A stretch of 64,000 nt of DNA. Source: Woeseiaceae bacterium (GTDB lineage Bacteria; Pseudomonadota; Gammaproteobacteria; Steroidobacterales; Woeseiaceae). This document shows, one piece after another, positions 1 through 64,000 of the stretch. The notes under the pieces are model-generated. The model worked only from the letters and a program-made list of their open reading frames with translations. It searched no databases and was not told where the DNA came from. The position numbers were made by a program, and so were the translations under genes. The stretch spans positions 1 to 64,000 of the forward strand of contig JASJCQ010000020.1 in NCBI GenBank assembly GCA_030065915.1, in the 5' to 3' direction. How positions within the stretch are numbered: the first letter of the stretch is position 1; every line of letters starts with the position of its first letter.

Positions 1-10
1 TGGTTATTGA

Positions 11-2293
<2,283 letters not shown>

Positions 2294-2355
2294 GGAGCGG
2301 CTTCGGAGCAGTCCGAGCGTGCAATAGAAGCACGTGCCGGACCGGCTCGTCTCAA

Positions 2356-2395
2356 CGAGAACGGCGGCACCTCTGGTGTCGCCGTTTTCTCGTTT
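2356..2395 (+). terminator. Probable rho-independent terminator after katG
   Basis: A hairpin with arms CGAGAACGGCGGCACC and GGTGTCGCCGTTTTCTCG (one mismatch, two-base bulge) around a TCT loop, followed by a short T-containing tail. It lies about 60 nt after the katG stop. Confidence 0.6.
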
Positions 2396-2513
2396 AAGGG
2401 CAGTGAATAGACTTCGTCTGCGGGCCGATTCTGCGGTCGATCCGGGTAACTATTGACGTCACTGCTCCTGCTCGCTGCTGGCAAAACGACGAAAGCCGAC
2501 CTACCATCGACCG

Positions 2514-3335
2514 ATGCCCGCGGCCAAAAAACCTGCAAAAAAAGACACCGAATTCCTCAGCACACTCGCGCGAGGGCTCTCCGTTTTGCGGGTTTTCACA
2601 AAAGAGCGGCCGGAGATGACGCTCAGCGAAGTGGCCGTCGCAACCGAACTGAATCCTGCCGTCGCGAGACGATGTCTGCACACGCTGGTCGAGCTTGGCT
2701 ACGTTGGTAAAGAGGGCAAGATGTTTCTTTTAACTCCCGAGGTCATGGGCTTCGCTTCGGCCTTTCTCGAGTCGATGAATCTCGAAGAAGTCGTGCAGCC
2801 GCACCTGCAGAAGGTGCGCGACAAGACCGGTGACAGTGCCTCTCTCGCCGTCTATTCGAACCAGGAGATCCTGTATCTCGTCCATGTTTCAACCTTCCGC
2901 ATGGTTCGAATGGGTGCCGGTGTCGGTACACGCTTCCCCGTGTATCCGACGTCGCTCGGCCGCGTGCTGCTAGCATTCCAGCCCGAGGGCCGAATTGAGG
3001 ACTACTTTGACAGCGTTGAATTGAAGAAACTTACGAGCCAGACGGTGACGTCGGTGCCGAGGCTCAGAAAGACGCTGCGAGAGGTAAGGAACAACGGCTT
3101 TGCGTCCATTCAGGACGAACTGGACTACGGCATCGTCTCTGTGGCGGTGCCGATCTTCGCCCCGGATGGGGATATTCTCGCCGCGATTAACTGTTCGACG
3201 GCAACTACCCGAATTACCGAAGAAGAAATGGTCGACTCAAGATTGCCGCAGCTCCGTCGCGCGGCGGCCAAGATCGAAGGTGAGCTCGCCCGTTACCCGA
3301 TCCTGATGCACTCGATCAAGAGTGCGTCGAACTAA
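2514..3335 (+). CDS. IclR-family transcriptional regulator (PcaR/PcaU-like)
   Basis: A 273-aa protein with an N-terminal winged HTH (about residues 13-75, starting in the ARGLSVLRVF segment typical of IclR proteins) and a C-terminal GAF-like IclR effector domain (about 85-260, with YPTSLGRVLLAF and the DELDYGIVSVAVPIF stretch). IclR proteins of the PcaR/PobR/PcaU type control aromatic-acid catabolism. Downstream lie a convergent hydrolase/lyase pair and a TonB-linked catabolic operon, whose shared promoter contains PcaR-like half-sites, so this is the likely local regulator. It ends 9 nt before the convergent hydrolase gene, with no obvious terminator between them. Family is certain; ligand is unknown. 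Confidence 0.9.
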   Translation: MPAAKKPAKKDTEFLSTLARGLSVLRVFTKERPEMTLSEVAVATELNPAVARRCLHTLVELGYVGKEGKMFLLTPEVMGFASAFLESMNLEEVVQPHLQKVRDKTGDSASLAVYSNQEILYLVHVSTFRMVRMGAGVGTRFPVYPTSLGRVLLAFQPEGRIEDYFDSVELKKLTSQTVTSVPRLRKTLREVRNNGFASIQDELDYGIVSVAVPIFAPDGDILAAINCSTATTRITEEEMVDSRLPQLRRAAAKIEGELARYPILMHSIKSASN

Positions 3336-3344
3336 TTCGAATCG

Positions 3345-4148
3345 CTAAGCTACGCGACTGCAGAAGTCGCGGATCGCCGCGTTAAACGGCTCGGGGTGTG
3401 TCAGGTTGCTTAGGTGGCCGCCGCCACGAATGATGACTTCCTTGCTGTTCGGAACTCTTTCCTCGATGGCCCGCGCATGCAGCTTTCTCGCGTCCGTTTC
3501 ATATTCGCCGGTCAGCAGCAACACTTGTTGGCGCGAAACGGCGAGCGCGCCAAGTATGTCGCCGTCGAACCTGTAATGCGAAGCGTCGAAGTTCACAAGG
3601 TCCTTGCCGCCGTAGGCCTCAAGCATGTCGCTAACCAACTGCTTTTGCGCTGTCGCACCGCCTGGCATCTGCATCATTGTGTGAGCCGACCAGTGTTCAA
3701 CGACGTCACCTAGCTTTCCGTCCTGCGCCAGCGATGCGTATTCAGCAACCGGAATCTTTTCCTCGTCCGGTTCTGTGACGTCTAAGCCATCCACGACCGC
3801 GCCGAGCAGGATCAGGCTCTTTACTCGACTTGGCCGGCTTGCGGCGTATCGGAGTGCAAGGCGGCCGCCCTGGGATACGCCGAGCAGGTGAACCTGACCC
3901 AGGTCCAGCTCGTCGATGATGCGATCGATATCGCTCAGCTCTTCACCCATGTTCGGCGGCGCGGACGATTGACCAAAGCCGCGACGGTCAATCGCGACGA
4001 CACGAAACTGGTCGGACAGGGCGTCGAGCTGCCGGTCGAACATGCGGTGGTCCAGCGGCCAGCCGTGCAGCATCAGCAACGCATCGCCCGAGCCGGCCGA
4101 GACGGCGAAGACTCTGCCGTCTTTTACGTCTATCGAGTGGCGCCGCAT
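3345..4148 (-). CDS. Alpha/beta-hydrolase, 3-oxoadipate enol-lactonase-like
   Basis: A 267-aa single-domain alpha/beta-hydrolase without signal peptide. The oxyanion HGW motif (LMLHGWPLDHRMF), the nucleophile elbow GVSQGG and a C-terminal catalytic His (GGGHLSN) are visible; the acid residue is probably the Asp/Glu in the LLLTGEYETDAR strand. Size and layout fit PcaD-type enol-lactonases and related C-C or ester hydrolases. It starts 12 nt after the stop of the citrate-synthase-like gene, so both are one operon transcribed away from the TonB receptor operon. The substrate cannot be read from the sequence. Confidence 0.85.
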   Translation of the reverse strand: MRRHSIDVKDGRVFAVSAGSGDALLMLHGWPLDHRMFDRQLDALSDQFRVVAIDRRGFGQSSAPPNMGEELSDIDRIIDELDLGQVHLLGVSQGGRLALRYAASRPSRVKSLILLGAVVDGLDVTEPDEEKIPVAEYASLAQDGKLGDVVEHWSAHTMMQMPGGATAQKQLVSDMLEAYGGKDLVNFDASHYRFDGDILGALAVSRQQVLLLTGEYETDARKLHARAIEERVPNSKEVIIRGGGHLSNLTHPEPFNAAIRDFCSRVA

Positions 4149-4160
4149 CGGGGTCGGCGG

Positions 4161-4931
4161 CTAGCCAGTGTAGTCGACGCGATCTTGTGCGCCTTCCCAC
4201 ATCGAATGGGCGGCCGGGTTTTGCATTTCTTCGTGCAGGTGGCCAACGAGTCCCGCGCAGCGGGCCGTCAAAACGATACCGCGCATCAAGCTTGCAGGGA
4301 TCCCCGCCTCGCCAAGGACGGCACCAATCGCCGCGCTAATATTCGTTACGAGGTTCTTGCCCGTCACTTCGTTCAGAGCCTTCTCAAGCGTTCGCATGGC
4401 ACCGATAAAGCTGCCTTCGGCGCCAGCTTTCTCCGCGACCGCAATCAGTCGCGGCACGCGCGGATCGTGTTCAGCGTGGATTGGATGACCGAAGCCAGGT
4501 AGCGGCCTTCGAATTTCGCGATAGGTCCGGACCTCATTGACCGCGGCTTCTTCGCGTTGGGTTTCCGGCACCGCTACGAGCCGTTCCAGCACTGCGCCAC
4601 ACTCTCCGGCCGTTCCCGCATAGCGATCGCCGACACCGAGCAGGCCCGCCGCTACGGCACCCTGGAACGACTCGGGCGCGCCGTAGTGGGTAAGGCGAGT
4701 CACGATGGCGGAGGGTACGAGGCCATGTTCCATGATAGTGACCAATACAGCATCGACAATGGCGGACTGTGTGGCAGTCGGTGACCGTCCGGTCGCCTGG
4801 AGGTAGAGGTAATCGGTAAAGCTAACTTCGCCGATCAGTTCGTTGGCCAGGTCTTTACCACGGACTTTGATCGTATCCGCGTCGAAACCGCAGATAGCCG
4901 TCGTTCCTCGCTGTTCCTTCTTATCCGACAT
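4161..4931 (-). CDS. Short citrate-synthase-like protein (citryl-CoA lyase type)
   Basis: A 256-aa protein of the citrate synthase superfamily, much shorter than true citrate synthase (about 430 aa) and similar in length to citryl-CoA lyase/CitE-independent CS-like proteins. The conserved catalytic-region pattern RPLPGFGHPIHAEHDPR and the C-terminal ARCAGLVGHLHEEMQNP stretch match the family's His/Asp active-site segments. Such proteins cleave or form acyl-CoA C-C bonds with acetyl-CoA or pyruvate-type partners. It is the first gene of a two-gene minus-strand operon with the alpha/beta-hydrolase, divergent from the TonB receptor. A retro-Claisen step in the catabolic pathway is inference. Confidence 0.8.
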   Translation of the reverse strand: MSDKKEQRGTTAICGFDADTIKVRGKDLANELIGEVSFTDYLYLQATGRSPTATQSAIVDAVLVTIMEHGLVPSAIVTRLTHYGAPESFQGAVAAGLLGVGDRYAGTAGECGAVLERLVAVPETQREEAAVNEVRTYREIRRPLPGFGHPIHAEHDPRVPRLIAVAEKAGAEGSFIGAMRTLEKALNEVTGKNLVTNISAAIGAVLGEAGIPASLMRGIVLTARCAGLVGHLHEEMQNPAAHSMWEGAQDRVDYTG

Positions 4932-5037
4932 TTGATATTCCTGCTCGGTTGGTGGGCGCTGTCAGCAGCCGATGCCGCAGTTTCATAGTCTTACGAGCCG
5001 CAACCGCTCAGTGACGCTGTTACAAACTGCAATATAA

Positions 5038-5071
5038 TTTCGTAAATCGAAATTGATTTCGATAATCGAAA
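5038..5071. promoter_or_regulatory. Putative IclR-family operator: four half-sites in the divergent promoter
   Basis: Two 15-bp near-palindromes lie 19 bp apart: TTTCGTAAATCGAAA (5038-5052) and TTTCGATAATCGAAA (5057-5071). They give alternating TTTCGAT/ATCGAAA half-sites. The core TTCGATAATCG is like the operator described for PcaR of Pseudomonas. It sits in the 189-bp AT-rich gap between the lyase/hydrolase operon and the TonB receptor, as expected for an operator controlling both. The IclR gene upstream is the natural candidate to bind it (inference). Confidence 0.6.
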
Positions 5072-5120
5072 ATAATACCATCAACCAACTTACGGTAAAA
5101 GCCAACTGACGGGGGTCATA

Positions 5121-7361
5121 ATGAAAACTTGGCAATTCCTCATCATATCTGCCTGTGTCTCGGCAGTCTCACTCCCCATACTGCCCGCAGCATACGCGGA
5201 TACCACCGCACTTGAAGAGGTCGTTGTCACGGCCCGTAAACGTGATGAGACGCTCGAGGATGCGCCGGTATCGGTGAGCGCATTCACCGCCGCCGACATC
5301 GAGTCGGCCGGCATTGAGTCACCCCGGGACTTCATTAACCTGACTCCAAATGTCACGCTCGTTGAGACGCAGAACGCCGGAAACGCATTCATCAACGTCC
5401 GCGGAATCTCGCAGGCGCGCAACAGTGAGATGTCAGTTGCTGTACTCGTCGATGGCGTTCTAATGCCGAACCCGGCGCAGTTCACACAACAGCTGTTCGA
5501 TATCCAGCAGGTGGAGGTGCTGCGTGGACCACAGGGCGCATTGTATGGCCGCAACGCTATCGGTGGCGCCATCACTATCGTAACCAAGCAGCCGACCGAG
5601 GGACTGACCGGTCGCATCGTGCTTGGTGCCGACAGCGGCCCCGGTATCACAGCCCGCGGCTTCGTCAGCGGCCCGGTCGGCGATTCAGAAACGCTCAAGT
5701 ATCGCGCCTCGGTGTCGTACACGGATACGGACGGCTTCCTCGATAACGAATACCTGGATGAAGAAGCGGACCCCTACGAGGACCTGTCTGCCCGTTTGAA
5801 ATTGCTGTACGAGCCGACGGACACCTTCTCCGCAGACTTCCGCCTGAGCGCATCGATGCTCGAAACCCAGGCTCTGTATTTCGTGATCGGCGATGAGGCT
5901 GACAACACGGACATTCCAATCCGTGTGAACAATCCAGGTATCAACGAACGCGATATCTTAAGCGCAAGCCTCAAGCTCGAGTGGCAGCTCGGCGGCGGTT
6001 CATTCACGTCGATCACCTCCTACGACGACCTCGAGGAGATCCTGACCGGTGACAACTTCAATTTTGTTCCGCCGCAAGAGTCGATCATCAACTTCTTCCC
6101 GATCGGTGTTCTCGCTGCCCAGCTCACGGGTGACGGTTTCGCAGACCTGAGCCAGACGCAGTTCCTCGAGAGTGATGCGATCAGCCAGGAATTTCGTTTC
6201 GTCTCAGACTCCGGGGAGCGTCTGCGCTGGATCGCCGGCGCATATGTCATCGCGACGGATCGCTATATCTCGACCGGCAACCAGATTGATCGTGACCAGG
6301 GCGTCTTTCCGGTCTATCGTGATCCGCGTCCGTCTCTGTTCGTTGATCCGACCGACCCGAGCCCGCAGCTGAGTCTGCTGGAAGACGAGCAGGACAATCT
6401 CGCATACGCATTCTTCGGCGAGGTAGCCTACGACGTCAGTGACACTGTCGAAGCTTCGTTCTCGCTGCGTTTTGACGAGGACATTCGAGAAAACACAACG
6501 CTCACCGATCCACTATTCGACCCGTCCGCCGGCTTGATTGGCATCGTGCAGGGCGAGGTTCGCAAGGAGTCCTTTAACGACCTGCAGCCTAAGCTGACTG
6601 TTCGCTACCAGCCGAATGACAACGTTACGATTTACGGTGGCTACAGCCGCGGCTTCCGCAGCGGCGGCTTCAACCAGTCAGGCGTTGGCGCGGCCGTGCC
6701 GGAGCCGGGCGTCGAAGATCTTTTCGAGGAGCAAATCGCGGACACGCTCGAGGCAGGTTTCAAAACCACTTTCGGCGAGGGGCGTCAATCGTTCTCGGCC
6801 AGCGTTTATCAGACCGACTTCGAGAACGCTTACTTTTTCTTCTTCGATCCGACCACCAGTACGCAAAATCTCGGCGGCGTTCCTAAGGTCGACTACTTCG
6901 GCGTCGAGCTGGAGTGGAACGCACAGCTTAGCGACGTATTCAGCGCTTACATTGGCTATGGATTCACAGACAGTGAGATCAAAGAAGCTGCCGATTCTGC
7001 AGATAATGGCAACCAGGCGCCGCTCGTTACCGAGTACACGATCAACGTCGGCGGTGAGTATCGCCAGCCGCTCAATATATCTGGTGGTGACTACTACTTC
7101 ACAGCGCGTCTGGACCAGCAATTCATCGGCGATACGTGGTGGGATCCGGGCAATATCTCAAAGCGCAGCCCGGTGAACCTGACCGACGCCAGAATAGGCT
7201 TCGAGGCTGATGGCAACTGGTCGGTCGTGCTTTGGGCCAAGAACCTGTTCGACGAAGAATACAATGCTGAGTTCTCGCCGGGCCCGGCGCCTGGCCTGAA
7301 CTTTCTGTGGCCCGGCCAGCCGCGGCGCTGGGGTCTGACCTTTACGAAAAACTTTGATTAA
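5121..7361 (+). CDS. TonB-dependent outer-membrane receptor
   Basis: A 746-aa outer-membrane transporter. It has a Sec signal peptide (about 1-26, ending AYA), a TonB-box-like LEEVVVTARKR just after it, a plug domain (about 40-160, with VEVLRGPQGALYGRNAIGGAI) and a C-terminal 22-strand barrel ending in an aromatic-rich strand (WGLTFTKNFD). It is of the Sphingomonas/Caulobacter-like class that imports organic compounds rather than only siderophores. An RBS (GGGGG, 5111-5115) precedes the ATG. It leads an operon of catabolic enzymes, so it probably brings in their substrate (inference). Confidence 0.93.
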   Translation: MKTWQFLIISACVSAVSLPILPAAYADTTALEEVVVTARKRDETLEDAPVSVSAFTAADIESAGIESPRDFINLTPNVTLVETQNAGNAFINVRGISQARNSEMSVAVLVDGVLMPNPAQFTQQLFDIQQVEVLRGPQGALYGRNAIGGAITIVTKQPTEGLTGRIVLGADSGPGITARGFVSGPVGDSETLKYRASVSYTDTDGFLDNEYLDEEADPYEDLSARLKLLYEPTDTFSADFRLSASMLETQALYFVIGDEADNTDIPIRVNNPGINERDILSASLKLEWQLGGGSFTSITSYDDLEEILTGDNFNFVPPQESIINFFPIGVLAAQLTGDGFADLSQTQFLESDAISQEFRFVSDSGERLRWIAGAYVIATDRYISTGNQIDRDQGVFPVYRDPRPSLFVDPTDPSPQLSLLEDEQDNLAYAFFGEVAYDVSDTVEASFSLRFDEDIRENTTLTDPLFDPSAGLIGIVQGEVRKESFNDLQPKLTVRYQPNDNVTIYGGYSRGFRSGGFNQSGVGAAVPEPGVEDLFEEQIADTLEAGFKTTFGEGRQSFSASVYQTDFENAYFFFFDPTTSTQNLGGVPKVDYFGVELEWNAQLSDVFSAYIGYGFTDSEIKEAADSADNGNQAPLVTEYTINVGGEYRQPLNISGGDYYFTARLDQQFIGDTWWDPGNISKRSPVNLTDARIGFEADGNWSVVLWAKNLFDEEYNAEFSPGPAPGLNFLWPGQPRRWGLTFTKNFD

Positions 7362-7382
7362 GAACGACATAGGAGAACGCTC

Positions 7383-7925
7383 ATGGCTGCTGTAGCTCCA
7401 ATCCAATCCCGCTTGCATCACAACGCGCATGTCTGCACAGACATGGAGGCGGTTCGCGAGTTCTACGAAGACATCATCGGGTTCCCGCTGACTGCGACCT
7501 GGTGCGAGCAGACCGACCTGTTCGGCAAGGTCCGCACGTACATGCACTGCTTCTTCGACATTGGAAACGGCGAGAGTCTCGCGTTCTTCCAGTTCGCAGA
7601 CGAGGAGGATTCGAAGGAATTCGGGCCTGAGCTGCCGTTGTCGGGTTTTCGTCACCTGGCAATGAAGGTCGACCAGGAAACGCAAGACGGCATTCGCGAC
7701 CGCCTGGCGGCCGCCGGCATCGAAGCGCCGCAGACCTACATCCTGAATCATGGTTACTGTTACTCGCTGTACGTCTTCGATCCGGCCAATCTGTTGATCG
7801 AATTCACTGTCGATCATGACGACGTCGACCAGATTAACGACGACAAGAAAAAGACTGCGCATGAAGACCTCAAACGTTGGCTCGCCGGTGACCATTCGCC
7901 CAACAACGAAGCGTTCCACCGCTAA
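7383..7925 (+). CDS. VOC-superfamily (glyoxalase/extradiol dioxygenase fold) protein
   Basis: A 180-aa protein with one pair of beta-alpha-beta-beta-beta modules of the vicinal-oxygen-chelate fold. Candidate metal ligands are H13 or H16 near the N terminus, the His in GFRHLAMKV and the Glu in NLLIEFTVD, which fits the His-His-Glu set used by extradiol dioxygenases and related enzymes. The C-terminal tail is charged. It lies 21 nt after the TonB receptor with its own GGAG ribosome site. Ring cleavage, isomerisation or thiol-adduct chemistry are all possible for this fold, and the exact reaction is unknown. Confidence 0.82.
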   Translation: MAAVAPIQSRLHHNAHVCTDMEAVREFYEDIIGFPLTATWCEQTDLFGKVRTYMHCFFDIGNGESLAFFQFADEEDSKEFGPELPLSGFRHLAMKVDQETQDGIRDRLAAAGIEAPQTYILNHGYCYSLYVFDPANLLIEFTVDHDDVDQINDDKKKTAHEDLKRWLAGDHSPNNEAFHR

Positions 7926-7942
7926 GACGAGAGGACACGGAT

Positions 7943-8521
7943 ATGAGTTATACGGTTTGCGTCGTCTATCACAGCGGCTACGGTCATACGGCCCGCCAGG
8001 CTGAGGCTGTGTCCGAGGGTGCCGGGAGCGTCGATGGCGTCACTTGCAGCACGATTCCGGTTGAAGATCTGTTTGACTCCGAGAGTGCGAGCTGGGCGAC
8101 ACTTGATGGCGCCAACGCGATCATCATCGGATGCCCGACTTACATGGGCTCTCCATCGTCGGCGATGAAGCAGTTCATGGAGGCGTCATCGGGTCGCTGG
8201 ATGGAGCAGAAGTGGGCCGACAAGCTCGCGGCAGGATTCACAAACTCCGGCTCTCAGAACGGCGACAAGCAGAACACGCTGGTCGACATTGCGACCTTCG
8301 CCGCGCAGCACGGCATGGTATGGATCAACCTGAATCTGATGCCTGGCAACAACAGCTCGGGAGGCAGCATCGAAGACCTGAACCGGCTGGGCGCATCGCT
8401 CGGCGCTATGGCTCAGTCGAATGTAGACCAGGGCCCTGAGCATGGACCCACCGACGCCGACTTGAAGACGGCGACTGCGCTGGGTAAGCGCGTCGCGGAA
8501 AGCGCCAAGCGTTGGGGTTGA
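7943..8521 (+). CDS. Flavodoxin-like NAD(P)H:quinone oxidoreductase (WrbA-like)
   Basis: A 192-aa flavodoxin-fold protein. The FMN phosphate loop is YHSGYGHTARQAE near the N terminus; GCPTYMGSPSSAMKQFME and the TNSGSQNGDKQNTL segment match the FMN-binding and loop motifs of WrbA/NADPH-dependent FMN reductases. It is expected to reduce quinones by two electrons in the cytoplasm. It lies 17 nt after the VOC gene in the same operon, so a quinone or hydroquinone intermediate in the pathway is a reasonable inference. Confidence 0.87.
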   Translation: MSYTVCVVYHSGYGHTARQAEAVSEGAGSVDGVTCSTIPVEDLFDSESASWATLDGANAIIIGCPTYMGSPSSAMKQFMEASSGRWMEQKWADKLAAGFTNSGSQNGDKQNTLVDIATFAAQHGMVWINLNLMPGNNSSGGSIEDLNRLGASLGAMAQSNVDQGPEHGPTDADLKTATALGKRVAESAKRWG

Positions 8522-8546
8522 ACCCGTTACACAGGACTCATTGAAA

Positions 8547-9887
8547 ATGATCTACGATCCGGAAACAGAAACACGCCCTGTCGAGGAACAGTACGAGATA
8601 GATAAGGAGTCCTATCGCCGACAGGTTCAATACCTCTTCGACAACTCGGTTTTCTATCAGAAGAAACTTCGTGAGGCGGGCTTCGAAGATGCCGACGCCG
8701 TTGGCGGTCTCGACGATATTGCGAAGCTCCCGTTCACAGAGAAGGACGAGCTGCGCCAAACCCAGGCATCGGCGCCGCCTTTCGGCGAGCACTTATCCTG
8801 CGAGCCTGAGGATCTTCTGCGTGTGTTCAGCACGAGCGGGACGACCGGTGTGCCGTGCTACCTCGGTCTGACGCGGAAGGATATCGACATCTATGCGACC
8901 AACGTTGCGCGCGGCTATTCGGCGGCGGGATTCCGCAAGGGCCAGCGACTCGTCGTCGGCTTCAATGCCGGCCCGTTCGTCGCCGGCGCCGTCTACTACG
9001 GTTTCGACCAGATCGGCTGCACGGTCATCCCGGTGGGCACCGGCAACACGGAGCGACTCGTCACGGCGATCCAAAAGCTCAAGGCGACCGGCATAAGCTG
9101 CACGCCGTCATACGGCCTGTACCTGATCGACTGGTGCCAGCAGCACGACATCGACACGCGTTCGCTGGGTCTAACCAACATGATCACGGCGGGCGAGCCT
9201 GGCGGCGGCGATCCGCTGATTCGAGAGCGCATCGAGACAGCTTTCGGCTGCAAGGTCCGTGAATCGATGGGGATCGGCGACATCTCCCTGTCCGCATGGG
9301 CGGAGGACGATGATGGCAATGGCATGCACTTTATGGCGCGTGGCTTCGTACACGTTGAATTGATTGACCCCGCCTCGGGCGACCCGATTCCGTGGGAGGA
9401 TGGGGCTGAAGGTGAGTTGGTCTACACGGCTTTGCAGCGCGACGCGATGCCGCTACTGCGTTTCCGCAGCCGCGATCACGTCGTCGTCAACATGCAGCCG
9501 AACCCGACCGGTCGAACCGGTCCTCGCATTCGCTGCATCGGTCGCACAGATGACATGCTGATCGTGCGCGGCGTCAACCTGTTCCCGTCGGCGATTCGAA
9601 GCATCCTGAACGAATTCACGCCGGACGTATCCGGCATGCTGCAGGTGCGCCCGAAAGAGCGAGGCGTGCTACAGACGCCGCCGTTGCCAATCGTTGTCGA
9701 ACTCGGCGAAGATTTCTCTGGCAGCGCGGATGAGCTGAAGGGGCGCCTGAAAGACGAGATTCGCTCGCGACTGCTTGTCACGGCTGATATACAGTTGGTC
9801 CCGTACGGCACGGTGCCGCGAGAGACCTACAAGTCGAAACTGATCGACTATTCGGACGCCGAGACCGTAGAGGCGGGCGCCGCGTAA
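8547..9887 (+). CDS. Phenylacetate-CoA-ligase-like AMP-forming acyl-CoA ligase
   Basis: A 446-aa member of the adenylate-forming superfamily closest in layout to PaaK. The phosphate-binding loop FSTSGTTGVP, the ITAGEPGGGDPLIRERIE segment, the RFRSRDHV motif and the C-terminal IGRTDDMLIVRGVNLFPSAI hinge are all present. It should activate an aromatic or other carboxylic acid with ATP and CoA in the cytoplasm. An ATG at 8547 is preferred over a TTG at 8541 because the AGGA at 8533-8536 is correctly spaced for it. It sits in the TonB receptor operon. The acid is unknown. Confidence 0.88.
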   Translation: MIYDPETETRPVEEQYEIDKESYRRQVQYLFDNSVFYQKKLREAGFEDADAVGGLDDIAKLPFTEKDELRQTQASAPPFGEHLSCEPEDLLRVFSTSGTTGVPCYLGLTRKDIDIYATNVARGYSAAGFRKGQRLVVGFNAGPFVAGAVYYGFDQIGCTVIPVGTGNTERLVTAIQKLKATGISCTPSYGLYLIDWCQQHDIDTRSLGLTNMITAGEPGGGDPLIRERIETAFGCKVRESMGIGDISLSAWAEDDDGNGMHFMARGFVHVELIDPASGDPIPWEDGAEGELVYTALQRDAMPLLRFRSRDHVVVNMQPNPTGRTGPRIRCIGRTDDMLIVRGVNLFPSAIRSILNEFTPDVSGMLQVRPKERGVLQTPPLPIVVELGEDFSGSADELKGRLKDEIRSRLLVTADIQLVPYGTVPRETYKSKLIDYSDAETVEAGAA

Positions 9888-9957
9888 CGTTTGGCGTCAA
9901 TTGACCTGCAAGTTATGCGGGTTTTCTACCAACAACAAAAACGAACGAGGCGTCATC

Positions 9958-11103
9958 ATGGCCGCAAGCGACCGCCGCATCCTGACCACACACACGGGCA
10001 GCCTGCCGAGGCCCGAGGACCTCATACAGATCATGTGGGCGAAGGGCGATGGCATCCCCGTCGATCAGCACGCGCTGGACGAGCGGATTGCCAACGCCGT
10101 TGATGAGGTCGTCAAGAAGCAGGTCGACGCCGGCGTGGCCATCGTTAACGACGGTGAGATGTCGAAGTCGAGTTATGCGATCTACGTTAAGGACCGCTTG
10201 AAAGGCTTCGGCGGAAAAGGCATCGAGAATTATTTCTTCCAGGATCTAGCGGACTACCCGAAAAGCGCGGAAGTAGTTGCAGCCAATCCGGGCCGCAAAA
10301 AGCGCTACGCGCCGGCCTGCAACGCGCCGATCGAGGTCGATGATGCCGATGCTGCCGCGCAAGATATGGTTAACCTCAGCAACGCTGCAAAGAAGTACGA
10401 AGCGCACGGCACGTTTTCCAGTGCCGCGTCTCCCGGTGTCATCTCGATCTTTTTCGGCAACGAGTACTACAAGAGCGACGAGGAATACCTGTTTGCCATT
10501 GCCGAAGCGATGCGCCACGAATACGAGGCGATCGTCGAGGCCGGCGCCACCGTGCAGCTCGACTGCCCGGATCTGGCGATGGGTCGGCATACGACCTACG
10601 CGGACCTGAGTCTCGAGGACTACCGCAAACGCATAGCGATGAACATCGAGGCTCTCAATCACGCGGTACGCAACATACCCTCGGAGAAAATCCGAATGCA
10701 CCTGTGCTGGGGCAACTATCCCGGACCGCATCACTGCGATGTCGACCTTTCGGAGATCATTGACCTCGTCTGGCAGGCCAGGCCTCAGACGATCCTGTTC
10801 GAGGCCGCGAATCCACGCCACGCGCATGAGTGGCGGCTGTTTGAGACCGTTAAGGTGCCAGACGGCAAGGTGCTATGCCCGGGCGTCATTGAACCGCAGT
10901 CGAACTACATCGAACATCCCGAGCTCGTTGCACAACGCATCGAGCGCTACGCTAACCTTGTTGGCCCGGAACGCGTCATGGCGGGCGTCGATTGCGGCTT
11001 CAGCGTGCACGTCGGTATGCAGGGAATTGATCCTGATGTCGCCTTTGGCAAACTCGCGTCGCTCGCCGAGGGTGCAGCCATCGCATCGAAACGCCTCTTT
11101 TAG
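9958..11103 (+). CDS. MetE-like (cobalamin-independent methionine synthase family) methyltransferase
   Basis: A 381-aa protein matching only the C-terminal catalytic barrel of MetE. The start THTGSLPRP, the RMHLCWGNYPGPHHCDVDL segment and the VMAGVDCGFSV motif carry the His/Cys/Cys residues used in this family to bind the zinc that activates a thiol. True methionine synthase is about twice as long, so this is one of the stand-alone barrels that transfer methyl or alkyl groups to or from other thiols (for example the epoxyalkane:coenzyme M transferase branch). The ATG at 9958 with GAGG 7 nt upstream is preferred over a TTG at 9901. It is the last gene of the TonB operon. The substrate is unknown. 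Confidence 0.82.
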   Translation: MAASDRRILTTHTGSLPRPEDLIQIMWAKGDGIPVDQHALDERIANAVDEVVKKQVDAGVAIVNDGEMSKSSYAIYVKDRLKGFGGKGIENYFFQDLADYPKSAEVVAANPGRKKRYAPACNAPIEVDDADAAAQDMVNLSNAAKKYEAHGTFSSAASPGVISIFFGNEYYKSDEEYLFAIAEAMRHEYEAIVEAGATVQLDCPDLAMGRHTTYADLSLEDYRKRIAMNIEALNHAVRNIPSEKIRMHLCWGNYPGPHHCDVDLSEIIDLVWQARPQTILFEAANPRHAHEWRLFETVKVPDGKVLCPGVIEPQSNYIEHPELVAQRIERYANLVGPERVMAGVDCGFSVHVGMQGIDPDVAFGKLASLAEGAAIASKRLF

Positions 11104-11232
11104 GGTCTGTTCGACACGAGTTCAGCGGCCGCTATGTCCCGTCATCTACGGCAAATATCAACGGCGTTAGAGAATTTCCCGTCGCGCCACGTCTCAGTAC
11201 AATGCTAGTACCGGTAGTCTGAGGCCCCGCGA

Positions 11233-12192
11233 ATGAATCGAAGGAAACTCTGGAAGCAACTCGTCGCAATTGCCGTGTTGGTGACCCTCGTCGGCACCGG
11301 TTCTTTCGTCGTCGGCAACTGGCAGCCGGACCAACCCGTCGAAGCGTTGATTGGCAAGTGGGCGCAGCCGCCCTCGACCTTCGTTGAGTTGCAGGGCATG
11401 AACGTGCACCTGCGCGACGAGGGTCCCAGGGACGATCCGTTGCCGATCGTCTTGCTGCACGGAACCGGAGCCTCACTGCACACCTGGGACGGGTGGGTGG
11501 AGGTCTTGAGCCAGGAGCGCCGCGTCATTCGATTCGACTTGCCTGGATTCGGGCTGACTGGTCCCAACGCTGACGGCGACTACGGTGTGAATCGCTACAC
11601 AGAGTTTGTCGCGGCGATGCTCGATTCGATTGGCGTCGAGAAAACTGTGCTCGGCGGCAACTCACTCGGCGGGAACATTGCCTGGGCAACAGCCGTTCGT
11701 TACCCCGAGCGCGTGGACAAGCTGGTCCTGCTCAATGCCACCGGCTATGACTTCAAGCCTGAATCGGTGCCGATCGGCTTTACGCTCGCACGGATACCGG
11801 TCGTCAGGAACATGATTCGGAACGTCATGCCGCGAGACGCCGTTCGAAGCAGCATCGAGAGTGTTTACGGAGATCCTTCGCGCGTAACGCCGGAGCTGGT
11901 TGACCTGTATTTCGACATTTCGACGCGGGAGGGCAACAGGACGGCTCTGATGCAACGGCTGGAGCAACTCGAGGGCGGAGGCATGGCACACCTGATCAAA
12001 GAAGTGAGCCAGCCTACGCTGATCCTTTGGGGGCGGAAGGACCGCCTGGTCCCGGTCATCAACGCCGAAAGGTTCGACGCGGATATTGATGGCAGCGAGT
12101 TGGTTGTCTGGGACGATCTCGGACACGTACCGCACGAAGAGGACCCGGCGCGAACGGTGCAGGCCGTACAGGCCTTCCTCGAGGCGGACTGA
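11233..12192 (+). CDS. Membrane-anchored alpha/beta-hydrolase
   Basis: A 319-aa alpha/beta-hydrolase with an N-terminal hydrophobic helix (about 10-28) that is either a signal anchor or an uncleaved signal. It has an HGTGASLHTW oxyanion region, a GNSLGG nucleophile elbow, LWGRKDRLVP with the catalytic acid, and a C-terminal LGHVPHEE His. Its layout fits epoxide hydrolase/haloalkane dehalogenase-like and lipase-like members. It starts about 130 nt after the MetE-like gene; a TACAAT at 11198-11203 may be its own -10 box. Whether it belongs to the catabolic cluster is not clear. Confidence 0.85.
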   Translation: MNRRKLWKQLVAIAVLVTLVGTGSFVVGNWQPDQPVEALIGKWAQPPSTFVELQGMNVHLRDEGPRDDPLPIVLLHGTGASLHTWDGWVEVLSQERRVIRFDLPGFGLTGPNADGDYGVNRYTEFVAAMLDSIGVEKTVLGGNSLGGNIAWATAVRYPERVDKLVLLNATGYDFKPESVPIGFTLARIPVVRNMIRNVMPRDAVRSSIESVYGDPSRVTPELVDLYFDISTREGNRTALMQRLEQLEGGGMAHLIKEVSQPTLILWGRKDRLVPVINAERFDADIDGSELVVWDDLGHVPHEEDPARTVQAVQAFLEAD

Positions 12193-12206
12193 GTCGAAAC
12201 CACTGG

Positions 12207-12689
12207 ATGAACGACAAGATCAGCGATTCCGTCCAGCGTGTCCAGGCATTCCTGTCTGAACGGGGTACGGAGCTCGTCGTCCAGTTGCTGTCGAGTACGA
12301 CTCGGACGGCGGTGGAGGCAGCCGCAGCCCTCGGTTGCAAAGAAGCGCAGATCGCCAAGTCGCTCGTTTTCAGAGACGACGCGACGGGTGAGGCAGTATT
12401 GGTCGTCGCATCGGGCGCCAACCGGGTATCGCTCGAGAAAATCTGTCGTGAGACGGGAATCTCGCTCGGCAAGGCCGACGCCAACTTCGTTCGCGAAATG
12501 ACCGGTTTCGCTATCGGCGGTATACCGCCTTTCGCCCATGTTAGCCAGCTACGGACCATGCTGGACCCGGATCTGCAGCAGTTCGATTCAGTGTGGGCAG
12601 CCGCCGGATCCCCATTTGCCGTGATCCAGATAAGCCCCGACGATCTTGAACGCCTGACCGGCGCAACCTGGGTCGAGCTAGCGGAATAG
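12207..12689 (+). CDS. YbaK/ProX-like aminoacyl-tRNA editing domain protein
   Basis: A 160-aa protein of the YbaK/EbsC fold, which deacylates mischarged tRNA (typically Cys- or Ala-tRNAPro). The conserved Lys of KEAQIAKSLVF and the GGIPPFAH segment, which holds the family's GxxxP signature, are visible. It starts 14 nt after the hydrolase stop, so the two are probably co-transcribed, although no functional link is evident. It acts in the cytoplasm. Confidence 0.85.
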   Translation: MNDKISDSVQRVQAFLSERGTELVVQLLSSTTRTAVEAAAALGCKEAQIAKSLVFRDDATGEAVLVVASGANRVSLEKICRETGISLGKADANFVREMTGFAIGGIPPFAHVSQLRTMLDPDLQQFDSVWAAAGSPFAVIQISPDDLERLTGATWVELAE

Positions 12690-12780
12690 CGCACCCCTCA
12701 AAAGGCAGCAGTTCCGGCTCATTTCGGCGCAATTTCGCGGCTTTTCGCTAAAAAACGTGACCTACGTCTGGTAAATGTAT

Positions 12781-12813
12781 AGCAAAATGCTATTATTTGT
12801 ATGCTATTTTGCT
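12781..12813. repeat. AT-rich inverted repeat before small membrane gene
   Basis: Arms AGCAAAAT (12781-12788) and ATTTTGCT (12806-12813) flank a 17-nt AT-rich centre that also repeats TGCTATT. It lies in a short low-GC patch unlike its surroundings, just upstream of the small membrane protein gene. It may be an operator or promoter element. Confidence 0.4.
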
Positions 12814-12827
12814 TTGGGCATAAGCAA

Positions 12828-13112
12828 ATGAATGACTTAAGACTATCAGTGTTTTCCGTAACCCTCTGGTTTACAGGCGGAATTCTGGCAATAGGTTGGT
12901 TCCTGGGCCAATTCTTTATTACAGACGGCGCAGCTTTCAGCGTTGCGTTACTAATGCAAACAGCCGCTGTTGCAGCCGTTTGCGGTCTGATTGTCGACAC
13001 TCTCCGCTACCTGTCTACTCAGATCAGCTTGAAGGCGCACCGAAGTCTGAAGCGCAAACGCGTAGGAAAGGACATGCGTCGCCTGCTAGAGCAGAACCTC
13101 GGAACGGCATAG
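12828..13112 (+). CDS. Small membrane protein of unknown function
   Basis: A 94-aa protein with two hydrophobic helices (about residues 5-30 and 35-60) and a strongly basic C-terminal tail (HRSLKRKRVGKDMRR), so positive-inside placement puts the tail in the cytoplasm. No recognised domain. The ATG at 12828 is preferred to one at 12801, because the latter lies inside an inverted repeat. Its upstream region is markedly AT-rich. Coding status is supported by the clean membrane pattern but not by homology. Confidence 0.5.
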   Translation: MNDLRLSVFSVTLWFTGGILAIGWFLGQFFITDGAAFSVALLMQTAAVAAVCGLIVDTLRYLSTQISLKAHRSLKRKRVGKDMRRLLEQNLGTA

Positions 13113-13269
13113 GCCATCATTTCTTGCGGCCTCACGGCACGCGACTACTGAGAGCTATACGATGCTGTAATGCTCGACTGCTGAATTCAGCGGCCGAGCT
13201 CTTTTCCTGTTCGAGCGAAACCGGGCCTTTCGATACAATGGTGCGTTTCTCGCAGCAACAGGCCCAACT

Positions 13270-14346
13270 ATGGATCCGCGCGAATGGCTAGCCTTCGAGT
13301 TTCTCGGTAATTCCATCCTGACCTGGTGCATCGCCACCGGCATCACGTTCGCGCTACTGATCGTCTTCCTGCTGGTACGCCGCTTCGTGCGATCCAGCGT
13401 CGAACGTCTCGCGGCCGCATCCGATTCTCGCAGGGTGCACGTTGCGTCCGACGTCATTCGACATACGAAAGGACTGTTCCTCGTAGCGATCGCGGCGTTC
13501 TTCGGTTCCCGGGCGCTGACCCTGCCGGAGGCGGGTGTGACCCTGATGTCGCGCATCGCGGTCATCGCGCTGTTGATTCAGCTTGGTATCTGGGTGCTCT
13601 CAGGGCTGGCCCGCGTACTCGAGCAGCGGCGCGAGGAGAGGCTCGGCACTGACCCCGGTTCGGTTGCGGCGATGGACATGATGCACTTTGCGACCCGCGT
13701 GGCCGTCTGGGCTTTCGTCTTCCTGCTGGTTCTGGACAACCTGGGCGTCAATATCACCGCACTGGTCGCGGGACTGGGCGTCGGCGGCATCGCCGTTGCG
13801 CTCGCCGCGCAGAGTATCTTGAGCGATCTGTTTGCCTCCCTGTCGATCGTTCTCGACAAGCCATTTGTCGTCGGCGACTTCCTGATCATCGGCGAGTTCC
13901 TCGGCAGCGTCGAGAAGGTCGGGCTCAAGACAACGCGAATGCGGTCGCTGTCCGGCGAACAACTGATCTTTTCCAACACCGACCTGCTCAATAGCCGGAT
14001 TCGGAACTATGGCCGAATGTTCGAACGCAGGGTCGTCTTCTCTATCGGCGTGACGTACCAGACCTCGGCTGAGAAGCTGGAGCAGATCCCCGTCATCATT
14101 CGCGAGGCGATCGAGTCCCAGGAAAAGGTCCGCTTCGACCGGGCACACTTCCAGCGATACGGCGACTTCGCTTTGATCTTCGAGGCTGTCTACTACGTGA
14201 TCTCGCCAGACTACACGGAGTACATGGATATTCAGCAGGCGATCAACCTCAATATCTTCCGTCGTTTCGAAGACGAGCACATCGACTTCGCCTATCCGAC
14301 CCAGACCCTGTACCTGAACTCGGTGCCCCAGGGTGGCGAGAACTGA
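13270..14346 (+). CDS. Mechanosensitive ion channel, MscS family
   Basis: A 358-aa inner-membrane channel that opens under membrane tension to release solutes. Four N-terminal transmembrane helices (about 15-35, 65-85, 92-112, 130-150) precede the pore helix with the Ala/Gly-packed AGLGVGGIAVALAAQSIL motif (about 172-190), followed by the beta domain (KPFVVGDFLIIG, the MRSLSGEQLIFSN loop) and the alpha-beta domain. Longer than E. coli MscS (286 aa) by one or two extra N-terminal helices. A TACAAT -10-like box lies about 35 nt upstream of the ATG. Confidence 0.93.
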   Translation: MDPREWLAFEFLGNSILTWCIATGITFALLIVFLLVRRFVRSSVERLAAASDSRRVHVASDVIRHTKGLFLVAIAAFFGSRALTLPEAGVTLMSRIAVIALLIQLGIWVLSGLARVLEQRREERLGTDPGSVAAMDMMHFATRVAVWAFVFLLVLDNLGVNITALVAGLGVGGIAVALAAQSILSDLFASLSIVLDKPFVVGDFLIIGEFLGSVEKVGLKTTRMRSLSGEQLIFSNTDLLNSRIRNYGRMFERRVVFSIGVTYQTSAEKLEQIPVIIREAIESQEKVRFDRAHFQRYGDFALIFEAVYYVISPDYTEYMDIQQAINLNIFRRFEDEHIDFAYPTQTLYLNSVPQGGEN

Positions 14347-14465
14347 CCAGTTGAACCAAAAAACTGAATCCGGTGGCGATAGGCACCGGCCTCGGATTAC
14401 TATACGGCAGCTGTCGCAGGGGGTGTGACAGCCCAGCAAAAGAAAAACGATAAGAGGAAGATTCG

Positions 14466-14915
14466 ATGGGATTACTGGATTTCGCGCGCGACGTGGGTCG
14501 CCAGCTGTTCGATACGGACGCCGAGGCGGCGGACAACATCAAGCAGCACCTGGAGATAAAGACGTCGGGTATCAAGAATATCGAGGTCGAATTCGACGAC
14601 GGCGTCGCTACGATTTGCGGCGACTGTGACAGCAAGGCTACGCGCGACCGTGCCATCCTGATGGTCGGCAACATAAAGGGCGTCGAAAAGGTGATAGCCG
14701 ACGACCTAAACGCACCGGAACCGCCGCCCGAGGCGCCGCCGGAACCTGAAGAAACAGTCTACGAGATCAAGAGTGGCGACACGCTGGGCGCGATTGCCAA
14801 GCAGTTCTATGGCAAGGCTTCCAAGTACATGACGATCTTCGAGGCGAACAGGGACATCATCGACGATCCGAACAAGATCTATCCCGGCCAGAAGATTCGG
14901 ATTCCCAGCGAATAG
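14466..14915 (+). CDS. kbp: BON-LysM protein, K+-binding Kbp (YgaU) homologue
   Basis: A 149-aa protein with an N-terminal BON domain (about 20-80), a Pro/Glu linker (about 82-96) and a C-terminal LysM domain (about 97-147; VYEIKSGDTLGAIAKQFYG, YPGQKIRIP). This is the exact build of E. coli Kbp/YgaU, a cytoplasmic potassium-binding sensor protein. No signal peptide is present. A GAGGAAG site precedes the ATG. It lies between MscS and a DUF937 gene, within an osmotic-stress group. Confidence 0.9.
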   Translation: MGLLDFARDVGRQLFDTDAEAADNIKQHLEIKTSGIKNIEVEFDDGVATICGDCDSKATRDRAILMVGNIKGVEKVIADDLNAPEPPPEAPPEPEETVYEIKSGDTLGAIAKQFYGKASKYMTIFEANRDIIDDPNKIYPGQKIRIPSE

Positions 14916-14935
14916 ACCTCACAAAGGGGAGCACT

Positions 14936-15457
14936 ATGGATCTCTTCGATCTGTTGAAGAAAAGCGGCGCCGACGGCAGCGTCGGCGAACTGGCCGGATC
15001 GCTTGGTCTCGGCCAGTCCCAGGCAAAAGACCTGATCGGCGCCTTGTCGCCGGCGCTGGTCGAGAGCATCAAGGGCCAGGTGGCGAAGCCGGGCGGTCTC
15101 GACGCTCTGCAGGGTGCATTGAAGACGGGCGGTCACCGCAAGTACATCGATCAACCCGACCTGTTGCGGTCCGAGGCCACGCGTTCCGATGGCAACAAGA
15201 TTCTCGGCCACCTGTTCGGCAGCAAGGATGTCAGCCGTAACGTGGCCGCGAAGGCCGCGCAGGATACCGGCATCGATGCGTCGCTGATCAAGAAAGCGCT
15301 GCCACTCGTCGCGGGTCTCGCGATGGGAGCAATCGGCAAGAACACGGCCGAATCCAAAGGCGATGGCTTGAGCGGCCTGCTCGGCGGCCTCATCGGGTCC
15401 AGTGGTAATGGAAGTGACGTCGGCGATCTTATCGGGCTCGCCAAGAAGCTCTTCTAG
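14936..15457 (+). CDS. DUF937-domain protein
   Basis: A 173-aa protein matching the DUF937 pattern: an N-terminal helical part (GELAGSLGLGQSQAKDLIGALSPALVESI) and a later repeat (FGSKDVSRNVAAKAAQDTGID, then LIKKALPLVAGLAMGAI), ending in a Gly-rich stretch. Function of the family is unknown. It starts 20 nt after kbp behind an AAAGGGGAG ribosome site and is probably co-transcribed with it. Confidence 0.8.
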   Translation: MDLFDLLKKSGADGSVGELAGSLGLGQSQAKDLIGALSPALVESIKGQVAKPGGLDALQGALKTGGHRKYIDQPDLLRSEATRSDGNKILGHLFGSKDVSRNVAAKAAQDTGIDASLIKKALPLVAGLAMGAIGKNTAESKGDGLSGLLGGLIGSSGNGSDVGDLIGLAKKLF

Positions 15458-15577
15458 ATCCAGCTAAGGCGCACCGGATACTCCCCGTCCGACTGGGCGG
15501 CCGCCGATCGCGGCTGGCTTGGAACGAACGGGACAGAAAAAAATCAAAAGCATTTCACTGCCAAGAAGGAGAAAAAC

Positions 15578-15778
15578 ATGGCTGTAGCACGCATCACCGA
15601 AATTAGCGCCTCTTCCAAGAAGAGCTTTGAAGACGCTGTCGAGAACGGCATCGAACGGGCAAACGACACCTTGGACAACATCGAGGGCGCCTGGGTGCAG
15701 GACCTGAAGGTGACTTGTAAGGACGGCAAGATCGATGAGTACAGGGTTAACATGAAGGTCACCTTCGTCCTCAAATAG
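15578..15778 (+). CDS. Dodecin, flavin-storage protein
   Basis: A 66-aa protein with the dodecin fold and motifs: a SSKKSFEDAV helix start, the W in GAWVQDLK that stacks on flavin, and a YRVNMKVTFVLK last strand. Dodecins form 12-mers that bind and buffer free flavins (FMN/riboflavin) in the cytoplasm. A strong AAGGAG site lies upstream of the ATG. Full length. Confidence 0.93.
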   Translation: MAVARITEISASSKKSFEDAVENGIERANDTLDNIEGAWVQDLKVTCKDGKIDEYRVNMKVTFVLK

Positions 15779-15860
15779 GCAACCCTTTTGAGGGGTTGGC
15801 ATCGCCACACGACAAGAGAATCCGGTGCTCTGGCACTTCCTGGATAGGAATAACAAGAAA

Positions 15861-16268
15861 ATGGCAAAGAAGATCGAAGACATCGAGGGCATCGGTCCAG
15901 CGAACGGCAAGAAACTGCGCGCTGCCGGTGTCAACTCTGTTGGCAAGTTGCTGGAGCAATGCTGCGACAAGAAAGGCCGCACAGCGACGGCAAAGAGCAC
16001 CGGAGTCTCCGAGTCGAAACTACTGAAGTGGACCAATCATGCAGACCTGTTCCGCGTCAGCGGAATAGCAGGTCAGTATGCCGAGCTTCTCGAGGGCGCC
16101 GGCGTCGATACAGTGAAGGAGCTTCGTAACCGCAATGCGGAGAATCTCGCTGCGAAGATGCAGGAAGTCAACGACAAGAAGAAGCTGGTTCGCAGACCGC
16201 CTTCCGCCAAGGTGGTGGCTGGCTGGGTTGAGCAGGCGAAAGGTCTTCCGCCCACCGTAACTCACTAG
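15861..16268 (+). CDS. Helix-hairpin-helix protein (DUF4332 type)
   Basis: A 135-aa protein with an N-terminal helix-hairpin-helix motif ([20 protein letters not shown]) and a second HhH-like unit ([25 protein letters not shown]), the layout of DUF4332 proteins. These motifs usually bind DNA non-specifically. The ATG at 15861 starts the conserved part and has an AAGAA-type site; a CTG/ATG extension to 15825 is unlikely. It follows dodecin by 82 nt and is ended by a terminator. Confidence 0.78.
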
Positions 16269-16279
16269 GGAAATTTCGG

Positions 16280-16307
16280 AACGGCGCCAGTAGAGGCGCC
16301 GTTTCTT
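16280..16307 (+). terminator. Rho-independent terminator
   Basis: Perfect hairpin AACGGCGCC-AGTAGA-GGCGCCGTT followed by TTCTT, directly after the helix-hairpin-helix gene. Confidence 0.8.
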
Positions 16308-16441
16308 CAGGGTTGCGCCCGGCACCGGGCTTCAGCTCGACAGGGAAGGTCATGCCGGTGTTCTCAGGCATGATTATGATGAAAGGGCAGGCAGGTCTCC
16401 CGGCCGCCAACAATAGCCCGAAAAAGCAAAAGGGGAAATTC

Positions 16442-16861
16442 ATGTTAGAAGAGTTCAAGAAATTTGCGATGCGCGGCAATGTCGTTGATATGGCCGTCGG
16501 TATCATTATCGGCGCGGCATTCGGCAAGATCGTCAGCTCGTTCGTCAACGACGTCGTCATGCCTCCGATTGGCATGCTGATGGGCGGCGTCGACTTCAGC
16601 AACCTGTTCGTCAATCTCGGAGAGGGCAGTTTCGAATCGCTCGCGGCTGCGGAGGCAGCTGGTGCGCCGATTATCAAGTACGGTGTCTTCGTCAACACTG
16701 TCCTCGATTTTCTGATCGTCGCTATCGCTGTTTTCATGGCGATCAAGGCGATGAACTCGCTGAAGAAGAAAGAGGAAGAGAAGCCGGCAGAGCCGCCGAA
16801 GCCGTCCGCCGAGGTTCAGCTGCTGACGGAGATTCGCGACTCCCTGAAGAGCAATGCCTGA
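16442..16861 (+). CDS. mscL: Large-conductance mechanosensitive channel MscL
   Basis: A 139-aa inner-membrane channel protein. The N-terminal amphipathic helix ([20 protein letters not shown]), TM1 with the conserved [19 protein letters not shown] pore stretch, a periplasmic loop, TM2 (about 75-98) and a charged C-terminal bundle (KKKEEEKP) match the family in order and length. The ATG at 16442 has AAAGGGG upstream; longer in-frame starts lack family similarity. It is framed by terminators on both sides, so it is transcribed alone. Confidence 0.97.
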
Positions 16862-16883
16862 TCGGGTGCAACGATCTTCGAAG

Positions 16884-16909
16884 AAACCCGCCGCTAGGCG
16901 GGTTTTTTT
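16884..16909 (+). terminator. Rho-independent terminator after mscL
   Basis: Perfect hairpin AACCCGCC-GCTA-GGCGGGTT with a seven-T run. The opposite strand also ends in TTTCTT, so it may also stop the converging MoaD-like operon. Confidence 0.9.
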
Positions 16910-16915
16910 ATTCCC

Positions 16916-17212
16916 CTATCCGCCAGCCACTGCGCCTACGATTCGAAACGGCTCTCTGCCCTCCTTGATGGAGTCCGGAAGATCGATGGCCGGATCCATA
17001 TTCGAAACATCTTTCGTTTCAACGAAAAAACGAACCCTGGGGCGACGATCAAGTGTCTCGTGGTCACGAATCGTGCCTCGGAGCATCGGAAAGCGCTCCT
17101 CCAGCGCATCAAGTACGGTCCTTTGCGACACGACATCGCCCGCATTGACCTGAACTTCGCGCGGGCAGCCAGCGAGGGTCTGGAGGTGCAGGGGCAGGAT
17201 GACGCGAATCAT
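16916..17212 (-). CDS. MoaD/ThiS-family ubiquitin-like sulfur-carrier protein
   Basis: A 98-aa beta-grasp protein: [15 protein letters not shown] start, a central [16 protein letters not shown] helix and a C terminus ending exactly in VAGG. A terminal Gly-Gly is what E1-like ThiF/MoeB enzymes adenylate and then thiocarboxylate or conjugate. The start ATG overlaps the stop of the beta-propeller gene (ATGA), so it is translated with it, and a ThiF/MoeB-like enzyme is the first gene of the same operon. No molybdopterin or thiamine gene is next to it, so its use for either pathway is not supported by context. Confidence 0.82.
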
Positions 17213-18381
17213 GCGATCGTCTGGACCTCGACAGACAGAACGGCAGGGAGATCTCTCGCGATTGCCGTCCACGAGTCCCCTTCGTCATTCGACGCGTAGA
17301 CCTGCCCGCCGGTCGTGCCGAAATAGACGCCGCACGGATCTGCCTTGTCCGTCGACATGGCGTCACGAAGCACGTTGACGTAGCAGTGTTCCTGCGGGAG
17401 CCCATCGGTCAGGGCCTCCCATTCCTCTCCGCCGCTACGGCTCCGATACACGCGGAGCTTTCCCTCCGGCGGGTAATGCAGCGAGTCACTCTCTATCGGT
17501 ATAACGTACACCGTTTCCGGCTCGTGGGCGTGCACCGCTATCGGGAAGCCGAAGTCGCTCGGCAGGTTGCCGCTGATCTCGCGCCAGTTGTCGCCGCCAT
17601 CATCACTGCGCATGACGTCCCAGTGTTTCTGCATGAACAGCGTATCGGGCCGGTCCGGGTGGATCGCGATGTTGTGGACACAATGTCCAACTTCAGCTGT
17701 CGGGTCCGGAATGATCTCCGAATGGAGACCCTGGTTGACCGGTTGCCACGTCGCCCCTCCGTTCTGTGTGCGGAACGTTCCGGCAGCACTGATCGCACAG
17801 AAGATCCTGTCTTCGTTGGACGGGTCGATGACGATTGTGTGCAGGCAGAGACCGCCAGCCCCCGGAGCCCAATCGGACGATGATGAATGCCCGCGTAGAC
17901 CCGCCAACTCGTTCCAGGTCTCGCCACCATCGGCCGTCTTGAACAGCGCAGCGTCCTCGACGCCGGCGTAACAGGTATCCGGATCAGACAGCGAAGGCTC
18001 GAGGTGCCAGACGCGGGCAAATTCCCAGGGGTGCGGCGTCCCGTCATACCACTGGTGCGACGTCAGCGGCTTGCCCGTCGCTGCGGACGTGTCGTAGGCG
18101 AACTTGTTGCTTTCACCCTGGACGGATCCCCCTTCTTCAGGACCTGAGCCGGGTTGAAACCAGGTGCTGCCACCGTCATCCGAACGTTGAATCACCTGGC
18201 CGAACCAGCTCGACGACTGCGATGCGTACAGCCGCTGCGGATCAACAGGTGATCCTTTCAGGTGGTAGATCTCCCAGCCAGCAAAGTGAGGTCCATCGAC
18301 CTGCCAACTGCGTCGATGGTCGTCCGACGTAAGAATGAAGGCACCTTTGCGCGTACCTACCAGGACTCTTATGGTTGTCAT
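17209..18381 (-). CDS. BNR/YCF48-like beta-propeller protein (sialidase-like)
   Basis: A 390-aa protein built of BNR-type repeats: several S/T-x-D-x-G-x-T-W boxes are visible ([56 protein letters not shown]). There is no signal peptide, so unlike true sialidases it appears to be cytoplasmic. The start at 18381 ([15 protein letters not shown]) has a GGGGGGA site; an upstream in-frame start is not needed. It lies between a ThiF/MoeB-like E1 gene and a MoaD-like gene whose start overlaps its stop. Enzyme activity cannot be told from the repeats. Confidence 0.85.
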
Positions 18382-18457
18382 CCGTCCCCCCAATACGATT
18401 CGGCGTCGTACCTCCAATTCTGGACCATAATCCCGGAAACGCCAGCTACGAGCGCAT

Positions 18458-19552
18458 TCAAGATCCAATGAATTTCGAGTAGAGGCTTCTCGCAGCCGTC
18501 ACGTCATCCGTTCCCTTGATGATAGCGCGACCGTCTTTGAACAGACTGATCTCGTATTCCCGGTCGTGATGCCGGACGTTCATGCGAAGCATGAATTCAT
18601 TGGTCACGATGTCGGCTTCCTCTCGGACGCGATCTGCGATCGATTCCAGATCCAGAACTGCGCCGCCCTGTTTGTGCCTGAGCTGCACAGCATTGCGTCC
18701 ACACAAGGACACCGCGCTGGATCCCTGCTGTCCGCCCAGGAACTCGAATGATCGATGCCTGCAACACGGGCAGTTGCCGGACTGGAATGTGGCGTCGGCA
18801 TTGAGCTGCAGGATGTCGTTCTCCCACACGTCAAAGTTCAACAGGCTGCGATTCACCTTGTGGAAGTTGCCGGTCAGGATCTTCAGTGCCTCCGCGACCT
18901 GGACGTTTGCAACCATCCCGACCGCGGCGCTGATCACGCCGACCGTGTCGCAGGTCGGTGTGGTACCCGGCGCCGGCATCTCCTCAAACAGGCAGCGCAG
19001 GCAGGCCGTGGCCAGGTTGCCTTGTGACGACGATTCCCAGGGCGACTGGCCATCGCTTCTCGGCAGAATCGTGAAGGCCATCCCGGTCGTTCCTACCGCA
19101 GCGCCATAGACGTAAGGCACGGTCTTTTTTACGGCGAGGTCGTTAGCGAGATAACGAGTTTCGAAGTTGTCGAGCCCGTCGATGATGACATCCGCGCCGT
19201 TACTGATCTTCTCGATGTTGGTGTGGTTGATATCGTCGACGATCGCGGTAATCCGAATCGACGAATTAACGGCCTGCAAGCGCCGCTTCGCCGCCTCGGC
19301 TTTGGGCAGCATGTCGGTCGCGTCCTGCTCATCGAACAACACCTGGCGCTGCAGGTTGCTGAGCTCGACGAAGTCTCTGTCTACGATGACCAGGTGTCCG
19401 ACGCCCGCGCGCGCCAGCAGGTCGGCAGCGACACTGCCGAGTGCGCCGCAACCGAGAACCAGCGCTGTCGAGCGACTGAGTCTGTGCTGGCCGAATGCAC
19501 CGAATCCGGGCAGCAACGATTGACGATGATAACGGTCAGAGTCGTCGGTCAT
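18458..19552 (-). CDS. ThiF/MoeB/HesA-family adenylyltransferase (E1-like)
   Basis: A 364-aa E1-like enzyme. The nucleotide loop GCGALGS (about 34-40), D58 in VIVDRD, R69 in NLQRQ, the GLDNFETR segment and catalytic-type C201 in TCDTVGVIS match ThiF/MoeB. Zinc ligands C184/C187 and C261/C264 are present. Beyond residue 270 it has an extra ~95-aa C-terminal domain unlike MoeB. It heads a three-gene operon with the beta-propeller and the GG-ending MoaD-like protein, and should adenylate the latter's C-terminal glycine (inference). Confidence 0.9.
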
Positions 19553-19629
19553 GTCGCGACAGTAGCACGATCAGCGATGCCGTTTGATGAGCGGTATCAG
19601 GATTCGAGTTTCATGAGGAAGTACGAAGA

Positions 19630-19659
19630 CACAAAGAAGGGGCTCGTTTGAGCCCCTTC
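19630..19659 (-). terminator. Rho-independent terminator for the cold-shock gene
   Basis: Perfect 10-bp stem GAAGGGGCTC/GAGCCCCTTC with a 4-nt loop; on the minus strand it is followed by TTTGT. It lies 20 nt after the cold-shock gene stop. Confidence 0.8.
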
Positions 19660-19679
19660 CTGCAAACGTCGTGTAGCGT

Positions 19680-19886
19680 TCAGAGCGCCACGATGTTCTC
19701 CGCCTGCGGACCTTTCTGGCCCTCGGTAATGGTGAACTCGACTTTCTGGCCTTCGGCAAGCGTCTTGAAGCCGTCGCCCTGAATCGCGCTGAAGTGCACG
19801 AACACGTCGGGGCCCGATTCCTGTTCGATGAATCCGAAGCCTTTGGCGTCGTTGAACCACTTTACTGTTCCGGTTGTTGTAGACAT
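19680..19886 (-). CDS. CspA-family cold-shock protein
   Basis: A 68-aa single cold-shock (OB-fold) domain with both nucleic-acid motifs, KGFGFIEQ (RNP1) and VFVHFSAI (RNP2), and WF at the [10 protein letters not shown] start. It acts as an RNA chaperone in the cytoplasm. The long gene-free region upstream could hold a structured 5' leader, as is common for csp genes, but no defined element was recognised. Confidence 0.96.
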
Positions 19887-20424
19887 TTCTAATCCCTGTA
19901 GATCATTAATACATGATGCCCCGCCAAGGGCTGCTAGTGCTCAAAGTGTTGCGATTACTAATAGAAACCAGGACGAGGAACTACGGAAGAGACTTCGGAG
20001 AAACCATCGAAATGAGTGCATAGTCAAAAGCGCACTTGAAACCCGGCGGAGTATAGGTCCTGAAAGTTTCCAGTCAAGGAAATTTCCGGTTCTTGGGGAC
20101 TGTGGATACTACTTAGTCCGGCTATCTTCACGGGCATTCCTGGTCCGGATTTACAGGCACCTAACAAAGTGTCCGGGCATGGCTATCGCTCTAGCTCCAG
20201 GGCGAATCGCAGGTATGAGTTTGAGCTAAGTCACGAAATTATAAAGAAATGTCTTTCCTGCGGAACCCGATCTGCTATAGTCGCCGCCATCTTGACGCAC
20301 ATCGGTCTGCGTCACTGACTTCAACCCGCAATTCGGCGGCTGCGAAGCCACTCAAATATTCCAGCCTGGACCGAAACCTTGGCGGCCGTGCCGCTATCGT
20401 GTCAGGCGAACCGGAGATAATCCC
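19887..20424. other. Gene-free divergent region between csp and rhlE
   Basis: About 540 nt without a credible gene. It must contain the csp promoter and leader (minus strand) and the rhlE promoter and leader (plus strand). A TATAGT box at 20276-20281 is a candidate -10 for rhlE, leaving a leader of roughly 140 nt. Nothing else specific was seen. Confidence 0.5.
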
Positions 20425-21702
20425 GTGTCATTTACAGACCTCGGCCTTTCGGCCGAAATCCTGCGTGCGGTTAATGAAAAGGGCTATACGAAAGCAACGC
20501 CTATCCAGCACCAGTCTATTCCGCCCATCCTGTCCGGCCACGATGTCCTGGCCGGCGCCCAGACGGGAACCGGCAAGACAGCCAGCTTTACGCTGCCGCT
20601 ACTGCATCGACTGCAGCACGGCACCGTCAATCGCCGTCGTATAAGAGCACTTGTCCTTACGCCGACGCGAGAACTCGGTGCGCAGATCGGCCAGAGTGTC
20701 CGCGACTACGGTGCACACTTGCCGTTTCGAAGCGTAGTCATTTTTGGCGGCGTCAGCATCAACACGCAGATTCAAAAGCTGCGCAAGGGTGCAGACGTCG
20801 TCGTCGCGACGCCCGGTCGCTTGCTGGACCATATGCAACAGGGAACGATCGATCTGAGTGCGATTGAACTCCTCGTCCTCGACGAGGCGGATCGAATGCT
20901 GGACATGGGATTCATCCGCGATATGCGTCGTATCGTACGCGCGCTGCCTGCCGAGCGACAGACACTGATGTTCTCTGCGACTTTCTCGAAAGACATTCGC
21001 AGGCTGGCCGCAGATTTTCTCAAGAGTCCGGTCGAGATCCAGATTTCGACAAACGGTAAGCCCGCAGACGGCATTCGGCAGGTCGTACTGCCGGTCGATA
21101 AACGTCGCAAACGTGAACTTCTGTCGCATCAGATAGGCGCTGGTAACTGGCAGCAGGTACTTGTCTTCACTCGTACCAAGCACGGCGCTAACAGACTGGC
21201 CGGGCAGTTGGAGGATGACGGGCTGACGACGGCCGCCATTCACGGCAACAAGTCACAGGCTGCGCGAACGCGCGCACTGGCCGACTTCAAGTCAGGCAAA
21301 GTCAGGGTTCTGGTTGCTACAGACGTTGCGGCACGCGGCATTGATATCCAACGCCTTCCTCACGTCGTCAATTACGAGCTGCCACACGTGCCGGAAGACT
21401 ATGTTCACCGTATCGGTCGGACGGCAAGGGCCGGGCATTCCGGTGCGGCGGTCTCGCTTGTGTGTGTCGACGAGCACAAACTGCTGGCTGACATTGAGCG
21501 CCTGCTTCAGACGCGTCTGGAGCGGCGCGTGGTGGAAGGATACGCCCCGAATCCTCGAATCAAAGCGGAGCCAATTCCCCAAGGTCGCTCAAAGCACATG
21601 CCGAGCAAGCGAAGCGGTGGTGGTAGCAGTCGCCCGTCAGGAGCAAAAAGGCCGGGCGGTCGCCGCAAGCGTTCATCGCGACGGTCAGCCGTCACCAGTT
21701 GA
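20425..21702 (+). CDS. rhlE: DEAD-box ATP-dependent RNA helicase, RhlE type
   Basis: A 425-aa helicase with all motifs in order: FTDLGL..Q-motif (TPIQHQSIP), motif I AQTGTGKT, Ia [20 protein letters not shown], and C-terminal ARGIDI and [10 protein letters not shown]. The tail (about 375-425) is Arg/Ser/Gly-rich and basic, typical of RhlE and used for RNA contact. The start is GTG with CCGGAG upstream. It is likely cold-related, being next to csp. Its last 18 nt overlap the converging YgjV-like gene. Confidence 0.93.
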
Positions 21703-22347
21703 AGCAGGGCGTCGCTCGAACCTCAGCTCCAGCTGGTCGGACCCGTAGACCGGTGAATCCTTGAAGCCCATTCTGCGGAAATAGCGTTCGTTCTGAATGA
21801 CGCCGGTATCCACGATCAGGCGGGTGATACCCTCGTCGAGAAAAACGTCGCGACTCTGCTGAAAAAGAAATCGTCCAATCTTGTGATCGGCGTATTCCGG
21901 TATGACGAAGTCGATGAGTATCTTCAGCGTTCTCCTGTCGGTCTTGATTCCGGCGAACACGCCGGCCACCGCCATATTGCGTAGCGACAACAGTACGAAC
22001 GCGTTATCAGGCAGCTCAAGATCGACTGACGGATACCATTTCCTGACGGCCGCCTCATGAAACTCGAGGAATTCTCTGAGGTAGGCATCGTCGGCACCAA
22101 TGACGCCGGTCTTGAAGTAGTCTTCTTTGGTGTAGTACTGGGTCAGGTATATGACGTTGACGATTGCGATAGCGAAGTTGACGGCGGCGACGGGCCAGGC
22201 CTCAATCATCGTGCCATACACGGTGAAACACAAAGAGCCCGCCAGGTTGAACCAGCGCAGGCGGGCGATCGAACTCATCGACAGCGATATCAGGACCAGC
22301 GCCGAGGCCGCATAACCCAGCCATTCAATCCATGATATTTCGCTCAT
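21685..22347 (-). CDS. YgjV-like membrane protein with GNAT-like C-terminal domain
   Basis: A 220-aa protein with three N-terminal transmembrane helices (about 8-28, 31-48, 53-72; the [18 protein letters not shown] start is typical of YgjV-type proteins) followed by a soluble part (about 80-215) that resembles an N-acetyltransferase fold, including [20 protein letters not shown] and the [15 protein letters not shown] ending common in GNAT proteins. Function unknown. It converges on rhlE and overlaps its 3' end. Confidence 0.72.
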
Positions 22348-22389
22348 CGCTGTCTCTTGCCTGCCTGATTCAAGTTCTGATGTCGCTCG

Positions 22390-22884
22390 CTACCCAGGGC
22401 ACGGCGATCCCGAGTATCGCAGCGAATCCCCCAGTTCTATCTCGCCGCCCTTCAAGACCCTGGCAGTAATGCCGCCGTGCCCGCGCATCGCATTATACCC
22501 GCCAGGACCCAGCGTCGATTCCATCAACGAACATGGGTGGCATAGTCCGGAATAGGCCAGCGTTGCATCGCCCAGCTCGAAGGTCTTGTCCTTGAGCGCC
22601 AGCAGATTGACGCCGCTGACGACGATATTCCGGCGCACGCTTTCTGCAGTAACCGCGCCAGTCCCCAACATCGATGCGACGGCGATCAGGTGTTCAGCCT
22701 GGATCAGCGTGACCTGACGATCGCCGCCTCGTTTCGAATAACGGTCACCTTTGAGCCCGTGATCGGCAATGGCCGTCGCTGTTTCAACGACCTGCATGTC
22801 GGCGCGACGATCGGGCCTCAGACCAATCCACTCGACTCGGCCTGCCTGCGGCAGTGTGTCCAGCAACGTTGTCAGTGTCTTCAT
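22390..22884 (-). CDS. MOSC-domain protein
   Basis: A 164-aa stand-alone MOSC domain (molybdenum cofactor sulfurase C-terminal). HGLKGDRYSKRGGDRQVTL, ESVRRNIVVSGVNLLAL and the conserved Cys in YSGLCHPCSLME are visible. MOSC proteins carry or move sulfur/persulfide on the molybdenum cofactor or act on reactive nitrogen groups. A molybdenum hydroxylase (IorAB type) about 8 kb away could be a client, but no operon links them. Confidence 0.85.
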   Translation of the reverse strand: MKTLTTLLDTLPQAGRVEWIGLRPDRRADMQVVETATAIADHGLKGDRYSKRGGDRQVTLIQAEHLIAVASMLGTGAVTAESVRRNIVVSGVNLLALKDKTFELGDATLAYSGLCHPCSLMESTLGPGGYNAMRGHGGITARVLKGGEIELGDSLRYSGSPCPG

Positions 22885-23119
22885 GTCTGCGACGCGATCT
22901 GTGAGAACTCAGGTCCATTATCGTCCGTATCCGCCTAATTTTGTTGAACTATGCTAGACGAAAGCTGGGCAATGTATATACACTGATCCCTGCGGCGGGC
23001 AAACACCCTCGCAAACCGAGGCTGCGGTTCGATGCCCGCTTGTGAATGGCTGATCATTCAGCCAGTAGCGGCGCCGCGTCTCCTGGCTTCTCCAGTCTGA
23101 ATCGTATTGGCAGGATCTA

Positions 23120-23302
23120 GTGGCGGACAAAAAAAACAAAAAGAACAAGAAAGACGCTCAGCTCGTTCTGCGACTGGATAGTGAGATGCGAGACAGGTTC
23201 AAGGATGCCTGCCACGATCTCGATACGTCCGCGGCGCGCGAAATCAGGAAATTCATCAAGCGGTTCCTGAATCGTTACGACAGGGGCGAGATAGACGAGT
23301 AA
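23120..23302 (+). CDS. Small basic protein, ribbon-helix-helix-like
   Basis: A 60-aa protein that starts with a Lys-rich stretch (ADKKNKKNKKD), then a beta strand and two helices (QLVLRLDSEMRDRFKDAC, then DTSAAREIRKFIKRFL) that fit an Arc/CopG ribbon-helix-helix DNA-binding fold. The GTG start has a CAGGA site upstream. No toxin gene is next to it, so an antitoxin role is not supported. The 235 nt upstream hold no gene. Confidence 0.6.
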   Translation: MADKKNKKNKKDAQLVLRLDSEMRDRFKDACHDLDTSAAREIRKFIKRFLNRYDRGEIDE

Positions 23303-23359
23303 GGCGCCTGCGGAGCGTCAGCTATTCAGCCTCCCTCACTACAGGCGCCGCGCCCGGCG

Positions 23360-26300
23360 CTAGAATTCAGTTGGAGCAGGCGGGCTCGCGATCTGCTTAG
23401 GCGGCGACTTCTCGAGCTCCTCCAGCAGGTAAGCCACGGCTGCCTCCAGCGCCGGGTCCTGCCCGGCGGCGACCAGCTCGGGTCGGTCGACGACCTCGAT
23501 ATCGGGAGCCACGCCCTCATTCTCGACAGCCCATTGACCATCGGTATCGAGGAAGCGGAATGTCGACGCGAGAATGCTGCCGCCGTCAGCCAGCGACGGG
23601 TTGCCGGAGATACCGATCAGGCCGCCCCACGTCCGGGTGCCGATCAGCGGGCCAAGGCCCAGCTTCCGGAAGTAGTAGGGGAACGCGTCACCGCCTGAGG
23701 ACGAGTATCCATTGATCAGCGTCGCTTTGGGACCATTGTGCGCGATAGCAGGCGTAGACTGCGGATCCAGCCCGCGTCGTTTCCAGTAGTTCAGCGACTT
23801 GCGGGAAACGATCTCGATCATCCTGTCCGGGATAAAGCCTCCGCCGTTGTAGCGCGCGTCGATGATCAGCGCATCCTTGTTGACCTGAGGCAGGAAGCGC
23901 TTGAAGAGCTCCCGGTTGCCTTGCACCGCCGTGTTCGGCAGGTGCAGGTAGCCGATCCGTCCGCCTGACAATTCCTCGACTCGTCGCGCCCGATCCTCAA
24001 CCCAGTCCAGGTAGCGCAGCGACGTTTCACCGGTGATGGTCCTGACAAGGACGTCTCGTGCACCGCGATCCCGTGGCCGGTCGTTGACCCGCAGCGTCAC
24101 GATGTCGCCGCCCGTGTTTTCCAGCAGCGAATAGAAGTTCGCGACGCGTTCCGTCGAGACGCCATTGATCGCGAGAATGAAGTCGCCCTCTGAAACATCG
24201 ATCCCCGGCGCATCGAGCGGAGAATAGAACTCATCGTGCCAGGCTTCACCCTGGAAAATCTTGTCGATCCGGAAAAAGTCACCTGCTCTCGATACATCGG
24301 CGCCAAGCAGTCCGCCGGCACGCGGCTCAACCGAGGGCTGGTCTCCGGCCTGCACATAGATGTGACCGGCGTTCATTTCACCGGCAATCTCACCAAAGAT
24401 GTAGTCGAGGTCGGCACGATGGGCGACGTGCTCGACGAGCGGTGCGTAGCGGTCGCGAATGCCTGCCCAGTCCATTCCGTGCATGCCGGGATCGTAGAAC
24501 CAATCCCTCAGGATTCTCCACCCGTCGACGTACATCTGGCGCCACTCGGTCGCCGGGTCAACCATAACTTCCATCCCGGACAGGTCGAGCCGTCCCTCGC
24601 TGCTGTCCTGATCCGCCTTCAGGTCCGCGATGCCGAGGCTGCCGTTGGCCGAGAACAGCACTTTCTTGCCGTCGCCTGACAGAGAGAAATTCTGTACGCC
24701 GGTCAGGACAACCTTCTCTTCTTTTTCCTCGAGGTCGTATAGATGGACCGCGGTGTCGCTGCCCTCGCCAGCGAGATAGACGGGCCCTTTGGATGACGCC
24801 GCCAGGCTACGGTAGTTACCGCCTTCGTCCTGCAGGGCGACAACCCGGTCGGCGATACCATCGAGATCGATGCGAATGGGAGTGTCGTCTTCTTCCTCTT
24901 CCGATTCCTCGTCCTCTTCTTTCTCGCCCGTACTGACCTCGTCGCTCTCCGGCAAGAACAGTGCCGGTTGGTCGGCGTTTAGCTGCGCCGCATAGACACG
25001 AACGGAATCCGTCACCATGTAATCGAACTCCACCGAACTGAATTCCAGGTCGTAGTCACGCGACGAGAGGAAGTAGAGGTACCTGCCGTCAGGATCGAAC
25101 ACGGGATTACCGTCATTCGTCATGTCGCTGGTGACTTGCCGGTTCTCGCCATTCGACAGCGAGTGTATCCACACGCTGCCGAAGCCGGTCTCGTTGTCAC
25201 GCACGTAAGCGATATGCTGGCTGTCCGGCGACCATGCGTAGTCAGTAATGTCGTTGCGCCTCGACCGGTCGACCGTGGTCAGCTCGCCATTGCGCATGTC
25301 CACGACGATCAGCTGCTGCTTCTTGTCTCCGAACAGCATCTTTTCGCCGTCGGGTGACCAGACGGGCGTGAAGCGCCAGATGTCGCCATTTCTCGTCACC
25401 TGGCGAGCGTCGCCGTTGCCCGACTGAGAACGCGTCCAGATCTCGTATTCGCCCGATGCGTCGGACAGGTACGCGACGGTTTGTCCATCGGGTGACCAGC
25501 GCGCCCCGATCTCACGGGTTGCAGGTGTTCGTGTGATGTTCCTGATCGGACCTTTCTCGGCTGGAACGCTGAAGACCTCGCCGCGCGCGCTGACAACGAC
25601 TCGCTTGCCCTGCGGCGACAGCTCGGACGATTCGATGAACTCCGAGGCTTCCACGACACGCGGCATGCGATGCGGGCGATCGCCGCGGATGCTGATCGCA
25701 AGCTTCGTGGACTGCATCGTGTCCGGGTCGAATCGATATAGCCAGCCGCCGTGCTCGTAAACGATGGCTGACGGCCCCGCGCTGGGCCACAGGACGTCAA
25801 AGTCCTCGTGCGCTGTCACTTTTTCGGCACCGTTCTCCGTCATGCGAAATAGATTCAGCGTGTAGTTGCGATCCGACGTGAAATAAATGTCATCGCCGAC
25901 CCACAAAGGCTGATTGTCGGTCGCCTCATGCGACGTCAGTTGTTCCGAGGTGCTGGCCTCGAGATCGTAGATCCAGACATCCTGTGCGCGACCGCCGCGG
26001 TAGCGCTTCCACGTCCTGAACTCCCGGTCGATGGGCGTGTAGACGATGCGCGTACCATCCGGAGAGTACATGCCAGCGCCGCCTTCCGGGATCTCCAGGG
26101 GCTGCTCGTCGCCGCCGCTCGCGGGGACGAGATAGAAGCGCCCCATTCGTACGCTCCAGGGCAGGCGGTTTGCCCTGACGAGTACGTGCCGACCATCGGG
26201 CGTCCAGTCAAGCACCCGGTAGTCGTAACCGCCGCGTGGCGGCATCGAGCCCACGTCGTTGTACCAGGTGAGTTGCTTCGGCTGGCCACCACTGGCCGGC

Positions 26301-26563
26301 ATGACGTAGACCTGTCGGGTGCCGTTGTATTCGGCAGAGAACGCTATCTGGCTGCCGTCCGGAGAGAATTTCGGGAACAATTCCAGGCCTTCATGCGACG
26401 TGAGGCGCTTCGCGTCGCCACCGGTACTCGGTGCGACGTAGATGTCGCCCGCGTACACAAATGCCACGGTGTCTTCGTGGATATCGGGAAAACGAAGCAG
26501 ACGGGTGTCATCCGCCAGGGCGGTCGATGCACTGGCGAATACAATCAAAAACAGGAATCGCAT
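23360..26563 (-). CDS. Secreted tricorn-like S41 protease
   Basis: A 1067-aa periplasmic protease. It has a Sec signal peptide (MRFLFLIVFASASTALA), a large WD40/PD40 beta-propeller region (about 25-560, with many SPDGxxI and WSPDGxxxxY repeats), an acidic Glu-rich insert (about 550-570), a PDZ domain (about 740-830, with DFILAINGVSTERV) and a C-terminal S41 catalytic domain whose Ser lies in GYSSSGGDAFPYYF. The ATG at 26563 has GGAG 6 nt upstream. It is downstream of a lipoprotein oligopeptidase B on the same strand, with a terminator between them. Confidence 0.92.
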   Translation of the reverse strand: MRFLFLIVFASASTALADDTRLLRFPDIHEDTVAFVYAGDIYVAPSTGGDAKRLTSHEGLELFPKFSPDGSQIAFSAEYNGTRQVYVMPASGGQPKQLTWYNDVGSMPPRGGYDYRVLDWTPDGRHVLVRANRLPWSVRMGRFYLVPASGGDEQPLEIPEGGAGMYSPDGTRIVYTPIDREFRTWKRYRGGRAQDVWIYDLEASTSEQLTSHEATDNQPLWVGDDIYFTSDRNYTLNLFRMTENGAEKVTAHEDFDVLWPSAGPSAIVYEHGGWLYRFDPDTMQSTKLAISIRGDRPHRMPRVVEASEFIESSELSPQGKRVVVSARGEVFSVPAEKGPIRNITRTPATREIGARWSPDGQTVAYLSDASGEYEIWTRSQSGNGDARQVTRNGDIWRFTPVWSPDGEKMLFGDKKQQLIVVDMRNGELTTVDRSRRNDITDYAWSPDSQHIAYVRDNETGFGSVWIHSLSNGENRQVTSDMTNDGNPVFDPDGRYLYFLSSRDYDLEFSSVEFDYMVTDSVRVYAAQLNADQPALFLPESDEVSTGEKEEDEESEEEEDDTPIRIDLDGIADRVVALQDEGGNYRSLAASSKGPVYLAGEGSDTAVHLYDLEEKEEKVVLTGVQNFSLSGDGKKVLFSANGSLGIADLKADQDSSEGRLDLSGMEVMVDPATEWRQMYVDGWRILRDWFYDPGMHGMDWAGIRDRYAPLVEHVAHRADLDYIFGEIAGEMNAGHIYVQAGDQPSVEPRAGGLLGADVSRAGDFFRIDKIFQGEAWHDEFYSPLDAPGIDVSEGDFILAINGVSTERVANFYSLLENTGGDIVTLRVNDRPRDRGARDVLVRTITGETSLRYLDWVEDRARRVEELSGGRIGYLHLPNTAVQGNRELFKRFLPQVNKDALIIDARYNGGGFIPDRMIEIVSRKSLNYWKRRGLDPQSTPAIAHNGPKATLINGYSSSGGDAFPYYFRKLGLGPLIGTRTWGGLIGISGNPSLADGGSILASTFRFLDTDGQWAVENEGVAPDIEVVDRPELVAAGQDPALEAAVAYLLEELEKSPPKQIASPPAPTEF

Positions 26564-26579
26564 ACTCACTCCGGGAGCA

Positions 26580-26608
26580 GAAAAAAGTGTGGGCCCCGAA
26601 GGGCCCAC
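26580..26608 (-). terminator. Rho-independent terminator after ptrB
   Basis: Perfect stem GTGGGCCC/GGGCCCAC with a CGAA loop; on the minus strand a TTTTTT run follows. It lies between ptrB and the tricorn-like gene. Confidence 0.88.
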
Positions 26609-26619
26609 TGATGATTCGA

Positions 26620-28866
26620 TCAATTGCTGTGGCTGACGGGCGCCTTTTCGGTCAGGCCGAAAATCTTCAACGCGAACGCATAGTCGTGCGTGCGCTCCTT
26701 CATGCGCTCGAAGCGAGCGGCGGAGCCCCCGTGACCGGCTTCCATGTTCATCTTCAGGAAGAATGGACCGCCCTTGGCTTCATCCCGCATCCTGGCGACC
26801 CACTTTGCGGGCTCCCAGTAGGTCACGCGGTAGTCGGTCAGGCCACCGGTGGCCAGCAGCGGCGGATACTCGACGTCGCTGCGAATGTTGTCGTACGGGG
26901 AGTAAGCCGCGATTGTCTCGTAGGCATCCTTGTCCGTGATCGGGTTACCCCATTCGACCCATTCCGGCGGGGTCAAGGGCAGATCCGCATCGGAGATCGT
27001 CGAGATGACGTCAACAAACGGGACGGCTGCGATCGCGCCGCCGAACAGATCGGGACGAAGGTTCAGCGTTGCGCCGACCAACAGTCCACCGGCGGAACCG
27101 CCGTAGATGACGGTCTCGCCTTTGCGTCCGTAGCCCCGCTCCTGCAGTTCCTCAGCGGCGTTGGCGAAGTCCGAGAACGAGTTCTTCTTCTTCTCCAGCT
27201 TGCCGTCCAGGTACCACTGGCGTCCTTTCGCTGCGCCACCTCGGATGTGCGCGGTCGCGTAGATGACGCCGCGATCGACGAGTGACAGCACGCTGGTGCT
27301 GAACCAGGCCTGCATCGTTGCGCCGTAGCTGCCGTAGCCGTACAGCATCAGCGGCGCCGAGCCGTCGACTGGCGTCGTCTTCAACCGCAGCACGGTGACC
27401 GGTACCTCTGCACCGTCGTCCGCCGTAATGGAGAAGCGCTCAACCATGTACAGGTCGGGGTTGTGGCCGCTCGGCACTTCCCGCGTCTTCCTCAAGACCC
27501 TGTCACGCGTCTCGATATTGAAATCGAACGTTTGGTCCGGCGTCGAAGGTGACTCGTAGGTGAAGCGGAACGTATCGGTATCGAATTCGTAGCCTGAAGA
27601 GAGGCCCAGGTTGTAGGCCGCTTCATCGAAGTCGATCTCGTACTCATTCTCGCGATCGTAATCCGAGACGACGATTCGCGGCAGCGCGTTTTCCCGTTCG
27701 AGCCTTATGACGCGATCTTTCAGCAGTACGCTGCCGTTGATGTAGACACCCGGGCGGTGCGGAAGCCAGTCTTCCCAGTTTTCCCGCCCTGGGTCGCTTA
27801 CCGGCGCACGCACAACTTTGAAGTCGACCGCATCGTCTGCGTTCGTCTGAATGTAGAAATAATCGCCGCGGTGGCCGACGTAGTAGAGCTCGTCCTCAGC
27901 GCGCGGAGCGATCATCGTGGGTTTCGTGCCCGGAGCGGCGTCTGCCTTCAGGTACTGGTACTCCGTCGATGTGCCTTTGCCGACGCTGATGAAAATGTAC
28001 TCACCGCTTTGGCTTTTGCCGACGCCGAGGAAGTAGGAATCATCGGCTTCCTCGTAGACCAGGATGTCATCGGCCGGGTCTGTGCCAACGACGTGGTGTT
28101 TGACGCGTTTCGGACGCTGGTTGTCATCACGTTCGACGTAGTAGAACGACTTAGAATCAGACGCCCACACGGCGTCGCCGCCGGTTGACGGAATCGTCTC
28201 GGGAAACTCTTCACCGGTCGCAATGTTGCGAATACGGATGTCGTAGTACTCGGATCCGAGCCGGTCAACGCCGTAGGCGATCAGTTCGTGGTTGGGGCTA
28301 TGGTCGACCGAAGCGATACTGAAGAAGTCCTCACCTTCGCCCTCGAGGTCGCCGTCGAACAGGATCGTCTCGTCGCCCCCGTCGCGAGCGGTACGGACGT
28401 AGATCGGGTACTCACCGCCTTCACGAAAACGGACGAAGTAGGCGAAGTCACCATCCGGCGACGGGACCGAACTGTCGTCCTCCTTGATGCGCCCTCGCAT
28501 TTCCTCGAACAGCGTGTCACGCAGGTCCGCCATGTCGTCGGTCGCCGCCTCGTAGAAGGTGTTCTCGGCGTTCAGGTGGTCGCGGATGTTGTCGTCCAAC
28601 TGCTCCGGATCGCGCAGCACTTCCTGCCACTTCTCGTCGCGCATCCACGCGTAGTTGTCGACGCGCGTGATGCCGTGCTGTTCAATCTCGAGTGGGATCT
28701 TCTCGGCTTGCGGTGCATCCGCGTCGAGCACGGCGAACGGGCTCGAGGTGTTCTCGGTCATGGTCATATCGTTGGATTCAGTCGGTGTGTCGGTAGAATC
28801 GGAACCGCAGGCGGACAACAGCATGAGCGTGCTCGCGGCGAGGCCGATCGGAAAAAATGTGCGCAT
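26620..28866 (-). CDS. ptrB: Lipoprotein oligopeptidase B (S9A peptidase)
   Basis: A 748-aa serine peptidase of the prolyl-oligopeptidase family. The N terminus is a lipoprotein signal (MLLSAC lipobox, Cys about residue 19) followed by an acidic/Thr linker. The beta-propeller begins with NYAWMRDEKW and the catalytic domain has the GGSAGGLL Ser motif and a C-terminal AGHGGSAAR His, the signature of oligopeptidase B, which cuts after basic residues. The ATG at 28866 with GGAG upstream replaces a longer reading frame. It is expected to sit on the periplasmic side of a membrane. Confidence 0.92.
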   Translation of the reverse strand: MRTFFPIGLAASTLMLLSACGSDSTDTPTESNDMTMTENTSSPFAVLDADAPQAEKIPLEIEQHGITRVDNYAWMRDEKWQEVLRDPEQLDDNIRDHLNAENTFYEAATDDMADLRDTLFEEMRGRIKEDDSSVPSPDGDFAYFVRFREGGEYPIYVRTARDGGDETILFDGDLEGEGEDFFSIASVDHSPNHELIAYGVDRLGSEYYDIRIRNIATGEEFPETIPSTGGDAVWASDSKSFYYVERDDNQRPKRVKHHVVGTDPADDILVYEEADDSYFLGVGKSQSGEYIFISVGKGTSTEYQYLKADAAPGTKPTMIAPRAEDELYYVGHRGDYFYIQTNADDAVDFKVVRAPVSDPGRENWEDWLPHRPGVYINGSVLLKDRVIRLERENALPRIVVSDYDRENEYEIDFDEAAYNLGLSSGYEFDTDTFRFTYESPSTPDQTFDFNIETRDRVLRKTREVPSGHNPDLYMVERFSITADDGAEVPVTVLRLKTTPVDGSAPLMLYGYGSYGATMQAWFSTSVLSLVDRGVIYATAHIRGGAAKGRQWYLDGKLEKKKNSFSDFANAAEELQERGYGRKGETVIYGGSAGGLLVGATLNLRPDLFGGAIAAVPFVDVISTISDADLPLTPPEWVEWGNPITDKDAYETIAAYSPYDNIRSDVEYPPLLATGGLTDYRVTYWEPAKWVARMRDEAKGGPFFLKMNMEAGHGGSAARFERMKERTHDYAFALKIFGLTEKAPVSHSN

Positions 28867-29144
28867 CAGAAGCTCCGGCAGCTTTGGTTTCAGGCGCGTC
28901 ATTCTCCCGACTGGGCGCGGCATTGCAAGTGCGATTGGATATAACCGATTGAATAGCCGATTGCCGTGCCGAAACGCCATTTCAGTAGCCGTAAGCTGTT
29001 GATTTTCTGTCAATAGACGGCAAGCAGTAACCAGGTTTCGCGTATCCTGCGAGCGCCGAGGCAAAGACGCGTCGTTGCAATAGTGCATCGAATGGACGAT
29101 TCCGGCGCTGGATTCGCCGAATAACAAGCGGCCCGGGGGCACTC

Positions 29145-29471
29145 ATGGCAGACACGAAAAAGACACTACCTTACACAGCCATCACGGCGTCGGGCACGGA
29201 GCTCACCTTCCGATTCCCGTTGCACCCACTGACCGAGTCCGAAGAGCAGGTCGCGGACCTGTTGACCTGCGCTCTGGCCGCCATCGATGAAGTGATTGCC
29301 GAGCAGGCCTCGGTCAGCGATGGGGACATTATGCAGGCGCTGGCCATGGCCCTGGCTATTCGAACCAGGATGGTCGAGGCGGCGCACGGCCCGGTTCACC
29401 GGTTGGCGAAGGAGCTGGTTGCGTCGAGCCTCGGCGCGCGGAGCCTGAGCTCAGACGGGACCGTCCACTGA
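29145..29471 (+). CDS. Small protein of unknown function
   Basis: A 108-aa mostly helical acidic protein with no motif recognised. A GGGGG site 5 nt before the ATG and a 12-nt gap to the following TIGR03643-like gene support its being translated and co-transcribed. It has no signal peptide or membrane segment. It is divergent from ptrB across a 278-nt gap. Confidence 0.6.
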   Translation: MADTKKTLPYTAITASGTELTFRFPLHPLTESEEQVADLLTCALAAIDEVIAEQASVSDGDIMQALAMALAIRTRMVEAAHGPVHRLAKELVASSLGARSLSSDGTVH

Positions 29472-29483
29472 CGTCTGTGCCGA

Positions 29484-29753
29484 ATGCCCGACGACAGTAA
29501 CAACGTCGACCCTGCAGTGATCGATCGAATCATCGAAATGGCATGGGAAGACCGCACGCCGTTCGAAGCGATTGAGGCACAGTTCGGCCTCAATGAGTCT
29601 TCGACGATACGGCTGATGCGTCAGGAGTTGTCGCCGTCGGCGTTTCGTCGGTGGCGCGCGAGGGTCAGCGGGCGCAATACGAAACACGCGACGCGACGAC
29701 CCAAAGGCGTCTCTCGCCACCAGTCCAGGACCCACAACAAGATCAATCGCTAA
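29484..29753 (+). CDS. TIGR03643/DUF2805-family protein
   Basis: An 89-aa protein with the family core IDRIIEMAWEDRTPFEAIEAQFGL, which looks like an HTH-type helical pair, then a basic tail (RRWRARVSGRNTKHATRRPKG). The family is widespread in marine bacteria and has no assigned function; the basic tail suggests nucleic-acid binding. It probably forms an operon with the small gene 12 nt upstream. Confidence 0.8.
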   Translation: MPDDSNNVDPAVIDRIIEMAWEDRTPFEAIEAQFGLNESSTIRLMRQELSPSAFRRWRARVSGRNTKHATRRPKGVSRHQSRTHNKINR

Positions 29754-29830
29754 GTGGTCAGCGCGAAGTAGAGTGTTGCTGTGGGGCGCACTGACGTCTT
29801 CTCATCACACTTGGACTCGTGATCAGGATA

Positions 29831-30319
29831 TCAACCCAGTAATTCCGGGTTGAGTTGCCACAGTGCGAAATTCAAACCCGTGGCGAAGCTGACCCACAAC
29901 AGGTAAGGGATCAGCAACGCACCGGCCAGCGGACGTACCCGCCAGAACAGGGCGATCGTACTGGCGATGGCAATCCACAGCAGTAACACTTCCGCGAGCG
30001 CCACACCGCCCATCTTCCACGCGAAGAACAGCCAGCTCCACAGTGCGTTCAGCAGCAGCTGCAAAGCGAACGCGCCGAGCGGCAGGCCCTGTGCTCGAAA
30101 TCCACCGGTCCGCCAGACCAGCCAGGCCGCGATACCCATCAACACGTAGAGGACGGTCCAGACCGGCCCGAACAGCCAGGCAGGCGGCGCCCATCCGGGC
30201 TGCACGAGCTGGGCATAAAAGCTGCTGGCTTCGATAGATGCCCGGGCACCTATCCACGACACTGCAAACGTCGCCGCGAGCCATCCAACGAGTCCCAGGA
30301 TATCTCTCTGTCTGTTCAT
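29831..30319 (-). CDS. tspO: TspO/MBR family tryptophan-rich sensory protein
   Basis: A 162-aa membrane protein with five transmembrane helices and the family signatures (PGWAPPAWLFGPVWTVLY, LLLNALWSWLFF). In Rhodobacter, TspO (CrtK) binds porphyrins and modulates photosynthesis-gene expression in response to oxygen. Here it lies 33 nt after the IorB gene on the same strand, about 4 kb before the photolyase/hip operon, so a link to tetrapyrrole control is plausible but not shown by sequence. Confidence 0.93.
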   Translation of the reverse strand: MNRQRDILGLVGWLAATFAVSWIGARASIEASSFYAQLVQPGWAPPAWLFGPVWTVLYVLMGIAAWLVWRTGGFRAQGLPLGAFALQLLLNALWSWLFFAWKMGGVALAEVLLLWIAIASTIALFWRVRPLAGALLIPYLLWVSFATGLNFALWQLNPELLG

Positions 30320-30351
30320 TGCAGGTGAATCAGGCTCAATTCGCCGATGGC

Positions 30352-32583
30352 TTAAACAAAGCGAATGTGTTTGTTGAGCGGCAGTTCCCTGATTCGCTGA
30401 CCCGTCGCGGCGAACACGGCGTTGGCGAGGGCAGGGGCCGCAGGGGGGAGACCGGGTTCACCGATCCCGCGAATCTTGGGTCCGTTCTCCAGTACAGCAA
30501 CCGCGATGTCGGGCGCGCTCGCAATACGCAATGAGTCGTAGCGATTGAAATTCTGCTGCTCGATTCGACCGTCGCGGACCGTAATTTCATTCTGCATGGC
30601 CGCCGTCAAGCCATAAATGATGCCCGACTCGACCTGTCCCTCGATGTTGCGTGGGTCGAGTGCGACGCCGACATCCACCGCGGCATAGGCAGAGACCAGC
30701 CTGATGCCCGAGCCAGTCTTCTGCACCTCGATGACCTCGGCCACCGGCACACCGAAGGACATGACGAATGCGACACCGCGCGCGTGTCCGTCGGGTAGCT
30801 CGCCGCCCCAGTTCGATAACTCGGCAACCTTCTCTAAAACGCCGCGGCTCACGTTGTCTTTCAATAGCGCGAGACGGTACTCGAGGGGGTCCTTATCGGC
30901 CGCGTACGCCATCTCGTCGATCGCGCTCTCATGAAAAAAGCCGTTTTGTGATGCCCCGACCGCACGCCAGGAGCTGACCGGCAGCATAACCGGCGCACGA
31001 TACGAGCGGACCCGGTAATTCGGGATGGCATATGGCTGGTCCCAGGCGGCCTGCGCGATGGTGATGTCGGGCCCTGCTACCGGCATGCCCAGGCGGCCAA
31101 ACTGCGACTCCGCTACCGAAGGCGCGGAGACCTGCAGGTCGAGGGTGGGCGTCTGGCTCACGTTGGCGCGGAATCGTGCGATAGCCAACGGCCGGTAGTT
31201 GTCGTGCGTGGTGTCTTCTTCGCGCGTCCACGTGGTTAGCACCGGCGTCCCTTCCATTGCCGTGGCGACGTGTACGGCGCTCTTGATGAAGTCCATCTCT
31301 GCGCGTCGTCCGAAGGCGCCGCCCATGTAGGTCGTGTGCACGGTCACGTCGTCCTGGTCAACGCCGGCGATCTTCGCCCCGTCTTTCGCCGCCTGTATCG
31401 GCGCCTGGTTGCCCGCCCAGATGTCGAGCTTGCCATCGCGAAGGTAAGCCACGGCGTTAACCGGCTCCATCGTCGCGTGCGCGAGGTAGGGCACCTTGTA
31501 TTCACCGTCGACCTCGACGCTCTCAATCAACGCCTCGTCTACGTCTCCGTCGTCGCGGAACTTGCTGTCAGGTTTATCGGCGAAGGCACGTTTCACAACG
31601 TCGAAATGACCCTCGGTCGTCGCCGGGTACGTGCCGGAATCCCAGTCGAAGCGGATGGCATTGGCCGCCCTGACGGCGTACCAGGTGTTGGTCGCGACAA
31701 CGGCGACGCCACCCTCGAGCGGAACGATCTTTCTAACGCCCGGCATGTTCTCCGCGTCCGACGGGTCGTAGGCATTCATGCCAGCCCCGAGCACCGGATT
31801 CATCTTGATCGTTGCGAAAAGCATGTCGGGCAGGCGGACATCGATGGAGTAGGTCGCCGTACCGGTGCTCTTGGCAGGCACGTCAACGCGTGGCTGCGAC
31901 TTGCCGAGCAGGCGCCACTTCGATCGCGGTCGGAGCTCCGGGTCAGACGGTGGTTCGATGTCGGCGGCCAGCGTGGCGAGCTCCGTGTAGGCGACGCTCC
32001 GTCCATCCTCGCTCTCGACGTATCCGCTGCGGGTCTTCAGCGTGTTTCTGTTTGCGCCCAGCTGTTTCGCCGCCGCCTCGATAAGCACCTCACGGGCCGC
32101 TGCGCCCGCTTTGCGCATTTTAACGAAACCATCCGGCGTCGATGTCGAACCCCCGGTCATCTGCAGCGCCAGGAGCTTCGCCGGGAAGTGCGTAAATGCG
32201 CGGACGCGCTCGGCCGTCTGGCTGTAGTCAATCGACGCGAACGGGATGCCTTCCTCGAGCAGCACGCCGTTGAAATAGGCTTTGGATGCAGGCCCGTGTT
32301 CAACGTTGATCGCATCGAGTTCGACGTCGAGTTCTTCGGCCACCATCGCCGCGAGCGTCGTGTGGACGCCCTGGCCCATCTCGGCCCGCGGGGTGATAAC
32401 TGTGATCCCTTGCTGGTCGATACGCACGTACGGCGTCAACGCCGCCTCGCCAGGCTTCAGACTGTCGAGCAGCGGATTCGGATAGTCGGTCTTGTAGCGC
32501 CAGTATCCGAACACAACGCCACCGGCAACGGCGGCAGAGCCGATCAGGAAGGTTCGGCGCGCGATCGTCCTCGCCCTACCCAT
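30352..32583 (-). CDS. Molybdenum hydroxylase large subunit (IorB type), Tat-exported
   Basis: A 743-aa xanthine-oxidase-family large subunit of the isoquinoline 1-oxidoreductase beta type. It has a Tat signal ([14 protein letters not shown] with Arg 9-10), a split binding domain, and the molybdenum-cofactor segments [18 protein letters not shown] and the catalytic-Glu stretch [18 protein letters not shown] near the C terminus. It should work in the periplasm with its 2Fe-2S partner, whose gene overlaps it by 8 nt, oxidising an aldehyde or N-heterocycle. Substrate unknown. Confidence 0.92.
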
Positions 32584-33043
32584 CCTGTTGTTCCGTCGTC
32601 GCAGCGGCTTTGATTGCCGCCCTGATTCTCGGATAGGTGCCGCAGCGGCACAGGTTTCCGTTCATCGCCTGGTCGATCTCGTCGTCCGAAGGATCCGGGT
32701 TCCCGTCCAGCAGCGCGACAGCCGACATGATCTGGCCGGACTGGCAATAGCCGCACTGTGCAACCTGCTCCGCGATCCACGCGGCCTGTGCCGGGTGAGG
32801 ATCTTCCGGTGTCCCGAGACCCTCGATGGTCGTTATCTCGCCGGTAATCCGGCTCGCCGGGAAGACGCAGCTCCGGATGGGTGCGCCGTCTACGAGCACC
32901 GTGCAGGCGCCGCAGGAGGCAATGCCGCAGCCGTATTTTGGTCCCGTGATACCGAGCTCGTCGCGCAGCACCCAGAGCAACGGCATATCGTCTGCCACGT
33001 CAAGTTCGTGAACGGTTCCGTTAATCGTCAGTCTGAAGGCCAT
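32576..33043 (-). CDS. 2Fe-2S subunit of the molybdenum hydroxylase (IorA type)
   Basis: A 155-aa two-cluster ferredoxin-like protein. The plant-type cluster motif [17 protein letters not shown] is followed by the second cluster's CGYCQSGQ and [11 protein letters not shown] Cys pairs, the standard small-subunit build of the xanthine-oxidase family. No signal peptide, so it is probably exported together with the Tat-signalled large subunit. Genes overlap by 8 nt. Confidence 0.93.
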
Positions 33044-33365
33044 AGGCTCCCCGCGCGGTCCCTTCGTTTGTCCGTAATCATACGATAGTCGTCGCTGAAG
33101 CAGAATGCGGCCGAGTAGATCTATCTTGTCAATGATCGTCGCCCGGAGACCAAGTGCGGCGATGAAGCAACAGAGATGTCAGCGATTGCATCATGAATCT
33201 TGCTGCTGCGCAGGGCGGCAGTATTCGTGTTGGCCGGTGTTGTCATTTTGTTTCCTTTTCACCATCGGACTGACGGACCGGATTCACTACAGCAGTCTGT
33301 AAACTGTTGTAACGGTGTGCTGGCTACGTAAGACAGCCTGTTGTGTTGGTGTTACCGTCCGTTTT
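33044..33365. other. Gene-free divergent region
   Basis: About 320 nt between the IorA-type gene (minus) and the DCC-family gene (plus). A short Cys-rich reading frame at 33105-33302 has no ribosome site or recognisable pattern and was not called. No clear promoter, operator or hairpin was seen. Confidence 0.4.
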
Positions 33366-33740
33366 ATGAGCTCACCTGCCTCACCATCTGTGACAGTCTG
33401 GTTCGACGGTAACTGCCCGCTATGCGTACGTGAAATCGCTTTCATGCGACGGTTGGATAAGCGGCGGCGAATACACTTCGTCGAAATTCAGACTGCCGAG
33501 AGCTGCCCGGTTGACCGCGCCGAACTCATGCGACGTTTTCACGCAAGAGAGCAGGGCGCTGACATTGTCAGTGGAGCAGCCGCGTTTGCCGCCATGTGGC
33601 GAGCGATTCCTATTCTTCGTCCGTTCGGCCTGGTCGCACGATCGAAGCTGGTGCTGTCGATCCTCGAGTGGCTGTACGTCCGTTTCCTGGCAATCCGTCC
33701 CTGGTTACAGCGCCGGCTGCGTGCAAGCGCCAGCGCGTAA
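33366..33740 (+). CDS. Thiol-disulfide oxidoreductase, DCC family (DUF393)
   Basis: A 124-aa protein with the family-defining VWFDGNCPLCVREIAFMRR start (CPLC redox pair in a thioredoxin-like context) and the C-terminal RAIPILRPFGLVARS pattern. Such proteins probably carry out thiol-disulfide exchange; cellular partners are unknown. The ATG at 33366 starts the conserved part although no strong ribosome site precedes it. It converges on the photolyase-like gene, with 20 nt between the stops. Confidence 0.85.
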   Translation: MSSPASPSVTVWFDGNCPLCVREIAFMRRLDKRRRIHFVEIQTAESCPVDRAELMRRFHAREQGADIVSGAAAFAAMWRAIPILRPFGLVARSKLVLSILEWLYVRFLAIRPWLQRRLRASASA

Positions 33741-33760
33741 ACGAACAGGCAACTTCCCTG

Positions 33761-35038
33761 TCACCCGCCCGAAGATAGTCGCGTCTCGTCGCTTGCGACG
33801 ACGCGCTGCGGCATCACTGGATCGAGCTCGTCCAATTCGAGTCGATCGATGATCGCCGGTATCTGTTTCTTTAACTTGAAGTAGCCACGCTGGGCATGCG
33901 GCCAGGTTTCCCGGTCGTATCGACGGCTGAGCTGAATGATGCGGATGCCGTAACGTGACAGCGTATGCGATGCGACCGCCAAAGCGTCAGCGACAGGCCC
34001 TACCGGGGGCATTGCCGTAACGATCGCGTTCACGTGATGTTGGGTCGCCCACTCGGCCAGGTTCTCTGACCAGTCGTCGGCTTCAAAGTAACCGGTCTCC
34101 ACGTTGAAAAGACGCCCGGCTCGATCAACGGCGTCTCTGATAGCACTGGAAGAGAAATTGAACGCTTCGATGCCGACGGGCAGGCTGGAGCGATTTCGTA
34201 TGGCGAGCCCACCCGTCACAGCGGACGGCCTGAGTTGCGCTGCTAGCGATTCCGCATAGCAATCGTCTTCGGTGATCAGCAGACCGCATCTCTCGGTCGG
34301 AAGTGGCTCATCCCGAAATTCGAGTGCCTGCGGCTCATACTCCACGTCTTCCGTCAGCGGCTCGGCGGTCATCGACAACCCTTGTGGGTTAAATCGACCG
34401 TCCGTGTAGTTGACGATGTTCGATACGCGGGCGAGGTAGGTCTTGCCTTTGGTGTGCAGTCCGCTGACCCAGCGCCAACTTAGCGTGTTGGAGGCCGGAT
34501 CGCCGTCGACAAGGTGGCGCAGGAAAAAATCGGCGCCGAGCTGCCAAGGCAATTTCAGCGTGAAAACCCAGATACTCGCGAACCACATCCGTGCGTGGTT
34601 ATGCAGATAGCCGGTCTCGACCAGCTCGCGCGACCAGGCGTCGAAGCAGTCAATTCCGGTATTGCCGCCGACAGCGGCGTTGTATCGATCGAGCAGTTCG
34701 TTACCGGCTTCGAGCGCAGCGACCAGCGCGTCGACGCTGCGCCGGTAATCCGCCCACACAGCGGGACGATGCTGCAGCCAGCCTTTGAAATAGGCGCGCC
34801 AGAAGACTTCCTCGAGGAATTTTGCGACGTGGCCGGCTGAGTGACTTGCGAGCGTCTGAGCGATAACTTCCTGCTCAAGGATCAGTCGATGTCTGATGTA
34901 CGGTGACAACACGGACACATTCGCGTGATTGCCCGGGCCGAAGTCGAAATTCCGCGATTTCGCGTACTGCCTGACGCCGTGGTGGACGAAAGCCTCAGTC
35001 CGCTCCAGCCCGGCTTCTCGTGTCGCGGTCACGGTCAT
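33761..35038 (-). CDS. Photolyase/cryptochrome-like FAD protein with permuted domains
   Basis: A 425-aa protein. Residues ~1-225 match the photolyase FAD domain: LSPYIRHRLI, EEVFWRAYFKGW, TGIDCFDAWSRELVETGYLHNHARMW (split here for length: TGIDCFDAW, then ELVETGYLHNHARMW) and the DGDPASNTLSWRWVSG segment. Residues ~250-400 form an alpha/beta domain ending in RYDRETWPHAQRGYFKLK, a pattern that in photolyases closes the N-terminal antenna domain. The order FAD-domain first is the reverse of the normal one. It shares the operon of the HiPIP gene. Light sensing or DNA repair are both possible. Confidence 0.8.
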   Translation of the reverse strand: MTVTATREAGLERTEAFVHHGVRQYAKSRNFDFGPGNHANVSVLSPYIRHRLILEQEVIAQTLASHSAGHVAKFLEEVFWRAYFKGWLQHRPAVWADYRRSVDALVAALEAGNELLDRYNAAVGGNTGIDCFDAWSRELVETGYLHNHARMWFASIWVFTLKLPWQLGADFFLRHLVDGDPASNTLSWRWVSGLHTKGKTYLARVSNIVNYTDGRFNPQGLSMTAEPLTEDVEYEPQALEFRDEPLPTERCGLLITEDDCYAESLAAQLRPSAVTGGLAIRNRSSLPVGIEAFNFSSSAIRDAVDRAGRLFNVETGYFEADDWSENLAEWATQHHVNAIVTAMPPVGPVADALAVASHTLSRYGIRIIQLSRRYDRETWPHAQRGYFKLKKQIPAIIDRLELDELDPVMPQRVVASDETRLSSGG

Positions 35039-35051
35039 TACCTGGCCTCGA

Positions 35052-35186
35052 TTAACGTCGACTTCGGTGCCCGGAAGGCGCTCGTTGGCGAATCCTGACG
35101 CGCTTCATTCGAGACATGCTCTGATACTGCCGGGCGCAAAAAACTACGGCCGTGAGAATGCTGAGCGTCAGGAGGAGCATCGTCAT
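35052..35186 (-). CDS. Possible 44-aa membrane peptide
   Basis: The frame starts with ATG 4 nt after the HiPIP stop and runs MTMLLLTLSILTAVVFC, a single membrane helix, then a very basic tail (RQYQSMSRMKRVRIRQR). It ends 13 nt before the photolyase-like gene. Its position suggests translational coupling within the hip operon; one-helix basic peptides are common small subunits of photosynthetic complexes, but there is no homology evidence here. Confidence 0.38.
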   Translation of the reverse strand: MTMLLLTLSILTAVVFCARQYQSMSRMKRVRIRQRAPSGHRSRR

Positions 35187-35190
35187 GAGA

Positions 35191-35544
35191 TCACGACTGC
35201 TTCGGCGCCCAGACGCTGCACCATCCCTTGCCGGCGACAGCCTTGCCCGGGAAGATGCTGCAACCCGCCCATTCGGCGTCTTTGTCACCCTGGTACAGCG
35301 CGCAGTTGTAGCAAAAGCGATCGGATGGGCGAATCGCTGAGTCGACGGACGTGGCGTCGTGAACGTAATTCAACGATTTGGCCATCGCGTCGCCCTCGTC
35401 AACCTTCGGCAACTCGGAAGCTCTCGCGTTCGCCGCGGACAGCCCCGTGGCTGCTGCCGCTACCGACAGGCCCGCCTGCTTAACGAAAAGGCGCCGGGTG
35501 ATGGCGTTGTCCCAGAGTCTAGTGCCGCGGCTTTTCTTGCTCAT
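35191..35544 (-). CDS. hip: High-potential iron-sulfur protein (HiPIP)
   Basis: A 117-aa periplasmic electron carrier with a 4Fe-4S cluster. A Tat signal (ITRRLFVKQAGLSVAAA) precedes the mature domain, whose four ligands follow the HiPIP spacing: FCYNC, then C in WAGCSIFPG, then C in GKGWCSVWAPK. In purple bacteria HiPIP reduces the reaction-centre cytochrome or special pair. It leads a minus-strand operon with a small peptide and the photolyase-like gene, and its promoter region carries two TAGAC-type direct repeats shared with the nearby merR promoter. Confidence 0.95.
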   Translation of the reverse strand: MSKKSRGTRLWDNAITRRLFVKQAGLSVAAAATGLSAANARASELPKVDEGDAMAKSLNYVHDATSVDSAIRPSDRFCYNCALYQGDKDAEWAGCSIFPGKAVAGKGWCSVWAPKQS

Positions 35545-35681
35545 TTCACTTGTCCTCGCTCGGAAGAGATTGGTGGCCGGCGCGATGCGCCGGCCGACCG
35601 AAACAGAGAACAGGGATTAGGGAGATGGATGGAGCTCTCTGTCGTTGACATCATCTGGGGATAGCGATGAGGTCGAGGACA

Positions 35682-35709
35682 AGTCTAATGACAGAGGGGT
35701 GTTTGTCAA
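35682..35709 (-). promoter_or_regulatory. Candidate promoter of the hip operon
   Basis: On the minus strand a perfect TTGACA -35 box (35709-35704) is followed by 16 nt and TAGACT (35687-35682) as a -10 box. The paired TAGAC repeats lie 10 bp upstream of the -35 box. Confidence 0.5.
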
Positions 35710-35718
35710 CTAAATATC

Positions 35719-35735
35719 TAGACGAAACCTAGACA
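35719..35735. promoter_or_regulatory. Direct repeat, 11-bp period, upstream of hip (possible MerR-family site)
   Basis: TAGACG (35719-35724) and TAGACA (35730-35735) are 11 bp apart start-to-start. The same element occurs at the merR promoter about 1.1 kb away. Repeats of the form TnnACA with 11-bp period are known for CarA/CarH-type MerR regulators. Confidence 0.5.
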
Positions 35736-35793
35736 TCTATGTAACAAACTGTTTCAGTCCCGTCGGCTGCGACGTGAACGGCGGTTTGCAGCC

Positions 35794-36792
35794 TCAAATG
35801 TCGAGTTTTTCGAACTCAACCACCTTCTTCAGCGCAGTCTCAATAGTCGCGCGGGCCTGCGCCGTCGTGTAATGCAGGTACCGATGCAGCGCCGCGTCTT
35901 CTTCGTTTCGGTTCGCGCACTGCGAGCTGTAGATTTCGAAGGCCGTCAGATCGGTGACCAGCGACGCCAGGTGATGAGGACATTCGCAATCGATGGCCGA
36001 TGTGATCTTGCTCAGTCTCGCCAGCTGTTGTTGCGTGTAGTGCCGGGCGGGAATCTCGCCTGTCGCCGGCCATTCAGCGCCCCCGCCATCGATCTCGGTC
36101 TCTTCATTGCGTGGCGCGATCGTTACGTTCTCGGAGGCGGCGCGCATTAACAGTGACCGCAGCTGATCGACGTCGGCCGGTGACCGCACGACGATAATTC
36201 CAAGGTCTTTCGCCCGATCGACGTCCTGCGATGTGCCGAACTTGTATAACGCCATGGCTGCACGGGCGCCGGACACGCGCACATACTCCGTCAGCCTCTG
36301 AATCGCTGGCTGATCGAGCACCGGGCACTCGACAATGATGTAGTCCAGCGACTGGTGGCCTATGTCGATGCCGAAACGCGTTGCGTCGTTGTCCGTCGCG
36401 ACGATATTGAGCGGAGTAATCTGCCGATTGTGCTCGAGGAATTGCACGGGCAGGAAGTCGCCCAGCACAGCAACCCGTATCTCTTCCGGCGGCGTGCCCG
36501 CACCGATTTCTCCCATGTTCCGGGCGCGCTCTCGCAGTTCTGAAAGGCTGTGTCCGGCGATCTGACTGATTCCGATTCCCTGGTCGGTGAGCCGTTTCAG
36601 CAGCGCCAGCTTTTCAACGTCATCCTTCGAATACAGGCGACGGCCGGTATCGGAACGGTCCGCCACGATAGCCGAATAGCGGCGTTCCCAGACGCGAATC
36701 GTGTGGTCGGTCAGGCCTGTCATCTTGGACACCGCGCCTATGCCATAGCTGTCCATTTTCTCTGCTTTCACTTTCCTGGCGATCTCCGGCAC
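35794..36792 (-). CDS. MerR-family regulator with divergent sensor domain
   Basis: A 332-aa regulator. The N-terminal MerR HTH is clear (GIGAVSKMTGLTDHTIRVW, then RRLYSKDDVEKLALLKRL). Residues ~105-225 form a Rossmann-like domain placed where CarH/LitR carry a B12 domain, but neither the W-x9-EH motif nor DxHxxG is visible. A third part (about 260-330) has a CECPHHL cluster, a C in SSQCANRN and a conserved helix, which might bind a metal or cofactor. GTG at 36792 is one start; ATG at 36756 fits equally well. It sits between hip and the PGC and divergent from a DUF4149 gene. Confidence 0.82.
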   Translation of the reverse strand: MPEIARKVKAEKMDSYGIGAVSKMTGLTDHTIRVWERRYSAIVADRSDTGRRLYSKDDVEKLALLKRLTDQGIGISQIAGHSLSELRERARNMGEIGAGTPPEEIRVAVLGDFLPVQFLEHNRQITPLNIVATDNDATRFGIDIGHQSLDYIIVECPVLDQPAIQRLTEYVRVSGARAAMALYKFGTSQDVDRAKDLGIIVVRSPADVDQLRSLLMRAASENVTIAPRNEETEIDGGGAEWPATGEIPARHYTQQQLARLSKITSAIDCECPHHLASLVTDLTAFEIYSSQCANRNEEDAALHRYLHYTTAQARATIETALKKVVEFEKLDI

Positions 36793-36835
36793 TGTGTACG
36801 AGGTTGATTGGGTTGATATAGTGTCCCAAATTTCC

Positions 36836-36852
36836 TAGACATTATATAGACA
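36836..36852. promoter_or_regulatory. Direct repeat, 11-bp period, on the merR promoter
   Basis: TAGACA (36836-36841) and TAGACA (36847-36852) are 11 bp apart. On the minus strand they overlap a TATAAT -10 box (36846-36841) that has TTTCCA 17 nt upstream, so binding there would block merR itself. Autorepression is inferred. Confidence 0.55.
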
Positions 36853-36862
36853 GTCGGGCTCA

Positions 36863-37291
36863 GTGGAAAAGTTACCGATTTTCTTGACGTTGGCTGCCGC
36901 CGGCGCGTGGACCGGGGCCATCCTGTTCCACTCAGCCGTCGTTGCGCCGGCGACCTTTAAAGTGCTCGACGGCGACAACGCGGGCATCTTTCTGCGACGC
37001 TTGTTCCCTTCGTTCTTTCGCTTCGGCCTGGTGTGCGGTGGATTAATGCTCGCCGGGCTGGTCGCGAATGCGGCGATTTCGGATTCAATACGGGCGCAGG
37101 CACTCGCACTTACGGTTGTGATGTGCATTCTTCAGGCGATCTGCCTCGGGATGGTGCCGGCAATCAACGCCGCGCGCGATCAAGGGGAGAGAGGGAAGCA
37201 GCGCTTCGGCCGGTTGCATCTCGTCAACGTGCTGCTGACGGTCGCGGTGCTGGGTCTGGGGCTCGTCGTGATCTATCTGCTGATCAATTAA
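36863..37291 (+). CDS. DUF4149-family membrane protein
   Basis: A 142-aa protein with four transmembrane helices (about 5-25, 50-70, 78-98, 118-140) and the family's early GAWTGAILFHSAVVAPATF stretch and LGMVPAINAARDQG loop. The family has no known function. A GTG start at 36863 follows the merR regulatory repeats closely, so it may share their control. It converges on the HMG-CoA-synthase-like gene. Confidence 0.75.
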   Translation: MEKLPIFLTLAAAGAWTGAILFHSAVVAPATFKVLDGDNAGIFLRRLFPSFFRFGLVCGGLMLAGLVANAAISDSIRAQALALTVVMCILQAICLGMVPAINAARDQGERGKQRFGRLHLVNVLLTVAVLGLGLVVIYLLIN

Positions 37292-37309
37292 AGAACGAGA
37301 GCGCTGGGA

Positions 37310-38803
37310 CTACGCTCCGCTTACGTAGCGGTAATACTCGATACCCACATCCTGGAAGTGTCGGTCGTCGCGTCGACCTACGTCATCGATAACGAACTCC
37401 TCCTGCTCGACGACATGCAGGCCAACCGCATTGCGGCCGTCATGCATCGCCTTGTACTGCGCCTCTGTCAGATCGGTTGCCGTGGACAGTGCTTCGCCGA
37501 AGCGGATTCTGCGGGTCGCTTCGCGCCAGCCGGCTTCGACATAGAAGGGAATCACCTCCGCTGCGTCACCGCTGCCATACCCGAGCGTCAGCAGCTCCTC
37601 GCCCGTCAGATCGATGTCTTCCTCCAGTGCTGCTTCGAGCCCTGCCGCCAGCCACGCAGGCATCGCGGCCGTGTAGAGGTTGCCGAGGTCACGAATGGTC
37701 TCACCGCCCAGCGACAGCTTGTCGATGACTTCGCTCTGGTACGCGTCCGACTTCCTGAAAACCTGTAGCACCGCCATCGTCAGCGGGTAGGCGTCGTTCT
37801 GCAGGCCCTGTTCGCAGGCGAATTCCGCCACGTCAGGAACCGCGCGCATTTCCCGGTCAAGATCCTCCAGCGCGATGCCCGCCACGTCGCAGTAGCCACG
37901 CAGTTCGTCACGATCAGAGTCGGTACCGTCATTTAATGCAAACAGGTAGACAATCGACCAGCCCGTCTCCGGCATGCGTCGATACGGCCTGTGCATGAAG
38001 ATCCGCTTCAGCGAACGCATATGGTCGATCGCCGAGATGCCGCGCTTCTCGTACATGTCCCGAATCGCGTGCAGCGTCTCATCGATGTAGCAGGTCGTCG
38101 AGTACTTGCCGTTGAATACCGGGAAGTCCTGCACCTGATGCGTCTCGGAACGATCCTGGCCGCAGAACCTGAGCATGGGCTTGCGAAAATCCATGACGCG
38201 ATAGTCTGAGGCGGAGCCCGAGTTCGCGAGATCGATACTGGCCAGTGTCGGGTTTTCCTCAACCAGCATCGCGACGGCGCCGGCACCCTGCGTTGGCTCG
38301 CCGCTGCTTCCGCGAGCGTATTCGGCAATGTCCGCGGAAACGACGATGGCCTTGCTGTTGCGACCGTCAGTGGCGAGAAAGCGCAGCGCGCCTTTCATCG
38401 CATAGACGCCGCCGAGGCAGGCGTGTTTGTACTCTGGTACCTCGCAGCTGCGAGATAGCGGAGGCAGGCCCCGGCTCTTCAAAGCCTGGTCAACCATGCC
38501 CTTGATGATGACCGCGCCAGCCGAGTTGTCGGTACTGGACTCAGTGCCCAGTGCGAGAAAGCGAACCTCCTGCGGATCGATATCGTATTGGTCGATCAGC
38601 CTGAGTACCGCCGTCGCCGACATCGTGTAGACACTGTGGTTCGGACCCCTGAGTCGGAAGCTGCGGCCTACGACGTCGCGGATCTTCGGCCAGTGGCTGT
38701 CAGTCCAGTCGCACCATTGTTCGAGCCACACCCGGTAGGGCGGTACATACGCGGCGAGTCCGCTGATTCCGATCTTGTTGTTTTGCTTGGCTGACACGTT
38801 CAC
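37310..38803 (-). CDS. HMG-CoA synthase-like (thiolase-fold) enzyme in the PGC
   Basis: A 497-aa member of the hydroxymethylglutaryl-CoA synthase family. The catalytic set is intact: E88 in ALGTESSTDNSAG, nucleophile C129 in YKHACLGGVYAMKG, and H271 in FMHRPYRRM; the SSGEPTQGAGAVAML motif is also typical. It should condense an acetyl donor onto a beta-ketoacyl thioester. GTG at 38803 has a GGGGGGGAA run too close; GTG at 38797 is better spaced. It follows bchP on the same strand by about 130 nt. Mevalonate synthesis, polyketide-like beta-branching or a pigment-tail role cannot be told apart from sequence. Confidence 0.87.
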   Translation of the reverse strand: MNVSAKQNNKIGISGLAAYVPPYRVWLEQWCDWTDSHWPKIRDVVGRSFRLRGPNHSVYTMSATAVLRLIDQYDIDPQEVRFLALGTESSTDNSAGAVIIKGMVDQALKSRGLPPLSRSCEVPEYKHACLGGVYAMKGALRFLATDGRNSKAIVVSADIAEYARGSSGEPTQGAGAVAMLVEENPTLASIDLANSGSASDYRVMDFRKPMLRFCGQDRSETHQVQDFPVFNGKYSTTCYIDETLHAIRDMYEKRGISAIDHMRSLKRIFMHRPYRRMPETGWSIVYLFALNDGTDSDRDELRGYCDVAGIALEDLDREMRAVPDVAEFACEQGLQNDAYPLTMAVLQVFRKSDAYQSEVIDKLSLGGETIRDLGNLYTAAMPAWLAAGLEAALEEDIDLTGEELLTLGYGSGDAAEVIPFYVEAGWREATRRIRFGEALSTATDLTEAQYKAMHDGRNAVGLHVVEQEEFVIDDVGRRDDRHFQDVGIEYYRYVSGA

Positions 38804-38930
38804 TTCCCCCCCGATTATCGGTGGTTAATCGCTCACGCAGAGAGGCTTCGTCGCTGGATCGCGCGATTCTCTGCCGGCTTCGGCGCTGCAATTGCTTGTT
38901 GTGTTTCTGACTTGCATATGACGCTCGAGC

Positions 38931-40112
38931 CTACGAAGGATTCAGTCCCACGAGGTGGGCCAGGTCCTTGAAGAATATTCGGATGTGAGCAACCGGTTTC
39001 GCACGCACCAGTTGCTTGTTCATGTAGGCGTCCCACGTCAGCTTCTGGACATCAGGATCGCGACAGATCTCGACGAACTTTTCTCGGCGCTTGTCGCTGC
39101 TGTACCAGTAGTACTGCATGACACCGAGGATGAAGAACACCATTCTGTGCGCCTTCATGAAGTCTTTGCGCACCTTTTTCAACGCGCGGCTGTCGCCGGT
39201 CTGCAGAAGCTCATCAACGGCGCGCGTAGCGAATCGACCGCAGCTCATCGCATAGTAGATGCCTTCACCCGATGATGGCGCGACACAGCCCGCGGCATCG
39301 CCGATGAGTACGACATTCTTACCGTTGTCCCAGCGCTTGAGCGGCTTCAACGGCAGCGGTGCGCCCTCGCGTCGAATAATCTGGTTATCGTCCAGGCCGG
39401 TTTCGTCGCGCATGGCCTTGACCGCATTGCGCAGCGAGAATCCCTTGACCGCCGACCCGACGCCGACGCTGGTGCACTTGCCGTGCGGGAACACCCACCC
39501 ATAAAAATCCGGTGAGATCTTGCCCTGGTAGTAGACGTCACAGCGTTTCGGGTCGAAACGCTCGGTCGTAGACTCCGGCGACTTGACGATCTCGTGGTAC
39601 GCGAATACATGTTTCATCCGTTCCTGGTGAGAGAATGCCTGCTCGCGCACTCTCGACGCCGCTCCGTCGGCGCCAATGACGACGCGCGCCGTTATCGTCT
39701 GCGCGTCGCCACCTTTGGGCTGATACGTGATGCGAACCCTGCCGTCGACTGCCTGCTCGAGTGTTTGGAACTTGCCGACGACCAGGTCAGCGCCGGCCGC
39801 GCTGGCGCGTTCGCGGAGCCACGGATCGAACGTGGCTCGATCGACCATGCCCACAAATCCGCCGATGTCCATGTCGACGCTCTTGTCGGACGGGGCGACC
39901 ATTCTCGCACCGGTGACTTTCGTTTCGAGCTGGGACTCCGGAACGCCAAACTCCCGAAGCAGGATAGGCGGAACCGCGCCGCCGCAAGGTTTAATGCGAC
40001 CGTCGCGGTCCAGCAGCAGTACGTGATGGCCGGTCTCGGCGAGTTCCTTGGCCGCTGTCGATCCCGCGGGACCGCCGCCGATTACGGCGACATCGTAATT
40101 CTTATTGTTCAT
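38931..40112 (-). CDS. bchP: Geranylgeranyl bacteriochlorophyll reductase BchP
   Basis: A 393-aa FAD-dependent reductase that saturates three double bonds of the geranylgeranyl tail to phytyl, the last step of bacteriochlorophyll a synthesis. The N-terminal dinucleotide motif (AVIGGGPAGSTAAKEL), the IKPCGGAVPPILL segment and the GDAAGCVAPSSGEGIYYAM FAD motif are all present. The start overlaps the PucC-family stop (TGATG). Order bchG-pucC-like-bchP is the conserved purple-bacterial arrangement. Confidence 0.95.
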   Translation of the reverse strand: MNNKNYDVAVIGGGPAGSTAAKELAETGHHVLLLDRDGRIKPCGGAVPPILLREFGVPESQLETKVTGARMVAPSDKSVDMDIGGFVGMVDRATFDPWLRERASAAGADLVVGKFQTLEQAVDGRVRITYQPKGGDAQTITARVVIGADGAASRVREQAFSHQERMKHVFAYHEIVKSPESTTERFDPKRCDVYYQGKISPDFYGWVFPHGKCTSVGVGSAVKGFSLRNAVKAMRDETGLDDNQIIRREGAPLPLKPLKRWDNGKNVVLIGDAAGCVAPSSGEGIYYAMSCGRFATRAVDELLQTGDSRALKKVRKDFMKAHRMVFFILGVMQYYWYSSDKRREKFVEICRDPDVQKLTWDAYMNKQLVRAKPVAHIRIFFKDLAHLVGLNPS

Positions 40113-41434
40113 CAAGCTTCAGCTCCGATAGCGTCATTGCTCGGCAGGGCGGGTTGGCGGGACAGCTCTGCTGCCAGGTAGGCGGCAGAGGCGAACAGTG
40201 CGGCCTGCGCCAGGAATACGAGTGAGTAAGCGTTTAAGGCGGAACCGGTCAGCCAGCGAACGACGTCGACGGACAGGGTTCCGACCATGCCGCCGAGACC
40301 GAAGGCAATCGCCTGTGCGGCGCCCCAGACACCCATTCGGACACCGTCTCGCTGTCGGTGGCCTTTGGAAACGAGGCCCATCATCGACCCGATTGCGGCG
40401 ACGGCGAATACGCCGTTGGCAACACCCAACAGGCCGACGTTCGCATGCAACGGCCAGTCCGGCGAAATGTAGCCAGAACCCGCGAGAACCAGCAGAAGGG
40501 CGGAGGAGGCTAGGCAGCCGAAGATCATGCATCGTCGCAATATGCTGTGGCGGCCGTCGCCCAGGCGATAGCCGATAAACGCGACAAGCAACATGCCGAG
40601 CAATACGCCGCCGTGCTGCGTACCGCCAAGCTGCGTCGATTCGCCTGGCGACATGCCAAAGACGGCGCCGGCGAATGGCTCCAGGACGAGGTCCTGTGCG
40701 CTGTAGGCCAGCATGGATATGAATACGAAGGCCGCGAAGCGGCGCGTGTGTGACTCACTCATGACATCACGAATCGCCGATTTGAAGTCGTGTGCGGCAA
40801 TCCGGGTTTCGGGCCGCGCCGCGAAACCGGCGTGGCGGCGCTCGATCCTGCCGAGGGCAAGTACCGTCGTGACCAGCGCGACTGTGGATACGATGGCGGA
40901 AATCAGCAACAGGCGCCTGAACGAGAACGGATCGAGGAACGCGCCGATGATGCCGGCCGTAACAGCGAAACCGGCAATCATCATGATCCAAGTGATACTT
41001 GCGGCCGCCGCACGCCGGCGGTCGTCAACGGTCGCTGCGAGTAGCACCAGCAAGCAGGTTCCGCTCGCGCCGACACCGGCGCCGATCAGGATGAATGCGA
41101 TCGTGGCAAGGACGATGCCTGCGGCGGTAGACGTTGCCATCAGCGCCGTGGCAGCGGCGGCCATAACCCCGCCGGCAGCCAGTACCGCCATGCCACCGAT
41201 GATCCATGGCGTTCTCGCGCGGCCGGTGTCCGAGCCATGCCCGAAGCGGGGCCTCAGGATCTGGACGTAGTAGTGAATTGCGACGAGAAAGCCGGGCAAC
41301 ATGGCCGGCAGCGCGAGTTCGACCACCATGATGCGATTCAGTGTCGATGTCGTCATGACGACGATGGCGCCGAGCGAGGTCTGAACGAGACCGAGCCTGA
41401 CAATGCCAGCCCAACTGATTGGCGTCTTCTTCAT
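40112..41434 (-). CDS. PucC/LhaA-family (Bch2-type) membrane transporter
   Basis: A 440-aa BCD-family major-facilitator protein with about 12 transmembrane helices. It begins LVQTSLGAIVVMTTSTLNRIM, the family signature shared with LhaA and PucC, and contains the conserved FGHGSDTGRARTPWI loop. Located between bchG and bchP, where most purple bacteria carry the ORF428 (bch2) gene, it is thought to help supply pigment during light-harvesting assembly. ATGA overlap with bchG and TGATG overlap with bchP indicate tight coupling. Confidence 0.92.
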   Translation of the reverse strand: MKKTPISWAGIVRLGLVQTSLGAIVVMTTSTLNRIMVVELALPAMLPGFLVAIHYYVQILRPRFGHGSDTGRARTPWIIGGMAVLAAGGVMAAAATALMATSTAAGIVLATIAFILIGAGVGASGTCLLVLLAATVDDRRRAAAASITWIMMIAGFAVTAGIIGAFLDPFSFRRLLLISAIVSTVALVTTVLALGRIERRHAGFAARPETRIAAHDFKSAIRDVMSESHTRRFAAFVFISMLAYSAQDLVLEPFAGAVFGMSPGESTQLGGTQHGGVLLGMLLVAFIGYRLGDGRHSILRRCMIFGCLASSALLLVLAGSGYISPDWPLHANVGLLGVANGVFAVAAIGSMMGLVSKGHRQRDGVRMGVWGAAQAIAFGLGGMVGTLSVDVVRWLTGSALNAYSLVFLAQAALFASAAYLAAELSRQPALPSNDAIGAEA

Positions 41435-42339
41435 GTCGACAGCATGCCTCGAATGGCGAAGGCGCAGGCGAGCATGCCAAGCACGTAGAGCGTCACGCCG
41501 AAGCCGCTGAACCAGGTTGCGCGTTCAACCGGCGCTTTGACAAAGCGCTGCATCAGCACCAGCTGCACGACCAGTAACGCGCCGACGATGCCCGCCGTCG
41601 CCGTCTGTTGCCAGCTGACCAGAAGTCCCATGACGATGACTTGCGGAACGGCCATCACCGCGCAGGCGAGCCTAGCGGCTGACTGGGCGCCGAGTTGTAC
41701 CGGCAATGAGCGGATGCCCATGATGCGGTCACCGTCGATCGCCTTGAAGTCGTTCAGCGTCATGATGCCGTGGGCGCCGATGCTGTAGAGCAGGGCCATC
41801 CACAGGATCTCGCTGCTGGGCAGGCCGCCGATCATGACGGCTGCCGCGGTGAACCAGGGCAGACCTTCATAACAGATCCCGACCGCCGCATTGCCGAACC
41901 AGCCGTTCTGCTTCAGTCGCGCCGGTGGCGCGCTATAGGCCCAGGCTAGCGCAAGACCGACGATGCCTGCGATCAGGACCCAGACACCCAACAGTGCGGC
42001 GACACAGATCGATACAACGGTCCAGACGATCGCGAAATACAGAGCGGTCTGGCCGGGCGCTCGCCCGGACGGGATCGGCCGATGCGGTTCATTGATGGCG
42101 TCGACGTGGCGGTCGAACCAGTCATTGACGACCTGGCTGGTGCCGCAGACGAGAGGGCCAGCGAGCAGGATGCCGGCAACGGCAAACGGCCAGCGATCGA
42201 CGATGGATTGCCCGGACGAAATGACGCCGCAACCGAAGGCCCACATGGGTGGAAACCAAGTGATCGGTTTTAGCAGCTCCACGTACGCCGTCCAGACCGG
42301 ACGGTCGGCTGCGAGCGTATTGGCTGTCGCACGCCCCAT
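41431..42339 (-). CDS. bchG: Bacteriochlorophyll synthase BchG
   Basis: A 302-aa UbiA-type prenyltransferase that attaches the geranylgeranyl chain to bacteriochlorophyllide. The Mg-binding aspartate motif VVNDWFDRHVDAINEPHRP is followed by several transmembrane helices and a second Asp-rich loop (TLNDFKAIDGDR). The ATG at 42339 is chosen; a longer frame to 42375 adds residues not found in the family. Its upstream region has a PpsR-type site. First gene of the minus-strand bchG-pucC-like-bchP unit. Confidence 0.95.
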   Translation of the reverse strand: MGRATANTLAADRPVWTAYVELLKPITWFPPMWAFGCGVISSGQSIVDRWPFAVAGILLAGPLVCGTSQVVNDWFDRHVDAINEPHRPIPSGRAPGQTALYFAIVWTVVSICVAALLGVWVLIAGIVGLALAWAYSAPPARLKQNGWFGNAAVGICYEGLPWFTAAAVMIGGLPSSEILWMALLYSIGAHGIMTLNDFKAIDGDRIMGIRSLPVQLGAQSAARLACAVMAVPQVIVMGLLVSWQQTATAGIVGALLVVQLVLMQRFVKAPVERATWFSGFGVTLYVLGMLACAFAIRGMLST

Positions 42340-42369
42340 TGATTGACAATAATACTTGACACTATATAA

Positions 42370-42387
42370 CGTCAACTAAATTTTACA
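42370..42387. promoter_or_regulatory. PpsR/CrtJ-type site upstream of bchG
   Basis: CGTCAACTAAATTTTACA is an 18-bp CGT-N12-ACA element, nearly the TGT-N12-ACA consensus of PpsR, and shares its CGTCAAC half with the aerR/bchF site. Further TTGAC and GTCAA half-sites lie on both sides (42343-42400). Confidence 0.5.
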
Positions 42388-42496
42388 GTTGACGGGGCGC
42401 GGAATCCAGCAGTTTTAACGGGAATTCAGGCGGTCTTGCGGTCGCGGCTGCTCGCGGCCCTCGACGATGCGCATTCAGATGATTTCGAAGGCAACT

Positions 42497-43897
42497 TTAG
42501 TCGTTATCTTCGTCGAGATCGCCGATGCCGTACCGACGTAATTTGACGTACAGACTCTGGCGGCTCAGGCCGAGCATCTCGGCCGCCGAGGCTCGGCTAT
42601 CGTCCGTCATTTTCAGCGCCGCTTCGATGCACATCCGCTCGATGATGTCGGTGGTCTCGCGAACCAGATCCTTGAGCGGGACGCGGCCAACCAGTTCCGT
42701 CATTTCCTTCAGCGAACGTGGCAACTCTTCCTCGGACTCGTCCTTGTGACGGCTCGCCGAAATCTGTCGTCGGATAACGAAGCCGAAGCAGGGCTCGTCA
42801 CTCTCCAGCGCGGAGACCGCTGACAGTTCGACGTCGACCGGTTCTCCGAATTCCGGAAATACCGTCGTCGCGAAGTGACGGACCTCGGGCCGGTTGCGAA
42901 GATTGCGAATCAGCAGGTTGGCGTCGACGCCCGGTCGACCCAGCCAGCGGTCCACCGGCTGGTTGATGACCTGCAACTCGGTCGCTATGGAACACATGTC
43001 GAGAAACGCTTTGTTAGCGGCCGCAATTCGGCCGTCCGGATCGGTGATGACGAAGGCGTCCGGCGACCGGCTGACGATATCGAGAATCTTTTGCGACGAG
43101 TCGTCCTTGCTCGAGTCGTCGGGTGCCCGTAGGCGAATCAGGAAATAGGGCCCGTCCTCGCGACGCACCAGTGATGCATTCAGCTTGAACGATCGGTGGT
43201 CGCCGGCCGAGCGCACGATAATGGCCTCGGCGCGTCCTGCCGCACGTACCCGGACGAGCATTTCATTGATCGAGTCATTGCTGTTATCGCTGAATCCGCG
43301 AGGGAAGCCGCGATTGAGTAGCTTGTTCGTCGGTGTATCGAGCAGTTTTCCGGCGGCCGGGTTGGCTTCGACGATCTTTCGGCTATCGGCGTCAACAAAC
43401 AGGATCGCTTCGCTGGTCATCGAGAACAGCATGCGATAACGGATTTCGGCCTGGTGTAGTCGCGAGTAGTCCTGTTCCAGTGACTGCTGCACATCGAGCA
43501 ATCGTTGCTGGAGATTGGAAACCTGGCTCAGATCGCGGCCCACTGCGAGCAGCATGTCATCACCGGCCCGGATCGTTTTGTACATCACCGGGATGTCGAT
43601 GTCGTCTTCGGTCGGGTGGTTTACCTGACGCCAGCGAGCGACCGACGCATTCTTGGGGTGTTCGAGTAAATCATTGATTTTATTGTGAGTTTCGGGAGAT
43701 ACCGTGTCGATCCACTTGCGCCCAACCCACGTTAACGCCGCTTCAAGATGAGGTGCCGCGTCGCCGAGCGCGACGTCCTGAATCACGCCTTCGGCATCAA
43801 TGAGCAGGCTGACATCGGAAGCCTCGGCGAGCAGCGTCGACGACATTTCGGATGTCAGCGACTCCGCGAGCAGCTTCGATGATCTGAACGAAGACAA
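42497..43897 (-). CDS. ppsR: Photosynthesis repressor PpsR/CrtJ
   Basis: A 466-aa regulator with an N-terminal PAS-like domain, two further PAS domains (about 150-260 and 270-380) and a C-terminal Fis-type HTH (SAAEMLGLSRQSLYVKLRRYGI). Cys are few; C in FLDMC and C in IERMCIEAAL sit where Rhodobacter PpsR has its redox-active pair. It represses bch, crt and puc genes under oxygen by binding TGT-N12-ACA. The start is TTG at 43897 with AGGGAA upstream, since no longer ATG frame exists and internal ATGs cut into the N domain. Lies head-to-tail with aerR, as in other PGCs. Confidence 0.93.
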   Translation of the reverse strand: MSSFRSSKLLAESLTSEMSSTLLAEASDVSLLIDAEGVIQDVALGDAAPHLEAALTWVGRKWIDTVSPETHNKINDLLEHPKNASVARWRQVNHPTEDDIDIPVMYKTIRAGDDMLLAVGRDLSQVSNLQQRLLDVQQSLEQDYSRLHQAEIRYRMLFSMTSEAILFVDADSRKIVEANPAAGKLLDTPTNKLLNRGFPRGFSDNSNDSINEMLVRVRAAGRAEAIIVRSAGDHRSFKLNASLVRREDGPYFLIRLRAPDDSSKDDSSQKILDIVSRSPDAFVITDPDGRIAAANKAFLDMCSIATELQVINQPVDRWLGRPGVDANLLIRNLRNRPEVRHFATTVFPEFGEPVDVELSAVSALESDEPCFGFVIRRQISASRHKDESEEELPRSLKEMTELVGRVPLKDLVRETTDIIERMCIEAALKMTDDSRASAAEMLGLSRQSLYVKLRRYGIGDLDEDND

Positions 43898-43956
43898 TGA
43901 ATGCGATTCCCTGGTTGTAACCGGCCCGTCAGGCTGTTAGAGCCCGATCTGCAGAC

Positions 43957-44859
43957 TTAGTTCGAAGGTTGATGCTGCGAGTCCTGTCGTAAGCGTCGAA
44001 GCTCGCTCACCGCCTCCTGACCGTCTACAGCGGTCGCATCCGCGCCGACCGTTGCTACAAGCTCGGGATTCTCGACGAAAACACGCCCGCCAGCTAGTAC
44101 AACAGCATTGGCGTTACGGACACCATTACGGATTTCCGAGATCAGCTTTCGTGTTGTCTCAACGTTTGTGTCAGAGCTGACCGACAGGCCGATCACATCA
44201 AACTCCTGGGACTTGACCAGCTTGTGGAATTCACGTGTGTTGCCCGGGTTGCCGGTGTAGCAGTTCCAGCCACCTCGACGCATGAATTCCATGACCATCA
44301 ATACGCCAAACGTATGCTGCTCACCCGGGATAGGAAGGACGAGCGCATTGCGGCCCGTCTGCACGGCGTCGACCGTTGCGTCAAAGCAGCGGCTGAACTC
44401 GAGCAAAACCTGGTTCATTCGGCAGACGCCGATCGTCACATCCGTGAAAGAGCATTCGTCCTCTTCCCACAGGGTACCCAGACGTCTTGCGGCGGGTGCC
44501 AGCAGGTCGAGGTAGAGCGCGGTGAGAGGTATCCCGTCGGTGCGCAGCGTACTGACGTAACGCGTAGCAACCGAGGCATCGTGCGATATGAGCAAATGGA
44601 CGAACTCGTCGACGCTCTCGCGCAGTCGGTCGGCGATCGCTCGGTCTTGCTGAGTGGAGTTTGGTGAGTCTAATGCGAGCATAAGACGAGGAATAATGTC
44701 ACCTTCGATTACACGACTCAGTCTTGACAGCATATGCCTGCCGACGCTGTTTACTGCGTCGTCATGCGACACAGCCGACGGGTCTTCGTGGCCCATGCCC
44801 TCAAGGCATTGTTCCTGCGTGTGGTCGGTCGAAGGTCGATCCCAGCCTTTATTCGTCAT
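43957..44859 (-). CDS. aerR: B12-binding antirepressor AerR/PpaA
   Basis: A protein of 300 aa with a cobalamin-type cap region (LGTLWEEDECSFTDVTIG) and a C-terminal B12 Rossmann domain with the axial His in PIPGEQHTFGVLMVMEF, and the IGLSVSSDTN and VLAGGRVF loops, matching AerR/PpaA. In Rhodobacter it binds hydroxocobalamin in light and counters PpsR. In-frame starts exist upstream (44976, 44952, 44889); the first lies before the likely transcription start. ATG at 44859 has a GGGG site and fits the short isoform. It is divergent from bchF. Confidence 0.9.
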   Translation of the reverse strand: MTNKGWDRPSTDHTQEQCLEGMGHEDPSAVSHDDAVNSVGRHMLSRLSRVIEGDIIPRLMLALDSPNSTQQDRAIADRLRESVDEFVHLLISHDASVATRYVSTLRTDGIPLTALYLDLLAPAARRLGTLWEEDECSFTDVTIGVCRMNQVLLEFSRCFDATVDAVQTGRNALVLPIPGEQHTFGVLMVMEFMRRGGWNCYTGNPGNTREFHKLVKSQEFDVIGLSVSSDTNVETTRKLISEIRNGVRNANAVVLAGGRVFVENPELVATVGADATAVDGQEAVSELRRLRQDSQHQPSN

Positions 44860-44977
44860 TCTTATTGGCACCCCAGCGATCAGGGGCATCTTAACGTAAA
44901 GCAGTGATCGCGTTCGACCGGCGCCGTAAAAACCAGGCGCTTTTTCACGCATCGCGGCTATCTTAACCCCGCTCACC

Positions 44978-45006
44978 GATATATTGTCAAGATATATTTA
45001 CGTCAA
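44978..45006 (-). promoter_or_regulatory. Candidate aerR promoter
   Basis: On the minus strand TTGACG (45006-45001) and TATATC (44983-44978) are separated by exactly 17 nt. Both overlap the PpsR-type sites of this region, so repressor binding would block it. Confidence 0.6.
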
Positions 45007-45018
45007 CAAAAAATGACA
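44985..45018. promoter_or_regulatory. Two abutting PpsR/CrtJ-type sites in the aerR-bchF divergent promoter
   Basis: TGTCAAGATATATTTACG (44985-45002; TGT-N12-ACG) and CGTCAACAAAAAATGACA (45001-45018; CGT-N12-ACA) each differ from the PpsR consensus TGT-N12-ACA in one base and overlap by 2 bp. They cover the -35/-10 regions of both the aerR and bchF promoters. Confidence 0.6.
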
Positions 45019-45025
45019 CTATACT
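44997..45025 (+). promoter_or_regulatory. Candidate bchF superoperon promoter
   Basis: TTTACG (44997-45002) and TATACT (45020-45025) are 17 nt apart on the plus strand, inside the PpsR-type sites, about 70 nt before the bchF start. Confidence 0.55.
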
Positions 45026-45092
45026 GCTTCCCGGGGTAAAGGTTGTGCCTGCATCTAGCAGTACAGCGCGTTATATAAAGGATAAGAATCGA

Positions 45093-46852
<1,760 letters not shown>

Positions 46853-48371
46853 ATGAAGCTGACGCTCTGGACATACGAGGGACCCCCGCACGTTGGCGCC
46901 ATGCGTGTCGCGACCGCGATGAAAGACGTGCATTACGTGCTGCATGCGCCCCAGGGCGATACCTACGCGGACCTGCTGTTCACGATGATCGAACGACGCG
47001 ATGAGCGTCCGCCGGTCACCTACACGACCTTCCAGGCGCGAGACCTTGGCGCGGACACTGCGCAGTTGTTCCAGGACGCCGTGCAAAACGCCTACGAGCG
47101 CTTCAAGCCAAAAGCTATGATCGTCGGCGCGTCGTGTACCGCCGAGTTAATCCAGGACGATCCGGGCGGCTTGTCGGAAGCACTGAACCTCCCGATCCCC
47201 GTTATCCCGCTCGAGTTGCCGTCCTACCAGCGCAAGGAGAACTGGGGCGCCGCAGAGACTTTCTATTACATCACGAAAGGCCTCGCCGCCGAGCCTGCTA
47301 GCACCGACGTTGAGAACCTCCGGCCGAGCTGCAACCTGCTCGGGCCGACGGCGCTGGGTTTCCGGCACCGTGATGATGTGCACGAGCTGACGACGCTGAT
47401 GCACCTGCTTGGCGTAGACGTCAATGTCGTGGCACCGTGGGAAGCGACGCCAGACGACGTTCGCAGGATTCCGGAGGCTGATTTCAATGTCGTCATGTAT
47501 CCGGAAATCGCGGACACGACGGCACGTTGGCTCAAGCGCACTTTCAATCAACCGTTTACTGAGACCGTTCCAATCGGTGTAGGCGCTACGAGGCGATTCA
47601 TCGAGGAGGTAGCGACACTGACCGGCATCGACCCATCCGCGGCACTTGCCGCGGGTGCTTCGCGGTTGCCTTGGTACTCGAGGTCCATCGATTCGACCTA
47701 CCTGACGGGCAAGCGGGTCTTTATCTTCGGTGACGCCTCGCACGTCATCGCGGCTGCCCGGATCGCCAAAGAGGAGATGGCCTTCAACGTCGTCGGCATC
47801 GGGACCTACAGTCGCGAGTTTGCGCGCGACGTCAGGGCGCTGGCCCGCGAGTGGGACATCGAGGCGCTGATTACCGATGACTACCTCGAAGTCGAAGAGG
47901 CTGTGCAGGCACTACAGCCCGAGCTCGTTCTCGGTACGCAGATGGAACGTCATATCGCAAAGCGCCTCGGTATCGGATGCGCCGTGATCTCTGCGCCGGT
48001 CCACGTACAGGATCACCCCGCTGCGTATTCGCCACAGATGGGTTTCGAAGGCGCGAACACGATCTTCGACACGTGGGTGCACCCGTTGATGATGGGGCTC
48101 GAAGAGCACCTGTTGGGCATGTTCAGTGAGGACTTCGAGTTTCACAACGACGCCCGGCCGTCGCATCTCGGCGGCGGGGCTCGAAAAGCCGCGGACGAAC
48201 CCGCAGTCGTGGCCGAGATGGCGGACGCTGTCGATGGCGTCAGCTGGACGTCAGACGCCGAGAAAACCCTGTCCCGGATTCCTTTCTTCGTTCGCGGTAA
48301 GGCTCGACGCAACACGGAGACCTTTGCCCGGGAAAAGGGCATAGCGACGATAACCACAGAGACACTCTACG

Positions 48372-48397
<26 letters not shown>
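46853..48397 (+). CDS. bchB: Dark protochlorophyllide reductase subunit BchB
   Basis: A 514-aa partner of BchN. The remaining ligands of the 4Fe-4S cluster are the Cys in [11 protein letters not shown] and the N-terminal Asp of the family (in the [12 protein letters not shown] region), as in Rhodobacter BchB. The C-terminal small domain (YDAKAHFGR end) is present. The ATG directly abuts the bchN stop. Its 3' end overlaps bchH by 26 nt. Confidence 0.95.
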
Positions 48398-52995
<4,598 letters not shown>

Positions 52996-52996
<1 letters not shown>

Positions 52997-53700
52997 TGCG
53001 AACGTCTTCTTATCTTCGTCGTCGTGACCAGCTGACGACCTATTTCGACCAGACGGCAGCGGCCGCCTGGGCTGCGCTGACGTCGAACGAGCCGGTCAAC
53101 CGCATTCGCGCAACGGTCAGGGCCGGGCGAGACGAGATGCGTGCAACGCTGATGAGTTGGTTGCCGGAAGACCTCAACGGCAAGACGCTGTTGGACGCCG
53201 GCTGCGGTACGGGTGCGCTGGCCGTCGACGCTGCGAGACGGGGTGCACACGTGATTGCAATCGATGTCGCAGCGAACCTTGTCGAGGTTGCGCGGAAGCG
53301 TGCCGCCGATGAGCATTTACAGGGCAGGATCGATTTCCGCGTCGGCGACATGCTTGCGGACGCGCCCGCGACGGTCGATTACACCGTCGCGATGGACTCG
53401 CTGATCCATTACGACGAAGTGGACGTCCGTCGCGTCGTTGCGGACCTCGCTGACCGGTCCGGTGAAGGCGTGCTGTTCACGGCCGCGCCGTGGACGCCCG
53501 CACTAGGGCTCATGCATTTCGTCGGTCGGCTGATCCCACATCAGAACAACCGTGCGCCAGCCATCGAGCCGCTCCACATTCCGAAACTGAAGAAAGCGCT
53601 GAACGAGGAACTCGGCATCGCCGGGTGGAGAACCGGCCAGCTGGCGCGGATCAAGAGCGGCTTCTACATCTCACAGGCGGTGGCACTGAATCGATCATGA
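52996..53700 (+). CDS. bchM: Mg-protoporphyrin IX methyltransferase BchM
   Basis: A 234-aa SAM-dependent methyltransferase that esterifies the C13 propionate of Mg-protoporphyrin. The SAM motif LLDAGCGTGALAVDAA, the acidic loop VIAIDVAANLV and the tail FYISQAVALNRS match the family. ATG at 52996 overlaps the bchL stop. Confidence 0.94.
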
Positions 53701-55130
53701 CGGCGTTGATGCAAAACTTCGAAGCGCGAATTCGGGAGCTGGTGCCGAAAATGCTCCCGTTCGCCGACGTGGCGACCGAGGACTTGCCGCTGTCGCGCAT
53801 CCTGAGGCTGTCACTGTTCCAGGTATCCGTTGGTATGGCGCTCGTGCTGATCACAGGATCGTTGAATCGCGTGATGATCGTCGAACTGTCGGTGCCTGCC
53901 TGGTTCGTTGCGACGATGATCGCATTACCCGTCGTATTCGCGCCGGCAAGAGCCCTGATCGGATACAAGTCCGACGTACACAAATCAGCATTCGGCTGGC
54001 GTCGCGTGCCATTCATCTGGGTGGGCACGCTAATGCAATGGGGTGGGCTAGGCATCATGCCGTTCGCGATGCTCGTATTGTCGGGCGGCGGCGTCGGCCC
54101 GGTCTGGGCAGGCCAGCTCGGCGCCGGACTGGCATTTCTGCTGGTCGGTGCCGGATTGCACACCACGCAGACAGCGGGACTGGCCTTGGCATCCGACCTG
54201 AGCAAACCTGAACTTAGACCGCGCGTTGTGGCGTTGCTGTTCGTCATGCTACTGATCGGCATGGTCCTTAGCGCTCTGTTGTTCGGCTGGCTGCTGAGGG
54301 ACTTTAGTCCTGTCCGGCTGATTCGCGTTGTGCAAAGCGCCGCCGTGATCACGCTCGTGCTGAATGTCATCGCACTTTGGAAGCAGGAGGCGCGTCGACC
54401 GGTCGAAGAGGTGGATGCCATGGTCGCTCCGGGCTTCAAGGAATCGTGGCAGGAACTGCGCAAGGACCCGAGGACCGTTCGTCTGCTGACCGCGGTAGCG
54501 CTTGGAACCGCCGGATTCGCCATGCAGGACATCCTGCTGGAACCTTTCGGCGGCGAGATTTTGGGCATGTCCGTCGCCGCCACAACGAGCCTTACCGCAT
54601 TGCTGGCCGGCGGCATGCTTGTGGCATTCCTGTTGTCGGCAAGAAAACTCGGCACCGGGCAGGATCCGAACCGGCTCGCTGCCCACGGCGCACTGATTGG
54701 AGTCTTCGCCTTTGCAATCGTCGCCATCGTCAGCGCTATACAGATCAAGCTGTTGTTCCTCTTGGGCGTAGCCCTGATCGGGCTCGGTGGCGGCATGTTC
54801 GCCGTCGGCACGCTGACCTCGGCAATGGCTTTGACACAGCATGGCAACAGCGGTCTCGCTCTCGGCGCCTGGGGCGCCGTACAGGCGACCGCGACCGGCT
54901 GTGCACTCGCATTCGGCGGCATCATTCGTGATGTCGTTTCCCAGTTGGCATCGACTGGTGTATTCGGCCCTGCGATTTCAGGGCCGGCATCGGGCTACAC
55001 CTTTGTCTATCACCTCGAGGTGTTGTTGCTGTTTGCCACGCTCGTAGCCATCGGCCCGCTCGCCGCGTTCTCGCAGCGGGACGATGCTGAGGGCAATAAC
55101 CGACTCGGCCTTGCCGAGTTTCCAAGTTGA
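53697..55130 (+). CDS. lhaA: LhaA, BCD-family assembly factor for light-harvesting 1
   Basis: A 477-aa membrane protein with 12 predicted helices of the PucC/LhaA major-facilitator branch (LFQVSVGMALVLITGSLNRVM signature and SDVHKSAFGWRRVPFIW loop). In Rhodobacter LhaA is required for LH1 assembly. The ATG at 53697 overlaps the bchM stop (ATGA); a much longer upstream frame is a frame shadow. It precedes puhA as in other PGCs. Confidence 0.93.
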   Translation: MTALMQNFEARIRELVPKMLPFADVATEDLPLSRILRLSLFQVSVGMALVLITGSLNRVMIVELSVPAWFVATMIALPVVFAPARALIGYKSDVHKSAFGWRRVPFIWVGTLMQWGGLGIMPFAMLVLSGGGVGPVWAGQLGAGLAFLLVGAGLHTTQTAGLALASDLSKPELRPRVVALLFVMLLIGMVLSALLFGWLLRDFSPVRLIRVVQSAAVITLVLNVIALWKQEARRPVEEVDAMVAPGFKESWQELRKDPRTVRLLTAVALGTAGFAMQDILLEPFGGEILGMSVAATTSLTALLAGGMLVAFLLSARKLGTGQDPNRLAAHGALIGVFAFAIVAIVSAIQIKLLFLLGVALIGLGGGMFAVGTLTSAMALTQHGNSGLALGAWGAVQATATGCALAFGGIIRDVVSQLASTGVFGPAISGPASGYTFVYHLEVLLLFATLVAIGPLAAFSQRDDAEGNNRLGLAEFPS

Positions 55131-55151
55131 GAGAAAAACCGGAGGACCGCC

Positions 55152-55910
55152 ATGTCCAGCGGACTAGCAAATATTGATCTTGTAGAAGTCTTATTCACCC
55201 TGTTCTGGGTGTTCTTTATCGGGCTCGTCTTGTACCTGCACCGAGAGTCGAAACGGGAAGGGTATCCTCTCGTTTCGGACCGGTCTGAGCACGTCACCGT
55301 CCAGGGCTTTCCGTCAATGCCTGCCCCAAAGACGTATCACGTCGAAGGCGGGCGGACGGTGCAGGCGCCACGACCGGAAGCGCCGGATGAGGATTTCCGA
55401 GCGGAGCCGGCCGCATCGAATCCAGGCGCGCCATTAAACCCGACGGGCGACCCGCTTTCTGCCAGATTCGGGCCCGGCGCCTACAGCAATCGGCCGGATA
55501 TCGTCGAGAAGACACTCGAGGGCACGCCGCGAATCGTCCCACTGCGCGCTGCTCCTTCGTTCCATGTCGATGAGAAAGACATCGATCCCCGGGGCATGCC
55601 GGTTGTCGCTGCCGACGGCAAGAAGGTCGGCGATGTCAGCGACGTCTGGGTCGATCTCGCAGAACCGCAGATCTATTACATCGAAGTAGCCGCTGCCGAT
55701 GGCAGCAAGATTGTCCCGTTCGGATTTGCGGACATCGACAAGGGCAACAGCCAGATCAAGGTGAACGCGATCTATAGCCACCAGTTCGCCAACGTGCCAC
55801 AGCTCTCGTCTCCCGACCAGATTACCATGCTGGAGGAGGACAAGATCTCGGGCTACTTCGGTGCCGGTCTGTTGTTTGCCGATGACAAACGCGGGGAGCC
55901 GTTGTTTTGA
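55152..55910 (+). CDS. puhA: Reaction-centre H subunit PuhA
   Basis: A 252-aa H protein with one N-terminal transmembrane helix (about 11-30, VLFTLFWVFFIGLVLYLH) followed by the RESKREGYPL stretch and a cytoplasmic beta-rich PRC-barrel domain (about 150-240, with GKKVGDVSDVWVD). It stabilises the reaction centre and shapes the proton path to QB. A GGAGG site precedes the ATG. Its stop overlaps the fused puhBC start. Confidence 0.95.
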   Translation: MSSGLANIDLVEVLFTLFWVFFIGLVLYLHRESKREGYPLVSDRSEHVTVQGFPSMPAPKTYHVEGGRTVQAPRPEAPDEDFRAEPAASNPGAPLNPTGDPLSARFGPGAYSNRPDIVEKTLEGTPRIVPLRAAPSFHVDEKDIDPRGMPVVAADGKKVGDVSDVWVDLAEPQIYYIEVAAADGSKIVPFGFADIDKGNSQIKVNAIYSHQFANVPQLSSPDQITMLEEDKISGYFGAGLLFADDKRGEPLF

Positions 55911-57076
55911 ATCCAATGCACGAACATGATGATGAGCCAGTAGTCGGCCTGCCACAGGAATTGCCGGAGGGTGAACGAATCCTCTGGCAGGGTCGTTCGG
56001 AGTTCTCGAGTCTCGCGCTCACGACAATGCATATCCGCAAGGTTGCCGTCTACTTTGCGGCCTTGTTGGCTCTGCGAATAGCGCTCGCGTTGAAGGACGG
56101 CCAAGCGTTAATCGATGCCGTCTCTGGTTCGATCGTTCTGCTGGTGCTGGCCGTTGTGGCGATCGGCTTGCTGGCCTACTACGCACAGCGAGCGGCCGCG
56201 GCGACGATGTTTACGATCACGAACCAGCGCGTTGTCATGCGATGCGGCGTCGCGGTCTCCGTAACGGTAAACCTGCCGTTTGCGATCATCGACGCTGCCG
56301 ATCTCAGGCTGCACAAGGATGGGAGCGGCGACATTTCGATTAGGACAGATCGAAGTTCGCGCGCGTCCTACGTGCTGCTGTGGCCGATGGTTAAACCGTT
56401 CCGCTGGTTCGACGTCAGGCCCGTCTTGCGTGGCATCAGGAACGCCGAGTCTGTCGCAAAGACGCTGGCAACGGCCCTGGCTGACTACGCAGCAGACGCT
56501 GCAGCGCGGCCAGTGTCAGACCCGTCGACAGACGATAGCGCACCGGCGCCGCGCCGCGGCTGGTCGCTGCATCCACCGCTGGCTGCGGCGTCCGCCCTGA
56601 TCGTATTCGCGATCGTGGCTGTGTCGATGTATCAGCTATCGGATCGTGGCAACGGCGACTTGTTGCTCGAGCCTGCCATCGAATCCGTTGACCTGTGGTT
56701 CGAAGACCAGGAAGGCGGGGCCGTCACGGTCATCGATGCGAATAGCGGACGGGTCGTGGACGTAGTAGCACCCGAGACGAACGGTTTCTTGAGGGGTGCT
56801 CTGAGGAGTCTCGCGCGCGAGCGCCGGGCTTCAGACATCGGTTCCGAGATTCCTTTCTCGGTTCGAAAGATGGCGTCCGGGTCCATCGTGCTGCACGACC
56901 CGGCCACGGGGCGCGTTATCGACCTCCGGGCTTTCGGTCCAACCAACCAGGAGGCCTTCGCACGATTTTTAGAAATTTCAGCGAAAGACCAGATAGCAGA
57001 CGGGGGTCCGTCTGAAGCAGACGCTGCGGAAACAGGGGTAGCCGCGGTAGCGCTGACTCAACAGGAGACGAAATAG
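55907..57076 (+). CDS. Fused PuhB-PuhC photosynthetic complex assembly protein
   Basis: A 389-aa single frame that joins two normally separate proteins. Residues 1-205 match PuhB: a short N-terminal segment, two transmembrane helices (about 44-63, 74-92) and a PH-like domain ([15 protein letters not shown], then [10 protein letters not shown]). A Pro/Asp linker (202-217) leads to residues 218-360, which match PuhC: one membrane anchor (about 222-245) and a periplasmic domain with the [16 protein letters not shown] and [15 protein letters not shown] motifs. PuhB helps reaction-centre assembly and PuhC helps LH1/RC organisation. TTG at 55907 overlaps the puhA stop; ATG 55916 is an alternative. 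Confidence 0.9.
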
Positions 57077-58131
57077 TGACTACGGATACGCGAACGAACA
57101 CGTCTACGACGAAGGCGACTACAGAAACGCTGCTCACGCCGCGTTTCTATCGCACCGACTTCGACGCCATGGACAAGCTCGATATGGAACCCATTCGACA
57201 GGAGTGGGAAGACCTCATGGACGAGTTCCGTGACGACAACAACCAGAACCACTTCAAACGCGACGACAGTTTCGAGAGTGAGATTAAGGAGCTGTCGCCT
57301 GAGCTCTACAAGGAGTTCATGGACTTCCTCGTATCGTCTGCGACGTCCGAGTACTCAGGTCATGTGCTCTACGCCGACATAAAGAAGGCTGTCAAGAACG
57401 AAGACGTGCGTGAAGTGATGGGCTACATGGCGCGGGATGAGTCCCGTCATGCCGGCTTTATCAACCAGTCACTGAAGGACTTCAACGTTCCGGTAAACCT
57501 CGGTTTCCTTCGTAAAGCGAAGAAGTACACGTATTTCCGGCCGAAGTTCATTTTCTACGCGACTTATCTGTCGGAGAAGATCGGCTACGCACGCTACATT
57601 ACGATCTACCGTCACCTCGAGCGCCATCCAGAGAAGCGTTTTCACCCGATCTTCCGCTGGTTCCAGGACTGGTGTAACGACGAGTTCCGCCATGGAGAAG
57701 TCTTCGCGCTCATCATGAAGGCGAATCCGAAATTACTGCGCGGCCACAACCTGCTGTGGATTCGCTTCTTCCTGCTCGCAGTCTACGCGACGATGTACGT
57801 TCGCGATCATACGCGACCGGCCATGCACGAGGCGCTCGGTTTCGATCCGACCGATTACGACAAGCGGGTTTTGTCGCTGACGACAGAGATTAGCCGACAG
57901 ATCTTCCCCGTGTCGCTGAATCTCGAAGACGAACGTTTCTGGAAGGGCATGGACAAGCTCGTTGCCATCAATGAGAAAACGCTGGCGGCTAAAAAACGAG
58001 GAGGGGTCGCAGGATTGGTCAGGCGAGCGGGACTGTCAGTGCAAGGTGCGCTCGTCTTTGCCCGGTTGTACACCCTGCCAGTCGTGAGACACGAAATCCC
58101 GAGCAACGTTCGACTGGCACCGACCTGGTAA
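57076..58131 (+). CDS. acsF: Aerobic Mg-protoporphyrin ester cyclase AcsF
   Basis: A 351-aa diiron oxygenase that closes the isocyclic ring of bacteriochlorophyll with O2. The diiron ligands are visible as DESRHAGF and DEFRHGEVF, with a further Glu in [10 protein letters not shown]. The GTG start shares one base with the puhBC stop (TAGTG). No bchE is seen in the window, so ring closure here depends on oxygen, consistent with an aerobic phototroph. Confidence 0.96.
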
Positions 58132-58141
58132 GTCAGCGCTC

Positions 58142-58921
58142 GTGGATTTCGTCCTGCCGATTGTCTTTGCGCTGGCGACCTGGTGGCTCAGTACGGTTGT
58201 ACTGATTTACCGGGCCGGAATGCCCAGGAAATCCTATGCCGTAACCTTGGTCGGGACGACCGTCGTTGCGCTGCTGGGTATAGGCGCAATCTACGTCAGT
58301 CGACATGACATGACGGCCAGTGGGTCGTACCTGGCGTTTTTCGGCGCGCTGGCGGTCTGGGGTTGGCACGAAGTGTCGTACCTGTTCGGATATGTCAGTG
58401 GTCCCAGGCCGAAAGCCTGTCCGCCAGGGACCAGGGGCTGGAAGAAATTCGTGCTGGGCCTCAAGACCTGCATCTATCATGAGTTGCTCGTCGTAGCGAC
58501 CGTCGTCGCTCTGGGCGTCTTGTTGTGGAATGCGACGAACCGAATCGCGTTTTGGACCTTTGCGATTCTCTGGTTGATGCGCTGGAGTGCCAAGCTGAAC
58601 ATCTTCCTCGGCGTTCGCAACCTGCATGAGGAATTCTGGCCGGAACACCTCGCTTATCTGAAGACGTTCGTCACTCGCAGGAAGATGAACGAGTTGTTTC
58701 CCGTGTCGGTGACCTTCTCGGTCGTCGGGCTGATTACGCTGGCCGCCCTGGCAGTCTCTGCCGGCGACAACATTGCTGAGCGGACCGGCGCCACTCTGCT
58801 CGCAACCTTGCTCGCCCTTGCGTTACTCGAACACTGGTTCCTGTTCGCTAAAACCAAGGATGACGTTCTGTGGCGTGCGGGTATGCGATCCCGTGACAAC
58901 GGCGGTGCGGCGGCGGGCTGA
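58142..58921 (+). CDS. puhE: PuhE, photosynthetic complex protein (DUF3623)
   Basis: A 259-aa membrane protein with about six or seven helices. The FGALAVWGWHEVSYLFGYVSGP, LKTCIYHELLVVATV and FLGVRNLHEEFWPEHL stretches are typical of PuhE, which limits or balances reaction-centre/pigment production in Rhodobacter. Start GTG at 58142, 10 nt after acsF. Confidence 0.92.
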   Translation: MDFVLPIVFALATWWLSTVVLIYRAGMPRKSYAVTLVGTTVVALLGIGAIYVSRHDMTASGSYLAFFGALAVWGWHEVSYLFGYVSGPRPKACPPGTRGWKKFVLGLKTCIYHELLVVATVVALGVLLWNATNRIAFWTFAILWLMRWSAKLNIFLGVRNLHEEFWPEHLAYLKTFVTRRKMNELFPVSVTFSVVGLITLAALAVSAGDNIAERTGATLLATLLALALLEHWFLFAKTKDDVLWRAGMRSRDNGGAAAG

Positions 58922-58923
58922 CG

Positions 58924-59934
58924 ATGTTCCCTTTTTCAGCCATCGTCGGGCAGGACGATATGAAACTCGGCCTCATGATAGCGGCCGTCGACCAGAGCGT
59001 CGGCGGCGTACTGCTGTTCGGCGATCGCGGCACAGGCAAATCGACGGCGATTCGTGCGCTGGCAAGCCTCTTGCCGAAGATGCGGGCGGTCACTGTTTGC
59101 CCTTACGCATGCGACCTGGATTCCGATCATTGCGAGGCGTCACACTGCGGCGTCGACAGAAGCAAGCGCCGCGACAAGCTGATGCCCGTTCCCGTCGTCG
59201 ATCTTCCACTTGGCGTAACCGAGGATCGTGTTGTCGGCGCGCTCGACATCGAGCGAGCCCTGGTACACGGCGAAAAGGCGTTTGAACCTGGCTTGCTGGC
59301 CAGGGCGAATCGGGGTTTTCTGTACATCGATGAGGTCAACCTGCTGGAAGATCACATCGTCGACCTGCTGCTGGACGTTGCCGCGTCCGGGGAGAATCTC
59401 GTCGAGAGAGAAGGACTGAGCGTTCGGCATCCGGCTAAGTTCGTGTTGGTCGGCAGCGGCAACCCGGAAGAGGGCGAACTGCGCCCGCAGTTGCTGGATC
59501 GCTTCGGCCTGGCTGTCGACGTATCGACGCCCTCAACGGTAGCCGAGCGCGTCGAAGTCATGAAGCGCCGAGACGCCTATGAGTCCGATCACGCTGCATT
59601 CCAGCGGAAGTGGTCAAGACAGGACGGCAAGCTCAGGCGCCAGATCGTCAAGGCACGAGAGCTACTGGTGTCGATCAAGGTCAATGACAGCGTGCTTGAG
59701 AAGGCCGCGGAGATCTGCATCGCGCTGGAGACTGACGGGTCACGCGGCGAACTGACGCTGCTGCGAGCAGCAAGGGCATATGCCGCATTGCAGGGCGCTG
59801 ACGAAGTGTCCGTTTCGCACCTGAAAGATGTCGCGCACCTGGCGTTGGGACACAGGCTCAGGAGAAATCCGCTCGATGAGTCGAGTGCCGGCGTGCGTGT
59901 CGAACGCGTCTTGGACGAGGTCTTTAGCGAATGA
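58924..59934 (+). CDS. bchI: Magnesium chelatase AAA+ subunit BchI
   Basis: A 336-aa AAA+ ATPase of Mg-chelatase. Walker A GDRGTGKST, Walker B FLYIDEVNLLEDH, sensor/arginine region (NPEEGELRPQLLDRFGL) and a C-terminal helical lid are present. Together with BchD it drives BchH. It starts 2 nt after puhE and its stop overlaps bchD. Confidence 0.97.
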   Translation: MFPFSAIVGQDDMKLGLMIAAVDQSVGGVLLFGDRGTGKSTAIRALASLLPKMRAVTVCPYACDLDSDHCEASHCGVDRSKRRDKLMPVPVVDLPLGVTEDRVVGALDIERALVHGEKAFEPGLLARANRGFLYIDEVNLLEDHIVDLLLDVAASGENLVEREGLSVRHPAKFVLVGSGNPEEGELRPQLLDRFGLAVDVSTPSTVAERVEVMKRRDAYESDHAAFQRKWSRQDGKLRRQIVKARELLVSIKVNDSVLEKAAEICIALETDGSRGELTLLRAARAYAALQGADEVSVSHLKDVAHLALGHRLRRNPLDESSAGVRVERVLDEVFSE

Positions 59935-61652
59935 GCAGGGAGTTGCCATCGCACGACGCTGCCCTGGTCGCATTGCTGTTGGCCGCGCATCCGCATGGTC
60001 TCGGGGGTGTGTCACTGAGAGGCATGCCATCACCCGAGCGCGATGACTGGCTCGCGAACTTCAGAGGCCTGCTGCCGGACGGGTCGCCCTGGATCAAGGT
60101 GCCGGTCAATGTCAGCGAGGACCGGCTATTGGGCGGACTGGATTTTGCGGCGACCGTCAGTGCCAAGAAACCCGTCTTCGCAACCGGAATTCTGGAGGCT
60201 GCCGACGAAGGCGTCATTGTCCTGACGATGGCTGAGCGCATCCCGGACGCCGCTGCTTCGATTATCGGCGAGGCGATGGACCGTCGGACTTTGCTCGTCG
60301 AACGAGATGGCGTCACACGGGAGTGTCGCGTGCATTACACCGTTGTCGCGCTGGACGAAGGCATAGACGATGACGAGAGGGTCGCCGCGGGTCTCGCGGA
60401 ACGCATCGCGTTCAATCTGAAGGTCCGGGACCTGGCGGGATTCCAGGTGCAGCTGGATGAGTGGTCCGACGCAGACGTGCAGGAGGCGCGGGACCGTCTG
60501 TCGTCGGTCGAGGTACCGGACGCAATTATCGAGCAATTCTCACAGACAGCGGCGGCTTTCGGGCTGGCGTCGCTCAGAGGTGACCTGTTCATGCTCAACA
60601 CGGCCCGAACCCTGGCGGCGTTTGATGGTGAGCCCGCCGTGACTGAAGCGCACGCGGCGACAGCTGCGCGGCTTATCCTGCCGCAGCGCGCGACGCGCAT
60701 GCCGGCCGAGGCGGAGCCGCCGCCTCCACCCGAGACCGAGCCGCAGGAAGAGCAGGAAAGCACACCGGGAACCAAGGACATTCCTGATGACATACTGGTC
60801 GACGCGGTTCTCGCGGCGCTGCCGCCGGACCTGCTGGACGAGCTGGCCGAATCGTTGCCACGCTCGCAGCAGGGGTCGACCGGTGGGCGTGGAGGCCCCG
60901 CGACACGCAGCCGATTACGTGGTCGTCCGGTCGGCGTGGAAGCGACCCGTCAGGTCAGTGGTGCGCGGCTGAACGTGCTGGCGACGCTCAAAGCGGCGGC
61001 GCCGTGGCAGTCCATACGTCGCAGGGGCGAACGCTGCGGCGCACTCGCGCTGCGGCCCTCTGATCTGCATATCACCCGCTACCAGGATCGCGTGGAATCG
61101 ACGACGATCTTCGTCGTCGACGCGTCCGGTTCGCAAGCGGCGCAGCGCCTTGCCGAGGTCAAGGGTGCAATCGAGCTGCTGTTGAACGACTGCTACGTGC
61201 GGCGCGACCAGGTGGCGTTGATCGCCTTTCGAAAGGATGCCGCCGAGGTGCTGCTTGAGCCCACGCGGGCGCTGGCTCGGGTGAAGCGCTCCCTGTCGGC
61301 TTTGCCAGGCGGCGGCGGCACACCCCTCGCGTCAGGTCTCGACGCTGCTCGACAACTGGCGGACTCGGTCTCGCGGCAGGGCAGGACGGCGGCAATCGTT
61401 CTGATGACAGACGGCCGCGCGAACATCGCTCGAGATACTTCGCCCGGCGCAGAGAAGGCCGAACATGATGCAATGAATGCGGCAAAGCTCCTGCGTGCCA
61501 CGGGGCTCAGGTCGCTGCTCGTCGACACGTCCCGACGGCCCAAGCCGCGTGCGCAAAGACTGGCGGATGCGATGGGTGCCGGCTACATTGCGCTGCCGAA
61601 TGCAGACGCGTCACGCATATCCGGTACCGTGCAAAGGAACCTCGCGTCGTGA
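59931..61652 (+). CDS. bchD: Magnesium chelatase subunit BchD
   Basis: A 573-aa subunit with a degenerate AAA+ part (about 1-240, no intact Walker A), a Pro/Glu linker (about 260-290), and a C-terminal von Willebrand A/integrin I domain with the MIDAS VDASGSQAAQRLAEVK segment. It is the platform for BchI in Mg insertion. ATGA overlap with bchI and GTGA overlap with bchO. Confidence 0.95.
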   Translation: MSRELPSHDAALVALLLAAHPHGLGGVSLRGMPSPERDDWLANFRGLLPDGSPWIKVPVNVSEDRLLGGLDFAATVSAKKPVFATGILEAADEGVIVLTMAERIPDAAASIIGEAMDRRTLLVERDGVTRECRVHYTVVALDEGIDDDERVAAGLAERIAFNLKVRDLAGFQVQLDEWSDADVQEARDRLSSVEVPDAIIEQFSQTAAAFGLASLRGDLFMLNTARTLAAFDGEPAVTEAHAATAARLILPQRATRMPAEAEPPPPPETEPQEEQESTPGTKDIPDDILVDAVLAALPPDLLDELAESLPRSQQGSTGGRGGPATRSRLRGRPVGVEATRQVSGARLNVLATLKAAAPWQSIRRRGERCGALALRPSDLHITRYQDRVESTTIFVVDASGSQAAQRLAEVKGAIELLLNDCYVRRDQVALIAFRKDAAEVLLEPTRALARVKRSLSALPGGGGTPLASGLDAARQLADSVSRQGRTAAIVLMTDGRANIARDTSPGAEKAEHDAMNAAKLLRATGLRSLLVDTSRRPKPRAQRLADAMGAGYIALPNADASRISGTVQRNLAS

Positions 61653-62554
61653 GTGCGAGCATGACATTGGCTATGCCGTCGACCGGTGTGGGCTCGGTTC
61701 CCTATGACTGGCCTCATCGCAGCATCAGTCGCCTGACGGTTTCGCAAGGTTCGACCTGGCATGTCCAGAGAGCCGGGCGGGGCGATACGATTCTGCTGTT
61801 ACACGGGACCGCCGCCTCGACCCACACCTGGCGCGACGTCATTCCGGCACTTTCGAATTCCTTCGATGTCGTCGCCGTCGATCTTCCCGGGCATGGCTTC
61901 TCGGAGCGCGTCGTTGGCGACAGCATGTCGCTCGACGACATCAGTGACGGGATTGCTGGCCTGTTGCAAGACCTCAAAATCTCTCCCCGCTGCATCGTTG
62001 GCCACTCTGCCGGGGCTGCCGTGGCCTTAAACCTCGTGTTGAAGAATCGTGTTGCGGCCGGTCACGTCATCGGTATCAACGCGGCGCTATTGCCGTTCGG
62101 GGGCACGCTCAGAAACGTGTTCTCGCCTCTGGCGCGCTTCTTCGCCAGTACCCGGCTGATGCCGAAGATGCTGGCGCGGCGTGCAACGGACAAACGAGCG
62201 GTCGAAAGGGTGCTCAATGGCACCGGGTCAACGATCGATCCCGACGGTACGGAATACTATCAGCGGCTGTTCCAGCGGGAGTCGCACTTGTCGTCGGTGC
62301 TGCAGATGATGGCCTCATGGGAACTGGGTCCGCTGTTAGAGGAACTCTCCGAACTGCAGGCGCGGCTGATGCTGATCGTCGGTGAGGAAGACCAGGCGGT
62401 CAGTCCAAAGGAAGCCAATTCGATCGGGAAACTGCTGAACAGGACGGAAGTGCTGCGGCTGCCGGGCCTCGGCCACCTGGCGCACGAAGAGGCGCCCACG
62501 CGCATCGCCGAACTGATCCGGGAGTTCATCGAAGCAGGTGAATCGAATGTATGA
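61649..62554 (+). CDS. bchO: Alpha/beta-hydrolase BchO
   Basis: A 301-aa alpha/beta-hydrolase found with bchI and bchD in most purple bacteria. The HGTAASTHTW oxyanion region, the GHSAGAAVAL nucleophile elbow, GEEDQAV acid region and LGHLAHEE catalytic His are present. Proposed roles in Mg-chelatase function or pigment-ester turnover are not settled. The GTG start overlaps the bchD stop. Confidence 0.93.
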   Translation: MSASMTLAMPSTGVGSVPYDWPHRSISRLTVSQGSTWHVQRAGRGDTILLLHGTAASTHTWRDVIPALSNSFDVVAVDLPGHGFSERVVGDSMSLDDISDGIAGLLQDLKISPRCIVGHSAGAAVALNLVLKNRVAAGHVIGINAALLPFGGTLRNVFSPLARFFASTRLMPKMLARRATDKRAVERVLNGTGSTIDPDGTEYYQRLFQRESHLSSVLQMMASWELGPLLEELSELQARLMLIVGEEDQAVSPKEANSIGKLLNRTEVLRLPGLGHLAHEEAPTRIAELIREFIEAGESNV

Positions 62555-63848
62555 GCTTCCGGAAACAAAGGAGCACCCGCTTCGACGCGAGCTCAATGAC
62601 GAAGTTCATGCCCGTCCGCCCGACAGCCTCGCGACTCCCAGTCAGATTACCTACCTGACCCGGCTGCCGGATCGTTCGGACGGCGAACGCCCGAACGTCG
62701 AAGTGCTGTCGAAATTCCTCGCCCATTTCGACGTGGCACCGCCACAAACGACCGTCAAGCATTTCGCGGCGGACATCGGTGCAGTCAGGCTGCGTTGGGA
62801 GCGTCACACCGAGTACAGCCGCTACACGCTGGCGAGAAACGGCGAGCCTGAGACTCCTTTCACGCAGACGCCGGGCGACCTGATCCCCGATGCCTGGATG
62901 GACAGCATCACGGGCTATCTGCTCATCGGCGTACAGGCGCAGGTCATCCGCATGGACGACTGGCGCGACAGGCTCGATGAGATCAGCGCGACGTTCTTCG
63001 ATGGCAACGTCCTGGTCGGATCCGTCGTCGCCGACGATGGCGCGGTCGCATTGACAGACCTGCGAATCCATGGCGATGGCATGAGCCGGATACTGTTGAT
63101 CAATGAGGCCATGAGCGAACAACAGACCGGGCGCGTCATGCAGCGGCTGCTCGAGATCGAGACCTACCGCATGATGTCGCTACTGGCGCTGCCCGTGGCA
63201 CAACAGCTGACACCGGTGCTCGACGAAAGCGAGGAGGAGCTGACCCTGATCGGCGAAGCACTCGTCGACGCGGAGATGAACCAGGAACAGGCTTTGCTGG
63301 AGCGACTGACCCGTCTGTCAGCCACCAGTCAGCACCGCCACCTGCGAAGCAATTATCGCTTCGATGCGGCCGATGCCTACTACGAGATCGTTCTCCAGCG
63401 TATCCATGAGCTGCGAGAAACGCGCATTGTCGGCGTGCAGACCTTCGAGGAGTTCACAAACCGACGACTGGCGCCGGCGGTCAAGACTTACCGCGCCGTG
63501 TCGCGACGGCAGCAGTCGATACTCGAACAGATGGCCAGGGCGACCAAGCTCCTGTCGACGCGGATCGATATTGCCCGCCAGCGGCAAAACCAGTCACTGT
63601 TAGCATCGATGAATCGCCGAGTGAAAACGCAGTTGCGTTTGCAGGCGACGGTGGAGGGTTTGTCGGTAGCGGCGGTAACCTACTATATCGTTGGGCTGAT
63701 TAACCTGTTGGCCAAAGGCCTGGTCGACTCGGGCTTGCCCGTCAGCCCTGCAATTGTGACCGGTGTTAGTATTCCCATAGTGGCGACATCGGTGTACATG
63801 GCGGTTCGGCGCTTGCGGAAGAAGATCTCCGCCGAGGAATCGGAATGA
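62547..63848 (+). CDS. DUF3422 membrane protein embedded in the PGC
   Basis: A 433-aa protein with a soluble N-terminal part that begins LRRELNDEVHARPP, the opening motif of DUF3422 proteins, coiled helices in the middle (about 230-350) and two C-terminal transmembrane helices (about 375-395, 400-420). Function unknown. ATG 62547 (AGCAGG site) is preferred to GTG 62538; it overlaps bchO by 8 nt. It lies in the same transcription unit as bchO and crtB, which suggests a role near pigment or membrane assembly, but this is inference. Confidence 0.82.
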   Translation: MYELPETKEHPLRRELNDEVHARPPDSLATPSQITYLTRLPDRSDGERPNVEVLSKFLAHFDVAPPQTTVKHFAADIGAVRLRWERHTEYSRYTLARNGEPETPFTQTPGDLIPDAWMDSITGYLLIGVQAQVIRMDDWRDRLDEISATFFDGNVLVGSVVADDGAVALTDLRIHGDGMSRILLINEAMSEQQTGRVMQRLLEIETYRMMSLLALPVAQQLTPVLDESEEELTLIGEALVDAEMNQEQALLERLTRLSATSQHRHLRSNYRFDAADAYYEIVLQRIHELRETRIVGVQTFEEFTNRRLAPAVKTYRAVSRRQQSILEQMARATKLLSTRIDIARQRQNQSLLASMNRRVKTQLRLQATVEGLSVAAVTYYIVGLINLLAKGLVDSGLPVSPAIVTGVSIPIVATSVYMAVRRLRKKISAEESE

Positions 63849-63891
63849 ACAACGTCCCGCCATCGAGACTTACACTCAAGGATCTGCGATC

Positions 63892-64000
63892 GTGAAGAAT
63901 CTGAAAGACACCCTGAGCAGGGACGCCGACCGATCGGATTGCCGCAACATTCTGCGCCATGGCTCACACTCATTCTATGCGGCCTCGCTGCTGATGCCGG
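63892..64000 (+). CDS. crtB: Phytoene synthase CrtB (5' end only)
   Basis: The first 36 codons of a gene cut by the window edge. The stretch DRSDCRNILRHGSHSFYAAS is the typical start of bacterial phytoene synthase, which joins two geranylgeranyl-PP to phytoene, the first carotenoid step. The GTG start is preceded by AAGGA 9 nt upstream. It is 43 nt after the DUF3422 stop, so the carotenoid genes begin here. Confidence 0.85.
   Translation, partial: MKNLKDTLSRDADRSDCRNILRHGSHSFYAASLLMP

Follow-up and report, generated by a model that had tools for sequence, protein, structure and literature searches.

The stretch of DNA analysed here (64,000 nucleotides from a Woeseiaceae bacterium, referred to hereafter as the window) carries a single open frame on its forward strand at 55907–57076, which begins with TTG, ends with TAG and encodes a fused PuhB-PuhC protein of 389 amino acids. 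The gene directly upstream, puhA (reaction-centre H subunit, RC-H; 55152–55910, + strand; TIGR01150, 308.5 bits against a cut-off of 200), ends in a TGA that overlaps the TTG start at 55907. A putative ribosome-binding site (GGGGAG, 55893–55898, + strand) was recognized by its anti-Shine–Dalgarno duplex, with energies of −7.3 kcal/mol for the TTG at 55907 versus −1.9 kcal/mol for an ATG at 55916. The overlap with puhA reads TTGA in six of the eight genomes of the genus that carry the fusion, GTGA in one and CTGA in one, and the ATG at the second start position (55916 in the window) is absent from three of these eight. On the downstream side, acsF (57076–58131, + strand; TIGR02029, 484 bits against a cut-off of 192.5) begins at a GTG overlapping the TAG of the fusion gene and has a ribosome-binding site of its own (−7.4 kcal/mol). 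Family searches placed bchP, bchG, ppsR, bchN, bchB, bchL, bchM, puhE, bchI and bchD in the window along with puhA and acsF; on the same contig, about 10 kb past the end of the window, come pufL and pufM. Three further genes we take to be bchH, lhaA and bchO from gene order; the family search of the window gave no family for the lhaA reading. Beside the photosynthesis genes are genes for a photolyase/cryptochrome-like protein (33764–35035, − strand) and a CarH-like regulator (35800–36792, − strand), both matched far below the curated cut-offs, which could possibly represent light-sensing control.

The original prediction held that complete PuhB-like and PuhC-like parts share this frame, and both NCBIfam profiles bear this out, matching over their curated cut-offs and at near full length. 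The PuhB equivalog NF040894 covers residues 8–178 (55928–56440, + strand; 199.3 bits, E 4.3e-59, cut-off 110; profile positions 5–175 of 176), and the PuhC equivalog TIGR03054 covers residues 223–356 with the membrane helix included (56573–56974, + strand; 140.9 bits, E 3e-41, cut-off 55; profile positions 4–138 of 138). An anti-sigma factor model (E 3) made up the only further NCBIfam row and was taken as chance; in Pfam, bPH_2 (PF03703) matched residues 99–186 (24.8 bits, cut-off 22) and a DUF3675 row fell below its own cut-off. The expected motif is also present in the PuhC part, as NGFLRG at residues 292–297 and RERR at 304–307. In the genome from which the window comes (3.96 Mb in 39 contigs, completeness 99.98%), the PuhB and PuhC profiles each match once, in the fused frame, so there is no spare puhC. 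The PuhB-PuhC fusion is real.

The anatomy of the protein was modelled with AlphaFold2 over its whole length (92-row alignment, mean pLDDT 87.3, pTM 0.62). In the PuhB part, helices 43–63 and 76–99 form a predicted transmembrane hairpin (56033–56203, + strand), modelled in blocks above pLDDT 90 and supported by hydropathy; this leads into a PH-like (bPH_2) domain at residues 99–186 (56201–56464, + strand), assigned by PF03703 and by structural matches to PH domains. The model is beta-rich to about residue 177, continues as a long helix (residues 180–200), and then enters a linker of low confidence and poor conservation (about residues 201–225; 56507–56581, + strand) before the membrane helix of PuhC, the third of the protein (residues 226–247; 56582–56647, + strand; AlphaFold2 and hydropathy), and a second domain at residues 257–365. 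Confidence falls to a pLDDT of 51–55 at residues 211–230 and lies between 51 and 76 over the blocks 201–250 that hold the linker and third helix; the helix itself is at 51–70 in the whole model and is better predicted in a model of PuhC alone (pLDDT 88.0, pTM 0.71). A cruder hydropathy scan gave an additional stretch at residues 110–128 of the window protein, which the model builds as strands. Hydropathy places a helix before PuhC in each of the 10 aligned fused proteins, and lysine plus arginine are more numerous in the 15 residues before the third helix than after it in nine of them (equal in the tenth), a predicted bias that fits a linker on the inside and PuhC on the outside.

Structural comparison of the PuhB part with PH domains gave a modest match (best Z 9.6, rmsd 3.6 over 102 residues), and the matches of the whole model in Foldseek were filled by this PH-like part (best match 3dcx, E 6.6e-3). 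PuhC alone returned no Foldseek match in the PDB at E ≤ 0.001 even though the domain is predicted with high confidence, from which we do not call the fold new, and a phmmer search of the PDB with the fused protein found no sequence relative at E up to 1. Over the eight fused proteins of the genus, mean pairwise identity is 54% for PuhB, 53% for PuhC and 23% for the linker; between the window and one congener (L047), dN and dS are 0.167 and 1.144 for PuhB and 0.229 and 1.249 for PuhC. By these comparisons the PuhB and PuhC parts are equally conserved and the linker is not. The linker had been described as Pro/Asp in character, a description that fails across the genus: it is not specially rich in either residue, but short (32–40 residues in the eight genomes, with no stop inside) and poorly conserved.

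Phototrophy appears patchy in the genus of the window, a group of marine bacteria, with PuhB over cut-off in only 8 of 73 genomes (the window's own included, and many of the 73 being incomplete); our literature search found no publication joining Woeseia with a photosynthesis gene cluster (PGC). In all eight PuhB-positive genomes a single frame holds both PuhB and PuhC, the other seven fusions being 42–68% identical to the window's protein in one comparison and 41–69% in another, and in G006, where a first scan had suggested a TAA, the two parts proved to share a frame with no stop between them. Outside the genus the picture is different (the genus, order, class and phylum samples overlap). 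PuhB was over cut-off in 53 of 396 genomes of the order. Apart from the eight of the genus these number 45, of which 43 are unfused and two (L113 and L134) run off the contig end; the unfused set consists of 42 genomes with separate genes on the stretch and L114, whose PuhB reaches a stop of its own while still on the contig. One of the 42 (G508, locus L103) belongs to the same family as the window but another genus. In the class sample PuhB was over cut-off in 7 of 369 genomes, the six others having separate genes, and in the phylum sample in 31 of 398, with 29 others separate and G836 holding a PuhB frame of 250 amino acids, too short for both parts. Wherever both genes occur at other loci of these samples, puhC is separate (48/48 in order and class together, 29/29 in the phylum). 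The premise that puhB and puhC are usually separate neighbours thus holds across order, class, phylum and wider contigs, and the frame shared by eight genomes is a true fusion of the two; published overviews likewise give puhABC as a conserved gene run (PMC12654162).

Several candidates for additional fusions were discarded. Long PuhB frames had raised suspicion in seven genomes of the order (G600, G602, G736, G743, G714, G751 and G663), each of which has a separate puhC, and the 425-residue frame of G076 is divided by a stop between its two genes. Weak PuhB matches in class and order genomes (about 20–34 bits) are probably generic bPH_2 membrane proteins. Viral contigs contained no relative of the fused protein, and a contig scan using a single fused protein as query likewise returned none. 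Ten plasmid records match the fused query (by annotation, two carry separate puhB and puhC, seven puhB only and one neither), and 11 match the query from locus L185.

When contigs were scanned with the fused alignment, the best 80 of 349 relatives comprised nine fused and 71 separate loci, a split that is not a frequency since the ranking favours same-frame genes. Of the nine, seven belong to Woeseiaceae genomes counted above. The remaining two, L166 (labelled Candidatus Binatia) and L185 (labelled Chromatiaceae), are 58.6% identical to one another over 362 residues and both exceed the PuhB and PuhC cut-offs. Among the genome of L185 (G761) and its relatives (74 genomes), PuhB occurs in 18; the 18 further loci of this group comprise 16 with separate genes, one fused locus (L275, in genome G1237; wider stretch L276) that is over the cut-offs of both families, and one (L266) with no PuhC on the stretch and a PuhB ended by a stop. 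On a different contig, G761 and G1237 each have an ordinary puhB and puhC as well, as separate genes. Among the genome of L166 (G760) and its relatives (78 genomes), PuhB was found in G760 only.

In this second lineage the fused gene sits directly behind pufL and pufM in small pufL-pufM-puhBC cassettes, located at 7406–10470 of L276 (− strand), 683–3843 of L185 and 485–3705 of L166. The L and M subunits of all three look intact. No puhA, pufC or pufBA was recognized beside the cassettes among the subset of neighbouring open reading frames covered (pufBA being sought by eye in short frames), and in L276 seven of nine neighbours could be named by Pfam, none of them tied to a PGC. The surroundings of the L276 cassette include a gene of the beta-carotene 15,15′-dioxygenase family (PF15461; 3734–4933, − strand, about 2.5 kb away), a TonB receptor, a ferritin and a ChaN-type haem protein. 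The cassettes possibly represent an auxiliary minimal reaction centre, or else mis-binned contigs in G760, G761 and G1237.

Phylogeny of the concatenated PuhB and PuhC domains (72 rows, 310 columns, L275 left out) groups the eight Woeseiaceae fusions in one clade (support 100/98) beside the unfused L054 (genome G064) and L103, and places L166 and L185 in another clade (100/100) elsewhere in the tree. Mapping the fusion onto this tree requires two changes. Forcing all ten fused rows into a single clade costs 41 log units and is rejected at p-AU 0.0149, a value to be read knowing that an earlier tree was already at hand when the group was picked and that the AU bootstrap had not settled. With FastTree, PuhB alone and the concatenation agree with this picture, and PuhC alone does not recover the eight rows as a clade. 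The fusion thus appears to have evolved twice, independently.

A stop codon could simply have been lost between two closely spaced, co-translated genes whose topologies happen to fit, giving a fusion in which PuhB and PuhC are not mechanistically connected. Five unfused loci (L055, L063, L065, L107 and L112) do have puhC in the same frame after the puhB stop, and because the genes are neighbours, and in frame in several unfused relatives, a single event can join them. We nevertheless consider such a neutral origin rather unlikely: the fusion is rare (0 of the 43 order genomes outside the genus that allow a decision) yet has been kept in all eight PuhB-positive genomes of the genus, at identities as low as 42%, and it seemingly arose a second time, which does not thereby prove an advantage.

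A further reading accepts the single frame but not the single product, with PuhC made also or mainly from an internal start, or the linker cleaved, such that the fusion would be without functional meaning; the short, poorly conserved linker of low model confidence does resemble a cleavable tether. The original prediction had named a strong internal start near 56540–56560 as a finding that would overturn it, alongside a sequencing error, and none with a ribosome-binding site is there. The closest codon that could serve is a GTG at 56513–56515 (+ strand), the only in-frame ATG, GTG or TTG in the PuhC-start stretch of the window (defined as 10–45 residues before the start of the PuhC profile match), with a duplex energy of −1.4 kcal/mol and no Shine–Dalgarno sequence. 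We compared this stretch between 10 fused loci (the eight of the genus, L166 and L185) and 114 separate loci, counting identical stretches once. It lacks any ATG, GTG or TTG in four of the 10 fused loci (L047, L049, L050 and L166; thus three of the eight in the genus) versus 0/114 separate loci, contains an ATG in 1/10 versus 95/114, and offers a duplex of −5 kcal/mol or stronger in 2/10 (L052 and L185) versus 92/114 (Fisher p 1.7e-4 for the comparison of start signals, the loci being mutually related). A wider count that reaches back into PuhB is less sharp, with such a start in 6/10 fused versus 100/119 separate loci. The start signals of PuhC have mostly been lost in the fused loci.

Individual loci do retain candidates. 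L050 has an ATG with a GGAG site at the PuhC helix (−5.9 kcal/mol), one residue outside the counted stretch, and L052 has a TTG within it (−7.1 kcal/mol), so that internal starts are possible in these two; in the second fused lineage, L185 has GTGs with −5.0 and −5.9 kcal/mol. Set against these are the lone, weak GTG of the window, the empty stretches of L047, L049 and L050, the fact that no start common to all eight fused loci of the genus was seen in their aligned sequences, and the decay of signals that are regular in separate genes. A separate PuhC from an internal start is therefore unlikely in the window, as judged from these signals, and two products from one frame seem improbable overall. 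That the genes were joined by an assembly or sequencing error can be set aside almost completely, for although the seven relatives are metagenome-assembled genomes and some bins share a sample by name (MO_074 twice, PL23b twice), eight genomes with identities down to 42% keep the frame without a stop through linkers varying from 32 to 40 residues, which excludes a sequencing error.

The reading we favour, with a probability of roughly 0.8, is that the fused gene encodes a single membrane protein joining PuhB and PuhC, a reaction-centre assembly factor with three membrane spans. PuhB and PuhC of Rhodobacter capsulatus serve in the assembly of the reaction centre and LH1, and the names of both families state an assembly role (photosynthetic complex putative assembly protein for NF040894, photosynthetic complex assembly protein for TIGR03054). 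The overlap of puhA with the fusion gene suggests that the protein would be made just after RC-H. Following the predicted topology, the N-terminus, the PH-like domain and the linker would lie in the cytoplasm, with the two-helix hairpin anchoring PuhB and the third helix carrying the PuhC domain into the periplasm. The protein would serve reaction-centre/LH1 assembly: the PH-like domain could hold the cytoplasmic face of an assembling centre (RC-H or nascent L/M) while the PuhC domain holds the periplasmic face of the same centre, and the fusion would keep the two in one place at a fixed ratio; the 1:1 stoichiometry foreseen for PuhB and PuhC assumes that the linker stays uncleaved. The fusion would have had a first origin in the ancestor of those members of the Woeseiaceae genus that bear a PGC, where the puhB stop and the puhC start signal were lost, and a second origin in a different lineage.

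That PuhB and PuhC act jointly in one assembly complex, as the original prediction implied, is plausible, and is strengthened by the second, apparently independent fusion and by the compatible predicted topology. More tentatively, at somewhat less than even odds, PuhB and PuhC may together make up, one half each, a single factor that spans the membrane and assembles the L/M core, fused at least twice (in the Woeseiaceae PGC and in a stand-alone pufL-pufM-puhBC cassette outside the main cluster). If so, the cassette would be a minimal reaction-centre unit of two core subunits and one fused builder, with no puhA, pufBA or pufC recognized alongside, and would point to PuhB and PuhC as the helpers on which the L/M core most depends. 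To our knowledge, the assembly of bacterial reaction centres is poorly known; the apparent recurrence of this natural fusion in a second lineage suggests that PuhB and PuhC work as a pair, and the fused protein offers a single-chain version to express, to purify with reaction-centre intermediates and to image.

No PuhB-PuhC fusion is reported in the available text of the literature searched (PMC10576062, PMC11762602, PMC6052148, PMC3338782, PMC10214105, PMC3176799 and PMC12654162), which excludes subscription papers, and where "puhBC" and "puhBCE" were met there they are operon shorthand. On sequence grounds, what we describe is a lineage-wide fusion of two already known assembly-factor families. 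Like PuhB (NF040894), the protein has a full-length profile match, a two-helix hairpin, a bPH_2/PH-like domain and a gene directly behind puhA; it differs in continuing into a linker and a complete PuhC where PuhB has its stop codon. Like PuhC (TIGR03054), it has a full-length match and one predicted membrane helix followed by a globular domain, but this PuhC is without a convincing start or ribosome-binding site of its own, and its N-terminal helix has become the third of a longer protein. For the cassettes of L166, L185 and L275, the nearest parallel is the incomplete pufLMC-puhCBA cluster of Citromicrobium sp. JL354, which also comprises extra reaction-centre genes, together with puhB and puhC, at a site other than the main PGC (PMC3338782); that cluster is listed with puhB and puhC as separate genes and has pufC and puhA, whereas the cassettes have only pufL, pufM and the fused gene as recognized members. 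Finally, the bifunctional reaction centre subunit L/M (NF011075) is, by its name, another natural fusion within the photosynthesis gene set, yet it joins two subunits of the reaction centre, whereas the fused puhB-puhC gene joins two of its assembly factors.
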